From: Haloarcula marina | GTDB lineage: Archaea > Halobacteriota > Halobacteria > Halobacteriales > Haloarculaceae | Assembly: GCF_024218775.1 (NCBI RefSeq) | Contig: NZ_CP100404.1 | Span: 1-64,000 of the forward strand | Direction: 5' to 3' | Length of the DNA stretch: 64,000 nt | Shown: positions 1 to 64,000 of the stretch, in pieces | How positions within the stretch are numbered: position 1 is the first letter of the stretch | Layout: each line of letters starts with the position of its first letter | The notes under the pieces: model-generated | The model's input: the letters and a program-made list of their open reading frames with translations, nothing else | Databases searched by the model: none | What the model was told of the DNA's origin: nothing | Translations under genes and position numbers: made by a program

Positions 1-23
1 CCACGCCTACCCCCGTCCGATAG

Positions 24-1031
24 ATGGACGCGCCGTTGTGGACCGAGACGCACGCGCCAGCACTCGAAGATATCCCACAGCCGAAGCCACGCGAGCACCT
101 GGAGGGGGCCGTCGAGGAGCCGATGAACCTGCTGGTCCACGGGCCGAAGGGCGCGGGCAAGACGGCCGCCGTCCGCGCGTTCGCCGCGCGCGTCCACGAG
201 AACCCGGACGCCGACTTCACCGAACTCAACGTCGCCGACGTGTTCGACATGACGAAAAAGGAAGTGGCGAACGACCCCCGCTTTGCGTCGTTCATCGACA
301 GCAAGCGCCGCCGCGAGTCCTCGAAGGCCGACCTCATCAACCACGTCCTGAAGGAGTCGGCCAGTTACGCGCCGGTGTCTGGGACGTACAAGACCATCCT
401 GCTGGACAACGCCGAGGGTATCCGCGAGGACTTCCAGCAGGCCCTGCGTCGCGTCATGGAGCAGTACTACGAGGCGACGCAGTTCGTCATCGCCACCCGC
501 CAGCCCTCGGCGCTCATCCCGCCGATTCGCTCGCGGTGCTTCCCGGTCGTGATGCGGGAACCGACCCACGAGGAGACGGTCGGCGTCCTCCGTGACATCG
601 TCACCGCCGAGGACGCCGCCCACGACGACGACGGCTTGGAGTACGTCGCGGGCTACGCCGAGGGCGACCTCCGACGGGCCGTCCTCGCCGCCCAGACCAC
701 CTACGAGGAAGCGGGGGAGGTGACGATGGAGACGGCCTACGAGGTGCTGAACGACCTCGAAGCCGACGACGCCGTCGCCGACATGCTCACCGCCGCCGAG
801 GAGGGCCGATTCACCGACGCCCGGTCGACGCTCTCGGACCTCCTCGTCGACGAGGGCTACGGGGCCGACGACGTGCTCGAAGAACTGCTGTCGGTCGCCC
901 GGTCGCGCTACTCCGGCCAGCGTCTCGCAGAGGTCCACCGACTGGCTGGCGAGGCGGACATGGCGTTGACCGACGCCGCCAACGAGCGCATCCACCTCTC
1001 GCGACTGCTCGCCCAACTGGACGCGCGTTAG
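24..1031 (+). CDS. RFC small-subunit-like AAA+ ATPase (clamp loader)
   Basis: 335 aa. Clamp-loader AAA+ ATPase, expected to help load PCNA at primer-template junctions. Visible motifs: Walker A GPKGAGKT at residues 40-47, a Walker B-like LLDNAE at about 126-131, the RFC SRC motif (RSRC) near residue 170, and an all-helical C-terminal region of the RFC collar type. The Walker B box reads DNAE rather than the usual DEAD/DEAA, which fits one of the divergent extra RFC small subunits that haloarchaea carry rather than the main RfcS; I cannot say which paralogue letter applies. The start is the first ATG and lies just inside the window, so its promoter is mostly outside. It converges on the downstream kinase gene with a 4-nt overlap of the stop codons. 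Confidence 0.88.
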   Translation: MDAPLWTETHAPALEDIPQPKPREHLEGAVEEPMNLLVHGPKGAGKTAAVRAFAARVHENPDADFTELNVADVFDMTKKEVANDPRFASFIDSKRRRESSKADLINHVLKESASYAPVSGTYKTILLDNAEGIREDFQQALRRVMEQYYEATQFVIATRQPSALIPPIRSRCFPVVMREPTHEETVGVLRDIVTAEDAAHDDDGLEYVAGYAEGDLRRAVLAAQTTYEEAGEVTMETAYEVLNDLEADDAVADMLTAAEEGRFTDARSTLSDLLVDEGYGADDVLEELLSVARSRYSGQRLAEVHRLAGEADMALTDAANERIHLSRLLAQLDAR

Positions 1032-2962
1032 GCCGTCTCGACGCCGGTTATCTCGAAGCGCGCGCCGCCGTCCTCGGCGGCCGTCGCGGTCACGTCCCAG
1101 TCGTGTGCGCCGACGATGTCGGCGACGATGTTGAGACCGAACCCCGTCCCGTCGTCCTGCGTCGAGTAGCCCCGCTCGAACACGTCCTCACGGTGGTCCG
1201 GTGGGATGCCGGAGCCGTTGTCCTCGACGTAGAAACCGCCGTCGAGCGCCCCGACGCGGACGGTGAGGCCCTCGCCGCTCGGAATCTCCGTCACGTCGCC
1301 CGTTCCGGAATCGGCGTCCGGGGGGTCGTGGGTCTGCGACCGAGTGCCCGTCGTGCCGTGTTCCACCGCGTTCCGAAACAGGTTCTCGAACAGTTGCCGG
1401 AGGCGGTTCTCGTCGGCCTGCACGACGACGTCGTCCTCGACGGAGAGCGTCGCCGCTGGCGCGTCGATGCTCGCCCACGCGGACTGGGTGACCGTCGTGA
1501 GGTCCACCGCCTCGACATCCGACACCGTCTCACCCTGTCGAGCCAGCGAGAGGAGGTCGTCGATGAGTTGTTGCATCCGGTCGGTCGACCGCTCGATGGC
1601 GGCGAGGTTGTCGCCCGTCACGCCCTCCTCTTCGATGAGTGAGCGGTGCCCGTCGATGACCTGTAGCGGATTGCGCAGGTCGTGGCTGACGATGCTGGCG
1701 AACTCCTCTAAGCGCTCGTTCTGCCGTTTGAGTTCGTTCTCCCGACGCTTTCGTTCGGAGATGTCGTCGACGAGGCCGACGACGCGCGCTCGCGTGCCGT
1801 CGGGCGTGACCAGCGGATAGGCGTCGATTTCAGCCCAGTGAACGTCGCCGTCGGTGTCGACGAGTCGGTGCTCGAAGTGGTAGGTCTCCGCCCATTCCCC
1901 CTCGTGAAGGTCCGCGAACAGCGCCTCGAATTTGTCCTGCACCGCCTCCCGGTCGTCCCGGTGGACGTGGTCCAGTGCTGTCGAGAGGTGGGTCCCGCGG
2001 AGCGTGTCCGCCGATCGACCCGTTATCTCCTCGTAGCCGGCGCTGACGTACAGCAGGTCGCCCCTGTCGTCGGTCATCCAGATGACCTCGTGGATGTTCT
2101 CGGCGATTTGCTGGAAGCGCTGTTCGCTCTCCAGCAGGCGGGCCTCCTTCTCGACGCGTTCGGTCACGTCGCGGAGGACGACGGTCACGACCTGTTCGCC
2201 GTCGATAGCGGCGGCCCCGGCGTTCAGGTCGACGGTCAGCGCCTCGCCCGCGGGCGTCGTGAGGCCGATTTCGGCCGGGTCTGGCCGACCGCCGTCGATG
2301 GCGGTTGCGATGTACTCCTGAATCGTCTCGATGGCCTCGTCGTCGAAACAGCCCACCTCGCGGAGGGACTCCCCGAGGACGACCGCCTCCGGGCCGTTCG
2401 AGACGCAGTAGCGGCGGAACGTGTCGTTGACGTGGCGGAGCGTCCCGTCGACGTCCGTGACGAACGCCGGGTCCGGAAGCGTCGTGAACAGCGACGCGAA
2501 CCGCTCCTCGCTCCGGCGGTATCGACTATCGAGCCGTTTCGAGAGGCTCCGCCGTCCCAGCAGGTTCTCCAGTCGGCGGTGGAGGACCGGCTTCTCGACG
2601 GGGGCCGAGACCACGTCGTCGACGATGTACAGGCCGTCGACGGTCTGCCAACTGTCCGGGTCGAACGCCTCGCTGACTCGCTCCTCGCTGACGAGGACGA
2701 CGGGCGCAAACACGGGGTTGACGGCCTCTTTCCACTCCCGGAGTGCACCCTCGTACTGAGCGAACGCGCCTTCGTCGACGATACAGAGGTCGACCGTCTC
2801 GTCCAGGACCGGACGGGGTCGTTGCTGGACCTCGTAGCCGTCGGCGAGCCACTCGGCCAGCAGTTCCCGGTTCCGCTCGTGGTCGAACACCAACTGGAGC
2901 CGGGAGGGGCCGTCGGCGTGTGCGTCGCGCGGATGGCGAGCGTCCCGGTCGTCGTCGCCCAT
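1028..2962 (-). CDS. PAS-domain sensor histidine kinase
   Basis: 644 aa, cytoplasmic (no membrane segment seen). Order of parts: an N-terminal stretch (about 20-130) that looks like a degenerate receiver domain; a PAS domain (about 155-270); a second PAS/PAC domain (about 280-405); a HisKA helix with VSHDLRNP, phospho-acceptor His near 427; then an ATPase domain with N box RNAVEH (about 530), G1 DNGSGIP (about 582) and G2 GTGFGL (about 605). The ATPase domain carries a polar low-complexity insert at about 538-562. The ATG at 2962 is used because its A overlaps the TGA of the KaiC-family gene, which points to translational coupling; the alternative TTG one codon earlier is unlikely. Probable signalling partner of the KaiC-like protein; no response regulator lies next to it. 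Confidence 0.9.
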   Translation of the reverse strand: MGDDDRDARHPRDAHADGPSRLQLVFDHERNRELLAEWLADGYEVQQRPRPVLDETVDLCIVDEGAFAQYEGALREWKEAVNPVFAPVVLVSEERVSEAFDPDSWQTVDGLYIVDDVVSAPVEKPVLHRRLENLLGRRSLSKRLDSRYRRSEERFASLFTTLPDPAFVTDVDGTLRHVNDTFRRYCVSNGPEAVVLGESLREVGCFDDEAIETIQEYIATAIDGGRPDPAEIGLTTPAGEALTVDLNAGAAAIDGEQVVTVVLRDVTERVEKEARLLESEQRFQQIAENIHEVIWMTDDRGDLLYVSAGYEEITGRSADTLRGTHLSTALDHVHRDDREAVQDKFEALFADLHEGEWAETYHFEHRLVDTDGDVHWAEIDAYPLVTPDGTRARVVGLVDDISERKRRENELKRQNERLEEFASIVSHDLRNPLQVIDGHRSLIEEEGVTGDNLAAIERSTDRMQQLIDDLLSLARQGETVSDVEAVDLTTVTQSAWASIDAPAATLSVEDDVVVQADENRLRQLFENLFRNAVEHGTTGTRSQTHDPPDADSGTGDVTEIPSGEGLTVRVGALDGGFYVEDNGSGIPPDHREDVFERGYSTQDDGTGFGLNIVADIVGAHDWDVTATAAEDGGARFEITGVETA

Positions 2963-4419
2963 CAACGGTCAGCGCCGTCCCGTACCGTCGGCGTTCCGCG
3001 CAGGACGTTGCTGGCGCCCGTGAGCGGGTCGCCGACCACGATTCCCTCCGAGGTGATTTCGAGTTCGCGGAGCGTCCGTTCGAACTCCCCGACGCGCTTT
3101 TTCAGCACGCCGACCACTTTCCGGAGTTCGCTCTCCATCTCGACGTGGCGCATGAACAGCACGTTGTCCGCGAGGTAGCTGATGCCCGCGTCGGTGGCGC
3201 GGAACTCGCCGGTGACCGTGTCGATTTCGTCGACCATGATGACGGTGACGCCCATGTTCTTCAGATAGCGACCGAGCGCGTGGAGTTTGCTGACGAGTTC
3301 GTCCTCGCGGTTCTGTATCGAGAGTTTGTAGCCGTCGATGCCGTCCAGCATCACCACGCTCGCGCCGCGCGCTTCGACTTGCTCGCGGACCATCGCAGCG
3401 AACTTCTCGGCCGAGAGGTCGAGCGCCTCCACCGACTCGACTTCCAGCGCACCGTCGTCCTCGAGGTCCGAGACGGGAATGCCGATGGACTCACAGCGAT
3501 GGCGGAACGTCCGCGGTGACTCCTCGAAGTGGTAGATAATCGAGCGCTCGCCGCGGGCGGCCGCTTCCTCCATGAACAGCGTCCCGACGGTGGTCTTCCC
3601 GACGCCGGTCGGACCGCTGACGACGGTGATGGTCCCCCGCTCGATGCCGCCGCCCAAGAGCGCGTCCAGTTCGCCGACCCCCGACGGAATCGCCTCGGTG
3701 TCGAAGGCGGCGGCGTGGTCGCCGGGTTCCAAGAGCGGATAGACCTCGATGCCATCGTCCGTAATCGACATCGAGTGGGTCCCGCTCTGCCGGTCGGACC
3801 CACGGAACTTCGGGACGGCGACGGTCCGACCGTGGTCTGTCCGACCGAATTCGACGATGCCGTCGGCGAGAAACTGCAGGTCGTCGTCCGGCGTCTCGTC
3901 CGAGCGTTGAGAGGTGAACAGAACCGTCGCGTCGCCGTCTTTGAGGTACCGCATAAACGAGATGACCTGCTTGCGGAACTGGAAGTCGTCGCTGGCGAGA
4001 TATCGAAACTGCGTCAGCGGGTCGACGAACACGCGGTCCGGGTCGAGCGAGTCGACGCGTTCGCGGATGCTGTCGTGGACCGACTCGGACTCCACGTCGT
4101 CGGCCTCGAAGATGCTGTACGAGCGGTCCTCGGCGAAAAACTCCGCAGTCGGACTCAGGTCTAAAAACTCGACGCCGGAGAGGTCGAACCCCAGCGATGC
4201 CGCGTTCGCACGGATGTCCGCGGTCGGTTCCTCCAAGTTAACGTAGAGCGGTGTCTCCTCGTCGTCGCCCGCAGTCAGGAAATGCAAGCCGAAAATCGTC
4301 TTGCCGGTCCCCGGTGCGCCGCGAACGAGGTAGCTTCGTCCCGGGAGAAGCCCACCGTGGACGACGCTGTCGAACCCGTCCACACCCGTCGAGAGTCGGG
4401 GACTGTCGTCAGTACTCAT
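2962..4419 (-). CDS. KaiC-family double RecA-like ATPase
   Basis: 485 aa with two tandem KaiC/RecA-type ATPase domains. Walker A boxes: GAPGTGKT at 34-41 and GPTGVGKT at 269-276. The KaiC-type paired glutamates are present in both halves (NLEEP about 61, HFEES about 297), and a Walker B strand VVMLDG ends near residue 360. Haloarchaea have many KaiC-like ATPases used in signalling; most are not clock proteins, and no kaiB or kaiA is nearby. I chose the ATG at 4419 (MSTDDSPRL) because the 23 codons upstream encode a hydrophobic, non-acidic stretch unlike the rest and the double-domain fold starts right after this ATG. The downstream histidine kinase overlaps its stop by 1 nt, so the two are almost certainly an operon. 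Confidence 0.9.
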   Translation of the reverse strand: MSTDDSPRLSTGVDGFDSVVHGGLLPGRSYLVRGAPGTGKTIFGLHFLTAGDDEETPLYVNLEEPTADIRANAASLGFDLSGVEFLDLSPTAEFFAEDRSYSIFEADDVESESVHDSIRERVDSLDPDRVFVDPLTQFRYLASDDFQFRKQVISFMRYLKDGDATVLFTSQRSDETPDDDLQFLADGIVEFGRTDHGRTVAVPKFRGSDRQSGTHSMSITDDGIEVYPLLEPGDHAAAFDTEAIPSGVGELDALLGGGIERGTITVVSGPTGVGKTTVGTLFMEEAAARGERSIIYHFEESPRTFRHRCESIGIPVSDLEDDGALEVESVEALDLSAEKFAAMVREQVEARGASVVMLDGIDGYKLSIQNREDELVSKLHALGRYLKNMGVTVIMVDEIDTVTGEFRATDAGISYLADNVLFMRHVEMESELRKVVGVLKKRVGEFERTLRELEITSEGIVVGDPLTGASNVLRGTPTVRDGADR

Positions 4420-4564
4420 TCGAATGGGCAGTATTAGAGTGGCCAAGAAAACACTCTTGCGGTTTCTTATCAGCTGTGATAACGCCATCCGAGTGAAGCC
4501 CGGAGTTTGGGGCGGGTCGCCGCCGCGCTCCGACCGGGCGGCGGAGAGTCTACCGCTTCGAAAT

Positions 4565-4571
4565 CCTTTTA
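4565..4571 (+). promoter_or_regulatory. Probable TATA element for rps24e-rps27ae
   Basis: CCTTTTA, 33-39 nt upstream of the rps24e ATG, is the only AT-rich hexamer in the right place in an otherwise GC-rich leader. It would give a 5' leader of roughly 10 nt. Position and composition only; no BRE is clear. Confidence 0.4.
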
Positions 4572-4603
4572 CGCGCTTCGCGGGGAATTAGACGCAACGA
4601 ACC

Positions 4604-4909
4604 ATGGATATCGACATCATCGAGGAAGAATCGAATCCCATGTTGCACCGAACGGACGTCCGCTTCGAGGTCGTCCACGACGAAGCCACGCCCTCTCGCC
4701 TCTCCGTGCGCGACTCACTGGCCGCGACCCTCAACAAGGACGCCGAGGAAGTCGTCATCCACAAACTCGACACGAAGTTCGGGATGCGGAAGACGGTGGG
4801 CTACGCGAAAGTCTACGACAGCCCCGAGTACGCCCGCGACGTGGAGCAAGACCACATGCTCGAGCGCAACAAAATCGTCGCCGACGGCGAGGAGGGTGAG
4901 GAGGCATAA
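4604..4909 (+). CDS. rps24e: 30S ribosomal protein S24e
   Basis: 101 aa, usual length for archaeal S24e, a small-subunit protein near the mRNA entry side. The sequence matches the family through the N-terminal NPMLHRTDV region, the [10 protein letters not shown] core and the [11 protein letters not shown] segment, and ends in an acidic GEEGEEA tail typical of halophiles. The stop TAA overlaps the ATG of rps27ae (TAATG), so the two ribosomal genes are translated as a coupled pair; this S24e-S27ae order is common in archaea. Confidence 0.97.
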
Positions 4910-5040
4910 TGCCCCGCTCGGACTACTACGAGGACGGCGAACTGGTCAAGGAGAACTGCCCGCGATGCGGTGACACGGTGCTGGCCGACCACGACGACCG
5001 CAAGCACTGCGGCAAGTGCGGCTACACCGAGTGGAAGTAA
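4909..5040 (+). CDS. rps27ae: 30S ribosomal protein S27ae
   Basis: 43 aa zinc-ribbon protein of the small subunit. Four cysteines sit in two CPRC/CGKC knuckles (residues 17-20 and 34-37), and the C-terminus is GYTEWK as in the family. Its ATG shares one base with the rps24e stop. The next gene (Kae1-Bud32) starts 14 nt after the stop, so S24e, S27ae and the t6A enzyme probably form one transcript, an arrangement known from other archaea. Too short for usual ORF cut-offs but unmistakable. Confidence 0.96.
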
Positions 5041-5054
5041 GCCGCGGCCACTCC

Positions 5055-6785
5055 ATGCGCGTTTTAGGTATCGAAGGTACTGCGTGGGCAGCCAGCGCTG
5101 CGGTGTTCGAAACCGACCAGTGGCAAGTGTCGGACGCCGACGTGGTCGAGACGGACGCCGACGCCGACGACTACGTCTTCATCGAGAGCGACCCGTACCA
5201 ACCCGAGAGCGGCGGCATCCACCCGCGCGAGGCCGCCGAACACATGAGCGAGGCTATCCCGCGGGTCGTCGAGACGGCCATCGACCACGCCCGCGACCGG
5301 GCGAGCGAAGCGGGGGACGGGACCGGCCCGGCGGCAGACGCACCGATTGACGCCGTCGCCTTCTCCCGCGGCCCCGGCCTCGGCCCCTGTCTCCGCATCG
5401 TCGGGACGGCGGCCCGCGCCGTCGCCCAGCGGTTCGACGTGCCACTCGTCGGGGTGAACCACATGGTCGCCCACCTCGAAGTGGGCCGCCGTCGCTCCGG
5501 GTTCGACTCGCCGGTGTGTCTGAACGCCTCGGGCGCGAACGCACACCTCTTGGGGTATCGGAACGGCCGCTACCGCGTCCTCGGCGAGACGATGGACACC
5601 GGCGTCGGCAACGCCATCGACAAGTTCACGCGCCACGTCGGGTGGCAACACCCCGGCGGCCCGAAGGTCGAAGCACACGCCAGAGACGGCCAGTACCACC
5701 CGCTTCCCTACGTCGTCAAGGGAATGGACTTCTCGTTTTCGGGCATCATGTCCGCGGCCAAGCAGGCGTACGACGACGACGTTCCCGTGGAGAACGTCTG
5801 TCGCGGCCTCGAAGAGACCATCTTCGCGATGCTGACCGAAGTCGCCGAGCGAGCCCTGTCGCTGACCGGCGCGGACGAACTGGTGCTCGGCGGCGGCGTC
5901 GGGCAGAACGACCGCCTCCGGCGGATGCTCGCGGAGATGTGCGAGCAACGCGGGGCCGAGTTTTACGCCCCCGAGAGCCGATTCCTGCGGGACAACGCCG
6001 GGATGATCGCGATGCTGGGCGCGAGGATGTACGCCGCGGGCGACACCACCTCGATAGAAGAATCGACCGTCGACTCGAACTACCGGCCCGACGAGGTGCC
6101 GGTGACGTGGCGCGGGCGGGAGCCAGTGGGTCCCGCCGGAAGAGCGAGCGGGAAGCGCCCGCGCGCCGGGCCCGAAGAGTCCGTCGACCGCGGCGTTCGA
6201 GACGAAACCGAGGTGCAGGGCGCGGAGGCGACGGTCGCCATCGAGGCCGACCGCGTCGTCAAGGACCGCGTGCCGCGCACGTACCGCCACCCGACCCTCG
6301 ACGACCGACTCCGAACCGAGCGCACGCGACAGGAAGCGAAACTGACGAGCGACGCCCGGCGCCACGGCGTGCCGACGCCGCTGGTGCTGGATGTCGACCC
6401 CGAGGAATCCCGCATCGTCTTCCAGCGAGTCGGCGAATCGGACCTCCGCGGCGCGCTCTCGGCCGACCGTACCGCCGACGTGGGCCGCCACCTCGCACGC
6501 ATCCACGACGCCGGATTCGTCCACGGCGACCCGACGACGAGGAACGTCAGAGTGGCTCCCAGTGGCCGCACGTTCCTCATCGACTTCGGCCTGGGCTACT
6601 ACACGGACGAACCCGAGGACCACGCGATGGACCTCCACGTCCTCGCCCAGTCGCTGGCGGGGACCGCCGACGACCCCGAGCGGTTGCTGGCGGCCGCCGA
6701 GGACGCCTACCGCGCCGAGAGCGGGCACGCCGAGGCCGTCTTCGCCAGTCTCGACGACATCGAGGGTCGCGGCCGCTACCAGTAA
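5055..6785 (+). CDS. kae1-bud32: Bifunctional Kae1-Bud32 (tRNA t6A synthase and atypical kinase)
   Basis: 576 aa natural fusion of two KEOPS subunits. Residues 1 to about 350 are Kae1, an ASKHA-fold enzyme that transfers the threonylcarbamoyl group to A37 of ANN-decoding tRNAs; the iron-binding HMVAH motif is at 136-140, with FSFSGIMSA near 226 and GGGVGQND near 279. Residues about 385-576 are Bud32, a small RIO-like kinase/ATPase with HGDPTTRN at 490-497 and IDFGLG at 509-514. An acidic/basic linker of roughly 35 residues joins them. The ATG at 5055 (MRVLGIEG) begins the first beta strand of the fold; an upstream in-frame ATG lies inside rps27ae. The substrate-making partner Sua5/YrdC begins at the far end of this window. 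Confidence 0.97.
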   Translation: MRVLGIEGTAWAASAAVFETDQWQVSDADVVETDADADDYVFIESDPYQPESGGIHPREAAEHMSEAIPRVVETAIDHARDRASEAGDGTGPAADAPIDAVAFSRGPGLGPCLRIVGTAARAVAQRFDVPLVGVNHMVAHLEVGRRRSGFDSPVCLNASGANAHLLGYRNGRYRVLGETMDTGVGNAIDKFTRHVGWQHPGGPKVEAHARDGQYHPLPYVVKGMDFSFSGIMSAAKQAYDDDVPVENVCRGLEETIFAMLTEVAERALSLTGADELVLGGGVGQNDRLRRMLAEMCEQRGAEFYAPESRFLRDNAGMIAMLGARMYAAGDTTSIEESTVDSNYRPDEVPVTWRGREPVGPAGRASGKRPRAGPEESVDRGVRDETEVQGAEATVAIEADRVVKDRVPRTYRHPTLDDRLRTERTRQEAKLTSDARRHGVPTPLVLDVDPEESRIVFQRVGESDLRGALSADRTADVGRHLARIHDAGFVHGDPTTRNVRVAPSGRTFLIDFGLGYYTDEPEDHAMDLHVLAQSLAGTADDPERLLAAAEDAYRAESGHAEAVFASLDDIEGRGRYQ

Positions 6786-6823
6786 CCGGAACGCACACGG
6801 ACGTACCGACCGTGGGCAGGCGT

Positions 6824-7240
6824 ATGAACTACATCGCGTGGGCGTTGCTCGCGCTCCTGGGGTACACGCTCGTCCCGCCGCTGGCGAAACTGGCGACGGC
6901 CGAGATTCCCAGCGACGTGGTGTTGGTCATCTCCAACGGTATCCTCATCGTCGCCGCTATCGGCCTCGTTCTCGCAACCGACCTCTCGGTGACGGAGTAC
7001 CTCACGCACGAGGACGCGATTTACGCCTACGGCGCGGGCGTCGCGCTGACCGTCGGCATCATCTCGTACTACCGAGCGCTGGCGGCCGGACCGGTGAGCG
7101 TCGTCGTCCCCATCTTCGGGATGTTCATCGCGACGAGTTCCGTGGTCGGCATCCTCTTTCTCGACGAGTCACTGACGGCGCGAAAGGCGGCCGGAATCGG
7201 GCTGGCGATACTCGCGGTGTACCTGACGGCCGTCGAGTGA
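6824..7240 (+). CDS. EamA/DMT-like half-size membrane transporter
   Basis: 138 aa, four to five predicted membrane helices (about 3-20, 30-50, 62-84, 88-108, 117-136). The ending with LDESLTARKAAGIGLAILAVYL matches the second half of EamA repeats (drug/metabolite transporter superfamily), so this is a single-repeat protein about half the usual length that would have to dimerise. Substrate unknown. It starts 38 nt after the Kae1-Bud32 stop, in the same direction, so could be co-transcribed. Confidence 0.8.
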   Translation: MNYIAWALLALLGYTLVPPLAKLATAEIPSDVVLVISNGILIVAAIGLVLATDLSVTEYLTHEDAIYAYGAGVALTVGIISYYRALAAGPVSVVVPIFGMFIATSSVVGILFLDESLTARKAAGIGLAILAVYLTAVE

Positions 7241-7327
7241 CGGCGCGACCGGGCCACGCGGCGTGCAGCGCAGACGGCGAGCACACGGTGGGTAACTGAC
7301 TTAACGTCGGCACGTGTACAGGTGCGT

Positions 7328-7603
7328 ATGGCAGACAAGCCCCAGTCAGGGACTCTCTTCGGCGTGCCGTACAACTTCGAGCGACCCAGCCTCAAGCGGC
7401 TTATGTCGTCGTACTGGCAACCCGGCGACGGGATGCTCGTCGAGAAGCCGTTCGGCATCGGCTACACGCTGAACCTCGCGAACTGGCGGTCGTGGGTCGT
7501 CCTCCTCGTGGCCGGTGTCATGCTGTATCTGGAACGCCGCGGCGACGTGGAAGAGTTCGAAGACGAGGCCGACGACGAACCCGTCGAAGTCGTCGTCGAC
7601 TGA
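7328..7603 (+). CDS. DUF5808-type small membrane protein
   Basis: 91 aa. The middle carries the pattern I recognise as DUF5808: GTLFGVPYNFERPS, then SYWQPG and PFGIGYTLNLANWRSW, followed by one hydrophobic helix (about 57-72) and an acidic C-terminal tail. Function unknown; the family is common in halophilic archaea and some actinobacteria. ATG at 7328 preferred over a GTG two codons earlier because the conserved sequence starts soon after it and it gives a normal MADK start. Stands alone between two co-directional genes. Confidence 0.8.
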   Translation: MADKPQSGTLFGVPYNFERPSLKRLMSSYWQPGDGMLVEKPFGIGYTLNLANWRSWVVLLVAGVMLYLERRGDVEEFEDEADDEPVEVVVD

Positions 7604-7664
7604 GACGGACAGCACCTGCACGACGGACCGACGCCTCTTTTGTCGCCGCCCGCCCTGTGCCGGT

Positions 7665-8315
7665 ATGCTCAACTTCGTCACGACCAATCCCGGGAAGGTG
7701 CGGGAGGCGACCGAGTATCTGGACGACGAGGTGGCCCAGTTCGATTTCGACTACCCCGAGATTCAGGCCGACGACCTCGGAGCGGTGGCCGCCCACGGCG
7801 CGCGGTCGGCCTACCGGGCCGCCGACGGGCCGGTCATCGTCGACGACGCGGGCCTCTTTATCGACGCCTTCGACGGCTTCCCCGGCCCGTACTCCTCGTA
7901 CGTCGAGGACACCGTCGGCGTCGAACGCGTCTGGCGGATGACCGAACCCGAGGACGACCACGCGGCGGCGTTCAAGACGGTCATCGCCTACTGCGACGGC
8001 GAGGAGTTCGCGGCAACACCGGACCCCGTCGACCGCGAGGAGCGCCGGGGACAGGACCTCGACGCGGACGAGCGAGGGGCCGCGACCACCGACGAACAGG
8101 TCCACGGCGGCGAGGACGCTCTGCCCGTGAAACTGTTCGAGGGGCGCGTCCCGGGCGAACTCGTCGCGCCGCGCGGCGACGGCGGATTCGGCTTCGACCC
8201 CATCTTCGAGCACGACGGGAAGACGTTCGCCGAGATGACCACCGAACAGAAGAACGCCGTCTCCCACCGCGGGCGGGCGCTGGCGAAGTTCGCGGAGTGG
8301 TACGCCGAGCGATGA
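7665..8315 (+). CDS. rdgB: RdgB/HAM1-type non-canonical purine NTP pyrophosphatase
   Basis: 216 aa. Hydrolyses XTP, ITP and dITP to monophosphates, keeping damaged purines out of nucleic acids. Family motifs: N-terminal TTNPGKVREA (6-15), VDDAGLFIDA near 64, GGFGFDPIF near 177 and SHRGRAL near 201. It has an insertion of about 33 mostly charged residues (about 122-154) between the central sheet and the GGFGFDP motif, not found in the bacterial enzyme. The ATG at 7665 is the first residue of the conserved fold. Confidence 0.9.
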   Translation: MLNFVTTNPGKVREATEYLDDEVAQFDFDYPEIQADDLGAVAAHGARSAYRAADGPVIVDDAGLFIDAFDGFPGPYSSYVEDTVGVERVWRMTEPEDDHAAAFKTVIAYCDGEEFAATPDPVDREERRGQDLDADERGAATTDEQVHGGEDALPVKLFEGRVPGELVAPRGDGGFGFDPIFEHDGKTFAEMTTEQKNAVSHRGRALAKFAEWYAER

Positions 8316-8418
8316 GCGAGGCGTCCGTCGACAGGCGCCCTGGCGTCTGTCGGAAGTTGCGACGGGGGAGCGACGCGACGCCGTCGCACCCCGACCGGCA
8401 GGGAGGGGACAGAGAGCG

Positions 8419-9210
8419 ATGAGCGCGGCGTCCGTCGAGCGAGACGACCCCGGCACAGCCCTAATTACGGGCGCGTCGGCCGGTATCGGCGAAGCGCTGG
8501 CCCGCGAGTTCGCCGCCCACGACCACGACGTGGTGCTGGTCGCTCGACGCGAGGACCGCCTCGAAGCGCTGGCCGAGGAACTCGAAAGCGAGGAGGTGAC
8601 CGCGACAGCCATCGTGATGGACCTAGACCGAGCGGCCGCCGCCGAGGACCTCCACGAGACGGTTCGGGCGCGTGACCTCGACGTGGAGATTCTCGTCAAC
8701 AACGTCGGCGTCGGCACGTACGGCCCCTTCGCAGAGAGCGCCATCGACGCCGAGCGCACGCAGTTGCGTTTGAACGTCGTCCTCCCCGTCGAACTGACGC
8801 GCCTGTTCCTCGACGAGTTCGACGGCGGCGAGAAAGTGTTGAACGTCGGGTCCGTCGCGGGCTTTCAGCCCGGCCCCAACCTCGCGGGCTACTACGCGAG
8901 CAAGGCCTACGTCAACAGTTTCACCGAAGCCATCGCCGAGGAGTTGCGCGGCCGCGTCGACGTGACCTTACTCTGTCCCGGCCCCGTCGACACGGAGTTC
9001 CAGTCCCGCGCCGGGATGGGCGACTCGGCGGTCGGGTCGCTGACCTCGAACACGCCCGCCGCCGTCGCCGAAGCGGCCTACGACGGCCTGATGGCCGGGG
9101 AGACGGTGGTCGTCCCGAGTCGGGCGATGCGCGTCGTCGACCTGTTGGGGCGGGTGACGCCCCGACCAATCGTCCGTCGGATAGCGAAGGTGGTCAACGG
9201 CGACCGCTGA
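8419..9210 (+). CDS. Short-chain dehydrogenase/reductase
   Basis: 263 aa classical SDR. Cofactor motif TGASAGIG at 17-24, NNVG at 94-97, catalytic Ser145 and the YxxxK pair Tyr158/Lys162. An Arg pair (ARRED, about 42-46) after the second beta strand suggests NADP(H) preference. Family resembles bacterial YqjQ/DltE-type reductases (COG0300), substrate unknown. Its first codons (MSAASV) are nearly duplicated 106 nt upstream, at the end of rdgB. Confidence 0.87.
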   Translation: MSAASVERDDPGTALITGASAGIGEALAREFAAHDHDVVLVARREDRLEALAEELESEEVTATAIVMDLDRAAAAEDLHETVRARDLDVEILVNNVGVGTYGPFAESAIDAERTQLRLNVVLPVELTRLFLDEFDGGEKVLNVGSVAGFQPGPNLAGYYASKAYVNSFTEAIAEELRGRVDVTLLCPGPVDTEFQSRAGMGDSAVGSLTSNTPAAVAEAAYDGLMAGETVVVPSRAMRVVDLLGRVTPRPIVRRIAKVVNGDR

Positions 9211-9285
9211 GACGGTCGGAACCCGGTTTTCACTTTCCGAGAACAGCGTCACGGCTTGAACTGTGGGTCCGTCGAACGGCCTGGT

Positions 9286-10986
9286 ATGTCGAACACGTTC
9301 GTCGACCGATACAAATCGCTGATACGCGACTCCCTCGACCTCGTCGGCGTCGCGGGCTCCATCGAGCGGAAGGTACTCGCGGCCGTCGGCATCCAGTTCG
9401 GCATCTCGGTGGCGCTCGCCGGCGTCGCGTTCGCGTTGGACGGGGTCGTCCAGTTCGCGCTGACCGGCCTGTTGCTGACCGGTGCGGTCGTCGCCTTCGC
9501 CAACACCGTCTTCATCACCCGCGAGGACCTCGTCGACCCGGTCGTGACACTCTCCGAGCGTGCCGACCGAATCGCCGCCGGCGACGTCGCCGTCGACGTG
9601 CCGGACAGTGACAGAGACGACGAGGTGGCGAGCCTCCTCGCCTCGTTCGACGCGATGCAATCCTCGCTGGAGACGGTCTCCAGACAGGCCGACGCGCTCT
9701 CCCGACGGGAGTTCGACGCCGCGGTGTTGGACGAGGACGTGCCGGGCACGTTCGGGGAGTCGCTGGACCGGATGGCGGCCAACATGGAGGAGTACACGAC
9801 CGACCTCCAGCAGATGACCGAGGACCTCGAACGCCGGTCGGCCGCACTAGGGGACCTCGTGGCTACCTTCGGCGAGGCCGCGGAACGGGCGAAGGCCGGG
9901 GACCTCACCGCCACCATCGACCGTGAGTTCGACGACGTCGACGACCAGTTCCAGTGCGTCGTCGACGACTACAACGACCTCCTGCGGACGCTCGCCGACA
10001 CCATCGGCGACGTGACGGCCTTCGCCGACGAAGTGGCCGAGACCAGCGACCGCGTCACCGAGAGCGTCACCGAAATCGACCGTGCCAGCGACGAGATAGC
10101 CCGGTCGGTCCAAGAGATTTCCGCCGGAGCGAGCCAGCAGTCGACCCGCCACGACGCCGTGGCCGAGGACATGAACACGCTGTCCGCGACGGTCGAGGAG
10201 ATAGCGGCGACGGCCGACGACGCCGCCGACACGGCCGACCGCGCTGCCACTCGGGGCCGGGAGGGGCGCGAGGAGGCGGCCGCCGCCATCGAAGAACTGG
10301 AGACGATGGCGACCCGAATCGACGGCATCGCCGACTCCGTGGCGGGACTGGTCGACCAGATAGCCGAGATAGACGAGGTGGTCGACCTCATCACGGAGGT
10401 GGCCGAACAGACGAACATGCTCGCGCTGAACGCCTCCATCGAGGCCGCGCGGGCCGACGCCGAGGGCGACGGGTTCGCCGTCGTCGCCGACGAGGTCAAA
10501 TCGCTGGCCGAGGAGACCCGCGACGCCGCCGAGGACGTCTCCGAGCGCATCGACGCGGTACAGGCGACGGCCAGCGAGACGGTCGACGACGTGGAAGCGA
10601 CCACCGAACGCGTCGCCGACAGCACCGACACCATCGAGGCGACGCTCCGAGACTTCGAAGACATCGTCGACGTACTCGGCGAGGTCAACGCCGCCATCCA
10701 AGAGATATCCGACGCGACCGGTCAGCAGGCCGAGACGACCCAAGAGGTCGTCGACGCCGTCGACGAGGTGGCCGCCGTCAGCGAACGGACCGAATCGGAG
10801 GCCGAGTCCGTCGCCGCGGCCACCGAGGAACAGACCGCCACCATCTCCGAGGTGACGACCGAGATTCGGTCGGTCGCAGAGCGAACCGACGACCTGCACG
10901 ACCGGTTGCGGCAGTTCGAGGTCGACGAGCGCGCGAACGGGCCCCGCTCGGACTCCGTTCTAACCGTCGCCTCCGGCGACGACTAG
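9286..10986 (+). CDS. Methyl-accepting taxis transducer (Htr)
   Basis: 566 aa. Two adjacent hydrophobic helices near residues 32-76 anchor it, with almost no extracellular loop, so the input is probably cytoplasmic, membrane-borne or through a partner. Then HAMP (about 76-130), a second HAMP-like helical region, and a long coiled-coil signalling domain. The conserved hairpin tip is visible at about 370-412 (EQTNMLALNASIEAARA, then FAVVADEVKSLAEE), which binds CheA/CheW. Glutamate/glutamine-rich flanks are likely methylation helices. The ATG at 9286 (MSNTFVDRY) is chosen; 10 upstream codons read poorly. Chemotaxis genes are not nearby, as usual for haloarchaeal transducers. Confidence 0.93.
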   Translation: MSNTFVDRYKSLIRDSLDLVGVAGSIERKVLAAVGIQFGISVALAGVAFALDGVVQFALTGLLLTGAVVAFANTVFITREDLVDPVVTLSERADRIAAGDVAVDVPDSDRDDEVASLLASFDAMQSSLETVSRQADALSRREFDAAVLDEDVPGTFGESLDRMAANMEEYTTDLQQMTEDLERRSAALGDLVATFGEAAERAKAGDLTATIDREFDDVDDQFQCVVDDYNDLLRTLADTIGDVTAFADEVAETSDRVTESVTEIDRASDEIARSVQEISAGASQQSTRHDAVAEDMNTLSATVEEIAATADDAADTADRAATRGREGREEAAAAIEELETMATRIDGIADSVAGLVDQIAEIDEVVDLITEVAEQTNMLALNASIEAARADAEGDGFAVVADEVKSLAEETRDAAEDVSERIDAVQATASETVDDVEATTERVADSTDTIEATLRDFEDIVDVLGEVNAAIQEISDATGQQAETTQEVVDAVDEVAAVSERTESEAESVAAATEEQTATISEVTTEIRSVAERTDDLHDRLRQFEVDERANGPRSDSVLTVASGDD

Positions 10987-11456
10987 GCCCGCGGGTCGCG
11001 GTCCGGCCCCGGATACGCGCCGCCTTCGAGGTGTTCGTACAGCGATTCCGGGTCGAACAGCCGCGCGAACGCGTCGGGCGGGCGGACGCTCACCTGCATG
11101 TGCGGCTTGAGCGAGAGGCCCGTCGCCGCGCTCCGCAGGGAATCGTCGTAGGTGAGGACGTGGGCGGCCCCGCCGCGGTAGGCCGAGGCCAGCGCCGGAT
11201 GGTCCCCGGTCGGATGGTCGACAGCCTCGCGCTCTCGCTCGATTCGCTCGCGCCAGTCGGCCGCGAGGGCGGCGGTCGAACAGCGCTGAATCACCGCTTC
11301 GGCGTCGTCCAGTAGCGGGTCGCTGGCGACGAGCGTGACCCACGAGTGCCCTCGGACGTGGTCGAGCGCCTCGCGGGCGGGCCCCTCGCCGCAGAGCAAA
11401 TCGGCCGCGAGAACGTCGGCGTCGGCGACGACGCGGGCGGGCGAGGCTTCAGACAT
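10983..11456 (-). CDS. PIN-like domain protein (putative toxin or nuclease)
   Basis: 157 aa. Starts with RVVADADVLAADLL, the first acidic motif of PIN-type RNases, and has further acidic residues at LLDDAEAV, WRERIERE and the LTYDDSLR segment (near residue 110), matching the spacing of a PIN active site. I remember the family as a haloarchaeal PIN-like DUF (DUF7384), not verified. ATG at 11456 chosen because it overlaps the end of a 39-codon ORF by 8 nt, which suggests translational coupling. A toxin role is inference from the architecture only. Converges with the transducer gene by a 4-nt overlap. Confidence 0.75.
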   Translation of the reverse strand: MSEASPARVVADADVLAADLLCGEGPAREALDHVRGHSWVTLVASDPLLDDAEAVIQRCSTAALAADWRERIEREREAVDHPTGDHPALASAYRGGAAHVLTYDDSLRSAATGLSLKPHMQVSVRPPDAFARLFDPESLYEHLEGGAYPGPDRDPRA

Positions 11457-11568
11457 CGCTCTCGTCCTCACCGTCGCGCTCCGCCCGACGGTCACGGAGT
11501 GCTTCGCGGACAGTCTCGACCGTCGTCTCGTAGCGCTCTGCCCGTTCGAACAGGTCGGCCCAGCTCAT
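11449..11568 (-). CDS. Small overlapping ORF upstream of PIN-like gene (candidate antitoxin)
   Basis: 39 aa, starting MSWADLFERAERYE and continuing as an amphipathic, highly charged helix (TVETVREALRDRR) with an acidic tail. It ends inside the start of the PIN-like gene (ATGTCTGA overlap) and has its own strong TATA box upstream, so it is the first gene of the transcript. Size, charge and overlap resemble VapB-like or other helical antitoxins, but no DNA-binding fold can be recognised at this length. I recall similar small proteins upstream of the same PIN-like family in other haloarchaea. Confidence 0.6.
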   Translation of the reverse strand: MSWADLFERAERYETTVETVREALRDRRAERDGEDESDV

Positions 11569-11624
11569 ACCCCGACGACGGCGACCAGACAAAAAGCCGT
11601 GCCGTCTGCCACCTGTCTGACGGG

Positions 11625-11634
11625 CTTTTATATC
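11625..11634 (-). promoter_or_regulatory. TATA box of the 39-codon ORF/PIN-like operon
   Basis: On the minus strand this reads GATATAAAAG, one of the clearest TATA elements in the window. It lies 57-66 nt upstream of the 39-codon ORF, giving an expected leader of around 35 nt, which is long for a haloarchaeal gene and leaves room for regulation. Confidence 0.65.
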
Positions 11635-11763
11635 GAGTCACCCCATCGCTCCGAATACGGGCGCGCATTGGCATCTATCCGCCGCTGTCCGCGTGCTGAC
11701 AGCGATTCCCATCCTCTCCCATCGCGCGCCCGGACCGCACCCCTTTCCGTACCGATTCTCGTC

Positions 11764-12423
11764 TCAGGCCGCGCCCCGGAGCGCCGAGCGAACCGACTCT
11801 AACCCGTCGGGTTCGGCCATGACGGCGACGCTGTCGCCCGCCGCGATTTCCGTCTGCGGGAGCGGAATCGTCATCGGTTCGTGCTCGCGACCGTGCGCGT
11901 AGATGTGTGCGTCGCCGGGCAGTTCGACTTCGACGACGCGCTTGCCGATGACCGGGGAGTCCTCTGGAACGCGGACGCTGGCGATGGAGAGGCGTTCGGT
12001 CAGGTCCGCTAAGACGTTGAAGTCACCGCCCAACAGCGCCGTCTTCGCCCCCGCCGCGCCGAGTCGCTCGGGGTAGATTATCTCGTCCACGTCGGCGGCG
12101 TACTTCTCGTAAATCTCCTCGCGGTAGTCGGCGTCGATGCGGAGGACGGTCCGACAGCCGTGTTCTTTGGCTATCATACAGGCCGTGAAGTTCGTGTTGA
12201 GGTCCCCGGTGAGGCCGCCGATGGCGTCGGCGGTGTCGATGCCCGCTTCTTCGAGGACCGACTCCTCGCTCCCGTCGCCGTGGACGACGGTGAACCCCTC
12301 TTTCTCGGCCCGGTCGACCTTCGCCTGTTCGCGTTCGACGATAATCACGTCGTGACCTTCGCTCTTGAGGATGCGCGCGGTCCGGGTCCCGACGCGGCCG
12401 TAGCCGACGATAACGAACTTCAT
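11764..12423 (-). CDS. TrkA-type RCK regulator of potassium transport
   Basis: 219 aa, soluble, NAD(H)-binding regulatory subunit for a Trk/Ktr potassium transporter. The Rossmann motif is VGYGRVGT at 6-13, with IVERE ending the second strand near 31 and GDGSEESVL near 50; the C-terminal third (about 140-219) is a TrkA-C domain. A TrkH-type membrane subunit is not in the neighbourhood. ATG at 12423 begins the first beta strand directly. Confidence 0.9.
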   Translation of the reverse strand: MKFVIVGYGRVGTRTARILKSEGHDVIIVEREQAKVDRAEKEGFTVVHGDGSEESVLEEAGIDTADAIGGLTGDLNTNFTACMIAKEHGCRTVLRIDADYREEIYEKYAADVDEIIYPERLGAAGAKTALLGGDFNVLADLTERLSIASVRVPEDSPVIGKRVVEVELPGDAHIYAHGREHEPMTIPLPQTEIAAGDSVAVMAEPDGLESVRSALRGAA

Positions 12424-12474
12424 GCCGTGGGGTAGGACAGCCGGGGATAAAAATGTGAACGTGTGACAGGGTCG

Positions 12475-14094
12475 TCAGGCGCTGGCGACGGTGACGTTCC
12501 CGCCGTCGACCACCGGGCCGCCCTGCGTGAGGTACGGCGGGTCGTCACTGCCGCCGCTGGTGACGAAGTCGTACGTCTCGTTGCCCGTGTTCTCGCGGTG
12601 GGGCATCGCGATGAGCGTCTGGTTCTCGGTCAGTTCGGTCTCGTCGAACTCCGCGCCGGGCACGTCGAACAGCGTGACCGTCACCTCGTCGTACTCGCCC
12701 GGTTCGAGGTATTCGGAGACGCCGATGACGCTCCCGACGACGTTGCCGTCCAGCAGGCTGGCGTCGTGGATGGTGACGTAGCCGCCTTCGGAGACGGAGA
12801 CGTTCGTCACGGTGACGCTCGTCCCGTCAGTAGTCTGGTCGGCCAGCGTCGCGCTGGCGGTCGGCGGGCCAGCATCGGTCGCGTTGTCAGCGGACCCGTT
12901 GTCCACCGTGTCGGTATCTGCCGTCTCGTTGTCCACCGTCTCGTTGTCCACCGTCTCGTTGTCCACCGTCTCGTTGTCCACCGTGTCGGTATCCGCCGTC
13001 TCGTTGTCCGCCGCACCGGGGACGGTGACGGCCGCGCTGTCGGTCACCGCTTGACCGTCCGCGAGGAACGGCCCGTCGTCGGTGCCGTTGCTGGAGACGA
13101 AGTCGTACGTCTCGTCGCCCGTCGTCTCGTTGTGCGGCATCGCGACGAGCGTCTGGTCGGCGGTCAGTTCGGTCTCGTCGAACTCCGCGCCGGGCACGTC
13201 GTACAGTTCGACGGTGACGTTCTCGTAGGTCCCCGCTTCGAGGTACTCCGAGACGCCGATGACGCTCCCGACGACGTTGCCGTCCAGCAGGCTCTCGTCG
13301 TGGATGGTGACGTAGCCGTCACTCGGCACGACCAGTTCGTCGATGGTGACGGTCGTGCCGTCCGATTCCTGGTCCGCCATCGAAACCGAGGCGGTCGTCG
13401 GTCCGGGTTCGACCACCGTTATCTGGGCGAACTGGCCGTCGTCGCGCGTGAACACGCCGTGCGTGTACGTACCGAGCGGGACGCCCTCGGTGGAGACGTT
13501 GAACGTCACGTCCTCGGTGTCTTCGTCCTCGATGGTCACGTCCTCCGTGGCGACGGGCGACCCGGCTAACCAGAAGGACACCTCTTGGGTCGTGTTGAAG
13601 TCGTTGGGGTTCTCCAGTTCGACGTCGACGGTGACCGTCTCACCGGCCTCGGCCGTCTCGGGCGCGTCGAACTCCTCGATGGTGAACGACTCCGAGAGGA
13701 CGAGTTCGGCGGTCACGCCGTCGGAGGGCGTGAACACGCCGTGCGTGTAGGTCCCAGCGTCGAGGCCGTCGGTGTCCGCAGAGAAGCGGACGGCGGCGCT
13801 CTCACCGGCGTCGAGCGTGACCCACTGCCTGTCGACGACGGCACCGCCGACGCGGAACTCGACGGGTTGGGTCGCCTGCGGGCCGTCGTTACTGACCACG
13901 GCGACGACGGTCACGTTCGACCCCGGTGCGGCACTCTCGGGGGCCGTGAGCGACTCTATCGTGAAGTCGGCTGTCTGTCCTGTCGGTCCCTCCTGCTGTT
14001 GGGGCGCGACGCCGGGGACGGCCCCGGCCTGCGCGGTGATGGCTCCTGTCGCGACTAACGCGAGTAGTACGGCGAGCGTTCTGGTTCGTATCAT
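12475..14094 (-). CDS. Secreted protein with two CARDB-like and two DUF7282-type domains
   Basis: 539 aa. N-terminal Sec signal peptide (about 1-25, MIRTRTLAVLLALV then small residues). Residues about 42-140 and 140-228 are two beta-sandwich CARDB-like domains, each ending in GTYTHGVFT. Two copies of the domain I recognise as DUF7282 follow (about 235-358 and 413-539); both contain YVTIHD, NVVGSVIGVSEYLE, DVPGAEFDETEL and a TYDFV segment. They are joined by a linker (about 363-407) built on a DNETV repeat that is dense in N-glycosylation sequons. No PGF-CTERM or transmembrane anchor at the C-terminus, so it is either free or held by other means. Paralogue of the next gene upstream. Confidence 0.85.
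   Translation of the reverse strand: MIRTRTLAVLLALVATGAITAQAGAVPGVAPQQQEGPTGQTADFTIESLTAPESAAPGSNVTVVAVVSNDGPQATQPVEFRVGGAVVDRQWVTLDAGESAAVRFSADTDGLDAGTYTHGVFTPSDGVTAELVLSESFTIEEFDAPETAEAGETVTVDVELENPNDFNTTQEVSFWLAGSPVATEDVTIEDEDTEDVTFNVSTEGVPLGTYTHGVFTRDDGQFAQITVVEPGPTTASVSMADQESDGTTVTIDELVVPSDGYVTIHDESLLDGNVVGSVIGVSEYLEAGTYENVTVELYDVPGAEFDETELTADQTLVAMPHNETTGDETYDFVSSNGTDDGPFLADGQAVTDSAAVTVPGAADNETADTDTVDNETVDNETVDNETVDNETADTDTVDNGSADNATDAGPPTASATLADQTTDGTSVTVTNVSVSEGGYVTIHDASLLDGNVVGSVIGVSEYLEPGEYDEVTVTLFDVPGAEFDETELTENQTLIAMPHRENTGNETYDFVTSGGSDDPPYLTQGGPVVDGGNVTVASA
12921..12985 (-). repeat. 15-bp tandem repeat coding for DNETV linker
   Basis: About four head-to-tail copies of a 15-bp unit (plus strand GTCTCGTTGTCCACC) with almost no divergence, inside the secreted protein gene. 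Flanking copies of GTGTCGGTATC(T/C)GCC bracket the array on both sides. Each unit encodes D-N-E-T-V, so copy number change would alter linker length without a frameshift. Confidence 0.85.
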
Positions 14095-14153
14095 GTGATT
14101 TCGGAATTGCTGTCAATCAATTGACGATGCGGCCGTTCAGTAGGATGATACCA

Positions 14154-14236
14154 CGATAAACCGAACAGACAGTTCACGAGCGAAGGAATCACCAACCGGC
14201 GGCTAAGGCCGTGTTAGCGAGAGAAATGTGAGCTTT
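14154..14236 (-). promoter_or_regulatory. Upstream region shared with paralogous secreted-protein gene (copy 1)
   Basis: This stretch upstream of the 539-aa protein gene aligns with 15388-15470 upstream of its paralogue: both contain ATAAACCG, then GACAGTTCA, CGAAG, CCAAC, GTTAGCGAG and GAGCTTTGGT in the same order and near-equal spacing. On the coding strand CGGTTTAT could be the TATA box, 57-64 nt from the start codon. Confidence 0.6.
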
Positions 14237-14290
14237 GGTTACGCGGCTGTGCTGGCGGCAGCGCGGTCGTCGGTGCGACTACGCGGGGAT

Positions 14291-15352
14291 TCAGCCCGAG
14301 GATTCGCCGGACGTCCCCGTTTCGGTCGCCGTCTCGGTGGTCTCGGCGGACGCCGTCTCAGTCTCGGTGGTCTCGCCCGATTCCGTGGTCGTCTCGGCGG
14401 TTTCCGTAGTCGCCTCGGTGCCAGCCTCCGTGCCCGCTTCGGTCGTCTCGGTGCCCGACTCAGTCGCGTTGTCGGCCGACTCCACGGTCACGTTCGCGCT
14501 GTCGACCACCGCCTCCCCGTCGACGACGTACGGACCGTCGTCGATGCTGAGGCTGGTGATGTAGTCGAACGTCTCGTTGTCGTTGCTGTCGACGTGGAGC
14601 ATCGCGGTGAGCGTGCGGTTCTCGCCGGACAGCGTCATCTGCGTGGCCGTCGCGGACTCGCTCTCAGTGTCGACTCCCTCCGCCGTGGTCGTCTCGGTCG
14701 TGCCGGTCTCCGTCTCGGTTTCGGTGTCGGCCACGCCGCTCTCGGTCGTCGTCTCCGTCGTCTCGCCGGATTCCGTGGCCGTCTCGGTTTCCGTGGCCGT
14801 TTCAGTCTCGGTTGCCTGCGCGAGCGCGCCGGACTCACTGTCGTCGACCGGCGTCGTCTCGCTGTCACCGGCCGTCTCCGTCTCCGTCTCCGTCTCTGTC
14901 TCTGTCTCCGTCGTCGTCGCACTGTCGTCGACCGGCGTCGTCTCGCTGTCACCGGCCGTCTCTGTCTCCGTCGTCGTCGCGCTGTCGTTGGCCGTCATCG
15001 TCTCGTTGCCGAACTCGGCCCCGGGCACGTCGTACAACGTAATCGTGACGTTGTCGTACTGTCCCGGCGGGAGGTACTCCGACGTCCCGATGACGCTGTT
15101 GAGTGCGTCACCGTCTTCGAGGAGTTCGTCGTGGATGACGACGTAGCCGCCCTCGGGCAGGGTGACGTTCGATACCGTCACCGTCGTCCCGTTCGTGGTC
15201 TGGTCGTCGAAGGTGACCGAGGGGGCGTTGCCCGCCTGCGTCTCTGTCTGGTTACCTGTCTGCTCTTGTGCCATCACAACGCCCGCCGGAGCGACGACTG
15301 CTGTCACAGCAATCGCCGCCAAGACGAGCGAACGGAGTTTCTGCCCTGTCAT
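14291..15352 (-). CDS. Secreted DUF7282-type protein interrupted by Thr/Glu repeats
   Basis: 353 aa. Signal peptide 1 to about 28 ending VMAQE. One DUF7282-type domain is present but split: the first part (about 45-122) has YVVIHD, NSVIGTSEYLPPG and DVPGAEF; the second part (about 239-291) has RTLTAMLHVDSNDNETFDYI and DDGPYVVDGEAV. Between them lie about 115 residues of Thr, Glu, Ser and Ala repeats, and a similar 60-residue tail follows. In the paralogue these two halves are joined directly. The low-complexity parts would be highly acidic and extended, and likely O-glycosylated as in other haloarchaeal Thr-rich segments. ATG at 15352 preferred; codons before it do not continue a signal peptide. 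Confidence 0.82.
   Translation of the reverse strand: MTGQKLRSLVLAAIAVTAVVAPAGVVMAQEQTGNQTETQAGNAPSVTFDDQTTNGTTVTVSNVTLPEGGYVVIHDELLEDGDALNSVIGTSEYLPPGQYDNVTITLYDVPGAEFGNETMTANDSATTTETETAGDSETTPVDDSATTTETETETETETETAGDSETTPVDDSESGALAQATETETATETETATESGETTETTTESGVADTETETETGTTETTTAEGVDTESESATATQMTLSGENRTLTAMLHVDSNDNETFDYITSLSIDDGPYVVDGEAVVDSANVTVESADNATESGTETTEAGTEAGTEATTETAETTTESGETTETETASAETTETATETGTSGESSG
14835..14961 (-). repeat. 84-bp duplication inside the Thr/Glu insert
   Basis: Two identical 43-bp copies lie at 14835-14877 and 14919-14961, 84 bp apart, each encoding AGDSETTPVDDS and flanks. Between and around them are short runs of the 6-bp T-E codon pair (GTCTCC / GTCTCT on the plus strand). 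The perfect identity means a recent tandem duplication. Confidence 0.85.
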
Positions 15353-15387
15353 ATCTTGATGCGGGCGATGGGACAAGAGGGGCCTAA

Positions 15388-15470
15388 ATAAACCGGGCCG
15401 ACAGTTCAGGGTCGAAGAGAGAACCAACTCTCCGCAAAGCCGAGGTTAGCGAGCGAAAGCCGAGCTTTGG
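15388..15470 (-). promoter_or_regulatory. Upstream region shared with paralogous secreted-protein gene (copy 2)
   Basis: Homologous to 14154-14236 (shared blocks ATAAACCG, GACAGTTCA, CCAAC, GTTAGCGAG, GAGCTTTGGT). The block starts 36 nt upstream of the 353-aa protein's ATG. Since non-coding spacers diverge fast, conservation argues that the two genes arose by duplication including their promoters, or that these blocks bind a common regulator. Confidence 0.6.
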
Positions 15471-15520
15471 TCGGTCGCTTTCGACACGCGTTTAGGCGGT
15501 GGCGGCCGACGACACGAACC

Positions 15521-16450
15521 ATGCGAGTGACGTTCCTCGGGACGAGCGGGGCCATCCCGACGACCCAGCGAAACACGAGCAGTATCTTCGTCAACCGGGA
15601 GGGGGATTATCTCCTCTTCGACTGCGGCGAGGGGACCCAGCGACAGATGATGCGCTACGGCACCGGGTTCGCCGTCGACCACCTCTTCGTCACCCACCTC
15701 CACGGCGACCACGTGTTGGGAATTCCGGGACTCCTCCAGACGTTCGACTTCAACGACCGCGACGACCCGGTGGCGATTCACACCCCCGCGGGCACCCGCG
15801 GTAACGTCAAGCAACTCATCGAGGCCAACGGCACGACGCCCTCCTATCCGGTCCGCATCAACGAGGTGTCGGCGGGCGACACCGTGCTGGACCGACCCGA
15901 GTACGAGATTCGCGCCATCGCCACCGAGCATCGCTGTGCGTCGGTCGGCTACGTCCTCGCCGAGGACGACCGCAAGGGCGAGTTCGACCGCGAGAAGGCC
16001 GAGTCGGAACTGGGTATCCCGCCGGGACCGAAGTACTCGAAACTCCACCGCGGCGAGGCCGTCGAACACGACGGCCGCACCGTCCAACCGGAGGAAGTCG
16101 TCGGCCCGCCGCGACCCGGCCGCACGTTCGTCTACACCGGCGATACGCTCCCGACGCAGTCGGTCATCGAGGCCAGCGAGGGCGCGGACCTGCTGGTCCA
16201 CGACGCCACCTTCGCCGAGGACCGGCAGGGGCGCGCGAGGGCGACGGCCCACTCCACCGCGAAAGAGGCCGCCGACGTGGCACAGGCGGCGGGCGTCCGG
16301 ACGCTGGCACTGACCCACGTCTCCACCCGCTACGCCGGTCAGACCGGGCGATTGGGGTCGGAGGCCCGCGACCGATTCGACGGCGAGGTGTTCGTCGCCG
16401 AAGACGGGATGGAGCGGCACGTCCAGTTCCCCGACGGCGACGCCGAGTAG
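15521..16450 (+). CDS. rnz: Ribonuclease Z (tRNA 3' processing endonuclease)
   Basis: 309 aa, the short form of tRNase Z. Cuts the 3' trailer from pre-tRNAs; needed here because tRNA genes do not encode CCA (see tRNA-Ser at 24190). Metallo-beta-lactamase motif HLHGDH at 59-64, other zinc-binding positions visible as YTGDT, DATF and LTHVSTRY, with the exosite-type insert (about 150-200, GIPPGPKYSKL) between. ATG at 15521 starts the first strand; upstream in-frame codons belong to the intergenic region. Confidence 0.95.
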   Translation: MRVTFLGTSGAIPTTQRNTSSIFVNREGDYLLFDCGEGTQRQMMRYGTGFAVDHLFVTHLHGDHVLGIPGLLQTFDFNDRDDPVAIHTPAGTRGNVKQLIEANGTTPSYPVRINEVSAGDTVLDRPEYEIRAIATEHRCASVGYVLAEDDRKGEFDREKAESELGIPPGPKYSKLHRGEAVEHDGRTVQPEEVVGPPRPGRTFVYTGDTLPTQSVIEASEGADLLVHDATFAEDRQGRARATAHSTAKEAADVAQAAGVRTLALTHVSTRYAGQTGRLGSEARDRFDGEVFVAEDGMERHVQFPDGDAE

Positions 16451-16501
16451 TCCGCGGCAAAGAGCGCGAGCTTTATTCGTTTCCAGCGTCGGTACGTACC
16501 A

Positions 16502-17575
16502 ATGACTCATCGGATGGTACACGTGGGACTCGGTGGCCAAGGCCGCCACTGGGTCAGCGAAGCGATTCCCCCGAACATCGAAGCAGGCCGCGTCGAAGTC
16601 GTCGCCGCCGTCGACATGGACCCCGACCGACACGGCTACGCCGAGGACGAACTCGACCTAGACGCCGACCGCTGTTACACCGACCTCGACACCGCACTGT
16701 CGGAACGGGACGCCGACTTCTGTTCGGTCGTCACGCCGCCCGCGGCCCACGAACCCGTCGTCGAGACGGCGCTCGACCACGGACTCGACATCCTCTCGGA
16801 GAAGCCCATCGCCGACACGCTCGAGGCGTCGGTCCGCATCGCCCGCGAAGTCGAGGCCGCCGACGCGAAGATGGGCATCACGATGAGCCACCGCTACGAC
16901 CAGGACAAGACGACGTTCCGCCGCGCCGTCTCCGAGGCCAGCCCCGTCGACTATCTCACCGCCCGCTACACCGGCAACGTCCGCCAGCGCGGCTACTACT
17001 CCGAGTACGTCCACGAGATGGCCGACATGCTGTTGCTCGACGGCGCGATTCACCATCTGGACATGCTCGCCTCCTTCGTCGACGCCCCCTGCGAACAGGT
17101 GTACGCCGAGACGTGGGTCCCCGACGGGGCCGACTACGACGGCGACTGCACCGGGTTCGTCACGCTCCGCTTCGCCGACGGCACCCGCGCCCAGTACGAG
17201 GGCAGTTACGCCAACGCGACGACGCTCAACGGGTGGGGCCACGAGCAGTTCCGCGCTGAATGTAAAGAGGAGACTATCGTCCTCGACGGCCGCGAAGTCG
17301 AACGCTACCCCTTCGACCCCGACGCCGTCGGCGACTGGAACGGCGTCGACGAGGACGATGCAGAGACGGTCCCACTGGCTGACCGCCCCCTCTGGGAGAA
17401 CGCGTGGCTCATCGAGCAGTTCTGCGGGTGGCTGGACGGCGGCGACCCGATGGCGACTCGCGTCGAGGACAACCTCCAGTCGATGGCGCTCGTCTTCGCC
17501 GCCATCGAGAGCAGCGAACGCGGCGAAGCCGTCGACGTGCAGGCGTTGCTCGACGAGGCCAAGCAGAACGCGTAG
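16502..17575 (+). CDS. Gfo/Idh/MocA family NAD(P)-dependent oxidoreductase
   Basis: 357 aa. N-terminal Rossmann domain with VGLGGQGRHW (about 8-17), AAVDMD at about 36-41, and the family's SEKPIAD motif near 99-105; C-terminal alpha/beta domain with GAIHHLDML (His near 183-185) for substrate. Family members act on sugars, inositols or their derivatives; substrate cannot be told. It stands as a single gene 51 nt after rnz with its own likely promoter. Confidence 0.88.
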   Translation: MTHRMVHVGLGGQGRHWVSEAIPPNIEAGRVEVVAAVDMDPDRHGYAEDELDLDADRCYTDLDTALSERDADFCSVVTPPAAHEPVVETALDHGLDILSEKPIADTLEASVRIAREVEAADAKMGITMSHRYDQDKTTFRRAVSEASPVDYLTARYTGNVRQRGYYSEYVHEMADMLLLDGAIHHLDMLASFVDAPCEQVYAETWVPDGADYDGDCTGFVTLRFADGTRAQYEGSYANATTLNGWGHEQFRAECKEETIVLDGREVERYPFDPDAVGDWNGVDEDDAETVPLADRPLWENAWLIEQFCGWLDGGDPMATRVEDNLQSMALVFAAIESSERGEAVDVQALLDEAKQNA

Positions 17576-17708
17576 GGACCGGCGGTTTCGAGCGCGGGTC
17601 TGCCGCTTGCGGTCCGAACGGCCGGAACGTCCGGCCGCGTGAAGCGACCACGGGGTAGGACTTTCTGGCAGTTCGTCTCTCCCATCCGAGCGAGAGCGGC
17701 GGCGACAG

Positions 17709-17903
17709 TTACCGTTCTGGCGAGAAGATGTCCTCGATGGCGCAGTCGTAGTGGTCGGCCAGCGCGAAGGCCAGGTCCAGCGACGGGTCGTACCGGTCGC
17801 GTTCGAGGGCGTTGATGGTCTGTCGGGTGACGCCGACGGCGGCGGCGAGGTCCGCTTGGCTCTCGCCCCGTTCTTCGCGGAGGGCCGGGAGTCGGTTGTT
17901 CAT
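17709..17903 (-). CDS. XRE-family HTH regulator (small, DUF2178 partner)
   Basis: 64 aa. Nearly all of it is a Cro/C1-type helix-turn-helix (LPALREERGESQADLAAAVGVTRQTINALERDRYDPS, shown here by its key words GVTRQTI and RYDPS). Proteins of this size and type (YozG/PF01381 short form) usually sit next to a DUF2178 membrane protein, as here: its ATG overlaps the partner's stop by 4 nt. It probably represses its own operon through the operator array at 18306-18355. Confidence 0.88.
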   Translation of the reverse strand: MNNRLPALREERGESQADLAAAVGVTRQTINALERDRYDPSLDLAFALADHYDCAIEDIFSPER

Positions 17904-18295
17904 CGTTTCGCGCGCGCGACGGCGAGCATGAGACCCCACAGGGCGAACAGGCCGGTGACGAACCACGCGAGGTGTGCGAGCCACGGGGGCCAGTCGAAGA
18001 GACCGAGCGCCCACAGCGCCGTCAGCGTCGGGAACGCGACGGCCGAACTCAGGCCGACGACGGCGACGGTGTTCGCGCCCGCCTCCTGAAAGACGGTCGT
18101 GTCGCGTTCGTCGAACATGACGGTCTGCGAGCGGTGTTGGAGGACCGTGGCCGCGAGTGCGCCGACGGCGAACACCCCGACGCCGACCAGCGGATAGTCG
18201 GCGGCGATGAGGGCGACGAAGGCGAGGGTGGCGACAGCCCAGAGGCCGAAGTAGGTGCGGCGATACGTCGTCGTGGAGTGTGCGGTGGCAGTCAT
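17900..18295 (-). CDS. DUF2178-type four-helix membrane protein
   Basis: 131 aa with four hydrophobic helices (about 13-32, 36-52, 76-95, 105-125). A cytoplasmic loop after helix 2 carries the family hallmark FDERDTTVFQEAGANT (DER followed by AG). Function unknown; in many archaea and bacteria it is encoded with a tiny XRE regulator, which it may control. The first gene of the two-gene operon. ATG at 18295 lies 11 nt from the operator array. Confidence 0.85.
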   Translation of the reverse strand: MTATAHSTTTYRRTYFGLWAVATLAFVALIAADYPLVGVGVFAVGALAATVLQHRSQTVMFDERDTTVFQEAGANTVAVVGLSSAVAFPTLTALWALGLFDWPPWLAHLAWFVTGLFALWGLMLAVARAKR

Positions 18296-18305
18296 CGGGA
18301 ACCAC

Positions 18306-18355
18306 GTAAAGCTAGCTTTCCGTAAAGTTCGCTTTACACGTAAAGTGTGCTTTAC
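18306..18355 (-). promoter_or_regulatory. Three-copy palindromic operator GTAAAG-N4-CTTTAC
   Basis: Three consecutive 16-bp palindromes at 18306-18321, 18322-18337 and 18340-18355, each GTAAAG-N4-CTTTAC; the first has one mismatch in its right arm. A TATA-like TTTATGA (minus strand, 18362-18368) lies directly upstream, so the array covers the expected transcription start and the leader of the DUF2178/XRE operon. The placement fits repression by the XRE protein encoded in the same operon. Confidence 0.82.
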
Positions 18356-18496
18356 ATCAATCATAAATCTACCGGTGCATCCGACCCCGCCCGATAGCTG
18401 TCTCCGGCCGGGGACACCGGGACCGGATAGTACGGTGTGTGACCTCGCGACAGGGTCCCCCAACGTTATTTTTCGACCGCCGACGAGTGACCGCGT

Positions 18497-19381
18497 ATGC
18501 CCTCCCCCTTCCACATCGTCGACGTGTTCGCCCGCGAGCGCTACGCCGGGAACCAGTTGGCCGTCGTCACCGACGCCGCTGGCCGCTCGGCCGAGCGGAT
18601 GCAGGCCATCGCAGCGGAGATGGACTACTCCGAGACGACGTTCGTCACCGGACCGCCCGAGGACGGCGCGTGGCCGGTCCGCATCTTCACCCCGAACGCC
18701 GAGATTCCGTTTGCGGGGCACCCGACGCTGGGGACCGCACACGTCGTTCGGGAGCACCTCGCCGACGGCCGTCCCGAGACGGTGACGCTCGCGCTCGACG
18801 TCGGCGAGATTCCGGTCGACGTGCGGACCGCCGACACCGAGACGACGCTGTGGATGACCCAGCGCGCCCCCGAGTTCGGCGACAGACTCGACCACGCGTC
18901 GCTCGCCGAGGTCCTTGGACTACCGCGGGCCGCCCTCGACGACGACTGGCCGGTACAGGTCGTCTCGACCGGCCTATCGACCGTCGTCGTCCCGCTTCGG
19001 GACCGCGAGGGGCTGACGGCCATCGACCTCGACCGCGCGGCGTACGACCGGGTGACCGGCGACCGGGACGCCAAGAACGTGCTGGCGTTCTGTCCGGACC
19101 CCCGCGACGCCGCCCACGACTTCGCCGCCCGCGTGTTCGCGCCGTTCTACGACGTGCCAGAGGACCCCGCCACAGGCTCCTCGAACGGCTGTCTCGCGGC
19201 CTACCTCGCCCGCCACGAGTACGGCGACGGCCCGACCGTCGACGCCCGCGTCGAACAGGGCTACGAGATGGGGCGGCCCTCGCTGTTGCACCTGCGGGCC
19301 GACGCGAGCGACGAGGCGGTCCACGTCGAAGTCGGCGGTAGCGTCGTCCCCGTCGCCCGCGGCGAGTTGGTGTCGCGGTAG
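18497..19381 (+). CDS. PhzF-family isomerase-like protein
   Basis: 294 aa, two-lobed diaminopimelate-epimerase-like fold. Family motifs: YAGNQLAVV near 16-24, MDYSETTFV with the catalytic-type Glu near 47, FAGHPTLGTAH near 73-83, and EDPATGSSNGCLAAYL near 226-241. No phenazine genes are nearby, so this is one of the many PhzF-like proteins of unknown substrate. ATG at 18497 is the start of the fold. Confidence 0.87.
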   Translation: MPSPFHIVDVFARERYAGNQLAVVTDAAGRSAERMQAIAAEMDYSETTFVTGPPEDGAWPVRIFTPNAEIPFAGHPTLGTAHVVREHLADGRPETVTLALDVGEIPVDVRTADTETTLWMTQRAPEFGDRLDHASLAEVLGLPRAALDDDWPVQVVSTGLSTVVVPLRDREGLTAIDLDRAAYDRVTGDRDAKNVLAFCPDPRDAAHDFAARVFAPFYDVPEDPATGSSNGCLAAYLARHEYGDGPTVDARVEQGYEMGRPSLLHLRADASDEAVHVEVGGSVVPVARGELVSR

Positions 19382-19426
19382 CCCCGCGGGAGAAACGCCT
19401 ATTCGTCGGCCCCGACACCGATAGCC

Positions 19427-19981
19427 ATGCCCAGCGAGAAGGAGAGGATGCTCCGCGGTGACCTGTACGACGCCGACGACCCGCAACTCGTCGCCGAGCG
19501 GAACCACGCGCGCGAACTCACCAGACGCTACAACCAGACGGCGACGGACGAGGACGCGGAACGGGACGCCATCCTCACCGACCTCCTCGGAAGCCGCGGG
19601 GAGGACTGTCACGTCGAACCGCCCTTCCGCTGTGACTACGGCTCCAACGTCCACGTCGGCGAGAACTTCTACGCGAACTTCGACTGCGTCGTCTTGGACG
19701 TGTGTCGAGTCGACATCGGGAAGAACTGCCAACTCGGCCCCGGCGTCCACATTTACACCGCGACGCATCCACTGGACGCGAGCGAGCGAATCGCCGGTCC
19801 CGAGTACGGCAAGCCGGTCACCGTCGGCGACAACGTCTGGGTCGGCGGACGAGCGGTCCTCAACCCCGGCGTGACCGTCGGCGACGACGCCGTCGTCGCG
19901 TCCGGGGCCGTCGTCACCGAGGACGTGCCCGACAACGTGGTCGTCGGCGGCAATCCCGCGACGGTAGTGAAAGAGCTGTAA
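19427..19981 (+). CDS. Maltose/galactoside O-acetyltransferase-like (LbH) enzyme
   Basis: 184 aa acyl-CoA-dependent sugar O-acetyltransferase of the Maa/LacA type. N-terminal [21 protein letters not shown] is the Mac domain; the remainder is a left-handed beta-helix of hexapeptide repeats ([29 protein letters not shown]). The catalytic His is in IYTATHPLD near 112, and [20 protein letters not shown] follows. Cytoplasmic; detoxifying or salvage role assumed from family. Confidence 0.92.
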
Positions 19982-19988
19982 CGCCCGC

Positions 19989-20144
19989 TCAGTTGAGCCG
20001 CGGGTTGTCTATCGTCTCGAACCGATGGCCGCAGGCCGGGCACTCGACGACTTGTGGGCCGTCGGCGGTGCTCACCACCGCGAATCGGCGGCTCCAACTC
20101 ACGTGGCCGCAGTCGGGACAGCGGCGGACGAAGGGCGGAATCAT
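19989..20144 (-). CDS. Small two-CxxC zinc-ribbon protein
   Basis: 51 aa with CPDC (9-12) and CPAC (35-38), each followed by GH, forming a zinc ribbon. The rest is basic and short (MIPPFVRR at the start). Not assignable to a named family; may bind nucleic acid or be a protein-protein adapter. Convergent with the acetyltransferase gene, 7 nt apart. Supported by intact frame, cysteine pattern and ATG placement. Confidence 0.65.
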   Translation of the reverse strand: MIPPFVRRCPDCGHVSWSRRFAVVSTADGPQVVECPACGHRFETIDNPRLN

Positions 20145-20291
20145 GGTCGGTGGACGTAGTAGGAAGTAGTCGTCGAGCCGATAAGTCGTTGGCGACGGGG
20201 TGTTGCTCTGCGGGTCGGTTCCCCACGTCGCTGTACCGTGGGTCGCTCTGTTCCCCGTTCCGTCGAGTTCCTCACTCCGTTCGGAACCTCG

Positions 20292-21266
20292 CTACTCGTG
20301 CCCGTACACTTCGACAGGCTCGTACGGCTCCTCCAGGTACGCCACGTCCGACGCCGAGAGGTCGACCTCCAGCGCCTCGACGGCGGCCTCCAGATGCTCG
20401 ATGCTGGACGTGCCGACGATAGGTGCGGTGACGTTGTCGTTCTGGAACTGCCACGCGAGCGCGATTTGAGCCATCGTCACGCCGTGGTCGGCCGCCAGTT
20501 CCTGCACGCGCTCGTTTATCTCCTGACTGCCCGGCCCCTCCGCGTAGGGGACTTCGGCGGTCTCCGTCTCGTGGACGCCGCGGGTCGTCGCCTTGAACTC
20601 CTCGTGTGGCCGCGTGAGATAGCCCGCGCCGAGCGGACTCCACGGCAGGACGCCGACGTTCTCGCGGTCGCAGAGCGGGTACATCTCGCGTTCCTCCTCC
20701 CGATAGGCGAGGTGGTAGAGGTCCTGCATCGTCTCGAAGCGCGCGAGTCCCTCGCGGTCGCTGACGTGCAGGGCGTGCTGGAACTGGTGTGCCCACATCG
20801 AAGACGCGCCGATGTGGCGGACCTGCCCGCGGCGGACGGCGTCGTCGAGCGCCCGGAGCGTCGTCTCGATGGGGGTGTCGTAGTCCCAGCGGTGAATCTG
20901 GTAGAGGTCGACGGTGTCCATCCCCAGACGGTCCAGCGAGTTCGACAGTTCCTGCTCGATGGTCTTCCGCGAGAGGCCCCGCGCGTTCCGGTGGTCGCTC
21001 GCGCCGGGGAACCGGACCTTGGTGGCGACGACCTGCTCGTCCCGGTCGTACTCCGAGAGCACGTCGCCGAGAATCTCCTCGCTCTCACCCGCCGAGTAGA
21101 CGTTGGCGGTGTCGAAGAAGTTCACGCCGAGGTCGATGGCCCGCTCGACGAGTTTCGCACCCTCCTTTTCGTCCAGCATCCACTCGCGGCCGCTCCCGAA
21201 GCTCATACAGCCCAGACAGATTTTGCTGACTTCGATACCGGTCGAACCCAGTGTGGTGTACTCCAT
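20292..21266 (-). CDS. Aldo/keto reductase
   Basis: 324 aa (beta/alpha)8 NADPH-dependent reductase. Starts MEYTTLGSTGIEVSKICLG as in the AKR family; catalytic Asp and Tyr in FDTANVYSAGESE (near 51-56), Lys in VVATKVRF, His in YQIHRWD, and the cofactor loop PIVGTSSIEHLEAAVEAL near the C-terminus. Closest to the YcsN/Tas-type (AKR11/12) group. Substrate unknown. Confidence 0.92.
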   Translation of the reverse strand: MEYTTLGSTGIEVSKICLGCMSFGSGREWMLDEKEGAKLVERAIDLGVNFFDTANVYSAGESEEILGDVLSEYDRDEQVVATKVRFPGASDHRNARGLSRKTIEQELSNSLDRLGMDTVDLYQIHRWDYDTPIETTLRALDDAVRRGQVRHIGASSMWAHQFQHALHVSDREGLARFETMQDLYHLAYREEEREMYPLCDRENVGVLPWSPLGAGYLTRPHEEFKATTRGVHETETAEVPYAEGPGSQEINERVQELAADHGVTMAQIALAWQFQNDNVTAPIVGTSSIEHLEAAVEALEVDLSASDVAYLEEPYEPVEVYGHE

Positions 21267-21324
21267 ACCCCCACCAAACGGGCGCGGCTGTAAATACGCG
21301 TTCCCGGCGGCGGGTCGTGCCAGT

Positions 21325-22719
21325 TCACTCGGCCCGCGGCAGCGACACCGTGACGACGTTGCCCGTCTCGGTAGTGTCGAGGTCGATGGACCCCCCGGCG
21401 ACGTCGACCACCCAGTAGACGAGCCAGAGTCCCAGCCCGCGGCTGTGGTTGACGGCGGACATGTCGTGGTCGCCGAGCAGGACCCGGCGGTCGAGGTCGG
21501 GGATGGCCGAGGCCGTGTCACTGACCGTCAGTTCGACGCGGTCGCCGACACACGCGACGCGCACCCGGACCTGCAACGCTCCGGAGGTGTCGTGACGGAT
21601 GCCGTTCTCGACCAGTTCGGCGACGGCACAGCCCAGTTCCTTCGGCCCCTCGACGACGGCGCTATCTGGCACTGTCACCTCGATGTCCGCGTCCGGATAT
21701 CGCTCCCGGAACGGCCGGACGGCGTCGGGAACGACCGTCGCGAGGTCCGCCGTCGCCGCCCGCGGACGCTCGCTGATGACCTGCGTTATCTCGCGTTGTT
21801 TCTCGGCGGTCTGCAAGAGCCCGTCGCCCGCCCGGCGAATCAGCCGTGCCCGGTGCGAGACGTCCTCGTCGGGGTGCGATTCGAGGGTCTCCGCGCTCCC
21901 GATGACGACGTTCAGGTCGTTGCGGATGTTGTGTCGCAGGAAGTTGTCGAGCACCGCGAGTTGGCGCTCCCGGCGACGGCGGTGGGTCACGTCGCGCGTG
22001 AACCCGACGATGCGGACCACTTCCCCGTCCTCGACGATGGGCTGCCCCTGCACCCACACCCAGACGCCGTAGTCGCGCTCGGCGTTGACCCGGTACTCGA
22101 CGTCGACCGGTTCACCGGCCGAGAGTCGCTCCATCGCGGCCTCGACCGCAGCGCGGTCCGGCGGGTAGATACACTCCATGAACGCGAGCGGGTCGTCCGC
22201 CAACTCGTCGACCGGTCGGCCGTAGATGTCCTCGTAGGCCGGGTTACAGAACAGCAGTTCCGAGCAGTCGCCGTCGAACATCCAGAGGACGTCGTTGGTC
22301 GTGTGGGCCAGTTCCCGGAGTCGGCGGTCCGTGGCGTCGCGTTCGTGTTCCGCCTCGATTCGGTCGGTCACCTCCCGAGAGCTAACGACGTAGCCGTCGA
22401 GACCCGCGTCCGTCAGGTTCGACATCCGACTCTCCAGCCAGACCCAGCCCCCGTCGGCGGTTCGGTGGCGGTAGGTCGACGTCTCGGCGACGAACTCCTC
22501 GTCGGTGTCGACGATAGCATCGAAGTCGGCGAGGACCGCAGGCCGGTCATCCGGGTGGATGTACTCGAAGGCGTTCGTCCCCAGTAACTCGGCGCGGTCG
22601 AAACCCAGTATTCGCTCCCCGGCCCCGTTGACGTACGTGTAGGTCCCCGATTCGTCGACCACCGCGAGCTTGTCTTGGGTGTACTCGAGAAGTAGCTCGG
22701 TCGGTTCGGCCGACTCCAT
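21325..22719 (-). CDS. PAS-PAS sensor histidine kinase
   Basis: 464 aa, no membrane segment. Two PAS domains (about 10-120 and 135-245), the second with a full PAC ending IVGFTRDVTHRRRRERQL. The dimerisation helix has FLRHNIRNDLNVV with phospho-acceptor His near 263, a form typical of haloarchaeal kinases (HNIRND). The ATPase domain retains N box ELVENGIRHD and the G2-like HSRGLGLW, but the G1 box reads DTASAIPD instead of DNGPGIP, so nucleotide binding may be weakened. ATG at 22719 starts the first PAS; the region upstream is the divergent VOC gene's promoter. Confidence 0.88.
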   Translation of the reverse strand: MESAEPTELLLEYTQDKLAVVDESGTYTYVNGAGERILGFDRAELLGTNAFEYIHPDDRPAVLADFDAIVDTDEEFVAETSTYRHRTADGGWVWLESRMSNLTDAGLDGYVVSSREVTDRIEAEHERDATDRRLRELAHTTNDVLWMFDGDCSELLFCNPAYEDIYGRPVDELADDPLAFMECIYPPDRAAVEAAMERLSAGEPVDVEYRVNAERDYGVWVWVQGQPIVEDGEVVRIVGFTRDVTHRRRRERQLAVLDNFLRHNIRNDLNVVIGSAETLESHPDEDVSHRARLIRRAGDGLLQTAEKQREITQVISERPRAATADLATVVPDAVRPFRERYPDADIEVTVPDSAVVEGPKELGCAVAELVENGIRHDTSGALQVRVRVACVGDRVELTVSDTASAIPDLDRRVLLGDHDMSAVNHSRGLGLWLVYWVVDVAGGSIDLDTTETGNVVTVSLPRAE

Positions 22720-22812
22720 TTCCCACCCACTTCGGTATCTGGATATAAAGTACCGGCGGCGAACGGCACCCACACCGGTACAGTCAACTCGGCGGCCGTC
22801 CCATCGTCGGCC

Positions 22813-23184
22813 ATGGAACTCGCACACGCCGCCATCTGCGTCTCGGACGTAGAGCGCGCGATGGCCTTCTACGAGACGCTCGGCTTCGAAGAGACCCACC
22901 GCTTCACGCTCGACGGCGTACAGAACATCTATCTCGGACGCGACGGCGACGCCGACATCCAACTGCGCTACGACGCCGACCGGACGACGCCCATCGCGCC
23001 GTCGCGGGCCGACGTTGACCACATCGCGTTCACCGTCGACGACGTCGACGAGACGTTCGAGACGGCCATCGAAGCGGGCGGGACGGCAGTCCTCGAACCG
23101 ACGGCAATCGAACCGGCCGACGCCTACGCCGCGTTCGTCGAGGACCCCGAAGGCTACACGCTGGAGTTCTACCGCTCCCAGTAA
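22813..23184 (+). CDS. VOC-superfamily (glyoxalase I-like) protein
   Basis: 123 aa single VOC domain made of two beta-alpha-beta-beta-beta modules. His5 (MELAHAAI) and Glu114 (EGYTLEFYRS, EFY ending) are at metal-ligand positions, with QLRY and DHIAF giving the other two. This set matches lactoylglutathione lyase-like proteins; halophiles lack glutathione, so another thiol (gamma-glutamylcysteine) or a different substrate is likely. Divergent from the kinase gene. Confidence 0.87.
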   Translation: MELAHAAICVSDVERAMAFYETLGFEETHRFTLDGVQNIYLGRDGDADIQLRYDADRTTPIAPSRADVDHIAFTVDDVDETFETAIEAGGTAVLEPTAIEPADAYAAFVEDPEGYTLEFYRSQ

Positions 23185-23223
23185 GCCCCGACAACCTACG
23201 TAGCATCGACACGTAGTGCCGGT

Positions 23224-23502
23224 ATGTTCACGCTCGGGGAGTTGTACGTCCTCGTCGTGACCATCACCGCGTTAGTGGCGCTCATCGCCGCCGTTCCGGT
23301 GCTTCTCGGTATCGTCCGCGAGGGACGCGAGCGGTGGCGGACCGGCGGCCCGCCGCCGACCGACGAAACCGCGGGTGGGAGCACCGACGGCGGCGGGACG
23401 GACGACCCTGCCGACCTACCCGCCCGACGCGACTGTCCGCACTGCGGTGCGGCCAACGGTCCGGGGTTCGCCTACTGTCAAGAGTGCGTCCAGCGGTTGT
23501 GA
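23224..23502 (+). CDS. Membrane-anchored zinc-ribbon protein (DUF7577-like)
   Basis: 92 aa. One N-terminal transmembrane helix (about 7-30), a Gly/Asp/Thr-rich linker, and a C-terminal zinc ribbon CPHCGAANGPGFAYCQEC (knuckles CPHC and CQEC). The pattern is common in haloarchaea with varied anchors; I recall it as DUF7577. Role unknown. Short 39-nt spacing after the VOC gene. Confidence 0.75.
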   Translation: MFTLGELYVLVVTITALVALIAAVPVLLGIVREGRERWRTGGPPPTDETAGGSTDGGGTDDPADLPARRDCPHCGAANGPGFAYCQECVQRL

Positions 23503-23540
23503 GCGGCGGCGATTTCCGCATCAAGGACGAACCGTCGCGT

Positions 23541-23927
23541 ATGATGGACCCCGACGAGTTCCTCGCCGACAGCACGGTCACCGTCTCCCCGGAGCGGTAC
23601 GCCGTCGTCAGGACCGACCGCGAGTACCCGACGGCGTTCGCCACCGTCCGAGACCAGAACGAGACGACCGTCGTCGTTCCCGAAGACAACTACGACGCGG
23701 CGGACGGCGAGGACGCCGAACGGGGCTGGCGAATCCTCACCTTCGAGGTGGTCCTCCCGTTCGAACTCGTCGGCTTCCTCGCGCGGGTCGCGACGGCCCT
23801 CGCCGACGCCGAGGTGTCGGTGTTCGCCCTCTCGGCGTTCTCGACAGACCACCTGCTCGTCAAGGACGACGACGTGGACCGGGCGGTTCGGGCGTTGGCG
23901 GAGTTGGGGTGTGACGTGAAGCGATAG
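23541..23927 (+). CDS. ACT-domain protein (COG3603-like)
   Basis: 128 aa. Pattern of a short N-terminal ACT-like segment (ERYAVVRTDRE) followed by a second (WRILTFEVVLPFELVGFLARVATALADAEVSVFALSAF, known by LPFELVGFLA) and an STDHLLVKDDD ending. Resembles the CASTOR/DUF-type small ACT proteins thought to sense amino acids. Two in-frame ATGs (23541, 23544) are equally possible starts; the first is given. Confidence 0.8.
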   Translation: MMDPDEFLADSTVTVSPERYAVVRTDREYPTAFATVRDQNETTVVVPEDNYDAADGEDAERGWRILTFEVVLPFELVGFLARVATALADAEVSVFALSAFSTDHLLVKDDDVDRAVRALAELGCDVKR

Positions 23928-24114
23928 TCCCGTTTTCGGGCACGGATGTGTTCGTTTCGCGCGACGATGCTCGCCCGGACCAGTACCATCAGTACCGGGC
24001 ATCGAAACGACGCGTTCGCGGAGTGAGTATGCGTAGTGGACGGTAGCATCCGTGCGAGCGGAGCGAGCACGGTTCACTGAACCGAGGCCGAAGGCCGAGG
24101 TTCAGCCTTTTTCA
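23928..24114. other. Intergenic spacer with hairpin-forming repeats
   Basis: No gene seen. Contains GGTTCACTGAACC (24071-24083), an interrupted palindrome, plus GTGC/GCAC around GAGCGGAGCGA and a GAGGCCGAAGGCC run. This type of low-complexity GAGCG/GAAGC-rich sequence recurs near 36480 and 46800 and looks like a haloarchaeal interspersed intergenic element. Confidence 0.45.
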
Positions 24115-24188
24115 CCCACGTTTTTCGAGGAGCCCTCGCCACAGCGAGCCAGCGGCTCGCGAGGAAGGGCGACGACGAAAAACGTGGG
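24115..24188. repeat. Long inverted repeat at the 3' side of tRNA-Ser
   Basis: Perfect 13-bp arms: CCCACGTTTTTCG at 24115-24127 and its complement at 24176-24188, with a further inner stem GCCCTCGC/GCGAGG..GGGC. It begins one base past the tRNA 3' end. On the tRNA strand the arm contains five T residues a few nt after the tRNA, which could terminate or process the transcript. Confidence 0.7.
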
Positions 24189-24189
24189 A

Positions 24190-24271
24190 CGCCAGGACTG
24201 GGATTTGAACCCAGAATCCCGAAAGGGAACACGCTTTCCAGGCGTGCGCCTTACCGTTCGGCCATCCTGGC
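24190..24271 (-). tRNA. tRNA-Ser (anticodon GGA)
   Basis: 82 nt. Acceptor stem GCCAGGA / TCCTGGC pairs fully, discriminator G as required for serine. D-arm GGCCGAACGGTAAGGC, anticodon loop CTGGAAA giving GGA, a long class II variable arm (TTCCCTTTCGGGAT), and T-arm GGGTTCAAATCCC. No intron and no encoded CCA, so CCA is added after RNase Z cleavage. Reads UCC and UCU serine codons. Confidence 0.97.
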
Positions 24272-24305
24272 TCTGGTACGCAATCGAGAGTGTGTGGGCG
24301 GGCGG

Positions 24306-24509
24306 TTAAGGGCTTTCGTTTCCGGGCAGACGGCCGTGCGCCGTGTACGTCAGTACCGTGGCAGCGACGGCCACGACGAGGGCGACGCCCGCTTTGGCGA
24401 CGATGCTCACACCCTCACCGGAGAGCAGTTCGTACCCCTGCGCCAGGACGAGGAACGAGAGCGCGCCGACGACGCCCCACAACAGACTCGATTTCGTGCG
24501 AGCGTCCAC
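24306..24509 (-). CDS. Small two-helix membrane protein
   Basis: 67 aa with two hydrophobic helices (about 8-26 and 36-56) and short polar ends (MDARTKSS start, HGRLPGNESP tail). No known function. GTG at 24509 taken as start; another GTG at 24518 overlaps the RidA stop (GTGA) and would add three residues, so coupling to RidA is likely either way. I have a vague memory of similar proteins (SLLWGVVGALSFLVL) across haloarchaea. Confidence 0.6.
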   Translation of the reverse strand: MDARTKSSLLWGVVGALSFLVLAQGYELLSGEGVSIVAKAGVALVVAVAATVLTYTAHGRLPGNESP

Positions 24510-24514
24510 GGGTA

Positions 24515-24892
24515 TCACCTGACGGCGACGGCTTCGATTTCGACGGCCGCGCCCTTCGGAAGGGCGGCGACGCCGACGGCCGACCGCGCCGGTGGTTCGT
24601 CGTCGAAGAACGTCTCGTAGGCGTCGTTCATCGCCTCGAAGTCCTCGATATCGTCGAGGAAGACGGTCACCTTCAGCACGTCGTCGAGGCCGGACCCCGC
24701 TTCGTCGAGGACCGCTCGGAGGTTGGAGAGGGCCTGTTCGGTCTGGTCGGCGACCGAGGCGTCGGCCCGCATCTCCCCGTCGGGCGTGAGTGCGATTTGC
24801 CCCGCCGTGAACACGAGGTCGTCGGTGGTCGTCGCTTGGCTGTACGCGCCGACAGCGGCGGGCGCGTCGTCGGTGTGGACGGTGCGTTTCAC
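24515..24892 (-). CDS. ridA: RidA (reactive enamine/imine deaminase)
   Basis: 125 aa, full length for the YjgF/YER057c/UK114 family; forms trimers and hydrolyses the 2-aminoacrylate and related imines released by threonine/serine dehydratase. Signature near the C-terminus ALPKGAAVEIEAVAV includes the family's VEIE; Arg near 104 (ARSAVGVAALP) binds the carboxylate. Sits 36 nt downstream of threonine ammonia-lyase on the same strand, a functionally sensible operon since that enzyme makes the toxic intermediate. Confidence 0.93.
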   Translation of the reverse strand: MKRTVHTDDAPAAVGAYSQATTTDDLVFTAGQIALTPDGEMRADASVADQTEQALSNLRAVLDEAGSGLDDVLKVTVFLDDIEDFEAMNDAYETFFDDEPPARSAVGVAALPKGAAVEIEAVAVR

Positions 24893-24928
24893 ACCCGAGA
24901 GGACGCGGCCAGCGGCATAAAACGCCCG

Positions 24929-26140
24929 TCAGACCAGCACGTCGACGACGTAGCCGTGGTCCCGCAGGGCGGCGAGGAGTTCCTCGACGTGGTCGGGGCC
25001 GCGGGTTTCGAGGTCCAACTCGACTTCGGCGTCGTTCATCGCCACGTCGCGGTTGGTCCGGTCGTGCTCGATGGCGTAGATGTTCGTCTGCTGGGCCGAG
25101 AGCACGTCGACCAGTTCCTCCAGCGCGCCGGGGCGGTCCTTGAGGACGGTGCGAATCTTCAGGTACCGGCCCGTCTCGACGAGGCCGCGCATGATGACGT
25201 TGGTCAGCGTGTTGAGGTCGATGTTTCCGCCACACAGCGCCGGAACGATGGTCTCGCCCTCGTCGTAGTCGAACTTCCCTTCGACGAGGGCCGCCAGCGC
25301 GACGGCCCCCGCACCCTCCGCGAGGGTCTTCGAGCGTTCGAGGAGCGTCGTCAGCGCCACCGCAATCTCCGAGTCGGTGACGGTCACCACCTCGTCGACG
25401 CGGTCTTTGATGACCTCGAACGTTCGCTCGCCGACGGTTCGGGTGGCGATGCCGTCGGCGATTGTCTCGACGCCCTCGCGTTCGATTCGATGGCCCTTCC
25501 GTAAGGATTCGACCACGCTGGAGGCGCCCTCGGCTTGGACGCCGATGACGCGGATGTCCTCGTCTTTCCCTTTCAGCGCCGTGGCGATGCCGCTGATGAG
25601 GCCGCCGCCGCCGATGGGGACGACGACGGTGTCGACGCTCGGCAAGTCCTCGTAGATTTCGAGGCCGATGGTGCCCTGTCCGGCCATCACGTAGTCGTCG
25701 TCGAAGGCGTGGACGTAGGTGCGGCCCTCCTCGCGTTCGATTTCGTGGGCCTTCTCGGCGGCCTCGTCGTAGTCCTCGCCGTGGAGGACGACCCGGCCGC
25801 CGTAGCTTCGGGTGGCTTTCACCTTCGAGTTGGGCGCGTGTTGGGGCATCACGATAGTCGAGTCGACCCCGATACGGGTCGCCGCGAGCGCCACGCCTTG
25901 CGCGTGGTTGCCCGCGCTGGCCGTAACGACGCCGTTCTCGCGTTGCTCGGCGGAGAGCGTCGCGATACGGTTGGTCGCGCCGCGAATCTTGAACGCGCCG
26001 GTACGCTGGAACAGTTCCAGTTTCAGATGCACGTCCGCGCCCGTCATCGCAGAGAAGGTGTGCGAGTAGTCCAGCGGCGTGTGCCGGGCCGTCTCGGCCA
26101 CCCGGTCCTGGGCGGCCAATACGTCCTCGAACGAGAGCAT
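24929..26140 (-). CDS. ilvA: Threonine ammonia-lyase (catabolic/biosynthetic type with ACT)
   Basis: 403 aa PLP enzyme converting threonine to 2-oxobutanoate and ammonia, the first step to isoleucine. PLP lysine in FKIRGATN (Lys51), phosphate loop SAGNHAQG near 84-91 and GGGGLISG near 178-185. Residues about 325-403 form one ACT domain (RPGALEELVDVLSAQ), the TdcB/YbgQ-like short form rather than the double-ACT IlvA. The ATG lies 28 nt downstream of a TATA box, so the mRNA is probably leaderless. RidA follows. Confidence 0.94.
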   Translation of the reverse strand: MLSFEDVLAAQDRVAETARHTPLDYSHTFSAMTGADVHLKLELFQRTGAFKIRGATNRIATLSAEQRENGVVTASAGNHAQGVALAATRIGVDSTIVMPQHAPNSKVKATRSYGGRVVLHGEDYDEAAEKAHEIEREEGRTYVHAFDDDYVMAGQGTIGLEIYEDLPSVDTVVVPIGGGGLISGIATALKGKDEDIRVIGVQAEGASSVVESLRKGHRIEREGVETIADGIATRTVGERTFEVIKDRVDEVVTVTDSEIAVALTTLLERSKTLAEGAGAVALAALVEGKFDYDEGETIVPALCGGNIDLNTLTNVIMRGLVETGRYLKIRTVLKDRPGALEELVDVLSAQQTNIYAIEHDRTNRDVAMNDAEVELDLETRGPDHVEELLAALRDHGYVVDVLV

Positions 26141-26165
26141 ATGCCCGGCCTACTCGCTACGGCGT

Positions 26166-26171
26166 GTTATA
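26166..26171 (-). promoter_or_regulatory. TATA box of the ilvA-ridA operon
   Basis: TATAAC on the minus strand, centred about 28 nt upstream of the ilvA ATG, the standard position for a leaderless haloarchaeal gene. A GGGACGGTCCC inverted repeat lies just upstream (26177-26187). Confidence 0.6.
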
Positions 26172-26336
26172 CTGTCGGGACGGTCCCGCCGGTGTCGGAT
26201 GTGGTCGCGGAAAACGGATGGGGAGGAGCGTGTGACTGCACGCTAACTCAGTGAACGTAGGTACTTAAACACCACCGAACCAGAGTGGAAGTGTAATCGC
26301 AGGACGAAGGCTCCCCGAATCCGCTGTCAGCCCCGC

Positions 26337-26408
26337 GTCAGACGAAGTTTTCGTTGATAAACAAAACTGTCTGACACGACTGTGGGCAAGGGGTGTCAGA
26401 ACTGTTTT
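26337..26408 (+). promoter_or_regulatory. Inverted-repeat cluster in front of the potassium channel gene
   Basis: Two GTCAGAC/GTCTGAC half-sites (26337-26343, 26369-26375) extended by AGTTTT/AAAACT (26346-26351, 26363-26368) make an imperfect 39-bp palindrome; a third related half-site, GTGTCAGAACTGTTTT (26393-26408), covers the presumed TATA box of the channel gene about 28 nt before its ATG. Looks like an operator. No adjacent transcription factor gene explains it. Confidence 0.6.
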
Positions 26409-26435
26409 AGGCGGCCTCGGCTACGTACAGTGTAG

Positions 26436-28070
26436 ATGGACACTTGGCAGCGCCGCACGCTGTTGTACGTCGTCGGCCTCGCTGGCGTCATCCTCGTCTT
26501 CTCGCTCGCCTACGACTACGGGATGAGCGCCTTCGAGAACGACCCGCGGGAGTTCCTCCACTCCCTGCAGGTCGTCGTCGAGACGTTCACGACCACCGGA
26601 TTCGGTTCCGACGCGCCGTGGACGAGCAACAGGATGCGCCTGCTTATCATCGTGATGGACATCACCGGTGTCGTCCTCATCTTCCTCGCGCTACCGGTCC
26701 TCCTCTTCCCGCTGTTCGAGGAAGCGATGGAGACGGAAGCACCGAACCGCGTCGAGCGTGACCTCGTGGACCACGTCGTCATCTGCCACTTCACGCCCCG
26801 CGGCGAGACGCTGGTGACCGAACTGGAGACGTGGGACGTGGACTACGTCGTCGTCGAACCCGACCGAGACCGGGCCGACGACCTCTACGACGAGGGGTAC
26901 CACGTCATCAACGCCGACCCCCAGTCCGTCGAGGGATTGGAGCATTCCCGTCTCGCCAGCGCCCGAGCGCTGGTCGCCGACGCCTCCGACCAAGTGAACA
27001 CGAGCATCGTCCTCACCGCCCGCGAAGTCGACGAGTCGGTCCGCACCGTCAGCGTCGTCGAGGAACCCGACCGCGCGAAGTACCACGACCTCGCGGGGGC
27101 CGACGCCGTCCTCTCGCCGCGCGGCCTGCTGGGCGAGAGCCTCGCCGGAAAGGTCACCACCGGCGTCTCGGCCACGCTCGGGGACGATTTCGTCATCGGC
27201 GAGGACTTCGACATCGCCGAACTGCCCATCCACAGGGGGAGTGACCTCGTCGGGACGACGCTGGCCGAGAGCGGCATCCGCGAGGAGACAGGGGTCAACG
27301 TCATCGGCGCGTGGTTCCGCGGAGACTTCGTCAGTCCGCCCGCACCCGACGCGGAACTGGGGGCGAGCACCGTGTTGCTCGTCTCCGGGACCGCTTCGCA
27401 ACTCGAGTCGCTGAAGGCGAAGACGCTCTCGGACGTTCGGGGCTTCCGGCGCGGCGAGACGGTGGTCGTCGGGTACGGCGAGGTCGGCCAGACCATCGCC
27501 AGCGGACTCGAAACGGCAGGCGTACCGTACACGGTGCTCGACCGCACGGAGATGGACGGCGTCGACGTCGTCGGCGACGCCACCGAACCCGATGACCTGC
27601 GGGCCGTCGGCGTCGACGACGCCCGCACGGTCATCCTCGCGCTCTCGGAGGACACCGACACGGAGTTCGCCACGCTCGTCATCCGCGACCTGAACCCCGA
27701 CGTGGAGATCATCGCCCGCGCCGAGGAGACCGAGAACGTCCAGAAGATGTACCGCGCCGGGGCCGACTACGTGCTCTCGCTGGCGACGGTCAGCGGCCGG
27801 ATGCTCGCCTCCACCATCTTAGAGGACGAAGACGTCATCTCGATGGACCAGCAGGTCGAAATCGTCCGGACCGACGCCGGATCGCTCGCTGGCGAGACGC
27901 TGGGGGAGGCCGACGTGCGCTCGAAGACCGGGTGTACTGTGGTCGCCGTCGAACGGAACGGCGACGTCCTGACCGACCTCGGCCCCGGCGTCGAGGTCCG
28001 GTACGGCGACAAACTCGTCATCGCCGGAACGGACGCCGGTGTCAACCGGTTCACGTCGCTGTACAACTGA
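26436..28070 (+). CDS. Two-RCK potassium channel protein
   Basis: 544 aa. Two membrane helices (about 8-28 and 68-92) flank a pore loop with the selectivity filter TTTGFGSD (52-59), the layout of a 2TM potassium channel (MthK/Ion_trans_2). The cytoplasmic part has two RCK (TrkA-N/TrkA-C) units: the first (about 110-320) begins VVICHFTPRGETL, lacking the usual GxGxxG; the second (about 345-544) has VVVGYGEVGQTIA and an intact dinucleotide motif. Fusing two RCKs per chain makes a full gating ring from a tetramer. The likely role is K+ homeostasis in high salt. Confidence 0.93.
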   Translation: MDTWQRRTLLYVVGLAGVILVFSLAYDYGMSAFENDPREFLHSLQVVVETFTTTGFGSDAPWTSNRMRLLIIVMDITGVVLIFLALPVLLFPLFEEAMETEAPNRVERDLVDHVVICHFTPRGETLVTELETWDVDYVVVEPDRDRADDLYDEGYHVINADPQSVEGLEHSRLASARALVADASDQVNTSIVLTAREVDESVRTVSVVEEPDRAKYHDLAGADAVLSPRGLLGESLAGKVTTGVSATLGDDFVIGEDFDIAELPIHRGSDLVGTTLAESGIREETGVNVIGAWFRGDFVSPPAPDAELGASTVLLVSGTASQLESLKAKTLSDVRGFRRGETVVVGYGEVGQTIASGLETAGVPYTVLDRTEMDGVDVVGDATEPDDLRAVGVDDARTVILALSEDTDTEFATLVIRDLNPDVEIIARAEETENVQKMYRAGADYVLSLATVSGRMLASTILEDEDVISMDQQVEIVRTDAGSLAGETLGEADVRSKTGCTVVAVERNGDVLTDLGPGVEVRYGDKLVIAGTDAGVNRFTSLYN

Positions 28071-28130
28071 GACAGTTTCTCCCAGCGAAACCACGGGAAA
28101 AAGCGCGAATCGCGACTCGCGGAGAACTAC

Positions 28131-29276
28131 TTACCGCTCGTCAAGCGGGACGAACGTCGTTTCCTCGGGCTTCGGTCCCGTGTAGCGGGCCCGCGGCCGG
28201 ATGAGGCGGTTGTCCTCGATGTACTCGATGACGTGGGCGACCCAGCCACCGACGCGGGACATCGCGAAGATGGGGGTGTAGATGTCGATGGGGATGCCCA
28301 TCTGGTAGTACGTCGACGCCGAGTAGAAGTCGACGTTGGGAGCCAGTCCCTTCTCCTCTTTGAGGTACCCCTCGATGGTCGTGGACATCTCGTACCACTT
28401 CAGGGACCCGGCGGCCTCGCCGAGTTCCTTCGACCGCTCGCCGAGAATCTTCGCGCGCGGGTCCTTGACGTTGTAGACGCGGTGACCGAACCCGGAGACG
28501 CGTCGGCCTTCGTCGAGCGCGTTCTGGACCCACTGCAGCGGGTCGGCCTCGGAATCGTCGACCTCTTTGAGCATCTCCATGACGTCCTGATTCGCGCCGC
28601 CGTGGAGCGGGCCTTTCAGCGTGCCGATGGCCGACGTGACGGAACTGTGGAGGTCAGACAGCGTCGACGCCGTGACCATCGCCGAAAAGGTCGAGGCGTT
28701 GATGCCGTGGTCGGCGTGGAGGACGAGCGCCTGGTCGAACACGTCGGCCAGCACGTCGTCGGGTTCCTCGCCGTTGAGCATGTACAGGAAGTTCGCGGCG
28801 TGGTCCAAGTCCTCCCGCGGTTCGACGGGGTCCTCGCCGTCACGGATGCGAGTGAACGCGGCGATGAGGGTTGGAATCTTGGCCGTGATGCGGCGACCCA
28901 CGGCGAGGTTGACCGCCTCGTCGGTGGGTTCGGCGTCCTCGGGGGCGGGGTCGTGCGCCGAGAGCATCGACACCGCGGTCCGAAGCGCGGCCATCGGCTC
29001 CTCGTCGGCCTCGGCCAGCGAGCGGACCGTCGCGAGAACGTCGTCGTCGACCTCACGCTCGCTCGCCATCTCCGACTCGAACTCCGCGAGTTCGGACTGA
29101 TTCGGGAGGTGGCCGTACCAGAGCAGATACAGCACTTCTTCGTAGCTAGCACCGTTCGCAAGGTCCTCGATGGTATAGCCGCGATAGACGAGCTTGCCCG
29201 CGTCACCGTCGATGACGCTGAGCCCAGACTCGGCGACGAGGACTCCCTCCAGCCCTTTCTTGAGGTCGTCGGACAT
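28131..29276 (-). CDS. citZ: Citrate synthase
   Basis: 381 aa, type II-like archaeal citrate synthase joining acetyl-CoA and oxaloacetate at the entry of the TCA cycle. Catalytic residues visible: His in GPLHGGANQ near 237, His in GFGHRVYNVKDPRA near 276, and Asp in the VDFYSA segment; also HADHGINASTF near 202. ATG at 29276 (MSDDLKKGLEG) is chosen over a start 20 codons earlier that would sit in the promoter; an AT-rich element near 29302-29309 lies about 27-30 nt upstream. Confidence 0.95.
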   Translation of the reverse strand: MSDDLKKGLEGVLVAESGLSVIDGDAGKLVYRGYTIEDLANGASYEEVLYLLWYGHLPNQSELAEFESEMASEREVDDDVLATVRSLAEADEEPMAALRTAVSMLSAHDPAPEDAEPTDEAVNLAVGRRITAKIPTLIAAFTRIRDGEDPVEPREDLDHAANFLYMLNGEEPDDVLADVFDQALVLHADHGINASTFSAMVTASTLSDLHSSVTSAIGTLKGPLHGGANQDVMEMLKEVDDSEADPLQWVQNALDEGRRVSGFGHRVYNVKDPRAKILGERSKELGEAAGSLKWYEMSTTIEGYLKEEKGLAPNVDFYSASTYYQMGIPIDIYTPIFAMSRVGGWVAHVIEYIEDNRLIRPRARYTGPKPEETTFVPLDER

Positions 29277-29499
29277 ACGACAATGGTTCCCGACCGGCCG
29301 GGAAAAGCATTTTCTTTCCGGGCGTGTGTGTCCCACACCCGCCGCGGGAGAACTGGATGTTCGGGCGTTTTCTGTCTATTTTGGGCCACTACCGACAATT
29401 GTTCTCCCGTTGAACTGTATTTTCTTCGACCGGTGTGCGAACTCCCGTCGTCGGACCGCACGGCGAACGCTTTTGCGACGCGGTGTCGAACGCCTACGC

Positions 29500-30735
29500 A
29501 TGGAGTTGACGGGAACCGTCGAGTACGAACCGGTGAGCGTGAAAGCGGTCCTCGCGGAGATGAAAGACACCGCCGAACTGCTCATCGACCTCTCGTACTC
29601 GGCGGTGTTGTTGCGGAGCGACGACGTGGCCGCCGAGGTGCTGGAACTGGAGGCGAAGATGGACGTGCTCCAGATGCGGGCGCGAATGAGTCTGCTGATG
29701 GCCTGTCGGTCGACCGACGACGCCGAGACGCTCGCGCCGGTATTGAGCATGGTCGGGGCCGCCGAGAAGATTAGCGACGCCGCGGGGGACATCGCCAAAA
29801 TCGTCTTAGAGGACATCGGCCTCCCCGACTCGATGCGGGCCGCACTCCCCGAAGCGGTCGAGACGCTCGTCCGCGCGACTGTCACGCCCGAGTCCCGCCT
29901 CGCCGGGCAGACGCTCGGCGACCTGAACCTCGAAACCGATACCGGCGTGCGAGCGCTGGCGATTCGCCGACAGGGCAACTGGCTGCTGAACCCCGACCGG
30001 GAGACGCGACTCGAAGCCGCCGACGTGGTCCTCTTCCGCGGCCCCGAGGACGGCGTCAGCGAGGTGTACGCCGACGCCACGGGAGAGACGTACGAACCGC
30101 CGGAACCGCCCGCGGGCGGCGACGAGGACCTAGAGCGGGCGGTCGATTCCATCATCCTGATGAAGGACATGGGCGAACTCGCCGTCGATTTGGCCTACGG
30201 CGCGGTGCTGTTCGACAGCAAGGCCGTCGCCGAAGAAGTCGTCGAACTCGAAGCGGAGGTCGACGCGCTCCAGTCCCGGTTCGAGGCGTGGACGCTCCGG
30301 GCGGCCGCCGACGTCGACGACCCCGTCTCCCTGCGGGGGTTGGTCCACCTCGCACGGTCGACGGAGGTCATCTCCGACGCGGCGCTCGAAATGAGCGAGG
30401 GCGTCCTCCGCGGCCTCTCGACGCACCCTGTCGTCGCGGAGGCGGTCCGCGAGTCCGACGAGATACTGGTCCGGGCCACCGTCGCCGACGACAGCGAGTT
30501 CGCCGGAACGACCATCGGCGACGCCGCCGTGAAGACGGCAACCGGAATGCGCATCATCGCCGTCCGCCGCGGGGCCAGCGAGAGCGACCGAACCGGGCGC
30601 AGCGGCGGCGACTGGGTGGTCTCGCCCGGACCGGCGACGCCGCTCCGGGCCGGTGACGTGTTGCTCGCGAAGGGGACCCGCTCGGGCGCGGAACGGTTCA
30701 CCGCGCTCGCCGAGGCTACCGACGAGCCAGCCTGA
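29500..30735 (+). CDS. PhoU-TrkA_C tandem protein (COG3273-like)
   Basis: 411 aa made of two repeats, each a PhoU-like helical domain (about 14-112 and 220-312) followed by a TrkA-C/RCK-C domain (about 118-200 and 318-408). The repeats align: LAEMKDTAELLIDLSYSAVL with MKDMGELAVDLAYGAVL, and LVRATVTPESRLAGQTLGD with LVRATVADDSEFAGTTIGD. Such proteins regulate cation transporters, often a neighbouring MgtE/SLC41-type carrier, not present here. Cytoplasmic. Divergent from citrate synthase. Confidence 0.88.
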   Translation: MELTGTVEYEPVSVKAVLAEMKDTAELLIDLSYSAVLLRSDDVAAEVLELEAKMDVLQMRARMSLLMACRSTDDAETLAPVLSMVGAAEKISDAAGDIAKIVLEDIGLPDSMRAALPEAVETLVRATVTPESRLAGQTLGDLNLETDTGVRALAIRRQGNWLLNPDRETRLEAADVVLFRGPEDGVSEVYADATGETYEPPEPPAGGDEDLERAVDSIILMKDMGELAVDLAYGAVLFDSKAVAEEVVELEAEVDALQSRFEAWTLRAAADVDDPVSLRGLVHLARSTEVISDAALEMSEGVLRGLSTHPVVAEAVRESDEILVRATVADDSEFAGTTIGDAAVKTATGMRIIAVRRGASESDRTGRSGGDWVVSPGPATPLRAGDVLLAKGTRSGAERFTALAEATDEPA

Positions 30736-30967
30736 TTGCCGACCCGACGGTGAAGGCGATGGTCAGCAACGCCCCGAGCGAGACGACCAGGACGAACGCG
30801 AGCGCCGCGTAGAGAACCGTCGGGCGGCCCGTCCCGGGGAGGACGAACACGACGACGATGACCGCCGTCAGCGCTGCCGCGAGGGCGAACCCCGCCTTCG
30901 CGTTGCGCGGGACGTTCAACGCCGCCATCATCGCGGCCGGACCGCTCTGTCGCTCGGAGTCTGACAC
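30716..30967 (-). CDS. Small two-helix membrane protein (DUF7536-like)
   Basis: 83 aa with two strong hydrophobic helices (about 26-44 and 50-74) after a soluble N-terminus PAAMMAALNVPRNAKAGFA. Remembered as DUF7536 of halophiles, unverified. Start is GTG. It overlaps the 3' end of the convergent PhoU-TrkA gene by 20 nt, so the last codons of the two genes share DNA. Confidence 0.7.
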   Translation of the reverse strand: MSDSERQSGPAAMMAALNVPRNAKAGFALAAALTAVIVVVFVLPGTGRPTVLYAALAFVLVVSLGALLTIAFTVGSAIRLARR

Positions 30968-31096
30968 GCCCGGACGTAGGGCAGGGAGTCAAAAGACCCC
31001 ATTGGTCGGCCGCGACCGACGGGACGCCAGTTTTCGACGACTGGACGGCGCGAGAAATCCGAACCAGTAAAAACCGACGGGCCGAACAGAGCCGTT

Positions 31097-32053
31097 ATGG
31101 TAACTTTCGGTACAGCGAACGCCGCCCCCGGTGAGATGGACACGGGGCGGCTAGAGGTCGGCGAAACCCGTGACGGGAGTACGGTGGGGCTCCCGGTGGC
31201 CGTCGTCAACGGGGCCGCCGACGGGAAGACTCTCTACATGCAGGCGGCCAGCGACGGTGACGAACTGAACGGGGTGGGCGTCATCCAGCGAGTCCTCCCG
31301 CAACTGGACCCCGCGGACATCGCCGGGACGATTCTGGTCTGTGGCATCGTCAACTACCACGCCTTCCAAGTCGCGGAACACCGCAACCCCATCGACGACA
31401 CGAAGATGAATCGGGCCTATCCCGGCGACGCGAGGGGCACGTCGAGCGAGCGCATCGCCGCCGCCACGTACGACGCCGCCGTCAGCGCCGACCTCGTGTT
31501 GGACCTCCATCAGGGGTCCACCTCGCGGATGATAGACGAGGTCCGCGTTCGCTGTGGCACGCGCCACCGCCTCCACAACGAGTGTCTCGAACTCGCGAAG
31601 GTCTTCGGCTGTGGGTACATCCTCGACCAGAAGGGGCCGGACGGCCAGTTGGCCCGGGCCGCCCCCGACGAGGGCGTCCCCACCGTCGACCCCGAACTCG
31701 GCGGCTGTGTCGGCTGGGACGAGACATCCATCCAGAAGGGCGTCGACGGCGTGTTCAACGTCCTCACGTACTACGACTTCCTCGACGGCCAGTACCGCCC
31801 CCGCGCCCAGACCCGCGCGACCGGCTTCGAGCAGTACGGCTCGCCCGCCGGCGGGCTAGTGGACTTTCAGGTCGACCTCGGGGACCGCGTCTCCCGCGGG
31901 CAGACCCTCTTCGAGATTACGGACGTGTTCGGCCAACAGAAGGCCGAGGTGACCGCCGACTCCTCGGGCATCTTCTGGCGCTCGCGTCGCCTCCCGCAGG
32001 TCGCCACCGGCGAGTACGTCTGTTCTGTCGGGACGAGTCTGGATACCTACTAA
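31097..32053 (+). CDS. Succinylglutamate desuccinylase/aspartoacylase-like hydrolase
   Basis: 318 aa, M14-like zinc carboxypeptidase fold with a C-terminal beta barrel. DELNG near 54-58 supplies the zinc-ligand Glu, and DLHQGS near 138-143 the His; the first ligand, usually His (HGDE), is Asp here (SDGDE). The AEHRNPIDDTKMNRAYPGD segment (near 97-115) is the substrate-binding Arg/Asn region. Substrate not clear; deacylation of an N-acyl amino acid such as N-acetyl-ectoine relatives or N-acyl-Asp is possible. Standalone gene. Confidence 0.85.
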   Translation: MVTFGTANAAPGEMDTGRLEVGETRDGSTVGLPVAVVNGAADGKTLYMQAASDGDELNGVGVIQRVLPQLDPADIAGTILVCGIVNYHAFQVAEHRNPIDDTKMNRAYPGDARGTSSERIAAATYDAAVSADLVLDLHQGSTSRMIDEVRVRCGTRHRLHNECLELAKVFGCGYILDQKGPDGQLARAAPDEGVPTVDPELGGCVGWDETSIQKGVDGVFNVLTYYDFLDGQYRPRAQTRATGFEQYGSPAGGLVDFQVDLGDRVSRGQTLFEITDVFGQQKAEVTADSSGIFWRSRRLPQVATGEYVCSVGTSLDTY

Positions 32054-32294
32054 GACCCACTTTGTACAGTCGTTCGAGAGCGCGACGGTCTCTCGTGATG
32101 ACGAAAGACGCCATTGGCACCTTCCGAACCCCGTACTCCAAAAGCGTGGGGAAAAACGCGCGATGTTGCGTACGCACAGCGAACGAAGGGTCGTCAACGC
32201 TTTCGCTGACGGTGTGTCGGCCGCTGAAACGGCCTCCCGGCCACCACCCTCCGTCTCCGTCACCTTCTGGTCGCTCGCCGCCCTCGGTCGGGCC

Positions 32295-33353
32295 ATGCGA
32301 ACGTGTGAGTCCTGCGGCCGCGAGTACCCCCGCGACCGACCGTGGCGGTGTGACTGCGGGCACGCCCTCGATTACGTCGACCAGCCAGTACCGGACGGCG
32401 GGCCGCGCGAGTTCGACCGCGACGCTGGCATCTGGGCGTTCGAGGAGTTCCTGCCGATGGACGAGGCGGTGACCCTCGGCGAGGGGTGGACGCCGCTGGT
32501 CGACGCGCCAGCGTGGGACGCGACGTTCAAACTGGAGTTCCTCCACCCCACGGGGAGTTTCAAAGACCGCGGGGCGGCCGCCGTCGTCGCGGAAGCGCGG
32601 GCAGTCGGGGCCGACCGGATACTCGAAGACTCCTCGGGCAACGCCGGGTTAGCCGTCGCCAGTTACGCCGCGCGGGCGGGCATCGACGCCGAAATCTACG
32701 TTCCCGCGGACGCGAAAGCCGAGAAGCGACGGCGCATCGAGCGCACCGGGGCCGACGTGGTCGCCGTCGAGGGCGACCGGCAGGCCGTCACCGACGCCTG
32801 TCTCGACGCCGTCGAGGCGGGCGAGGGGTGGTACGCCAGCCACGCGTGGAACCCCGCGTTCTTCGCGGGGACGGCCACCGTCGCGTACGAACTGGCCGCC
32901 CAGCGCGACTGGTCGGTCCCCGACGCGTTCGTCACGCCGCTGGGCCACGGGACGCTGTTTCTCGGCGCGTACCGCGGCTTTCGCGCGCTGAAAGCGGCGG
33001 GCTGGATAGCCGAACTCCCGCGACTGCTCGGCGCGCAGGCCGTCGGCGCGAGTCCCATCGCCGACGGGCGACACGGCCAGCGAGCGGGCGAGAACGCGCT
33101 GGCCGACGGCATCCAGATTCACGACCCGGCGCGGGCCGACCAGATTCGGGCGGCCATCGACGACACCGGTGGCGATGCCGTCGCCGTCGACGAGGCGGCG
33201 ACTCACCAGGCCCACCGACGGCTCTCGGCCTCGGGGTTCCACGTCGAACCTACGTGTGCAACGGCGGTCGCAGCGCTGGAGACGTTCCGCGAGCGCGGCG
33301 TCCTCGGTCCTGACGAGGACGTGGTCCTCGCGCTCACCGGACGGAACGCCTAG
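32295..33353 (+). CDS. Threonine synthase-like PLP enzyme
   Basis: 352 aa fold-type II PLP enzyme. Starts with a zinc-ribbon-like CESCGREYPRDRPWRCDCG typical of archaeal threonine synthases, then PTGSFKDRG (PLP lysine near 92), SSGNAGLAVASYA phosphate loop near 116, and TPLGHGTLF near 215. Shorter than true ThrC and with diverged C-terminus, so it may be a paralogue of unknown specificity (cystathionine/cysteine-type chemistry). ATG at 32295 gives the zinc-ribbon start. Confidence 0.85.
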   Translation: MRTCESCGREYPRDRPWRCDCGHALDYVDQPVPDGGPREFDRDAGIWAFEEFLPMDEAVTLGEGWTPLVDAPAWDATFKLEFLHPTGSFKDRGAAAVVAEARAVGADRILEDSSGNAGLAVASYAARAGIDAEIYVPADAKAEKRRRIERTGADVVAVEGDRQAVTDACLDAVEAGEGWYASHAWNPAFFAGTATVAYELAAQRDWSVPDAFVTPLGHGTLFLGAYRGFRALKAAGWIAELPRLLGAQAVGASPIADGRHGQRAGENALADGIQIHDPARADQIRAAIDDTGGDAVAVDEAATHQAHRRLSASGFHVEPTCATAVAALETFRERGVLGPDEDVVLALTGRNA

Positions 33354-33553
33354 CGCCACACGAGTAGCGAGACGGGCACGTCGGAGTCGATAGATATCCA
33401 CTGGGTCTCCACGTCGGCCGGGTCGACGTCCGCGGCGTAACAGATGTAGCGTTCGGTCCCGTCCGAGCGGTTTCTGACCACCGCCGGGAGGACCCCCTCG
33501 TCCGGCTCTGGGGATGGCGTGCCGCCATCCGGCGACCAGTGCTCAGTTCCCAT
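33350..33553 (-). CDS. DUF7511-like small protein (copy 1)
   Basis: 67 aa; the conserved part is ERYICYAADVDPADVETQWISID, followed by a short hydrophobic end. Related to the next gene, which has the same ATQW/ETQW element. Conserved in haloarchaea, function unknown. Its stop overlaps the threonine-synthase-like gene's stop by 4 nt (convergent). Confidence 0.65.
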   Translation of the reverse strand: MGTEHWSPDGGTPSPEPDEGVLPAVVRNRSDGTERYICYAADVDPADVETQWISIDSDVPVSLLVWR

Positions 33554-33610
33554 GCCCGGACCCGAGGCTCAGGGACAGTATTGTTACTAATAGGCTAGCG
33601 ATAGAAGGCC

Positions 33611-33826
33611 CTACCGAACGGTGTCTAAATCGACCAGTTCGTCCGCCGACACCGCGAGCCACTGGGTCGCCACCTCGTGACCCGGCCGGTCTTTTGGGTA
33701 CAGCAACGCCCGCTTGCCACCGTTCGAAGACGGTTCGAGTTCGGCGAACAACACCGTCTCCGCGAAATCGTCCTGTGGGAGTGGTGGGGCTTCGTCCGGT
33801 CCGGCCAGCGGGCGGTTACTGCTCAT
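33611..33826 (-). CDS. DUF7511-like small protein (copy 2)
   Basis: 71 aa; RALLYPKDRPGHEVATQWLAVSADELVDL is the conserved end, parallel to copy 1 (ALLYPKD / YICYAAD, VATQWLAV / VETQWISI). The pair probably arose by tandem duplication and diverged strongly. Function unknown. Confidence 0.65.
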   Translation of the reverse strand: MSSNRPLAGPDEAPPLPQDDFAETVLFAELEPSSNGGKRALLYPKDRPGHEVATQWLAVSADELVDLDTVR

Positions 33827-33987
33827 GCCACCACTGTTAGTTGGTGGTAACGTTTGTTATACAGCGCATAACCGATAAACGAGCCAACAGTTGGTACCCC
33901 CTACTTCCGCTGCCCGTCTCGTTCATCGGGTCGCGCCGTGCGTCTCCCGCGGGTCGCAAGCGACCGCGCCGCGTTCGCGCTCGGAAC

Positions 33988-35253
33988 CTATCGCTCCGGG
34001 TGCGTCGGTCCGTCGAACCCACCACGGACCAACGGCTTGGCGATGTGCCGTCGCGCCACCGGCGGCACTTCGTACCACCCCCGTTCGAGTTCGCGGTCGA
34101 CCCGCCGTTCGACTTTTCCGTCGGCGCTCGTCCCACAGTCTCGACAGCGATAGCCTTGGTTGCGCCCGGCGGAGGACATCGAGCGGTCACAGTCGGGGCA
34201 GGTCGGCGTGACGCGTTCGGTCGTCCGAAGGTCCCGGACCGCGAACTTCTCCAGTTTGAGCGTCCCGTCCGAGACTTCCCCGCAGACGGTGAGGCGGTCG
34301 CCGACGCGGAGCGCCCGCACTCGGTCGCGGAACCGCTTGGTCGGTTCGAACGCCGCACAGCGGAGCGTCGTCTCGCCGTCGCCGACGGCGAGGAAGACGT
34401 GGCCGCCCTCGCGGGTCTCGGGCGCGTCGACCACCGCGCCCGTGACGCGGTAGGCGCTGTCCTCGCTGACGGACCCGAGCGCCGCGTCTTGGAGGTGCAC
34501 GTCCGTCCCCTGATTCGTGTGAAACGTCGCCGACGCGGCGACGGGTTCGCTCTCGATGGCGTCGGCGACGGTCCGGCAGGCCTCGGGGTCGTCGCCGCGA
34601 ATCCCGTAGAGGATGGGACAGGGCGTCCGCGGGACACACACCGGATAGCCGGAGTCGCAGTCCACCGTGTCCCACACCGTCGGATAGTGGGCGTCGGCGG
34701 CCGCGCGGACGCTCTCGGGTGTCACCTCGCGGTCGGTCCCCCACCGCGACTGCTCGCGGTAGGCGATGTGCTCGTAGGTCCACTCGTCGAGGGCGGCCCA
34801 CGCGCCGACGGCGGCGAGTGCGCCGACGAGGCCGCGGCCGTTGCCGCGTTCGAGGCGGGCGAACCCGGCGAAATCCGAGAGCGTCGTCGCCGTCACGCGG
34901 TCCTGTATCGACCGAACCGCGGCAAGCGCGAAGTCGGCGACCTGCGGCGGGACGTTTTCGGGCGCGCAGTCGGCGACGACAGCGCCCGGATTCGTCTCTG
35001 GGTCGTCGGTCTGGGCGAGGGCCATCGTCTCGCGAGTCAGGTCGAGGACGCGGTCGGCGTCGAGGTCCGTATGCACTGCGAGCGCCGCGTTCCCGCGGGT
35101 CTTGTGTTCGACGGCGGGATTGAGGCGGACGAGGAGCAGTCGCTCGACGGCCCCGCCAGCGTCGCGTATCCGCTCGGCGAGTCGGGCGGCCGCGTATGTC
35201 GTACACATCCCCGTCTCGCGGGAGTCGGTATCGTCCAGTCCGACGACGGTCAC
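33988..35253 (-). CDS. tiaS: tRNA(Ile2) 2-agmatinylcytidine synthetase
   Basis: 421 aa. TiaS modifies C34 of the AUA-decoding tRNA-Ile with agmatine, so the tRNA reads AUA and not AUG. Features: N-terminal GLDDTDSRETGMCTTY (about 6-21), DCAPENVPPQV domain (about 95), VWDTVDCDSGYPVCVP near 217, an OB-fold-like C-terminal part and a zinc ribbon CPDC..CRDC near 370-387. Start GTG at 35253 is preferred (VTVVGLDDTDS); the 26 codons before it are not part of the fold. Only one copy expected per genome and essential. Confidence 0.93.
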   Translation of the reverse strand: MTVVGLDDTDSRETGMCTTYAAARLAERIRDAGGAVERLLLVRLNPAVEHKTRGNAALAVHTDLDADRVLDLTRETMALAQTDDPETNPGAVVADCAPENVPPQVADFALAAVRSIQDRVTATTLSDFAGFARLERGNGRGLVGALAAVGAWAALDEWTYEHIAYREQSRWGTDREVTPESVRAAADAHYPTVWDTVDCDSGYPVCVPRTPCPILYGIRGDDPEACRTVADAIESEPVAASATFHTNQGTDVHLQDAALGSVSEDSAYRVTGAVVDAPETREGGHVFLAVGDGETTLRCAAFEPTKRFRDRVRALRVGDRLTVCGEVSDGTLKLEKFAVRDLRTTERVTPTCPDCDRSMSSAGRNQGYRCRDCGTSADGKVERRVDRELERGWYEVPPVARRHIAKPLVRGGFDGPTHPER

Positions 35254-35332
35254 GCGCGAGTGTAGCCGGGTCCCGCCCAAAGCCGTTTCGGGGTATCGGT
35301 CGGACTGAAAGACGATGCGCGGGCGGCACAAC

Positions 35333-35340
35333 GCATATAA
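35333..35340 (+). promoter_or_regulatory. TATA box of the COG1395-type regulator gene
   Basis: GCATATAA. It lies 41-48 nt upstream of ATG 35381 and would start transcription near 35363, leaving a short leader; it is only 8 nt before the alternative ATG at 35348, which argues against that start. Confidence 0.65.
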
Positions 35341-35380
35341 TGCCTGAATGGCTTACGACCCAATAGAGGTACAGACCACT

Positions 35381-36355
35381 ATGTCACGGTCCGCACTGGT
35401 CGGCAACGTCACCGCCATGCTCGAGGACGCTGGATTCCTCGTGAGCGACCGGTGTGCGATTCGACCGAAGAGCTTCGACATCGCGGCCCGCCGCGGTGAG
35501 GACGTATTGCTCGTGAAGATACTGGGCAATATCGACGCCTTCGACGCCCGGACGGGCGGCGAGATGCGCAGACTCGGAACCTACCTGAACGCCACGCCCA
35601 TCGTCGTCGGCCTCCGTACCCGCGACGAAGACCTGAAACCCGGCGTCGTCTACTTCCGCCACGGCGTCCCGGTCCTCTCGCCCGATACCGCGATGGACCT
35701 CTTCGTCGAGGAAGTCCCGCCGCTCATCTACGCCGCGCCGGGCGGCCTGTACGTCAACATCGACTCCGAAGTTCTCGCCGACGTCCGCGAGGAGAAAGAG
35801 TGGTCGCTCGGTCGCTTAGCGAAGGAACTCGGTGTCTCCCGACGCACCGTCTCGAAGTACGAGGACGGGATGGACGCCTCCGTCGAGGTGGCCGCGCAGT
35901 TAGAGGAACTGTTCGAGGCGCCGCTGACCGCGCCCGTCAGCGTCTTGGAGGGGACCGAGGACATCCGGGACGACGAACCCACGCCCGAAGACCCCGACGT
36001 GGCCCCGGAGGACGAACCCATCGCCACCGTCTTCACCCGCATCGGCTTCGAGGTCCACCCCACCGACCGCGCGCCGTTCAAGACGGTCAACGAGAACGCC
36101 CGGCGGCGCGAGCAGGTGCTGACCGGTCACTCGGCGTTCACCGAGGCCGCCGAGAAGCGCGCGCGCATCATGTCCTCCGTCGGCGAGGTCACCCGCACCC
36201 GGTCGGTGTACGTCGTCGACGAACTCACCCGCGAGTCCGTCGACGGAACGGCGCTCATCGAGGAGGCCGAGATGGAGGAGATAGAGGACGCAGACGACCT
36301 GCGCGACCTCATCATGGACCGCGGCGTCGACCCCGAAGAAGAGGAACTCGCGTAG
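35381..36355 (+). CDS. COG1395-type HTH transcriptional regulator
   Basis: 324 aa. Residues 1 to about 120 form an archaeal Holliday-junction-resolvase-like alpha/beta domain ([19 protein letters not shown], then [21 protein letters not shown]). A central Cro/C1 HTH follows near 140-175 ([21 protein letters not shown]), then an acidic linker and a C-terminal domain. This architecture (MJ0272/COG1395-like) is found in nearly all euryarchaea as one conserved regulator of unknown target. ATG at 35381 chosen over 35348 because of the TATA spacing. Confidence 0.88.
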
Positions 36356-36401
36356 CCGTCGCTACCCGACGGACAGACGCGAAAATCGGCGGCCGACTAC
36401 G

Positions 36402-36427
36402 CAGGCCGCGCCGCTACCGTACGTCTC
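36402..36427. repeat. 26-bp direct repeat, copy 1
   Basis: Exact 26-bp match to 36587-36612, the last codons of the glutaredoxin-like gene. This copy lies between genes, so appears to be a fragment copied from the gene's 3' end. Confidence 0.8.
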
Positions 36428-36586
36428 GGTCCCACCTTTTCCGTCCTCGGGTTCGTCGCGTGGCTCCGAACCGCTCGTCGAAAAACGTGGTCTTGCTGAG
36501 CGAAGCGAAGCAAGGCTCGTCAGAGCGTCGCTCTGACGGCGGCGAAAACTACCGTTCGCGAACGGCGCGAGCGAACGGGATGATTT
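36428..36586. other. Intergenic segment between direct repeats, with hairpins
   Basis: No gene seen. Carries GTCAGAGCGTCGCTCTGAC (36519-36537), a 19-nt perfect inverted repeat, CTTGCT/AGCAAG around GAGCGAAGCGA (36493-36515), and CGAAAAACGTGG (36479-36490), the same sequence as the arm beside tRNA-Ser. Reads like an intergenic repeat of the haloarchaeal GAGCGAAGC type. Confidence 0.5.
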
Positions 36587-36843
36587 CAGGCCGCGCCGCT
36601 ACCGTACGTCTCTTCGAGATACGCCACGATGTCGTCGGACTCGGGCATCCCATCGACGCCGTGGTCCGGGTCGACGAGGACCGGGACGCCCGTCTGTCCG
36701 GACACCTCCTTGACTTCGGTGCGCTCGTCGTGCGAGCGCGGGACCATGTGGGACTCGTACTCCAGTTCGAGTTCGTCGAGTTTCTTGATGACCTTCGCAC
36801 AGTAGGGACAACCTTCCAGTTCGTACAGTTCGAGGTTCGCCAT
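36586..36843 (-). CDS. Glutaredoxin-like/GST-N thioredoxin-fold protein
   Basis: 85 aa thioredoxin-fold domain with CPYC at 11-14 (GCPYCAKVI), then TGVPVLVD with the cis-Pro near 54 and DDIVAYLEETYG at the C-terminus. Resembles the NrdH/GST N-terminal redox proteins of haloarchaea, which probably use gamma-glutamylcysteine or a thioredoxin partner. ATG at 36843 begins the fold (MANLELYE); an ATG four codons upstream is possible. A homologue lies at 63082. Confidence 0.9.
   Translation of the reverse strand: MANLELYELEGCPYCAKVIKKLDELELEYESHMVPRSHDERTEVKEVSGQTGVPVLVDPDHGVDGMPESDDIVAYLEETYGSGAA
36587..36612. repeat. 26-bp direct repeat, copy 2
   Basis: Last codons of the glutaredoxin-like gene, identical to 36402-36427, 185 bp away. 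Confidence 0.8.
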
Positions 36844-36912
36844 CTCACCGAGCATAGACAGGCGACCGGAAAAAGCGCGTCGGTGGTGTGTGCGCCGCGA
36901 GCAGAGGCGTTC

Positions 36913-38349
36913 TCAGACGGTGCTGGTGAGGACGCCGCCCGTGCGGACGACGAAGTACACCACGAACGCGGCGGCCAGCACCCACTGGCCGACGAGCACG
37001 TCGTCGAACTCGCCCTGTGCGGTCTTGACGATGGGGTACGAGACGATACCGGCGGCGATGCCGTAGGCGATGGAGTAGGTGAAGGGCATCACCATGATGG
37101 TCAGGCCCGCGGGCACGGCGTGCGCGAAGTTATCCCACTCGATGTCGACGATGTTGCGCATCAAGAGGACGGCCACGACGACCAGCGCGATGTGGGAGGC
37201 GTAGAGCGGAATCGCCGTCGCCAGCGGGACGATAGCCAGCGAGGCGACGAACAGGCCCGCGACGACCAGCGCCGTCAGGCCGGTCCGACCGCCTTCTTCG
37301 ACACCCGTCGCGGACTCGATGTACGTCGTCACCGTCGACGTGCCGAGCATCCCGCCGATAGTGGTCCCGACGGCGTCGGCCATCAGCGGCTTGTCGATGT
37401 CCGGGAAGTCGCCGTTTTCGTCGAGGAAGCCACCGGCCTGCCCGACGCCGACGAGCGTCCCGGCGGTGTCGAAGAAGTCCACGAAGAAGAACGTGAACAC
37501 GATGAGCGCAAAGGAGAAGGCCTCGACTTCTCCGAAGCCATCGATGAACGCGCCCGCAAGCGGCGTGATGTCGTACTGCGCGCTGGCGAGGCGGGAGGCA
37601 TCGAAGCCGCCGTTGCGGACCGCTTCGGTCGCCAGCACGCCCGGTTCGGCCAGTCCGACGAACGTCGCGAGCGCGCCGAGAACCGTCGTCAGCAGGATGC
37701 CCACGATGATGGAGCCACGCAGGCCCGCCGCGTACAGGACGAACGTGAGGAACAGGCCGACGACCGAGAGGATTGCGACGGGTTCGCTGGCGATGCGGCC
37801 CAGTCCCACGAGCGTCGCGGGGTCGTCGACGACGATGCCCATCGCTTCGAGGCCGATGATGGCCAAGAAGAGGCCGATACCCGTCCCGACGGCGAACTTC
37901 ACCGGTTCGGGGAACAGTTGGATGATGTACTCACGCGCGCCGACGGCGGTGAGGATGATGAAGATGATTCCCTCGACGACGATGGCGGCCAACGCCGTCT
38001 GCCACGGCACCTCGAGGACGCCGACGACGGTGATAGCGAAGAACGCGTTCAGGCCCAGTCCGGGCGCGAGGCCGAACGGCCGATTCGCGTAGAACGCCAT
38101 CACCAGCATCGCGATAGCCGAGGAGATGATGGTGACGACGGCGAGCATCTGCAGCACCTCCGCCGGCGAGAACCCGGCGATGGCGATGCCGCCGGGCGTG
38201 TTGTCGTCCGGGAATGCGGTGAGGATAACGGGGTTGAGGAAGACGATGTAGCTCATCGTCAGGAACGTCGTAATCCCCGCGAGCACCTCGGTCCGTACGT
38301 CGGTGTCGTGTCCGTCGAGGTCGAACAGTTCGTCCAGTGTACCAGCCAT
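36913..38349 (-). CDS. NCS2/AzgA-type nucleobase permease
   Basis: 478 aa, about 12-14 hydrophobic segments of the nucleobase-ascorbate (UraA-like) fold; AzgA subgroup (guanine/hypoxanthine) from LAGITTFLTMSYIVFLNP near the start, APGLGLNAFFA and FFDTAGTLVGVGQ in the middle (TM8-type motif), plus ESATGVEEGGRTGL. Proton symporter for purine or xanthine uptake. The gene lies 80 nt downstream of pyrE on the same strand; both could be under salvage control. Confidence 0.92.
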   Translation of the reverse strand: MAGTLDELFDLDGHDTDVRTEVLAGITTFLTMSYIVFLNPVILTAFPDDNTPGGIAIAGFSPAEVLQMLAVVTIISSAIAMLVMAFYANRPFGLAPGLGLNAFFAITVVGVLEVPWQTALAAIVVEGIIFIILTAVGAREYIIQLFPEPVKFAVGTGIGLFLAIIGLEAMGIVVDDPATLVGLGRIASEPVAILSVVGLFLTFVLYAAGLRGSIIVGILLTTVLGALATFVGLAEPGVLATEAVRNGGFDASRLASAQYDITPLAGAFIDGFGEVEAFSFALIVFTFFFVDFFDTAGTLVGVGQAGGFLDENGDFPDIDKPLMADAVGTTIGGMLGTSTVTTYIESATGVEEGGRTGLTALVVAGLFVASLAIVPLATAIPLYASHIALVVVAVLLMRNIVDIEWDNFAHAVPAGLTIMVMPFTYSIAYGIAAGIVSYPIVKTAQGEFDDVLVGQWVLAAAFVVYFVVRTGGVLTSTV

Positions 38350-38429
38350 TTACCCGAATCACTGTATAGACCGGCTTAAGCGTGGCGAGAACGGCAAGTA
38401 ATAGTCGCTCAACCGACTCGTTCGTCAGG

Positions 38430-38969
38430 TTACGCGTCGACGTCTTCGGGCGCGTCGGCCAGCAGGTCCGACGCCGTGACCAGCGATTCGAGTTCGAGGT
38501 CGTGGGCCGCGAGGTTCTCGCTTGCGCCCTCCTCCCGGTCGACGACGACGAGCACCCGAGAGACCGTCGCGCCAGCGTCGCGCAGGGCCTCGGCGGCGTC
38601 GATAGCGCTCTGGCCCGTCGTCGCGATGTCCTCGATGACGACGACTTCCTCGCCCTCGTCGAGTTCGCCCTCGATGAGGTTGGCCGTGCCGTACTCCTTC
38701 TGTTGCTTGCGGGCGATGACGTAGGGCAGGCCCGTCTCGACGCTGGTGACCGCGACCAGCGGCACCCCGCCCAAGGCGACGCCAGCGAGTTTCGTGTCCG
38801 CGACTCGCTCGGCGAAGGCTTCGGCGATGAGTTCCAGACACCGCGGGTTCGTCTCGAAGACGTACTTATCGACGTAGTAGTTCGACGTGCCGCCGTGCGA
38901 GAGTTCGAACTCGCCGTACTTGACGGCGTCAGCGTCCCGGAGCGCCGCGATGAGTTCGTCGTTTGCCAT
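38430..38969 (-). CDS. pyrE: Orotate phosphoribosyltransferase
   Basis: 179 aa. Converts orotate plus PRPP to OMP in pyrimidine synthesis. Features: [21 protein letters not shown] near the start (orotate site), [11 protein letters not shown] (flexible catalytic loop), and the PRPP-binding [14 protein letters not shown] (about 108-121). Family length is normal. First gene of the pyrE-permease pair. Confidence 0.94.
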
Positions 38970-39325
38970 ACAGGGGTGTCTGCGGGCCGGTGGCTAATGG
39001 CTGTTGGAATCGCGTAGCAGTCGGTGCGGTTGTCGCTGGGAACGAAACTGGGAGTTAGTACAGCCCCCGCCCCGTGGAACAATCAACCGAGTGGGACTGA
39101 AAGGGGCGAGCGTCTCGGTCGAAACAGGACGACGCAACCACTGCACCGAGCGAACGAAGTGAGTGAGGGAAGCGCACAACGAGTCGCGCGAGCCGGGACG
39201 CGCGGGGCTTGCTGGCTGTTCCGAGAGACTTCAGTCCCCTTCGTGACGCGGAAACCGTCTCCAGAGCCGACAAATCGAGCTAGCGCCGACATTCCTAAGC
39301 CGGTCGGCCACCCACACCCGGTCGA
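38970..39325. other. 356-bp intergenic region with GGGACTGAA inverted pair
   Basis: No convincing gene in any frame; short frames lack haloarchaeal acidic bias. GGGACTGAA (39093-39101) and its complement TTCAGTCCC (39230-39238) face each other about 130 nt apart, and the stretch between is rich in GAGCGAACGAAGTGAGTGAGG-type sequence. I remember GTGGGACTGAAAGGGG-like words recurring between genes in haloarchaea. It also must hold the promoters of pyrE (minus) and the mutase gene (plus). Confidence 0.55.
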
Positions 39326-40681
39326 ATGCACGTGTTCGGGTCGAGCGGCGTCCGTGGCGTCGCAGGCGAAGAGTTGACGCCGCGGTACGTCTCGCGGGTT
39401 GCAGAGGCCGCCGGGAGCGTCTGGCGCGACGAGTACGACCGAGTGGCGGTCGCGCGGGACACACGGACCACGGGGCGGACCTACGCCAACGCCGCCACGA
39501 GCGGCCTCACCGGAACGGGGTTCGACGTGGACCGGTTGGGCGTCGTTCCGACGCCGGGATTGCAGGCCCACTGCGAGCGCAAGGGGATTCCCGGCCTGAT
39601 GGTCACGGCGAGTCACAACCCGCCAGCGTACAACGGGGTGAAACTCGTCGGCGGCGACGGCGTGGAGTTGGCCCGCGGGACTCTAGACCGCGTCGAGGCC
39701 GCGCTCAACGGCGACGTTGCGGCGCAGGTCCCGTGGGACGCCGTCGGCGAGGACCGCTCGATAGAGAACGCGCGCCGGCGGTACCGCGAAGACGTGGTGG
39801 GGGCCGTCGACCGCGAGCGAATCGCCGACGCCGACCTCACCGTGGTCGTCGACCCGGGCCACGGCGCGGGGTCGCTGACCAGCCCCGACCTCTTTCGGGA
39901 ACTCGGCTGTACGGTCCACACCGTCAACGCCCAGCCAGATGGTCACTTTCCCGGCCGCGATCCGGAACCCGTCGCCGCGAACCTCGAAGACCTGCGGGCG
40001 TACGTCGAATCGACCGACGCGGACCTCGGTATCGCCCACGACGGGGACGCCGACCGGGCGATGTTCGTCGACGAGCGCGGGAATCACATCGAGGGCGACG
40101 CGGCCATCGCCGCGCTTGCGGCCGCGGAACTCGACGCGGGCGAGGGCGTCGTCTCGGCGGTCAACGCCTCCCAGCGCCTCGTCGACGTGGTCGAGGCCGC
40201 CGACGCGACGCTGTCGCTGACGCCCATCGGGTCGACTCACATCGTCAGCCGCATCCGCAGACTCGAATCGGAGGGCACCCACGTCACCCTCGCAGGCGAG
40301 GGCAACGGCGGCATCCTCTTTCCCGACTACCGCATCGCCCGCGACGGGGCGTACACCGCCGCGCGCTTCTGTGAACTGCTCGCCGACGCGCCCGCGAGCG
40401 ACGTCGTCGAACCCTATACCGACTACTACAACGTCCGTCGGAACCTCCGCGTCGAGACGGAGGCCGACCGCGAGGCGATGCTCGACGGCATCGAGGCCCA
40501 CGCCCGCGAGGCCGTCGCCGACCTCGACACGACCGACGGCTGGCGACTCGACTACGGCGACGGCTGGGTGCTGGCTCGACCGTCGGGGACCGAACCGGTC
40601 GTCCGGGTGTACGCCGAGGCCCGCGCGCCCGAACGCGCCGAAGAACTCGCCGGTGAGATGGTCGCCGCCACCGAGCGTTAG
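39326..40681 (+). CDS. glmM: Phosphoglucosamine/phosphohexo-mutase
   Basis: 451 aa alpha-D-phosphohexomutase with four domains. Phosphoserine loop TASHNPP with Ser96, magnesium loop DGDADR near 240, sugar-recognition GEGNGG near 328, and phosphate-binding RPSGTEP near 417. GlmM versus ManB/Pgm identity cannot be decided from motifs; the TASHNPP and GEGNG signature suit GlmM-type archaeal enzymes, which start glycan precursor synthesis for S-layer glycosylation. It converges with the coiled-coil gene, overlapping 4 nt. Confidence 0.88.
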   Translation: MHVFGSSGVRGVAGEELTPRYVSRVAEAAGSVWRDEYDRVAVARDTRTTGRTYANAATSGLTGTGFDVDRLGVVPTPGLQAHCERKGIPGLMVTASHNPPAYNGVKLVGGDGVELARGTLDRVEAALNGDVAAQVPWDAVGEDRSIENARRRYREDVVGAVDRERIADADLTVVVDPGHGAGSLTSPDLFRELGCTVHTVNAQPDGHFPGRDPEPVAANLEDLRAYVESTDADLGIAHDGDADRAMFVDERGNHIEGDAAIAALAAAELDAGEGVVSAVNASQRLVDVVEAADATLSLTPIGSTHIVSRIRRLESEGTHVTLAGEGNGGILFPDYRIARDGAYTAARFCELLADAPASDVVEPYTDYYNVRRNLRVETEADREAMLDGIEAHAREAVADLDTTDGWRLDYGDGWVLARPSGTEPVVRVYAEARAPERAEELAGEMVAATER

Positions 40682-41790
40682 AGCGGGTCGTACTCGTCCA
40701 GCGCGTCTTCGATAGCCGCTCGTTCCTCCCGCGCCGACGCCAGTTCGCGCTCGACGGCCCCGCTCGCGAGTCGGTCCCGCTCGTCGTCGGTGAGGTCCGA
40801 CCGGGCCAGTGCGCTCTCTCGCAGTCGACCGTAGTCCTCGCGGTCGGCGAGCGCCCGGACCTCGCGTAGCTTCTCGACCACGTCGTCGTCGGCGAACCCT
40901 ACTACGACCGACCGATACTCGCGGACCAGCCACGGCAGGTGGTCGGCGGGCGGCGGCGGCCACCCCACCGTCACCGGGTCGGCGTCCAGATTTCGGAGGT
41001 AGGTCTGTCGGGTGGCGACGGCCCGCTTGAGCGCCGTCGTGTCGTCGACGTAGTGGTCGAGTTTCGACGCCGAGTAGTCAGCGTACTCCAGCAGCGTGGG
41101 GAGCGGTTCGGTCCCGGCGTCGTGGTCGCGGACGTAGGCGAGCAGTTCCTCCGGCGGGGACCGGAAGTCGACCAAGGGATAGGCGTCGGCCCGCTCGATT
41201 ACCGCCAGTAGCTCCCGCGCGGACGCGTCGTGTCGGAACTCGCGGAACGCCGCTCGAACGGTTTCGTCGTAGTCCTCGAGTGGCTCCCGTAACCGCTCGA
41301 CGGGCGCGTCGAGGTCCGCCTCGCCGAGTCGCTGGAGGCGTTCGAGTTCGACGATTCGGTCGTCCAGTCGGCCCAGTCGGCGGCGGGCGTCCTTTCGGGC
41401 CTCGGCGTACGCCTCGCGGGCCTGTTCCCACTCGTCGAGGCGGGCGACCACGTCCCGAACCGGGTCGAGTTTCCGCCGCGCCGCCTCGAAGTCGCTCTCG
41501 GTGAGTCGACGTTTCTGCAGGCTCTCGTCGATGGCTTGGAACGTCTCCCGTTCGGGCAGGTCCTCGTCCAACTCCTCGGTGAGGCCCGCGACGGCACCCT
41601 GAAACTCGGTGAACGCCTGAAAGTTCCCGCTCCCGGTCGCCGTGTCCTCGTAGCGGTCCAGCAGGTCACGAAGCTCCCGGTACGCCTCGCGGCAGTCCCA
41701 TAGCCGGTCCTCGCCGACGTCTTCGACCCGCGCTCGGGTCCGCTCGCGCTCGCTCGCGGCGGCGTGGAGGTCCGCGGCAGCGTCGGCCAT
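40678..41790 (-). CDS. Haloarchaeal coiled-coil protein (DUF7118-like)
   Basis: 370 aa, very charged, mostly alpha-helical with coiled-coil segments (about 1-40, 85-160, 300-365). No catalytic motif seen; conserved WPPPPADHLPWLVREYRS segment in the C-terminal third is distinctive. I recall it as DUF7118, conserved next to hisI in other haloarchaea; function unknown. Its ATG overlaps the hisI stop by 1 nt, so it is translated after hisI. Confidence 0.75.
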   Translation of the reverse strand: MADAAADLHAAASERERTRARVEDVGEDRLWDCREAYRELRDLLDRYEDTATGSGNFQAFTEFQGAVAGLTEELDEDLPERETFQAIDESLQKRRLTESDFEAARRKLDPVRDVVARLDEWEQAREAYAEARKDARRRLGRLDDRIVELERLQRLGEADLDAPVERLREPLEDYDETVRAAFREFRHDASARELLAVIERADAYPLVDFRSPPEELLAYVRDHDAGTEPLPTLLEYADYSASKLDHYVDDTTALKRAVATRQTYLRNLDADPVTVGWPPPPADHLPWLVREYRSVVVGFADDDVVEKLREVRALADREDYGRLRESALARSDLTDDERDRLASGAVERELASAREERAAIEDALDEYDPL

Positions 41791-42152
41791 CAGTACACGT
41801 CGTCGGGGTCGAACACCCGTTCACCGACCGTCTCGCCGTCGACGGTGCGGTAGAAACAGGACTCGTAGCCGGTGTGACAGGCCCCGCCCGACTGGTCGAC
41901 GAGATACAGCAGGGCGTCGCCGTCGCAGTCGACCCGGACCTCCGCTATCTCCTGTGTGTGCCCGCTGGTCCCACCCTTCTTCCAGAGTTCGTCGCGACTG
42001 CGGGAGTAGTAGTGGGCGTAGCCCGTCTCGCGGGTCCGTTCGAGGGCCTCCTCGGTGACGTAGGCGAGCATCAGCACCTCGCCGGAGTCGGCGTCTTGGG
42101 CGACGGCGGGGATGTACTCGTTCTCGTCGAACGCGAGCGTTACGTCGGTCAT
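41790..42152 (-). CDS. hisI: Phosphoribosyl-AMP cyclohydrolase
   Basis: 120 aa. Opens the adenine ring of PR-AMP, third step of histidine synthesis. Zn/Mg motifs: [22 protein letters not shown] with the DCDGD and CHTG residues, and [15 protein letters not shown]. Family length is about 110-130 aa, so this is the free HisI without the HisE part. Coupled with the downstream coiled-coil gene. hisA and hisB are also in the window. Confidence 0.95.
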
Positions 42153-42220
42153 ACTCTCTGGGTGGCCCGTCCCGGAGATAGGTCTTTTGTCACGTCTAGA
42201 AGTGCCGCGGCGCGGACCCG

Positions 42221-43264
42221 TTAGGCCAACCCGACCAGCGAGAGCAGCGAGTACAGCACGTCGCCGTAGACGAGCGAGACGACGAGTCCGGCGAACATCG
42301 GGACGAGGAAGGGGATGCCGGGCGAAATCCACACTTCCTCGCTCGCGACCAGCACTGCCAGCCCCTCGCGTAACTGTTCGGGCGACGTGCCGTAGGCGGA
42401 CCCCTCGATGTCGTCGAGGAAACGCTCGGCACCCCACTGGTCTGCGGGTTCGTCGGCCGCCGTCTCGGCCGTCGTTCCAGCCGTCGCTTCGGCGACGCCG
42501 CCGTCGGAACGGGGTTCCGACGAGGGTCGCCTCGCGTCGCTCGATTCCCCGCCGTCGGTCGCTATCGCGCCGTCGCCGGGGTCGTTCGGGACCCGCGGGA
42601 GCGAGTCGGGGTCGCGGTGGCTCTCGGGGTCGGCGCGCACCGCCGACAGCGTCGTCCCGCGCCACTGGAGGTACATCCGCAGGGCGTCGAGGTCCAGGCC
42701 GCCGCGGGTAAAGCCGTCGGGCGTCTCCAACAGACGGCCGTACTCCGTGGGAATCTCGTCGACGGCGACCGGTTTCCCGATGAACATCGCCAGCGAGAAC
42801 CGACCGCGGACGAGGTTGCTGACGGCCACGCCGAGCGGATAGACGACGCCCGCGAGGACGGTGTTCGAGAGGATGGTCAGCGAGAAGACCCCCAGCGCCG
42901 ACGGTTCCAGCGGCAGGGCCGTCGTCGGGAGGTAGTACACCGGATAGACGGGAAAGAGGACGGCCACGAGCATGAACGCCTTCGCGTCGGCCCCGCCGAA
43001 CCCGCCGATGAGCCAAAACCCGTACGCGAGGGGCGCGACGATGCCGAGACTGATGGCGACGCGGATGAAGAAGGCCTGTCCGCCGGTCGGACCGGTGAAG
43101 ACGGCGTAGGCGTCCCAGAATAGGAGAACGACCGCAAGCGCCGCCAGCGGAAGCCACGTCCGGTTGGGGACCCGCCGGGTCTTCACGTCGCGGTACGCCG
43201 TCCACCCGAAGACGGGGACGGCGAGCAGTCGCAACAGGTCCGGTATCGACCCCAGCACGGCCAC
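42221..43264 (-). CDS. pibD: Archaeal prepilin peptidase (A24B, PibD-type)
   Basis: 347 aa, membrane aspartyl protease that processes archaellin and type IV pilin signal peptides. Membrane helices crowd the first about 160 residues; the two catalytic Asp are in [12 protein letters not shown] (Asp near 26) and the conserved GFGGADAK (Asp near 93). A long polar insert (about 205-285) precedes the last two helices. The start is GTG. Gene lies alone between hisI and ferredoxin. Confidence 0.88.
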
Positions 43265-43359
43265 CAGTCAGACGGGGACGGCCCTAATGGTTCCGGTGGC
43301 AGTACCTCGGCGAGCCAACGGCTGTCCGGTCAGAAAGCGGTGAAAACCGCAGAACAGCG

Positions 43360-43749
43360 TTATATGACGCGGTTCTGCAGGTAGTCGAGGTGCTTCGCGT
43401 TGTAGACGATTTTGACCTCGTCGGCGTCGGGGCTGCCGATGCAGGTCAGACGGACGTTCTTCTCTTCGACTTCCTCGTCGGAGAGAATCTGCTGCATGTC
43501 CATGTCGATGTCGCCTTCGAGGACGATTGCGGCACAGTTCGCACAGGCACCGGCACGGCACGAGAAGGGCCAGTCGTAGCCCTGTGCCTCGGCGGCTTCG
43601 AGGATGTATTCCCCTTCGTTGACTTCGAGGGAGCCGTAGTCTTCGTCGCTGAGGTCCATGTCCGCGGCCTCACTGAAGACGTCGTCGTCGTACATGTCCC
43701 AGCCGTTGTCGTCCACTACTTCGTAGTTAAGGTACTCTACCGTGGGCAT
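43360..43749 (-). CDS. fdx: Halophilic [2Fe-2S] ferredoxin
   Basis: 129 aa, plant-type fold with the extra acidic N-terminal domain known from halophiles. Cluster ligands CRAGACANC (66-74 region) and a fourth Cys in LTCIG near 104. Very similar to the Haloarcula ferredoxin as I remember it ([10 protein letters not shown] start, [10 protein letters not shown] end). Electron carrier, for instance for 2-oxoacid:ferredoxin oxidoreductases. ATG at 43749; Met removed in known homologues, leaving PTVEYL. Confidence 0.95.
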
Positions 43750-43832
43750 CACCTGCGTGGTTCGGAGGCCGACTTGTTAGACTTTGCCCTTCAGACCGGG
43801 AGTATGAACGATTGTGAGGGACGGCGAGCGGG

Positions 43833-45023
43833 TCAGAACACCGGGAGGAATCGGAAGACGAGATAGGCGGCGATAGTCGCGATGGAGGGGACGACGTTCT
43901 GGAGGAAGATGACGCGAGCGGTCGTTCCCGGTTCGAACAAGTCCGATGCTTTCGGCACGTCCTCGCGGGACTCCTCGCCGATTGGCTGTGGGTGGTCGGG
44001 CGTCTCCGTCTGGTCCCCGACGGTCGGGGTGTCGTCGGCCGTCAACGACCCCACTGACGCCGCCGGAACCTCGCCGTGAACGGTATCGGAGAGGCGCGTC
44101 GTGCGGGTCGCCCGGCCCCACCCCAGGCCGACGATGCTCATCGTCGCGATGATGACGAAACTCGCGGGGATGCCAAGCGCCGAGAGGAAGGTGACGATGG
44201 TCGACGCGACGGAGGCGACCACGATGGCGGCGACGAGGGGCAGCTCTGTGAGGTCGTTGCCCACTGTGTCCATCGTGCGGCGGGCGATAGTGAACGCCCC
44301 CAGTCCGATTGCGCTGCCGCCCAGCAGGATGGCCGGGTACATGTTCAGCGACCCGTTGCCGACCAGCGGTGCGACTGCGTTGGCGACGTTCGACGCCCCC
44401 GCCGAGAACGCCATGTAACAGCCGATACCGATGACGACGGCGGTCCCGACGAACTCCCGCGGCGTCGTGTTCTCGCCGAGTTCCGGGCGCGGGAGTGCCC
44501 CCGAGCGGTCGATGTTCAGCAGCGCCCCCTCGCTCTGGGAGACGGCGAACCACTCGACCAGTCGCGGGTAGAAGTACCGCCCGATGACGCCGCTGACCCA
44601 GAAGGCGATGATGGGCGAGACGAGCCACCAGGAGACGATTTCGAGCATCAGATTCGCGTTCAGCGTCTGTCGGGCGAGGCCCAGCCCCGCGATTGCACCG
44701 ACCGCCGTCATCGAGGTGGAAGCGGGGACGCCAGCGACGTTCGAGAGGAACAGCGCGAACCCGATGAAGAAGAGGACGACGATGCTAATCAGGGGGGTAA
44801 ACGGGGTCGTCACGAGGTCGCTCCCCAGACTCTCGACGACGGCGGGACCGACCAGCAACCCCCCAGCCAACGCGAACACCGTCATCAGCGCCGCCGCCGT
44901 CAACTTCGAGACGGTGTTGCTCCCGACGGCGGGGCCGAACGCCACACCTGTAGAGGAACCACCGATATTGAACCCGACGAAGACGGCGACGACGAGTCCG
45001 AGCGCGAAGAGAACCTCAACCAT
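43833..45023 (-). CDS. pitA: PiT-family inorganic phosphate permease
   Basis: 396 aa, about 9-10 membrane helices. Contains the PiT N-terminal signature GFNIGGSSTGVAFGPAVGSNTVSK (key words GGSST, VGSN) and a C-terminal mirror repeat AFSAGASNVANAVAPLVGNG. A hydrophilic loop of about 65 residues (about 290-355) precedes the last helices. Low-affinity phosphate/proton or Na+ symport. Another PiT protein is encoded at 60388. Confidence 0.9.
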   Translation of the reverse strand: MVEVLFALGLVVAVFVGFNIGGSSTGVAFGPAVGSNTVSKLTAAALMTVFALAGGLLVGPAVVESLGSDLVTTPFTPLISIVVLFFIGFALFLSNVAGVPASTSMTAVGAIAGLGLARQTLNANLMLEIVSWWLVSPIIAFWVSGVIGRYFYPRLVEWFAVSQSEGALLNIDRSGALPRPELGENTTPREFVGTAVVIGIGCYMAFSAGASNVANAVAPLVGNGSLNMYPAILLGGSAIGLGAFTIARRTMDTVGNDLTELPLVAAIVVASVASTIVTFLSALGIPASFVIIATMSIVGLGWGRATRTTRLSDTVHGEVPAASVGSLTADDTPTVGDQTETPDHPQPIGEESREDVPKASDLFEPGTTARVIFLQNVVPSIATIAAYLVFRFLPVF

Positions 45024-45100
45024 ACAGGGTCCATGCCGGGGACGCGGTAAAGGCTACCGACAGCGGTCCCGGTGTGTGCCGATACCACAGCCAGGCGAGG

Positions 45101-45901
45101 TTACTGCCCGTTCGACTCGTCCTCGGCGTCGGCGTCGGCGTTGGCCAGTCGTTCGCGTTTCTCGGCGGCCGTCTCCTCGACCTCGCTGGCGGTTTCCTTG
45201 GCCGCTTCGACCTCCTCGGAGACGGACTCGGCGGTTCGTTTGGCGTCGCTGGTCTTGTCTTTCACGTCCGTCGTCTTGTCCTTGGCTTCCGTCGCCTTGT
45301 CCTTGACCGCCGTCGTCGTGTCTTTCACGTCCGTCGTCTTGTCTTTCACCGCCGTCACCTTCTCGGCGGCCGCCTCGTCGCCGGTCTCCGTGGCGGTCTG
45401 TTCGACTTCTTCGGCGGTCTGCTCGACCTCGTCGACCGTCCGCTCTACCTCGTCGGCACTCTGTTCGACGTCGTCTGCCGTCTGTTCGACCTCCGCGGCC
45501 GCCTCGTCGACCGTCTCGGCCGCGTATTCGACCGACCCCGCCGTGGTCTCCAGTTCCTCGGCGGTCTGTTCGAGTTGCTCTGCCGCCTGTTCCAGTTCGG
45601 CGGCCTTGGTCGCGACGTCCTCGTTGGTCCGTTCGAGGACGTTCGCCAACACGAGAAACTGGAGGATGCCGACGACGACGAACGCCGAGACGGCGACGCT
45701 CGCGGCCGTCGCCAGCATCGACGCCGTGCCAGCCCCCACCGAGACGATACCGAACGCGACTGCTCCCCACGCCAGCGACAGGCCGACCGCGACGACCAGA
45801 ACGGCCTGTGCGAACAACCGATACTGGGCCTCGTACCGCCCGAACATGACGGCTTCGAGCCGACGGGCCAGCGGTGTGAGTATGGGGATTCCAGTTTCCA
45901 T
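45101..45901 (-). CDS. Membrane-anchored repeat coiled-coil (LEA-like) protein
   Basis: 266 aa. Two hydrophobic helices (about 29-50 and 60-84), then a helical region of about 180 residues built from heptad/undecad repeats: EEVEQTADDVEQ-type first (about 95-155), then KDKTTDVKD-type units (about 165-215) and a Glu/Ala-rich end. The Lys/Thr/Asp-repeat resembles LEA group 3 proteins, unusual in a halophile whose proteins avoid lysine. Function unknown. ATG 45901 chosen because the first helix follows soon after; 55 upstream codons lack acidic bias. Confidence 0.72.
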   Translation of the reverse strand: METGIPILTPLARRLEAVMFGRYEAQYRLFAQAVLVVAVGLSLAWGAVAFGIVSVGAGTASMLATAASVAVSAFVVVGILQFLVLANVLERTNEDVATKAAELEQAAEQLEQTAEELETTAGSVEYAAETVDEAAAEVEQTADDVEQSADEVERTVDEVEQTAEEVEQTATETGDEAAAEKVTAVKDKTTDVKDTTTAVKDKATEAKDKTTDVKDKTSDAKRTAESVSEEVEAAKETASEVEETAAEKRERLANADADAEDESNGQ

Positions 45902-46028
45902 GTGTGACAATTCCCATGCCAGCGTAAAAACGTGGGGATGGAACGGACCGAGACACGACGGACTCTCTCCGGGCCCACCCACGCCGCGGACCGACACGCT
46001 TTCGACCGCCGCCGTCCCAGCCTCGCCC

Positions 46029-46766
46029 ATGTTCCCGGAGTTCGAGGTGGTCCCGGCCGTCGACATGCAGGACGGACAGGTGGTCCAGTTGGTGGGCGGC
46101 GAACGCGGTACCGAGAAGACCTACGGTGACCCCGTCGCCGCCGCCGAGCGGTGGGTCGAGGCGGGCGCGCGCACCCTCCACCTCGTGGACTTGGACGGCG
46201 CGTTCGAGGGTGAGCGCGAGAACGCGGACGCCATCGACGCCGTCTTGGACGCCGTCGGCGAGGACGTGGCCGTGCAGTTGGGCGGCGGCATCCGCACGGC
46301 CGAGGACGCCGTCTCGCTGCTCGACAGGGGCGTCGACCGCGTCATCCTCGGGACCGCCGCCGTCGAGAACCCGGACATCGTCGCCGACATCAGCCGCCAG
46401 CACCCCGAGAGCGTCCTCGTCAGCCTCGACGCCAAAGACGGCGAAGTCGTCGTCGCCGGGTGGACCGAGGGCACGGGACTGGACCCCGCCGAGGCCGCCC
46501 AGCGCTACGCCGAGTTAGGTGCGGGCGGCGTCCTCTTTACCGACGTCGACGTGGAGGGCCAACTGGAGGGGGTCCGGACCGACCCCGTTCGCCGACTCGT
46601 CGAGGCCGTCGACATCCCCGTCGTCGCCAGCGGCGGCGTCGCCACCGTCGACGACGTGCTGGCGCTCGAAGACGCCGGTGCCGCGGCCGTCGTCGTCGGG
46701 AGCGCCCTGTACGAAGGCGCGTTCACCCTCGAAGACGCGATGGCCGCCGTCGAGGAACGGGCCTGA
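46029..46766 (+). CDS. hisA: ProFAR isomerase (phosphoribosylformimino-AICAR-P isomerase)
   Basis: 245 aa (beta/alpha)8 barrel; isomerises ProFAR to PRFAR, fourth step of histidine synthesis. Catalytic Asp in VVPAVDMQDG (Asp11 region), second Asp in VSLDAKDGEV near 131, with GGGIRTAED and ASGGVATVDD phosphate-binding loops. Start ATG at 46029 gives normal family length. hisB lies 2.6 kb further on, with a divergent regulator/transporter pair between. Confidence 0.95.
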   Translation: MFPEFEVVPAVDMQDGQVVQLVGGERGTEKTYGDPVAAAERWVEAGARTLHLVDLDGAFEGERENADAIDAVLDAVGEDVAVQLGGGIRTAEDAVSLLDRGVDRVILGTAAVENPDIVADISRQHPESVLVSLDAKDGEVVVAGWTEGTGLDPAEAAQRYAELGAGGVLFTDVDVEGQLEGVRTDPVRRLVEAVDIPVVASGGVATVDDVLALEDAGAAAVVVGSALYEGAFTLEDAMAAVEERA

Positions 46767-46796
46767 AAGCGGCTTGCCTGCGCAGAGTTACACCTC

Positions 46797-46940
46797 TTCG
46801 AGACCCCTCGCTACTACTCCGCGGGTCGTTTCACTCACCGCGTCGCTTCGAGGGTCACGCTCCCATCAGTCGCGCGCCCCTCGTTACTGCTCGCGGGTCA
46901 CTCCGCTCCCCGCTGCGCTTTGTCGAGACCCCTCGCTTCG
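46797..46940. repeat. Degenerate CCCCTCGCTAC/CGCGGGTC repeats between genes
   Basis: Intergenic, between hisA and the TrmB regulator's 3' end. TCGAGACCCCTCGCT occurs twice exactly (46798-46812 and 46923-46937), and CCCCTCGCTACTACTCCGCGGGTC (46804-46827) recurs in changed form at 46877-46899. No gene seen here. Confidence 0.65.
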
Positions 46941-46952
46941 CTCGGGCCCTCG

Positions 46953-48017
46953 CTACGCTTCGTACAACGTCACCGACTCCGCGGCGTACCCCTCGTAGAA
47001 CGGGACGATACCGCCGCCGCCGTTGCCCGCCGCGAGTCGGCCGTCGGGCGTCTCGAACTCCAGACTGTTCTCGATGGGGAACTCGTTGGTCGGGTCGCCG
47101 ACGAGTCGCTGTCGCACGTCGACGATGGGGACGCGCTCGTAGGTCGCCGTCTCGTCCGTCGTCACGTCCCGCAGGGTCACGTCCGCCAGCAGGTCCCGGC
47201 CCGCCGCGCGGTGGAGCGCCGCGTTCGTCACGGCGGTGCGGAAGAACGTGTACGTCGCCGGGAGCGGGTCCGGGTCGCGCACGTACTGCGTCTCGCCCAT
47301 CGGCCAGAAGTTGCTGACGGCGTTGCCGTAGAACGCGCCCGCGATGTCGCGCTGGTCGAAGCCGAGCGCGTACTCCGACCCGTGGCGGCCCGAGAGGACG
47401 CCGTGTGACCCCATCAGCCCCCGCCGCCTGTCGACGACGACGTGGACCGGACCGGGCATCCCCCAGGTCTTCCCCACGTCGGCGACCGTCTCCCACGCGA
47501 TACCGTCGGGGTCGTCGAGCGGCGAGACGAGCAAGAGATAGACGAACACGCCGCGGTCGCGCGCGGCCGCGAGCGACGCCGAGAGGTGGTCGAGTTCCGG
47601 GAACGGGATAGTCAGGAACGCCTCGTGCTCGGCGGCGTCGATGGCGCTCTTCGCGCGTTTCCGGACCGTCGCCCGCGAGTGGACCACCTCGACGGCGGCC
47701 CCGTCGCTCTCGGGTTCGGCGTACAGCGTCTCGATGTGGTCGCCCACCTCCGCTAAGCGGGCCGACAGCGACTCGACGGCCTCTTCGGGCGGCTGTGCGC
47801 GCAGGACCGTCGGACTGGCCGTCTCGTCGATAGCGACGAGGCCGCGGTCGGCGAGCGCGCTCGCGATGTCGTAGACGTACCCCTGCGACACGTCGGCGGC
47901 CCGCGACACCTCGCCCGTCGTCGCCTCGCCAGCCCGCAAGATAGCCAGATACGCCGCTATCTCCTTCTCCGAGAGGCCGAAGGTTCCGAGATGCTCCCGA
48001 AGGGCGTCCGTTGTCAT
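46953..48017 (-). CDS. TrmB-family sugar-responsive transcriptional regulator
   Basis: 354 aa. N-terminal winged HTH (about 1-75: GTFGLSEKEIAAYLAILRAGEATTGEVSRAADVSQGYVYD), then a phospholipase-D-like sugar-binding domain (about 105-230, RATVRKRAKSAIDAAEHEAFL) and a C-terminal beta domain (about 250-354) of the TrmB type. TrmB proteins in haloarchaea control glycolysis and sugar transport. It is divergent from an MFS transporter across a short shared promoter, the natural candidate target. Confidence 0.92.
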   Translation of the reverse strand: MTTDALREHLGTFGLSEKEIAAYLAILRAGEATTGEVSRAADVSQGYVYDIASALADRGLVAIDETASPTVLRAQPPEEAVESLSARLAEVGDHIETLYAEPESDGAAVEVVHSRATVRKRAKSAIDAAEHEAFLTIPFPELDHLSASLAAARDRGVFVYLLLVSPLDDPDGIAWETVADVGKTWGMPGPVHVVVDRRRGLMGSHGVLSGRHGSEYALGFDQRDIAGAFYGNAVSNFWPMGETQYVRDPDPLPATYTFFRTAVTNAALHRAAGRDLLADVTLRDVTTDETATYERVPIVDVRQRLVGDPTNEFPIENSLEFETPDGRLAAGNGGGGIVPFYEGYAAESVTLYEA

Positions 48018-48042
48018 GGGAGAGGATTGTTCGACTACATAC

Positions 48043-48052
48043 AAAATATTTT
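48043..48052. promoter_or_regulatory. Bidirectional TATA palindrome AAAATATTTT
   Basis: Perfect palindrome centred in the 60-bp gap between the TrmB (48017) and MFS (48078) start codons, with 25 nt on each side. That is the right distance for a leaderless TATA box in both directions, so one element may serve both genes. Confidence 0.65.
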
Positions 48053-48077
48053 TCCACCAGTGCGTGCAGGGCTACGT

Positions 48078-49292
48078 ATGGGCGAGACGGCCACCGGATG
48101 CGAAACGGAGGCGGACCACGAGAGCGACGCCCAGCGGACGAGTCGCCGGTGGTGGACGGTGGTCACTTTCGGGTACGTCGCACTGCTGGGGGCGGCACTC
48201 CAGATTCGCGGGGCAGTCATCCCGTCGCTCCGCCAGGCGTTCGGCGTCCCGGACTGGCAACTCGGGTTAGTCGCGCCAGCGGGGACCCTCGGTTTTCTCA
48301 CCGTCGTGATGCTCGTCGGGGCCGTCGCGGGCCGGCTAGACACCCGCCGACTGCTCCTCATCGGTGTCGTCGGCACGGGTATCAGCATCTTCACCATGGG
48401 ACTCGTGCCGTCGTTCGTCCTCTTTCTGGCGGCGTTGCTCGGGCGCGGGGTGTTCAGCGGCGTCGGTCGCGGGACCGACCGCCCGCTGTTGAGCCACCTC
48501 TATCCGAACCAACGTGGCCGCCTGTTCGGGTACTACGACATGATGTGGGCCGTCGGCGCGGTGTTCGGCCCGTTGCTCGTCGCCGCCGCCGTCGCCGCGA
48601 ACAACTGGCGCTACGCCTACTTTGCGCTCGGCCTCGCGTTCGTCCCCCTCACGCTGTTGGTCCTCGTCCTCCCGACGCCGGACGTCGAGGGCGGCGACGA
48701 CCCGCTGGACCTCGCGGAGTTACGCCGCATCGGCCGCCGACCCGAAGTGCTGGCGATGGCAGTCGGCCTGTTCCTCTCCGCCGGGTTCGAGGGCGGACTC
48801 TTCACGTGGCTGACCACCTTCGCACAGGGCCGCCTCTCCGACGCGTTGGCGACGGCGTCGCTGTCCGTCCTGCTGGCGGGCTACATCCCCGGCCGATTCC
48901 TCTCGGGGCGCTTCTCGGAGCGGTTCGGGTACGTCCGCCTGAGCGTCGCCCTGACTGCGCTGACCATCCCCATCTTCGCGTACACGTTCTTCCTCGCGGA
49001 CGGGTACGGTCTGCTGGCTGGCTACTTCGGTATCGGCCTGACGCTGTCGGGCATCTACCCGACGATGCTGGCGTACGGAACCGAAGCGGTTCCGGAACAC
49101 AGCGCCCCGGTCAACGCGATGGCGGCGGTCACCTCCTCGGCCGGTATCGCCGCCGTCCCCGCCGCGATGGGGTTCGTCATCAGCGGGTCGGACATCGTCC
49201 GCGCGATGCGCCTCCTGGCGATTCCGCTGTGTGCGTTGTTGGCGCTCCTGTTGGTGGCGTGGTTCGTCGCCGGGAGCGCACAGGAGTCGTGA
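48078..49292 (+). CDS. MFS transporter
   Basis: 404 aa, 12 predicted helices with a central loop near 195-215. The MFS A-motif GRLDTRRLL occurs at the 2-3 loop (near 91-98) and GRFSERFGYVRL at the 8-9 loop. Substrate unknown; sugar or sugar-like compounds fit its pairing with a TrmB regulator. ATG at 48078 is 25 nt from the shared promoter palindrome. Confidence 0.92.
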   Translation: MGETATGCETEADHESDAQRTSRRWWTVVTFGYVALLGAALQIRGAVIPSLRQAFGVPDWQLGLVAPAGTLGFLTVVMLVGAVAGRLDTRRLLLIGVVGTGISIFTMGLVPSFVLFLAALLGRGVFSGVGRGTDRPLLSHLYPNQRGRLFGYYDMMWAVGAVFGPLLVAAAVAANNWRYAYFALGLAFVPLTLLVLVLPTPDVEGGDDPLDLAELRRIGRRPEVLAMAVGLFLSAGFEGGLFTWLTTFAQGRLSDALATASLSVLLAGYIPGRFLSGRFSERFGYVRLSVALTALTIPIFAYTFFLADGYGLLAGYFGIGLTLSGIYPTMLAYGTEAVPEHSAPVNAMAAVTSSAGIAAVPAAMGFVISGSDIVRAMRLLAIPLCALLALLLVAWFVAGSAQES

Positions 49293-49345
49293 GCGCTCCC
49301 CACGGTGACACAATTCCCAAATAGACGGCCCGAGAGAGTGGAGGT

Positions 49346-49933
49346 ATGACCGACCGCACCGCGGCCGTGACGCGCGAGACGGCCGAGACGGACATCGAGG
49401 TGATTCTCGACGTCGACGGCGAGGGCGACTCGACAGTCGACACCGGCATCGGCTTCTTCGACCACATGCTCGACGCCTTCGCCACGCACGGCCTGTTCGA
49501 CCTCACGGTCACCTGCGACGGCGACTTGGAAATCGACGACCACCACACCGTCGAGGACGTGGCTATCACGCTCGGCGAGGCCTTCAGCGAAGCGCTCGGC
49601 GAGAAGCGCGGCATCGTCCGCTTCGCCGACCGCAAGGTCCCGCTGGACGAGGCCGTCGCCAGCGTCGTCGTCGACATCTCGGGGCGCCCGTACTACCGTT
49701 TCGACGGCGAGTTCTCGCAGGGCCGGGTCGGCGGGATGACCAGCCACATGGCGAAACACTTCGGGCGCTCGCTTTCGACCAACGCCGGACTCACCCTCCA
49801 CTGCGGCGTCGAGGGCGAGAACGCCCACCACGAGATAGAGGCGCTGTTCAAGGGACTGGCGCGGGCCTTGGACGACGCGACCCGCATCGACGAGCGCCGC
49901 TCGGACGTGGCGAGCACGAAGGGCGAACTGTAG
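49346..49933 (+). CDS. hisB: Imidazoleglycerol-phosphate dehydratase
   Basis: 195 aa. Manganese enzyme, sixth step of histidine synthesis. Conserved histidine-rich motifs: [18 protein letters not shown] near 32-49 and [14 protein letters not shown] near 65-78, repeated in [10 protein letters not shown] near 133 and [18 protein letters not shown] near 157. Length is usual. Separated from hisA by the TrmB/MFS pair. Confidence 0.95.
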
Positions 49934-49939
49934 CGCGTC

Positions 49940-50161
49940 TCAGTCGCCCCCGTCGGCGCTTTCTCGCTCCCAGAACCGGTCGACGAGGACGACGCCCGTC
50001 GCGAGCAAGCCCACGCTCACGACGAACGCACCGGTTCCGTCGCCGAGACCGAGGAGCGCCGCGACCGGCGAATCGCGGCCGTAACGGGTCCCGAACGCCA
50101 CGATGCCGACGAGACCGGCGAGACCGACGACGCCCCCGACGCGCGCGAGTGGATGTGACAC
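49940..50161 (-). CDS. Small two-helix membrane protein
   Basis: 73 aa with two hydrophobic helices (about 6-23 and 41-61) and a charged C-terminus (DRFWERESADGGD). No family recognised. GTG at 50161 (VSHPLARVGG) taken as start; a possible TATA (AACGTATTT, minus strand near 50186-50194) then lies about 28 nt upstream. ATG at 50182 would be too close to it. Confidence 0.55.
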   Translation of the reverse strand: MSHPLARVGGVVGLAGLVGIVAFGTRYGRDSPVAALLGLGDGTGAFVVSVGLLATGVVLVDRFWERESADGGD

Positions 50162-50254
50162 ACTCGAACCCTTTCGACACACAGAGAAATACGTTGGGCC
50201 AGTATCGGCGGCGCAAGCGGTGAAATATTATCGGAGGCACCCGTGGCTCCGAGC

Positions 50255-50758
50255 ATGTTCGACGAGATAATGGCGAAGTTCGAGGACTCGCCGGGCCAGC
50301 AGTCGGTCATCCGCCTGTTGCTCGAACGCGGGTTCTCGGTCAACGAGGAGGGCCGCGTCGTCTCCGGCGGCATCGAGATACCGAACACCGGTATCGCCCG
50401 GGAAGTCGGCGTCGACCGGCGGGTCGTCAACGCGACGACGGACGCCATCCTCGAAGACGAGGAACTGCGCCGCATCTTCCGGAACATCTCTGCGGTCCCG
50501 AGCCTCCTCGATTTGGCCCCCGTCCTGGACCTGAACGCCATCACCGTCGCCGTTCGCGCGGCCGACGAACCCGGCATCGTCGCGACGGTGACCGGCGCTA
50601 TCGCCGACCGCGGCATCTCCGTCCGCCAAGTCTTCTCGGAGGACCCGGAGTTCACCGACGAACCGCGCCTGTACGTCATCACCGACGAGGAACTGCCCGG
50701 CGACCTCATCACCGAGATTCGAGACATGCCGTTCGTTCGGACCATCGAACTGGCCTGA
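50255..50758 (+). CDS. HTH-ACT amino-acid-binding regulator (COG2150)
   Basis: 167 aa. N-terminal helical HTH (about 1-70: FSVNEEGRVVSGGIEIPNTGIAREVGVDRRVVNATTDAIL) then an ACT domain (about 90-160: ITVAVRAADEPGIVATVTGAIADRGISVRQVF). Amino-acid-responsive regulators of this kind are widespread in euryarchaea; ligand unknown. ATG at 50255 preferred over a GTG four codons earlier. The next gene begins one base after its stop. Confidence 0.88.
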   Translation: MFDEIMAKFEDSPGQQSVIRLLLERGFSVNEEGRVVSGGIEIPNTGIAREVGVDRRVVNATTDAILEDEELRRIFRNISAVPSLLDLAPVLDLNAITVAVRAADEPGIVATVTGAIADRGISVRQVFSEDPEFTDEPRLYVITDEELPGDLITEIRDMPFVRTIELA

Positions 50759-50759
50759 G

Positions 50760-51110
50760 ATGGCCGAGACTGCCACCGTCACCGTCGAACTGCCGGACGG
50801 CGAGACCCGCCGTATCGACGCCGACGCGGGGGCGGTGCTCCGCGACGTACTCCTCGACGCGGGCGTCTCGCCGCACGGCCGCTACGCCCGTCGCCTGAAC
50901 TGCGGCGGTCGGGGCCTCTGTGCGACCTGCGGCGTCCGGGTCGCCGACCCGCCCGACCCCGACCACTGGCACGACGACCTCGCCGACCGCTTCGGCTACC
51001 CGCGCCTGTCCTGTCAGTTGCGCGTTTTCGACGGGATGGCGGTCCGGGTGCTGGACAAGCGGATGTGGGGGACGCGAGCGGCGGGCGACGCGGACGACGG
51101 CGAACGATAA
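50760..51110 (+). CDS. [2Fe-2S] ferredoxin-like protein
   Basis: 116 aa with a beta-grasp ferredoxin fold; cluster ligands CGGRGLCATC (48-57) and a fourth Cys in LSCQLRVF near 85. Small, without the halophilic N-terminal insert of the other ferredoxin. Starts 1 nt after the HTH-ACT gene and precedes the IMPACT-family gene, so co-transcription is likely. Electron partner unknown. Confidence 0.88.
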   Translation: MAETATVTVELPDGETRRIDADAGAVLRDVLLDAGVSPHGRYARRLNCGGRGLCATCGVRVADPPDPDHWHDDLADRFGYPRLSCQLRVFDGMAVRVLDKRMWGTRAAGDADDGER

Positions 51111-51142
51111 GGGCTATTCGCCCGCCGGACGTACCGCGACCC

Positions 51143-51751
51143 GTGTCGGAGGCATATCTGACCGTCGGCGAGCGCGCGCGGGCCAGTTTCGAGGTGCAAG
51201 GCTCGGAGTTCATCGGCCACGTCGCCCCCGCGGAGACGGTCGCCGAGGCCGAGGCGTTCGTCGATGCCGTCTCCGCGGAGTACGCCGACGCGACCCACAA
51301 CGTCCCGGCCTACCGCGTGCGGGCCTCGCCGTTCCGGGAGTACTCCAGCGACGACGGCGAACCGAGCGGAAGCGCGGGCAAACCCGCGCTGAACGTCCTC
51401 CAGCAACGCGAGTTGGAGAACGTCGTCGCCGTCGTCACCCGCTACTACGGCGGGACGAACCTCGGGGTCGGCGGGTTGGCCCGGTCGTATTCGCGCGCCG
51501 TGAAGGACGGCGTCGACGCGGCGGGCGTCGTCGAAGAAGTCCCCCACGAGCGCTTCTCGGTGACCGTCGAGTACGACGACTCCGGGAGCGTCCGCGGCCT
51601 ACTGGAGTCGGTCGGCGTCGAGTTCGAGGCCGACTACGAAGCGGACGTGAGTTTCGCCGTTCGCGTCCCGAAATCCGAGGGCGCAGACCTGCGCGACCGG
51701 ATTCGGAGCGCGACCAGCGGGCGGGCCGATATCGACTCGGATTCCGAGTGA
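51143..51751 (+). CDS. YigZ/IMPACT-family protein
   Basis: 202 aa. N-terminal UPF0029/IMPACT domain (FIGHVAPAETVAEAEAFVDAV, then EYSSDDGEPSGSAGKPALNVL and VVVTRYYGGTNLGVGGLARSY), C-terminal ferredoxin-like DUF1949 domain. Bacterial relatives affect translation and stress; exact role not known in archaea. Start GTG at 51143 (VSEAYLTVGE) is where the conserved sequence begins. Confidence 0.9.
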   Translation: MSEAYLTVGERARASFEVQGSEFIGHVAPAETVAEAEAFVDAVSAEYADATHNVPAYRVRASPFREYSSDDGEPSGSAGKPALNVLQQRELENVVAVVTRYYGGTNLGVGGLARSYSRAVKDGVDAAGVVEEVPHERFSVTVEYDDSGSVRGLLESVGVEFEADYEADVSFAVRVPKSEGADLRDRIRSATSGRADIDSDSE

Positions 51752-51958
51752 CGACGGCGCGGTGTTCGACAGGCGACGAGTTTCGGCCCACCATGAGTCG
51801 TCATGCGCGCGTCGGACGGCGTTTCCGGTGGAAGTCGAAAACGGTCGCTGTCTATTGATTTTCCAACTGAAGAGAAGGGGTTCGACAGCCGACGAACACT
51901 CCGTGGTGTCACCTCGTTGTGCGACCCTATGTAAAAGGATGTCGAGTCGAGACTCGGG

Positions 51959-52636
51959 TCAGTCCGTGCGGAAGGCCCGGTCCCCGGCGTCGCCGAGGCC
52001 GGGGACGATGAAGCCGTCGTCGTCGAGTTCGTCGTCGATAGCCACCGTGAGGAGGTCCACGTCGGGGAACGCCTCGGAGACGCGGACGATGCCCGGCGGC
52101 GCGGCCACCGCCGAGAGGACGACGAGTCGCTCCGGGTCCGGCGCGCCCTCGGTGATGTGTTCGAGGACGGCGGTCATCGTCGACCCCGTCGCCAGCATCG
52201 GGTCGGCGACGATGACGGTGTCTTCGGGCTGGATGTCCGGCAGTTTCACGTAGTCGATGGAGATGGGGAACTCCCCGTCTTCGCCCATTCCCGCCGACTC
52301 GTCGCGACTGGCGGAGATGACGCCCTGTCGAGCGCGCGGGAACGCCTTCAGCAGGCCTTCGACGAACGGCGTCGCCGCCCGGAGGACGTTGACGATGACC
52401 ACGTCGTCGAGCCCCTTCACGCGCTGGCCCATCGTCGTCGTCAGCGGCGTCTGTATCTCGGTGTACTCGGTCTCCATCCGCCCGTCGATTATCTCGTAGC
52501 CGCAGATGCGGCCGAGGCGGACCAGTCCCTTCCGGAACTCGACCTGTTCGGTCTCCACGTCGCGCAGTCGCGAGAGTTCGTCCACCGCGAGGGCGTGGGT
52601 GACCAGCGAGGCGTTGCCGCGTTCTTCGATTGTCAT
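51959..52636 (-). CDS. upp: Uracil phosphoribosyltransferase
   Basis: 225 aa. Salvages uracil with PRPP to UMP. PRPP motif [14 protein letters not shown] near 125-138, uracil-binding [13 protein letters not shown] at the C-terminus, GTP-activation type. Normal length. Spacer to the TRAP transporter genes downstream is 46 nt. pyrE and an NCS2 permease are also encoded in this window, so uracil and nucleobase salvage is well represented. Confidence 0.95.
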
Positions 52637-52682
52637 ACCGAGACAGTCGACGCGCCGTGATTAAATCCTGACGGCGCTCGGG

Positions 52683-55412
52683 TCAGGCCGGGTCCGGCGT
52701 GCCAGCCGTGTCTGTGGCCGGTTCCCGGCGGCGGCGGTTCTCCGCCAGCAACAGGAGGAACAGGACCATCCCGACGGCCCGCAGGCCGATGTCGACGACG
52801 AGGGTGACTTCGATACCACTGGCGATTCCCAGCACACCGAGCACGTCGGCGAGCGCCGAGACGGCCAGTCCCGGGGCCATCAGCAGGAGGGAACTGACCG
52901 CGAACGCCGTCCGTTGCCCCCGCGAGACGGAGGCCTCGACGAACCCGATGACCGTCGCCGCCAGCGCGACGACGCCGACGAACACGCCGATTACGGGGAT
53001 GGCGACTTCGAAGATGGCGAACCCGAGGTCCGCGAAGTCCGCCAGTTGGACGACTCGGTACTGCTCGCCCAGCGGCAGTTCCGCGGCGTTTTCCTTCCGC
53101 CGCAAGAGGACGATGCCGGGCGCGAGGATGAACGCGAACGGGACGATGGCCTTGTTCAGCGACAGGGAGAACGCCTCGATACCGGTCTGGAAGGCGTCGG
53201 ACTTGGCCACCCCCGACGCCGCGTAGGCCGCGACGGCCACCGGTGGTGTGATGTCGGCGATGACCCCGAAGTAGAGGATGAAGAGGTGGGCCGCGAGTTC
53301 GGGGACCCCGAACTGCACCAGCGCCGGTGCGAGCAGGGAGACGAGGATGATGTAGGTCACCGTCGTCGGCATCCCCATCCCGAGGATGATGGAGGCAATG
53401 GCGGTCACCAGCAACAGCAACACGAGCGACCCGCCGGCGACGGCCCGGATGAGCGCCACCAGATTCGGGCCCAGGCCCGAGACGCTGATGACGCCGGGGA
53501 TGATGCCCGCGGCGGCGACGGCGATAACCACCGGAACCGCGGTTCGCGCGCCGCTCTCCATGGACTTCCCGAGGAAGACCCCGAGGCGGTACAGCCCGTT
53601 CTGTGCGAGGTCAGAGCGGCCGACGACTTCCGCGGTGGTCACGGCGGCGTCGTCGACGGCGTTGTCGAACGAGAGGATGGGAGATTCGAGGTGCGGCCGG
53701 GTCGCCAGCGTCACGACGCCCGCGACGATGGCCATCCCGCCGAGGCCGCCGACGGTGGCGCCGAAGGCCGCCTGCACCGACGTGGGCCCGGTCCCGCCAC
53801 CCAACAGCGCACCGAGGAACCCGACGCCGGTGAGCAACTGCGCCGTGAAGTTCGCGACGAAGAGGGCCGCGAAGACGGCCCCGAGACGCCCGCGCGTCTC
53901 GTCGCTGTAGGCCGCCACGAGGGCGATCAGCGCGCCGATGGCGATGAGCGTGAACCACGCCGACCGGGCGACAGAGAGACGCTCGATGATGAGGTAGTAC
54001 AGCAGGAGGCCGATGGGAACGAGGTAGAACCACCCGCTCTTGAGGTGTTGGCGGATGTTCACCAGTTCCGAGGGGTCCAGCCCACCGATGTTGCGCTTGG
54101 TCGCCTCGAAGTGAACCATCACCCAGACGCCGAAGAAGAAGACGATGGCGGGGATGGCCGCCGCGATGATGACGTCCCGGAACGGCGTCGCCGTGTACTG
54201 GACGATGAGGAACGCCGCGGCCCCCATCACCGGCGGGAGAATCTGCCCGCCCGAGGACGCCGAGGCCTCGACGCCGCCCGCGAACTCCGGGCGGTACCCC
54301 GACCGCTTCATCAGCGGGATGGTAAAGGCCCCCGTCGTCACGGTGTTGGCGATAGACGACCCGGAGATGGTGCCCATGAAGCCGCTGGCCAGAATCGACG
54401 CCTTCGCCGGACCGCCCCGTCGGGTCCCCGTCGCCCCGTACGCGAGGTCGATGAACCACTGGCCGGCCCCGGACATCTCCAGGAACGCGCCGAAGAGGAT
54501 GAAGATGTAGATGAACTGGACGGAGACGGTGACCGGAATCCCGAACACCCCGTTCTCGGTGTTGTACCAGAGGTTCTGGACGATGGAAGACCAGTCAAGC
54601 GGCGGAATCGAGAGGACACCGACGTAGGCGGCGTTCTGCGGGATGAGAAAGCCCCACCGCGCGTAGACGACGAAGGCGGCGACGATGACCATCAGGTAGA
54701 GGCTGATGGCCCGCCGGGTGGCTTCGAGGACGAGCAACACGCCGACGACCCCGAGGACGAACGCGTAGGAGGTGTCCGCCAGCGGTCCCAGTACCCCGGC
54801 GATGGGTTCGAGGAAGGTGAACACCTCCTGTATCGGGCGGCCGGACTCGAGGCCGAACACCCGCATGTTCTGAATCTCGTTGAACTCCGTGATGAAGTAC
54901 GCCGCCGACAGGCCCGCGATTATCATCAGCACCACGTCGAACGGCGTCACGCGCTCGAACTCCGGGTCGAGGAACAACCACGCGAGGACGCCCCCGACGG
55001 CGTGGACCGCCCGCGAGACGGGGTGGTCGGCCCCGAGTCGCTCGTCGAGGCGGTCGGCCAGCGCGATACACCGCCGGGAAATCGGCCCGTCACCGGTCGT
55101 CCCGGGGTACAGCAGGAAGGCGAGGACGAGGCCGAAGGTGACGTGGATGGCGTTTATCTGGAGCAGTTGGAGCGCCGCGAACTGAATCTCGCCCACGCCG
55201 GGCAGTTCGATGGCGAGGACGAACCCCTTCGCCGCGAGCCACATCTGGAACAGCGAGAAGGCGATGCCGACGACGGCGACGGCGAGCGTCGCGGGCCACC
55301 GAAGCGACCGCTTTCGCTCTATCTCTTGGAGGACTTCGTCGACCTCTTCGTCGCTAATCGTCTCCTCCGTGGCCGGTTCCTCGGGGTCGTCGGCTGGGTT
55401 CGTCGTGGTCAT
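52683..55412 (-). CDS. TRAP transporter fused permease (DctQM, TAXI-type)
   Basis: 909 aa, roughly 19-20 membrane helices. N-terminal acidic segment, then a DctQ-like four-helix part with linker, and a long DctM-like part with the conserved loops SGQILPPVMGAAAFL and GMGMPTTVTYIIL. This is the fused permease of TAXI-type TRAP systems, driven by an ion gradient. ATG 55412 overlaps the stop of the DUF1850 gene (ATGA). Typical substrates of TAXI systems are dicarboxylates and amino acids such as glutamate; not determined here. Confidence 0.92.
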   Translation of the reverse strand: MTTTNPADDPEEPATEETISDEEVDEVLQEIERKRSLRWPATLAVAVVGIAFSLFQMWLAAKGFVLAIELPGVGEIQFAALQLLQINAIHVTFGLVLAFLLYPGTTGDGPISRRCIALADRLDERLGADHPVSRAVHAVGGVLAWLFLDPEFERVTPFDVVLMIIAGLSAAYFITEFNEIQNMRVFGLESGRPIQEVFTFLEPIAGVLGPLADTSYAFVLGVVGVLLVLEATRRAISLYLMVIVAAFVVYARWGFLIPQNAAYVGVLSIPPLDWSSIVQNLWYNTENGVFGIPVTVSVQFIYIFILFGAFLEMSGAGQWFIDLAYGATGTRRGGPAKASILASGFMGTISGSSIANTVTTGAFTIPLMKRSGYRPEFAGGVEASASSGGQILPPVMGAAAFLIVQYTATPFRDVIIAAAIPAIVFFFGVWVMVHFEATKRNIGGLDPSELVNIRQHLKSGWFYLVPIGLLLYYLIIERLSVARSAWFTLIAIGALIALVAAYSDETRGRLGAVFAALFVANFTAQLLTGVGFLGALLGGGTGPTSVQAAFGATVGGLGGMAIVAGVVTLATRPHLESPILSFDNAVDDAAVTTAEVVGRSDLAQNGLYRLGVFLGKSMESGARTAVPVVIAVAAAGIIPGVISVSGLGPNLVALIRAVAGGSLVLLLLVTAIASIILGMGMPTTVTYIILVSLLAPALVQFGVPELAAHLFILYFGVIADITPPVAVAAYAASGVAKSDAFQTGIEAFSLSLNKAIVPFAFILAPGIVLLRRKENAAELPLGEQYRVVQLADFADLGFAIFEVAIPVIGVFVGVVALAATVIGFVEASVSRGQRTAFAVSSLLLMAPGLAVSALADVLGVLGIASGIEVTLVVDIGLRAVGMVLFLLLLAENRRRREPATDTAGTPDPA

Positions 55413-55894
55413 GATTCGAGTTGGTCGGTGATGGTCGCGAGCGCCGGGCGGCGGGCGAGGTGGAGGTCGACCGCCCGTTCGTCCGAGAGTGCGACCAAGT
55501 CGTACGTCTCCGTCCCGACGTGCAGGCGGTGGCCGGCCACCGACCCGGGAGCGACGGTCACGCGGGCGTACGAACCCGGCGGGTCGTAGACGAGCGTCCC
55601 GTTCTCGCGTGTGACGTTCGCGCCGCTGGGCAGTCCCCACCCGTAGGACTCGAACTCCATCCGAGTCATGACGAGTCGGTCGCCGCGGACGGTGTAGCCG
55701 TCGTAGACGCGAGTCTTCTCGACGCTGTGGGTGTACTCCAAGGCCACGGTCGTCCCGTTCTCGACCGGGGTCTGGAGATACGTCTCGCCCGTCTCGGTGT
55801 CCTCGACGACGAGGACTCGCTGTGTCGGGACTGCCGAGGCCGTACCGAGTGCGAGCACCGCGATGACGGCCAGTGCGACGGCGTAGCGACTCAT
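55409..55894 (-). CDS. DUF1850 domain protein, TRAP-associated
   Basis: 161 aa with an N-terminal signal peptide (MSRYAVALAVIAVLALGTASA), then a beta-rich DUF1850 domain (VALEYTHSVEKTRVYDGY, FESYGWGLPSG). DUF1850 genes sit in TAXI-TRAP operons, where the protein is thought to help the transporter; the exact job is not known. Overlaps the permease start by 4 nt and follows the binding-protein gene by 55 nt, so the order is binding protein, DUF1850, permease. Confidence 0.9.
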   Translation of the reverse strand: MSRYAVALAVIAVLALGTASAVPTQRVLVVEDTETGETYLQTPVENGTTVALEYTHSVEKTRVYDGYTVRGDRLVMTRMEFESYGWGLPSGANVTRENGTLVYDPPGSYARVTVAPGSVAGHRLHVGTETYDLVALSDERAVDLHLARRPALATITDQLES

Positions 55895-55949
55895 GTCACG
55901 GGGCGAGCGTCGGTCGGTGTGCGAGCGCGACGGGCGACACCACGGCGGC

Positions 55950-57008
55950 TTAGGCGTCGAAGTACGCCGCCGCACCGGGGTGCAGTTCGATGGACATCCC
56001 GTCCTGTGCCGAGTCCCTGCTGATGAAGTCCGTCTTGATGGTGAGTTGGTCCACGTTGTCGAAGATGGCCGCCGTGACCGTCTCGACCGTCGCCTCGGGT
56101 TGCTCGGCGTTGGTCGCGATCATCGCCTGGACGGCGACCGTCTCGACGGCTTGGCCGACGCCGGTGTACGTCCCTCCCGGGATGGTGTCGTCGGCGAACC
56201 ACGACGCCGCCTCCTTGACCGCCTCGCGGTTGTCCCCTCGGATGGGGACGATGACGAGGTCGTTCGTGTTGGCGAGGTCCTCGATAGCGCCGACGGGCCA
56301 CCCGCCGACGACGAACGCCGCGTCGATGTCCCCGTTTCGCAACTGGTCGGCCGCCTGCGAGAACGAGGCGTTCTGTTCGGTGAAGTCGGTGATGCCGACC
56401 GCCTCAAGAATCTGGTTGGCGTTGACCTGCGTCCCGGACCCGAGGTCACCGGTGTTGATGGTGGCCCCCGCGAGGTCCGACAGTTGCGTGATGCCGGTGT
56501 TTGCCAGCGTCACGACGGTGATGGTTTCGGGGTACAGCGTCGCCACGCCCATCAGGTTCTCGATGGCGTTGCCTTGGAACGCCTCGATACCGGTCCCGTT
56601 CTTCGCGAAGTACGCGACGTCGTTCTGGATGAGCGCGAAGTCGGCATCGCCGCTCGCCAAGTTCCCGACGTTCTCGACGCTCGCCCCCGTGGACTGGACG
56701 TTGAGGGTAAACTCCGTGTTGTCCTCGACGACGGCTTTGAACTCGTTCGAGAGCGGGAAGTACGTCCCGCCGGTCCCGCCAGCGTGCCACGAGAGGCGCG
56801 TATCGCCGCTCCCCCCGTCGCCGCTCTCGGTCGTCTCGGTGTCGCCGCCGTCGCCACCGTCGCCGCCGGCGGTCGTCTCGGTCTCGGCCCCGCCGTCGCC
56901 GCCGTCGCCACCGTCGCCGCCGTCGCCGCCGCCGCATCCGGCGAGCGCGACCGCACCGGCCAAGCCAGCACCGCGAAGGAACCGCCGCCGCGTGGATTTT
57001 TCTGACAT
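55950..57008 (-). CDS. TAXI-family TRAP solute-binding lipoprotein
   Basis: 352 aa. Twin-arginine signal RRRFLRG with lipobox ALAGC, Cys25 lipidated, exported folded through Tat as most haloarchaeal binding proteins. An unstructured G/D/E/T-rich linker follows (about 25-70), then the TAXI substrate-binding domain (GGTGGTYFPLSNEF, SGDADFALIQND, VSTGASVENV-like region). Catches the substrate for the fused permease downstream. Confidence 0.93.
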   Translation of the reverse strand: MSEKSTRRRFLRGAGLAGAVALAGCGGGDGGDGGDGGDGGAETETTAGGDGGDGGDTETTESGDGGSGDTRLSWHAGGTGGTYFPLSNEFKAVVEDNTEFTLNVQSTGASVENVGNLASGDADFALIQNDVAYFAKNGTGIEAFQGNAIENLMGVATLYPETITVVTLANTGITQLSDLAGATINTGDLGSGTQVNANQILEAVGITDFTEQNASFSQAADQLRNGDIDAAFVVGGWPVGAIEDLANTNDLVIVPIRGDNREAVKEAASWFADDTIPGGTYTGVGQAVETVAVQAMIATNAEQPEATVETVTAAIFDNVDQLTIKTDFISRDSAQDGMSIELHPGAAAYFDA

Positions 57009-57139
57009 ACGTCAAACAACTGTCACCGGGAACGCACTAAGCTATGCACTCGTTACACGGAGAGGCAGTGGCTAAAACGGGGAGACGGCAGCAGTACCAG
57101 ACGGTGAGAAAACCGAGAGACGGCGACGTTCCCGTTTGC

Positions 57140-57832
57140 TTAAGCCGGGCTTTCGACGCCCAGTTCCTCGAGGAGCGTTCGGGCGGCGGCCGACGACGAC
57201 GGCGGCCCGCGTGCAGTTATAAGGTCACCGTCGACGGTGACGCTCGTGTCCGCGTCGAGTTCGGCGTCCCAGTCGGCACCGGCGGCTTTCACCTCGTCTT
57301 CGACCCAGTAGGGGAGTTTGCGCCCGTCGGGCATCAGGTCGTTCTCGTCGACGATTCCCTCCTCCCACGCGTTCGGGAACCCGGTGACAGACCGGCCGGA
57401 GACGAGGAAGTCCCCGTCGCCGTCGCGGGTGAAGGCGAGAATCCCGACGGCGTGGCAGACGACGAGCGCCTTGCCGTGCTCACCTTCGACGGCATCGCGG
57501 AGGAGTCGGCGGGCGTCGCTGTCCTGGTTCACGTCCCACTCCGTGCCGTGGCCGCCAGGGAAGACGACGGCGTCGTAGTCGGCGGCGTCGACTCGCGCGA
57601 TGGGTGTCGGGTCGTTGAGTCGCTCGTCGTTCTCGTGAACGTCCATCACGTGCGCCGCCGTCTCCTCGCCGACCTCCTCGGGGTCGACCGACCGCTCGTC
57701 GACGACCGGCGGGTCGCCCGACGGCGTCGCGACGGTGATGTCGACGCCCGCGTCCGTGAGCGTGGTCAGCGGTTCGATACATTCCTCGCCCCAGTAGCCG
57801 TGCTCGCTGACGACGAACAGTGCGGATGGCAT
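57140..57832 (-). CDS. DJ-1/PfpI-family protein (glyoxalase III-like)
   Basis: 230 aa. Nucleophile Cys in VVCHAVGILAF near 125 and the catalytic Glu in the EECIEPL region near 16. Resembles Hsp31-like glutamine amidotransferase-type proteins (PGGHGTEWDV loop near 93). Possible methylglyoxal or deglycase chemistry; function in the archaeon unknown. It follows the binding-protein gene's upstream side, likely unrelated to transport. Confidence 0.87.
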   Translation of the reverse strand: MPSALFVVSEHGYWGEECIEPLTTLTDAGVDITVATPSGDPPVVDERSVDPEEVGEETAAHVMDVHENDERLNDPTPIARVDAADYDAVVFPGGHGTEWDVNQDSDARRLLRDAVEGEHGKALVVCHAVGILAFTRDGDGDFLVSGRSVTGFPNAWEEGIVDENDLMPDGRKLPYWVEDEVKAAGADWDAELDADTSVTVDGDLITARGPPSSSAAARTLLEELGVESPA

Positions 57833-57961
57833 GTCGCCGTCACGTACGTGGGCGAGACGGATAAGTGGCCGCCGCCGCTCGGCAGAAACGCTTAATCGGC
57901 CAGAGCGAGAAGGGTCTTGTCAAGCACGATACGAGACTATCGTCGCTAGTTCCGTTCTATC

Positions 57962-58672
57962 ATGGCAGATATCGAAGAGAGCGTTTCCGGTTTCAAGACA
58001 CGAGGCGGGTGGGTCGACGCCGTCGAGCACGGCGAACGAATCACGCAGGCGCTGAAAGACCTGTTTGCCGACTCCGACATCGACGCGGACATCGACGAGG
58101 CGGCCTTAGACGAGTTCGACGAGTGGCGACCCAAGAGCCACGAACGACTCGACGAGGACGTCAACGAGAAGACCGCAGAGCAAGCCAGCGTCGACGAGGG
58201 GAAGGGAGAACAGGCGGGCAAAGATCCCGACGAGGACCTCCAGAAAGCGGGCGAGAAGTTGAGCGAGTCCTACGAGAATCTGGACGAACCCGACGAGGCC
58301 ATCGACAAGTGGGGCGAATCGGTCGATTACGTCGCCCGCGCGGCCGACTCCGTCGGTCGGAAGGCGCTCCGGAAAGTCGAGGACGCCGTCTACAAGAACG
58401 TGATGACCCAAATCGCGCCGTACTACTTCGACAACGAACTCGTCAGCGCGAACCTCCAGCGCACCGGGACGGAGGACCGGCCCGAGTACGTCTTCGAGGT
58501 GAACGTCAACGACGACGACCTGAAGATGCGCGTCTCGAACCAACTGGCCGACTACGACAAGTCGGTCGAGCGCTGGCACGTCGACACCGAGAAAGCGACC
58601 GACCACGTCGAGGCCGCTGAGGGTGTCGATGCGGTCGAACCGGGGGAGGAGACGGACGCCAAAACGAACTAA
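57962..58672 (+). CDS. DUF5828-type haloarchaeal protein
   Basis: 236 aa, very acidic and helical. Beginning MADIEESVSGFKTRGGWVDAVEHGERIT is the pattern I recognise as DUF5828. An unstructured Glu/Asp/Lys stretch (about 60-100) precedes a conserved KALRKVEDAVYKNVMTQIAPYYFDNELVSANLQR segment. No function known. The ATG at 57962 follows the divergent DJ-1 gene. Confidence 0.75.
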   Translation: MADIEESVSGFKTRGGWVDAVEHGERITQALKDLFADSDIDADIDEAALDEFDEWRPKSHERLDEDVNEKTAEQASVDEGKGEQAGKDPDEDLQKAGEKLSESYENLDEPDEAIDKWGESVDYVARAADSVGRKALRKVEDAVYKNVMTQIAPYYFDNELVSANLQRTGTEDRPEYVFEVNVNDDDLKMRVSNQLADYDKSVERWHVDTEKATDHVEAAEGVDAVEPGEETDAKTN

Positions 58673-58751
58673 GGCGACGCTCGTGTCGCCTGCATCGGTT
58701 TGGCGCCCGAGAGGCGAAGACGAACTAAGCTCGCCGCCGTGCGAGCGCCGT

Positions 58752-58997
58752 CTACGACCGGTCGCGGTACCACCGTCTGAGCCGCGGCCCTCGCCACAGG
58801 AGCAGACCGGAGAGCGCCAGCAGCGGGAAGCCGACGGCCTGAACCGCCAGCACGGCCGTCGGCACCGTGCGGAGCGGTGAGTAGAGGAACGCGCCCAACG
58901 CGAGGGCAAGCAGGAGGTGTGCCGCCCGATGAGTCGAACGTCGCCACGGGAACGACGCGGTCACGAGCGACCGCCGCCCGTCGTCGGTGGCCCGCAC
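58752..58997 (-). CDS. Small two-helix membrane protein of HTH_10 cluster
   Basis: 81 aa, two hydrophobic helices (about 25-40 and 48-66), basic ends (WRGPRLRRWYRDRS). GTG start, 4 nt behind the HTH_10 gene's stop, so the last gene of a three-gene cluster. No family recognised. Confidence 0.65.
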   Translation of the reverse strand: MRATDDGRRSLVTASFPWRRSTHRAAHLLLALALGAFLYSPLRTVPTAVLAVQAVGFPLLALSGLLLWRGPRLRRWYRDRS

Positions 58998-59001
58998 CGC
59001 C

Positions 59002-59754
59002 TCACAGGGAGTCGTCGCCCAGCAGGAACTGCTCCATCACGCGGCCGGTGGCTCGGCGGATGGTCTCGCTGGCCGTCGACGTGTCGACGCCGAGGTCGGC
59101 GGCGACGTCCGCGAGGGTACATCGGCGCGGGACCTCGAAGTAGCCCCGACGGAGGGCCGCGGTGACGCACTCGCGCTGGCGCGTCGTGAGCGGGTCCCGG
59201 CCCTCGGCGGCGTGGACGACAGACAGCAGTTCGTAGTCGTGGTCGTCGGCGTCGAGTGCGTCGCCGAACGCCTCGAACTGCGCGCGGGTCGCCGTCAGGT
59301 CGAACTCCATGACGCCGTCCTCGACGACGATGGGGAACTCCGGCGGGAGCGACGAGGCCCAGAGGAACTCGTAGAGGCCCTGTTCGACGGCCTCGTACTG
59401 GCCGATGGCGCGCCGGTCGTCCGCCCACAGCGTCCGGTACTCGGAGATGTCTGGGTGGGCGTCGATGGCGTCGACGACGGCCTCGGCGTCGGCCGCGCGA
59501 ACCTCCCCCAGTTCCAGCGCCCGGTCGCCCATCGGGACGCCCGTGAGCAGTCGAAGCGTCGCGTCCGGGAACGCCGTCGACACCGTCGCGGCCCAGATAT
59601 CCGACCGGAGCGCCAGTCGGAAGCGAGCGCGTATCAACGCGACCCCTCCCGCGGCGGCCGTCGGCGTCGTCGACCCACCATCTCGGTCCTCCGTTGGACC
59701 CGTCGGTCGATAAACGTCGCGCCGGGCCGCCCCAGTCGTCGGCCGTCGGGCCAT
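59002..59754 (-). CDS. HTH_10 (Bat-type) transcriptional regulator
   Basis: 250 aa. N-terminal sensor part of the Bat family (about 40-185: LIRARFRLALRSDIWAATVSTAFPDATLRLLTG), C-terminal HTH_10 (about 198-245: LTTRQRECVTAALRRGYFEVPRRCTLADVAADLGVDTSTASETIRRA). The N-terminus is about 35 residues longer than usual. Bat-type proteins activate genes in response to redox, light or oxygen; this one lacks an obvious Cys cluster. Flanked by small membrane proteins. Confidence 0.9.
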   Translation of the reverse strand: MARRPTTGAARRDVYRPTGPTEDRDGGSTTPTAAAGGVALIRARFRLALRSDIWAATVSTAFPDATLRLLTGVPMGDRALELGEVRAADAEAVVDAIDAHPDISEYRTLWADDRRAIGQYEAVEQGLYEFLWASSLPPEFPIVVEDGVMEFDLTATRAQFEAFGDALDADDHDYELLSVVHAAEGRDPLTTRQRECVTAALRRGYFEVPRRCTLADVAADLGVDTSTASETIRRATGRVMEQFLLGDDSL

Positions 59755-59757
59755 GCC

Positions 59758-60213
59758 TCATGCCGTCCCCCGGTACCAGCGCAGGGTCGCGTACGCCGAC
59801 CCGACGATGACCGACGCGATGAGCGCGAGCAAGATTGCGAACGCGGCGTAGCCGACCGCCGGGTCGGCGTACGGCAGTATCACGTCGCGGGGCGGTTCGA
59901 CGGCCCACGGGCTGACGTGGAAGTAGGCGAGCATCGCCGTACTGAGCGCGAAAAAGGCGGCCCAGTACCGGTTCCCGGCGCGGCCAGACAGCGTCAGGAC
60001 GAGTCCGATAGCGACGACCGGATAGACGACGAGACTGTACGTGAAGGGGTTCACCTGCCCCGTTATCGGCCAGCCGACGTGGTTCCCTCTGACCACGTGG
60101 TCGACGTGATGGGCCGCGCCGAGCACCATCGAGAGGGCGACCAGCGAGTAGAGAGCACGTTGCACGCCCGTTCGGGCGGGCCGTTCGTCCGGCGTGTGGT
60201 CGGTTCGAGCCAT
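59758..60213 (-). CDS. Four-helix membrane protein preceding HTH_10 gene
   Basis: 151 aa with four hydrophobic helices (about 20-35, 58-76, 84-100, 120-146). The first loop has an unusual His-rich stretch (AAHHVDHVVRGNHVGWP, His 35, 36, 39, 45), which may bind metal or heme. Function unknown. First gene of the cluster, 3 nt before the HTH_10 gene, with a perfect palindrome just upstream. Confidence 0.78.
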   Translation of the reverse strand: MARTDHTPDERPARTGVQRALYSLVALSMVLGAAHHVDHVVRGNHVGWPITGQVNPFTYSLVVYPVVAIGLVLTLSGRAGNRYWAAFFALSTAMLAYFHVSPWAVEPPRDVILPYADPAVGYAAFAILLALIASVIVGSAYATLRWYRGTA

Positions 60214-60246
60214 ACGTTGCGGTACGTCAGTGGCAGCGTTCAGACT

Positions 60247-60266
60247 GTGCCCAACATGTTGGGCAC
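60247..60266. promoter_or_regulatory. Perfect 20-bp palindrome upstream of HTH_10 cluster
   Basis: GTGCCCAACATGTTGGGCAC. The centre CCAACATGTTGG resembles sites reported for some Bat-type regulators. It lies 34-53 nt upstream of the 151-aa gene's ATG, just upstream of the expected TATA position, where an activator would bind. Confidence 0.75.
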
Positions 60267-60387
60267 GATGGCCGCACGAGCGCCGAGAGCCACCGCGCAC
60301 CGGCCATGGGCAGGACCCCGTTTCGGCGTCCGCCCGCGACGCGGCGAGCGGTAGCCTCATTGGTGGGAAGGGCAAACGCCGGGGTAG

Positions 60388-61587
60388 ATGGTAGCGACGA
60401 GTGTGCTGGCGACGTTGGTCGTCGCCGCAGCGGCGAGTCTGTTCATGGCCTGGGCTATCGGCGCGGGGTCCTCGGGGTCAACACCCTTCGCGCCCGCGGT
60501 CGGGGCGAATGCGATTTCCGTGATGCGCGCGGGCTTTTTCGTCGGCCTGCTCGGCCTCGCCGGTGCGGTGTTACAGGGCGCGAACGTCACCGAAACCGTC
60601 GGCGGTAGCCTCGTCCTCTTTCCGGCGGGCGGCGGGCTTTCGGCTATCGCCGCCATCATCGCGCTGGTCACCGCCGCCGTCCTCGTCGCCGTCGGTATCT
60701 TCACCGGCTATCCAATCGCGACGGCGTTCACCGTCACCGGGGCCGTCGTCGGCGTCGGACTGGCGATGGGCGGGCAACCGGCGACGGCGAAGTACCTCGA
60801 AATCGTCACGCTGTGGGTGGCGGTGCCGTTCGTCGGCGGTGGCATCGCCTTCGCGACGGCGTGGCTCCTGCGCCACGAGTCGGTCCCCGAGCGAGTGGTG
60901 GTCCCCGTCCTCGGCGGACTGGTCGCGGCGCTGCTTGCGAACGTCCGGTTCGTCCTCCTGGCCCCCGGGTCACAGCAGGCGTCCGTCGCGGGCGCCGTCG
61001 CCCAATCGCTCGGGACGCCGACGCTCCCGACCATCGCGGCGACGACGCTCCTCGTCGCCACCCTCGGTGGCGGCCTGCTGTATCGGGACATCCGCGCCGA
61101 CCCCGACGCCGGGCAACGGCACTTCCTGCTGGTGCTGGGCGGACTCGTCGCGTTCTCCGCCGGGGGGAGCCAGGTCGGCCTCGCGCTGGGACCGCTCCTC
61201 CCGCTTCTGGGCGACGGACCGACGGCGGGCATCCCCATCACGGGCGTCCTGCTGTTCGGTGGATTGGGCCTGCTCCTCGGGTCGTGGACCGGCGCGCCCC
61301 GGATGATAAAGGCGCTGTCGCAGGACTACTCCTCGCTGGGGCCGCGCCGCTCCATCGCCGCGCTCATCCCGAGTTTCGTCATCGCTCAGACGGCCGTCTT
61401 CTTCGGCATCCCCGTCTCGTTCAACGAGATAATCGTCTCGGCCATCGTCGGGTCCGGCGCGGCCGCTGGCGGCGGGGAAGTGAGTCGCGAGAAGATGGTG
61501 AAGACGGTACTCGCGTGGGTCGGGTCGCTCGCGCTGGCGTTCGCGCTCAGTTACGGCGTGTTCGTCGCCGTCGACGCGGTGATGTAA
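60388..61587 (+). CDS. PiT-family phosphate permease (second copy)
   Basis: 399 aa, about 10 helices. PiT signature near the start (AIGAGSSGSTPFAPAVGANA) and its mirror (FSAGGSQVGLALGPLLPLLGDG). More compact than the one at 43833 and without its hydrophilic loop, so the two are separate paralogues. Its ATG is 121 nt from the palindrome. Likely phosphate import with different affinity or coupling. Confidence 0.9.
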   Translation: MVATSVLATLVVAAAASLFMAWAIGAGSSGSTPFAPAVGANAISVMRAGFFVGLLGLAGAVLQGANVTETVGGSLVLFPAGGGLSAIAAIIALVTAAVLVAVGIFTGYPIATAFTVTGAVVGVGLAMGGQPATAKYLEIVTLWVAVPFVGGGIAFATAWLLRHESVPERVVVPVLGGLVAALLANVRFVLLAPGSQQASVAGAVAQSLGTPTLPTIAATTLLVATLGGGLLYRDIRADPDAGQRHFLLVLGGLVAFSAGGSQVGLALGPLLPLLGDGPTAGIPITGVLLFGGLGLLLGSWTGAPRMIKALSQDYSSLGPRRSIAALIPSFVIAQTAVFFGIPVSFNEIIVSAIVGSGAAAGGGEVSREKMVKTVLAWVGSLALAFALSYGVFVAVDAVM

Positions 61588-62991
61588 TCACTCCGGTTGG
61601 ACCTCTTCGGTGTCGGACTCGACGCCCTCGGCCTCGCTCTCGCCGTCCGGATTGAGTTTGACGACGCGGGCTTTCATGATGCGGGTGTTCTCGACTTGCT
61701 CGACCCGAATCTCGACGCCCTCGTAGGTGATGGTCTCGCCCTCCTCGACGAGGCGGCCCGCGCGGTTGAAGATGAACCCGGCGATGGTCTCGAACTCCTC
61801 GCCCTCGGGGAGTTCGAGGTCCAGCGCCTCGTTGACCTCCTCGATGTTGACCTCGCCTTTGACCGTCACGGTGTCGTCGTCGACGTATTCTATCGGCTCC
61901 TCTTCCTCGCCTTCGAGAATCTCGCCGACGATTTCCTCGGTGAGGTCTTCCATCGTCACCAGCCCCTCGGTGGTCCCGAACTCGTCGATGACGATGACCA
62001 TGTGGAGGCGCTCGGCGCGCATCTCGGTCAGCAGGTCGTCGACGTTCTTCGACTCGGGGACGTGGAGGGTCGGTTCGATGAGGTCCTCCAAGACGATGGA
62101 CTCCGGGATGGCCTCGCCGTAGTTCAGGTCCCGGACCAGATCGCGGATGTGGACGACGCCGATGACGTTGTCCAGACTCCCCTCGTACACCGGCAGGCGG
62201 GCGTGCCCGCTCTGGATGCACGTCTCTAAGGCCTCGCGCACGGAGTCGTCTTTGGCGACGGCGGTCATGTCGAGGCGCGGGGTCATGACCTCCTTGGCGA
62301 TGGTGTCGTTGAACCGGAGGGTGCGCTGGAGCATCTCCCGCTCCTCCTCGTCTAAGACGCCCTCGCGTTCGCCCGTCTCGATGATGTCCTGAATCTCCTC
62401 GCGGGTGACGTAGGACGTCTCGATGGCCGAGCGGCCGCCGGTTATCTTGTTGACCACGCGCGTCAAGTAGTCGAACAGGAGGATGAGCGGGAGCAGGACC
62501 TTCTCGGCGAACTTCAGCGGCCGCGCGATGGTCAGCGCCCACGACTCGGTGTTCTCGACGGCGTAGCTCTTGGGCGCGCTCTCGCCGAACAGCAACACGA
62601 CGGCGGTGATGCCGAACGTGGCGACGGCGACGGCCTGCCCCTGCGTGAGGTACATCGCGAGCAGTCCCGTCGCGATGGAGGACATGGCGATGTTGACGAG
62701 GTTGTTGCCGACGAGAATGGTGACCAGCAGACGGTGCGGGTCGCCCTTGAGCGCTTTGAGCGTCTTCGCGCCCGGCACGCCGTCCTCGACCAGCGCCTCG
62801 GTCCGGTGGGCCGGAAGCGAGAACATCGCGATTTCCGAAGACGAGAAGAACGCCGACAGCACGATAAGAAGTACGATAGTGGCGATACCACCGAACAACA
62901 CGGCACTCTGCGGGATTGCGACGCCGACGACCTCGATAGTCTGTAGCATCGCTACGGACGGCACGAGCGTCGCGGGTGGGTCCAAGGCCAT
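61588..62991 (-). CDS. CNNM/CorC-type (DUF21-CBS-HlyC) membrane protein
   Basis: 467 aa. DUF21 membrane domain with three to four helices (about 25-210), a CBS pair (about 220-350, TPRLDMTAVAKDDSVREAL), and a CorC/HlyC C-terminal domain. Resembles Mg2+/Co2+ efflux CNNM/CorC proteins. Start uncertain: ATG 62991 (MALDPPAT) given; ATG 62949 (MLQTIEVVG) is equally plausible; a longer ORF upstream reaches 63033. The 3' end overlaps nothing. Confidence 0.88.
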   Translation of the reverse strand: MALDPPATLVPSVAMLQTIEVVGVAIPQSAVLFGGIATIVLLIVLSAFFSSSEIAMFSLPAHRTEALVEDGVPGAKTLKALKGDPHRLLVTILVGNNLVNIAMSSIATGLLAMYLTQGQAVAVATFGITAVVLLFGESAPKSYAVENTESWALTIARPLKFAEKVLLPLILLFDYLTRVVNKITGGRSAIETSYVTREEIQDIIETGEREGVLDEEEREMLQRTLRFNDTIAKEVMTPRLDMTAVAKDDSVREALETCIQSGHARLPVYEGSLDNVIGVVHIRDLVRDLNYGEAIPESIVLEDLIEPTLHVPESKNVDDLLTEMRAERLHMVIVIDEFGTTEGLVTMEDLTEEIVGEILEGEEEEPIEYVDDDTVTVKGEVNIEEVNEALDLELPEGEEFETIAGFIFNRAGRLVEEGETITYEGVEIRVEQVENTRIMKARVVKLNPDGESEAEGVESDTEEVQPE

Positions 62992-63081
62992 CAACGGTCG
63001 AAGTTGTAATCCCCCGGGATTAAGGCTTGTCATGGTCCCCTCCGAAGCCCTTACCAGCGTCTTACGCGTACAGACGGCCGT

Positions 63082-63366
63082 ATGAGCGAGCCAGCCATCA
63101 CACTGTACCGGCTACAGGCGTGCCCGTTCTGTGAGCGGGTCGTTCGAGCGCTCCGCGAACACGGCCTCGACTACCGCTCGCGATTCGTCGAGCCGATGCA
63201 CTCGGAGCGAGACGTGGTCAAACGACTGTCGGGCAAGCGGACCGTCCCGGCCATCGTCGATGAGAACACCGGCATCACGATGAGCGAGAGCGCCAACATC
63301 GTCGAGTACATAGAGCGGACGTACGGCAACGGCGAACGCGACGCGGACGACGGGGGTGTCGCCTGA
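63082..63366 (+). CDS. Glutaredoxin/GST-N-like protein
   Basis: 94 aa thioredoxin-fold protein with CPFC at 14-17 (QACPFCERVVRALREHG), TVPAIVDENTG (cis-Pro near 56) and ESANIVEYIERTYG. Related to the gene at 36586 (CPYC, same fold). A TGATGG overlap joins it to the following redoxin gene, so they work in one operon. Confidence 0.92.
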   Translation: MSEPAITLYRLQACPFCERVVRALREHGLDYRSRFVEPMHSERDVVKRLSGKRTVPAIVDENTGITMSESANIVEYIERTYGNGERDADDGGVA

Positions 63367-63878
63367 TGGACCTCGACTTCGACGTGGTCGAGTTGAACGC
63401 CGCCGACCACCCGGAGGCGGGCGAGACGGTCCCCGATTTCACGCGACCGCTGGTCAACGACGAGTTCTGGGAGGACGTGTCCCTCTCGGAGGTGTGTGCC
63501 GAGAGCGACGACCCCGTCGTTCTCGTCTTCCACCCGATGGACGGTGCGTTCCCGGCGACGTACATCTGGAACGAGATTCGGGACCGCGCGTGGCACGAAG
63601 ACGCCACCGTGGTCGGCCTGTCCATTTCGACGCCCTACGCACACAAGGACCTCCTCGAAGAACGGGACATCGAGGGCGACTATCGCGTGTACTCGGACCC
63701 CGGTAACGGCGTCGCCGAGCAGTACGGCATCGCGATGGAACTGGACGGGATGACCGGCATCGCAGAACCCCGACCGTCGGTGTTCGTCCTCGATGGCGAC
63801 CGGACCGTCCAGTACGCGTGGGTCGCCGACGAGTGGCCGGACTTCCCGGACTACGACACCGTCGAAGCGCAACTGTGA
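63366..63878 (+). CDS. Cysteine-less redoxin (AhpC/TSA-like)
   Basis: 170 aa peroxiredoxin-like fold, with N-terminal AGETVPDFTRPLVND, central VVLVFHPMDGAFPATYIWNE and C-terminal RPSVFVLDGDRTVQYAW. The peroxidatic cysteine, expected at the FHPMDGAFPxT position (near 64), is Ala; the only Cys is at 44. So it probably is not a classical peroxidase; it may be a structural or regulatory relative of the glutaredoxin-like partner. Overlaps both neighbours by 1 and 4 nt. Confidence 0.9.
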   Translation: MDLDFDVVELNAADHPEAGETVPDFTRPLVNDEFWEDVSLSEVCAESDDPVVLVFHPMDGAFPATYIWNEIRDRAWHEDATVVGLSISTPYAHKDLLEERDIEGDYRVYSDPGNGVAEQYGIAMELDGMTGIAEPRPSVFVLDGDRTVQYAWVADEWPDFPDYDTVEAQL

Positions 63879-64000
63879 GCGACGACGCTATCGCCGCGGC
63901 GACCGACGCGATTCGACGGGGCGACCTCGTGGTGTATCCGACGGAGACGGTGTACGGACTGGCGGCCGACGCGACCGACGCCGCGGCCGTCGAACGCGTC
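63875..64000 (+). CDS. sua5: Sua5/YrdC (threonylcarbamoyl-AMP synthase), partial
   Basis: First 42 codons only; runs off the window. GTG start overlaps the redoxin stop (GTGA). RRGDLVVYPTETVYGLAADAT is the unmistakable Sua5/YrdC/YciO signature (YPTETVYGL). Makes threonylcarbamoyl-AMP, the substrate for Kae1 encoded at 5055, for t6A37 of tRNA. Confidence 0.92.
   Translation, partial: MSDDAIAAATDAIRRGDLVVYPTETVYGLAADATDAAAVERV

What the first reader, a model, noticed from the sequence alone, without database searches (positions are those of the whole stretch)
18306..18355. Three-copy palindromic operator of an XRE/DUF2178 membrane-protein operon
Three copies of GTAAAG-N4-CTTTAC in 50 bp, centres 16 and 18 bp apart, cover the presumed transcription start of a two-gene operon whose second gene is a 64-aa XRE protein. 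XRE-DUF2178 pairs are very widespread but their ligand, signal and operator are not well described, to my knowledge. The regular spacing (about 1.5-1.7 helical turns) suggests cooperative dimers on alternating faces. This is a well-bounded system ready to test: membrane protein, regulator, operator.
Basis: partly seen in the sequence, partly recalled or inferred. Interest (0 to 1): 0.72.

Follow-up and report, generated by a model that had tools for sequence, protein, structure and literature searches.

The report
Conserved DNA switch of membrane-linked repressor
Three back-to-back copies of a short mirror-image DNA sequence sit at the start of a two-gene unit (a small membrane protein and a small DNA-binding protein), and the same sequence is found in front of relatives of that DNA-binding protein in many archaea and bacteria, so it is very probably the on/off switch of a widespread, little-studied membrane-linked regulatory pair.

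Summary
Centres are 16 and 18 bp apart. The array is the only exact occurrence in the 3.74-Mb genome, lies just 3' of a TATA-like box, and precedes a DUF2178-XRE operon with an ATGA overlap.

Within 1.1 kb upstream of XRE relatives found by protein search alone, the palindrome (at most 1 mismatch) occurs in 38 of 53 loci; 59 permuted half-sites give at most 1, and other spacings give 0. All 42 genomes carrying an exact tandem also carry the XRE (116 of 195 overall). A DNA-first scan found the tandem in Halobacteria, Thermococcus, Thorarchaeota, DPANN, Methanobrevibacter, Bacillota and Alphaproteobacteria; 105 of 120 loci have the XRE within 1.5 kb, usually beside a small hydrophobic protein with a DER motif.

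Best explanation: an autorepressor whose dimers cover the transcription start, coupled to the membrane protein, working like Enterococcus CylR2/CylR1. Repression and the membrane link are inferred. Some haloarchaea have extra operator copies before secreted hydrolases or an ABC transporter. No paper held here mentions DUF2178 or this operator.

The parts
18340..18355 (-). O1: operator palindrome GTAAAG-N4-CTTTAC, perfect, nearest the TATA-like box
   Evidence: conserved position just 3' of the TATA box in 37 haloarchaeal promoters
18322..18337 (-). O2: operator palindrome, perfect, 18 bp from O1 (2-bp gap; relatives have a 1-bp gap that is T in the transcribed direction in 58 of 61)
18306..18321 (-). 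O3: operator palindrome with one mismatch, abutting O2 (16 bp); 14 of 61 relatives with a 1-bp gap also keep an intact CTTTAC arm at this place
18361..18367 (-). TATA-like box (TTTATGA on the - strand), 5 bp upstream of O1; implies a transcription start near the O1/O2 junction
   Evidence: sequence; TATA-like consensus at -16 to -7 from the operator in 37 relatives; start site inferred
17900..18295 (-). DUF2178 membrane protein, 131 aa, four predicted helices, conserved D62-E63-R64 after helix 2; first gene of the operon
17709..17903 (-). XRE (HTH_3) regulator, 64 aa, recognition helix V-T-R-Q-T-I-N; second gene; ATG overlaps the DUF2178 stop (ATGA)

Best explanation
The array is the operator of the XRE protein encoded in the same operon. 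An XRE dimer reads each GTAAAG-N4-CTTTAC palindrome through its [ST]-R-Q-[TS] recognition helix. Two or three dimers side by side occupy the stretch from just after the TATA box past the start site and block initiation, so the operon represses itself. The translationally coupled DUF2178 membrane protein is the signal input: it changes the DNA binding of XRE at the membrane, probably through the cytosolic DER segment, in response to a membrane-borne signal, as CylR1 is thought to do to CylR2. In some genomes the same operator also controls secreted hydrolases or an ABC transporter. Shown by comparison: operator identity, link to XRE, promoter position, co-occurrence with the membrane gene. Inferred: repression, cooperativity, DUF2178 as sensor, the nature of the signal.
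For: Protein-first test: 38 of 53 upstream windows with at most 1 mismatch; 59 permuted half-sites mean 0.07, maximum 1; spacings other than N4 give 0. Genome co-occurrence 42 of 42 versus 116 of 195, hypergeometric P about 8e-12, not corrected for phylogeny. Reversed control pattern 0 hits in 392 genomes. DNA-first scan: 105 of 120 tandem loci have the XRE within 1.5 kb, mostly 11-60 bp downstream in Bacillota and about 400-460 bp downstream in Halobacteria where DUF2178 intervenes. The XRE residues R27 and Q28 are kept in 167 and 165 of 168 proteins beside the operator. Position 3' of TATA in 37 haloarchaeal promoters, with an oriented T gap; in bacteria an extra copy overlaps the TTGACA -35 box. 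A neighbouring hydrophobic ORF with DE[RLFY] in 92 of 105 loci, DER in 86. The closest solved relatives include CylR2, and CylR1-CylR2 is described as a membrane sensor changing repressor binding (PMC3709268, PMC12304293).
Against: No binding, expression or deletion data. 12 of 24 plasmid-borne relatives lack a copy with at most 1 mismatch, some having degenerate copies. No exact tandem in the 242 sampled genomes of the same phylum outside the order. The membrane partners are very divergent: bacterial ones often match no Pfam family, and their kinship to DUF2178 rests on size, hydrophobicity and the DER motif. Repression rather than activation is inferred from position only.
Confidence: 0.72

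Rival explanations
1. XRE is a stand-alone autorepressor responding to a cytoplasmic cue; DUF2178 is only a regulated effector (for example immunity or transport), not a sensor.
For: The operator-XRE link does not need the membrane protein, and the additional targets are effectors (hydrolases, ABC transporter).
Against: The membrane gene is the constant companion in either gene order, often with ATGA coupling, while effectors change between lineages; DER is kept in 86 of 105 loci. A 64-aa HTH protein without a ligand domain needs some other signal input.
Confidence: 0.18
2. A toxin-antitoxin-like pair: XRE is the autoregulating antitoxin and the small membrane protein the toxin.
For: Small two-gene unit, autoregulatory-type palindromes, patchy presence within the genus, many plasmid-borne copies; weak similarity to Y4mF-type antitoxins, below cut-off.
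Against: The same operator also sits before hydrolase and ABC transporter genes; two DUF2178-like genes before one XRE in Thermococcus and some haloarchaea; the NCBIfam antitoxin match is far below its curated cut-off.
Confidence: 0.07
3. The palindromes act as RNA hairpins in the 5' leader (attenuation), not as DNA sites.
For: Inverted repeats at the start of the transcript.
Against: The arm letters themselves are fixed (GTAAAG/CTTTAC) over many lineages, while N4 varies freely. In bacteria an extra copy lies on the -35 box, outside the transcript.
Confidence: 0.03

Closest known systems
CylR1/CylR2 of Enterococcus faecalis (cytolysin quorum sensing; CylR2 structures 1UTX, 2XIU)
   Same: CylR2 is a 66-aa XRE with the same recognition helix V-S-R-Q-T-I-N (alignment), paired with a small membrane protein, CylR1, that is thought to relay an extracellular peptide signal and change CylR2 DNA binding.
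   Different: CylR1 has three predicted membrane helices (PMC3709268), DUF2178 four. Here there is no lantibiotic cluster, the membrane gene comes first, and the host is an archaeon. Whether CylR2 uses the GTAAAG operator was not checked here.
PbsX-family regulator with solved structure 9K3W
   Same: Best sequence match among solved structures (E=6e-15), 65 aa, recognition helix V-S-R-Q-T-I-N.
   Different: No paper held describes it; operator and partner unknown here.
LytTR-type regulator plus membrane inhibitor pairs of streptococci (from memory)
   Same: Two-gene unit of DNA-binding protein and membrane protein that controls it.
   Different: Unrelated DNA-binding domain (LytTR, not XRE); analogy only, not tested.
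434/P22-type phage repressors (from memory)
   Same: HTH_3 dimers on tandem palindromic operators overlapping a promoter.
   Different: Those have a C-terminal dimerisation domain and wider operator spacing; here a 64-aa bare HTH on abutting 16-bp sites.

Membership tests
XRE / HTH_3 (PF01381) | Profile match above the curated cut-off | tested here: met
   54.4 bits against a cut-off of 23
DUF2178 (PF09946) | Profile match above the curated cut-off | tested here: met
   27.2 bits against a cut-off of 22.8; also in a whole-genome search
CylR1/CylR2-type pair | CylR2-like bare HTH protein of about 65 aa | tested here: met
   phmmer E=1e-13 to CylR2 over residues 3-61; dimer formation itself not tested
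CylR1/CylR2-type pair | Adjacent gene for a small membrane protein | tested here: met
   DUF2178 overlaps XRE at ATGA; hydrophobic DE[RLFY] neighbour in 92 of 105 loci
CylR1/CylR2-type pair | Membrane partner homologous to CylR1 | not tested
   The CylR1 sequence lies on a virulence plasmid and was not fetched
CylR1/CylR2-type pair | Membrane protein alters repressor DNA binding on a signal | not testable with these tools
   needs experiment
CylR1/CylR2-type pair | Association with lantibiotic biosynthesis | tested here: inconclusive
   the genes on either side in the window are a GFO/IDH/MocA oxidoreductase and PhzF; one Haloferax relative lies near a halocin C8-like gene
Type II toxin-antitoxin (Y4mF/HipB-like antitoxin) | Match above the NCBIfam cut-off | tested here: not met
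   31.5 bits against a cut-off of 71.65

The most novel reading that the evidence does not exclude
One operator code, GTAAAG-N4-CTTTAC read by a V-[ST]-R-Q-[TS] helix, has been held over the Bacteria-Archaea divide, on TATA promoters and on -35/-10 promoters alike, by a membrane-linked two-protein switch that senses membrane-active peptides or lipids. CylR1/CylR2 would be one specialised branch of it.
Probability: 0.35. Interest if true: 0.82.

Novelty: new variant of a known kind. Interest (0 to 1): 0.68.

Why it matters
It gives a widespread pair of unknown function a DNA site that can be searched for in any genome, which turns 'XRE plus DUF2178' from an annotation into a regulon. In some haloarchaea that regulon includes secreted alpha/beta hydrolases, a beta-lactamase-fold hydrolase or an ABC transporter, which points to the cell surface. 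It places the CylR1/CylR2 switch, so far described for lantibiotic clusters, in a wider frame, and offers harmless model organisms: the Pfam search found a DUF2178 gene in Haloferax volcanii. A repressor-operator pair kept across two domains of life with different promoter machinery is also a useful case for how DNA-recognition codes persist.

Tried and rejected
Fold search of the DUF2178 model (pLDDT 90) against the PDB: nothing with E at or below 0.001, so no structural clue to function; profile search against PDB sequences: none. NCBIfam for DUF2178: none. Literature: no hit for DUF2178, for the operator written in several ways, or for haloarchaeal XRE autoregulation with a membrane protein; the EMBO J paper on CylR2 DNA binding is not held. 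Regulation of the divergent phzF gene by the array was considered and judged unlikely: its start at 18497 is about 140 bp from the array, and it appears to have its own T-rich box near 18467 (sequence). Recent horizontal transfer as the whole reason for the shared operator was considered: the haloarchaeal XREs form one supported clade apart from Bacillota, so the sharing is not just a recent exchange, though 64 columns resolve little.

Full report
WHAT IS IN THE WINDOW. Two perfect copies of GTAAAG-N4-CTTTAC (18322-18337, 18340-18355) and one copy with a single mismatch (18306-18321) stand in 50 bp with start-to-start distances of 16 and 18 bp. No other site with 0 or 1 mismatch exists in the 3.74-Mb genome, and 20,000 Markov simulations of the 201-bp intergenic region never gave two. 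On the minus strand follow a 131-aa DUF2178 protein (17900-18295; PF09946 above its cut-off) and a 64-aa XRE protein (17709-17903; HTH_3), overlapping at ATGA. A TATA-like box (TTTATGA, about 18361-18367) lies 5 bp upstream of the array, which places the likely start of transcription near the O1/O2 junction; this is inference from the usual archaeal TATA-to-start distance.

DOES THE PALINDROME BELONG TO THE XRE? Protein first: XRE relatives were collected by protein similarity alone, 29 from Halobacteriales genomes and 24 from plasmids of many phyla. Within 1.1 kb upstream of XRE, 38 of 53 have the palindrome with at most one mismatch (26 of 29 haloarchaeal, 12 of 24 plasmid-borne). The same count for 59 permuted half-sites averages 0.07 with a maximum of 1, and for GTAAAG with spacings 0-3 and 5-8 it is 0. 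Genome co-occurrence: of 195 genomes searched both ways, 42 hold an exact tandem and all 42 hold the XRE, which 116 of 195 hold (P about 8e-12, not corrected for relatedness). The pattern read backwards gave no hit in 392 genomes. The plasmid set adds Azospirillum, Labrenzia, Eleftheria, Arthrobacter, Streptomyces, Leptolinea, Bernardetia and Carnobacterium. Exact tandems were absent from the 242 sampled genomes of the same phylum outside the order, so presence is patchy.

ANATOMY. In Halobacteria the two perfect copies are 17 bp apart in 37 of 38 promoters examined (the window is the exception, with 18) and follow a TATA-like box centred about 10 bp upstream. In 58 of 61 loci with a 1-bp gap the gap base is T in the direction of transcription; in 14 of these 61 an intact CTTTAC arm of a third copy abuts, as in the window. 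In Bacillota the two copies abut (16 bp), XRE starts mostly 11-60 bp downstream, and in 37 of 69 gap-0 loci an extra, imperfect copy lies 28-29 bp upstream, where its arm CTTGAC overlaps the -35 TTGACA. Only the N4 spacing inside a palindrome is rigid, while the spacing between palindromes is 16, 17 or 18, so the palindrome is the dimer site (inference). The arm letters are fixed rather than co-varying, which speaks for a DNA site and against an RNA hairpin.

THE PROTEINS. Next to the operator, XRE residues V25, R27, Q28, E34, Y38 and S41 are nearly invariant, and the helix V-[ST]-R-Q-[TS]-[IV] is shared with CylR2 and with 9K3W. One natural variant supports its role: Subdoligranulum has S-S-R-T and its promoter holds ATGAAGTCGACTTCAT in place of the usual site; this is a single case. 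The membrane partner has D-E invariant and R nearly so after the second helix in 40 aligned relatives, four predicted helices (mean pLDDT 90) and no known fold. A hydrophobic neighbour with this motif occurs in 92 of 105 operator loci; in Thermococcus and some haloarchaea there are two such genes before XRE. Bacterial partners mostly fall outside Pfam's DUF2178, so kinship there is suggested, not shown.

REGULON. Some haloarchaea have a second exact tandem away from XRE. It lies in front of a lipoprotein-like DUF3887 plus alpha/beta hydrolase (nine loci), a beta-lactamase-fold hydrolase (two loci), or small membrane proteins. In another haloarchaeal group an operator directly after XRE precedes an ABC transporter ATPase, and in Thermococcus an ABC ATPase follows XRE. 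The window genome has the array only at its own operon.

MECHANISM. Most likely XRE dimers occupy O1-O3 and shut off their own operon, with DUF2178 as the membrane-side input. The best-described analogue is CylR1/CylR2, where the membrane protein CylR1 is thought to change CylR2 binding when it meets an extracellular peptide (PMC3709268, PMC12304293, PMC11343131). Shown by comparison: operator identity, linkage, promoter position, constant company of the membrane gene. Inferred: repression, cooperativity, sensing. The tree of XREs puts all haloarchaeal members in one clade apart from Bacillota, so the shared operator is not a recent exchange.

VERDICT. Observation confirmed (one copy imperfect); interpretation supported and widened. 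It works like CylR1/CylR2; membership in that system is only partly tested (repressor met, partner homology and signal not tested). The literature library held no mention of DUF2178 or this operator, but most subscription papers are not held, so prior description cannot be excluded.

Noticed in passing
L041, L042, L043, L046, L048, L065, L066, L068, L069 (second operators): Exact tandem operators in front of lipoprotein-signal DUF3887 plus alpha/beta hydrolase genes, away from the XRE pair: a probable second regulon member in several haloarchaeal genera.
   Followed up: partly
L053, L074: Tandem operator in front of a secreted beta-lactamase-fold (PF00144) hydrolase; L074 was confirmed by Pfam, L053 is judged by similar sequence.
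   Followed up: partly
L029, L033, L034 (downstream of XRE): Second operator directly after XRE, in front of a small membrane protein and/or an ABC transporter ATPase.
   Followed up: partly
L229:1750-1800 (Subdoligranulum plasmid): XRE with altered recognition helix S-S-R-T has ATGAAGTCGACTTCAT in place of GTAAAG-N4-CTTTAC: a candidate natural specificity swap.
   Followed up: partly
L216, L237 (Qipengyuania, Sphingomonas): XREs with V-S-R-Q-[SA]-V helices lack GTAAAG; the promoters hold TTGTCA/TGACAA repeats instead.
   Followed up: no
L105, L113, L157, L159, L189 (Mogibacterium and other Clostridiales): Arrays of two to five GTAAAG-N4-CTTTAC copies without an XRE match in the 8-kb stretch; in L105 and L189 just upstream of a gene that looks like ribonuclease HII.
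   Followed up: no
L205:1609-1642 (IMG/VR contig): The only viral contig with the tandem; it has the same 2-bp gap as the window and no XRE match in its 13.7 kb.
   Followed up: no
L227:1801-3789 (Haloferax lucentense pSVX82-2): An XRE/DER-protein pair lies about 1 kb from a halocin C8-like gene, reminiscent of CylR beside a lantibiotic cluster.
   Followed up: no
window genus: Most same-genus genomes lack both the XRE and the operator; only two others of the 25 sampled (G298, G375) have the tandem: an accessory, patchy trait.
   Followed up: partly
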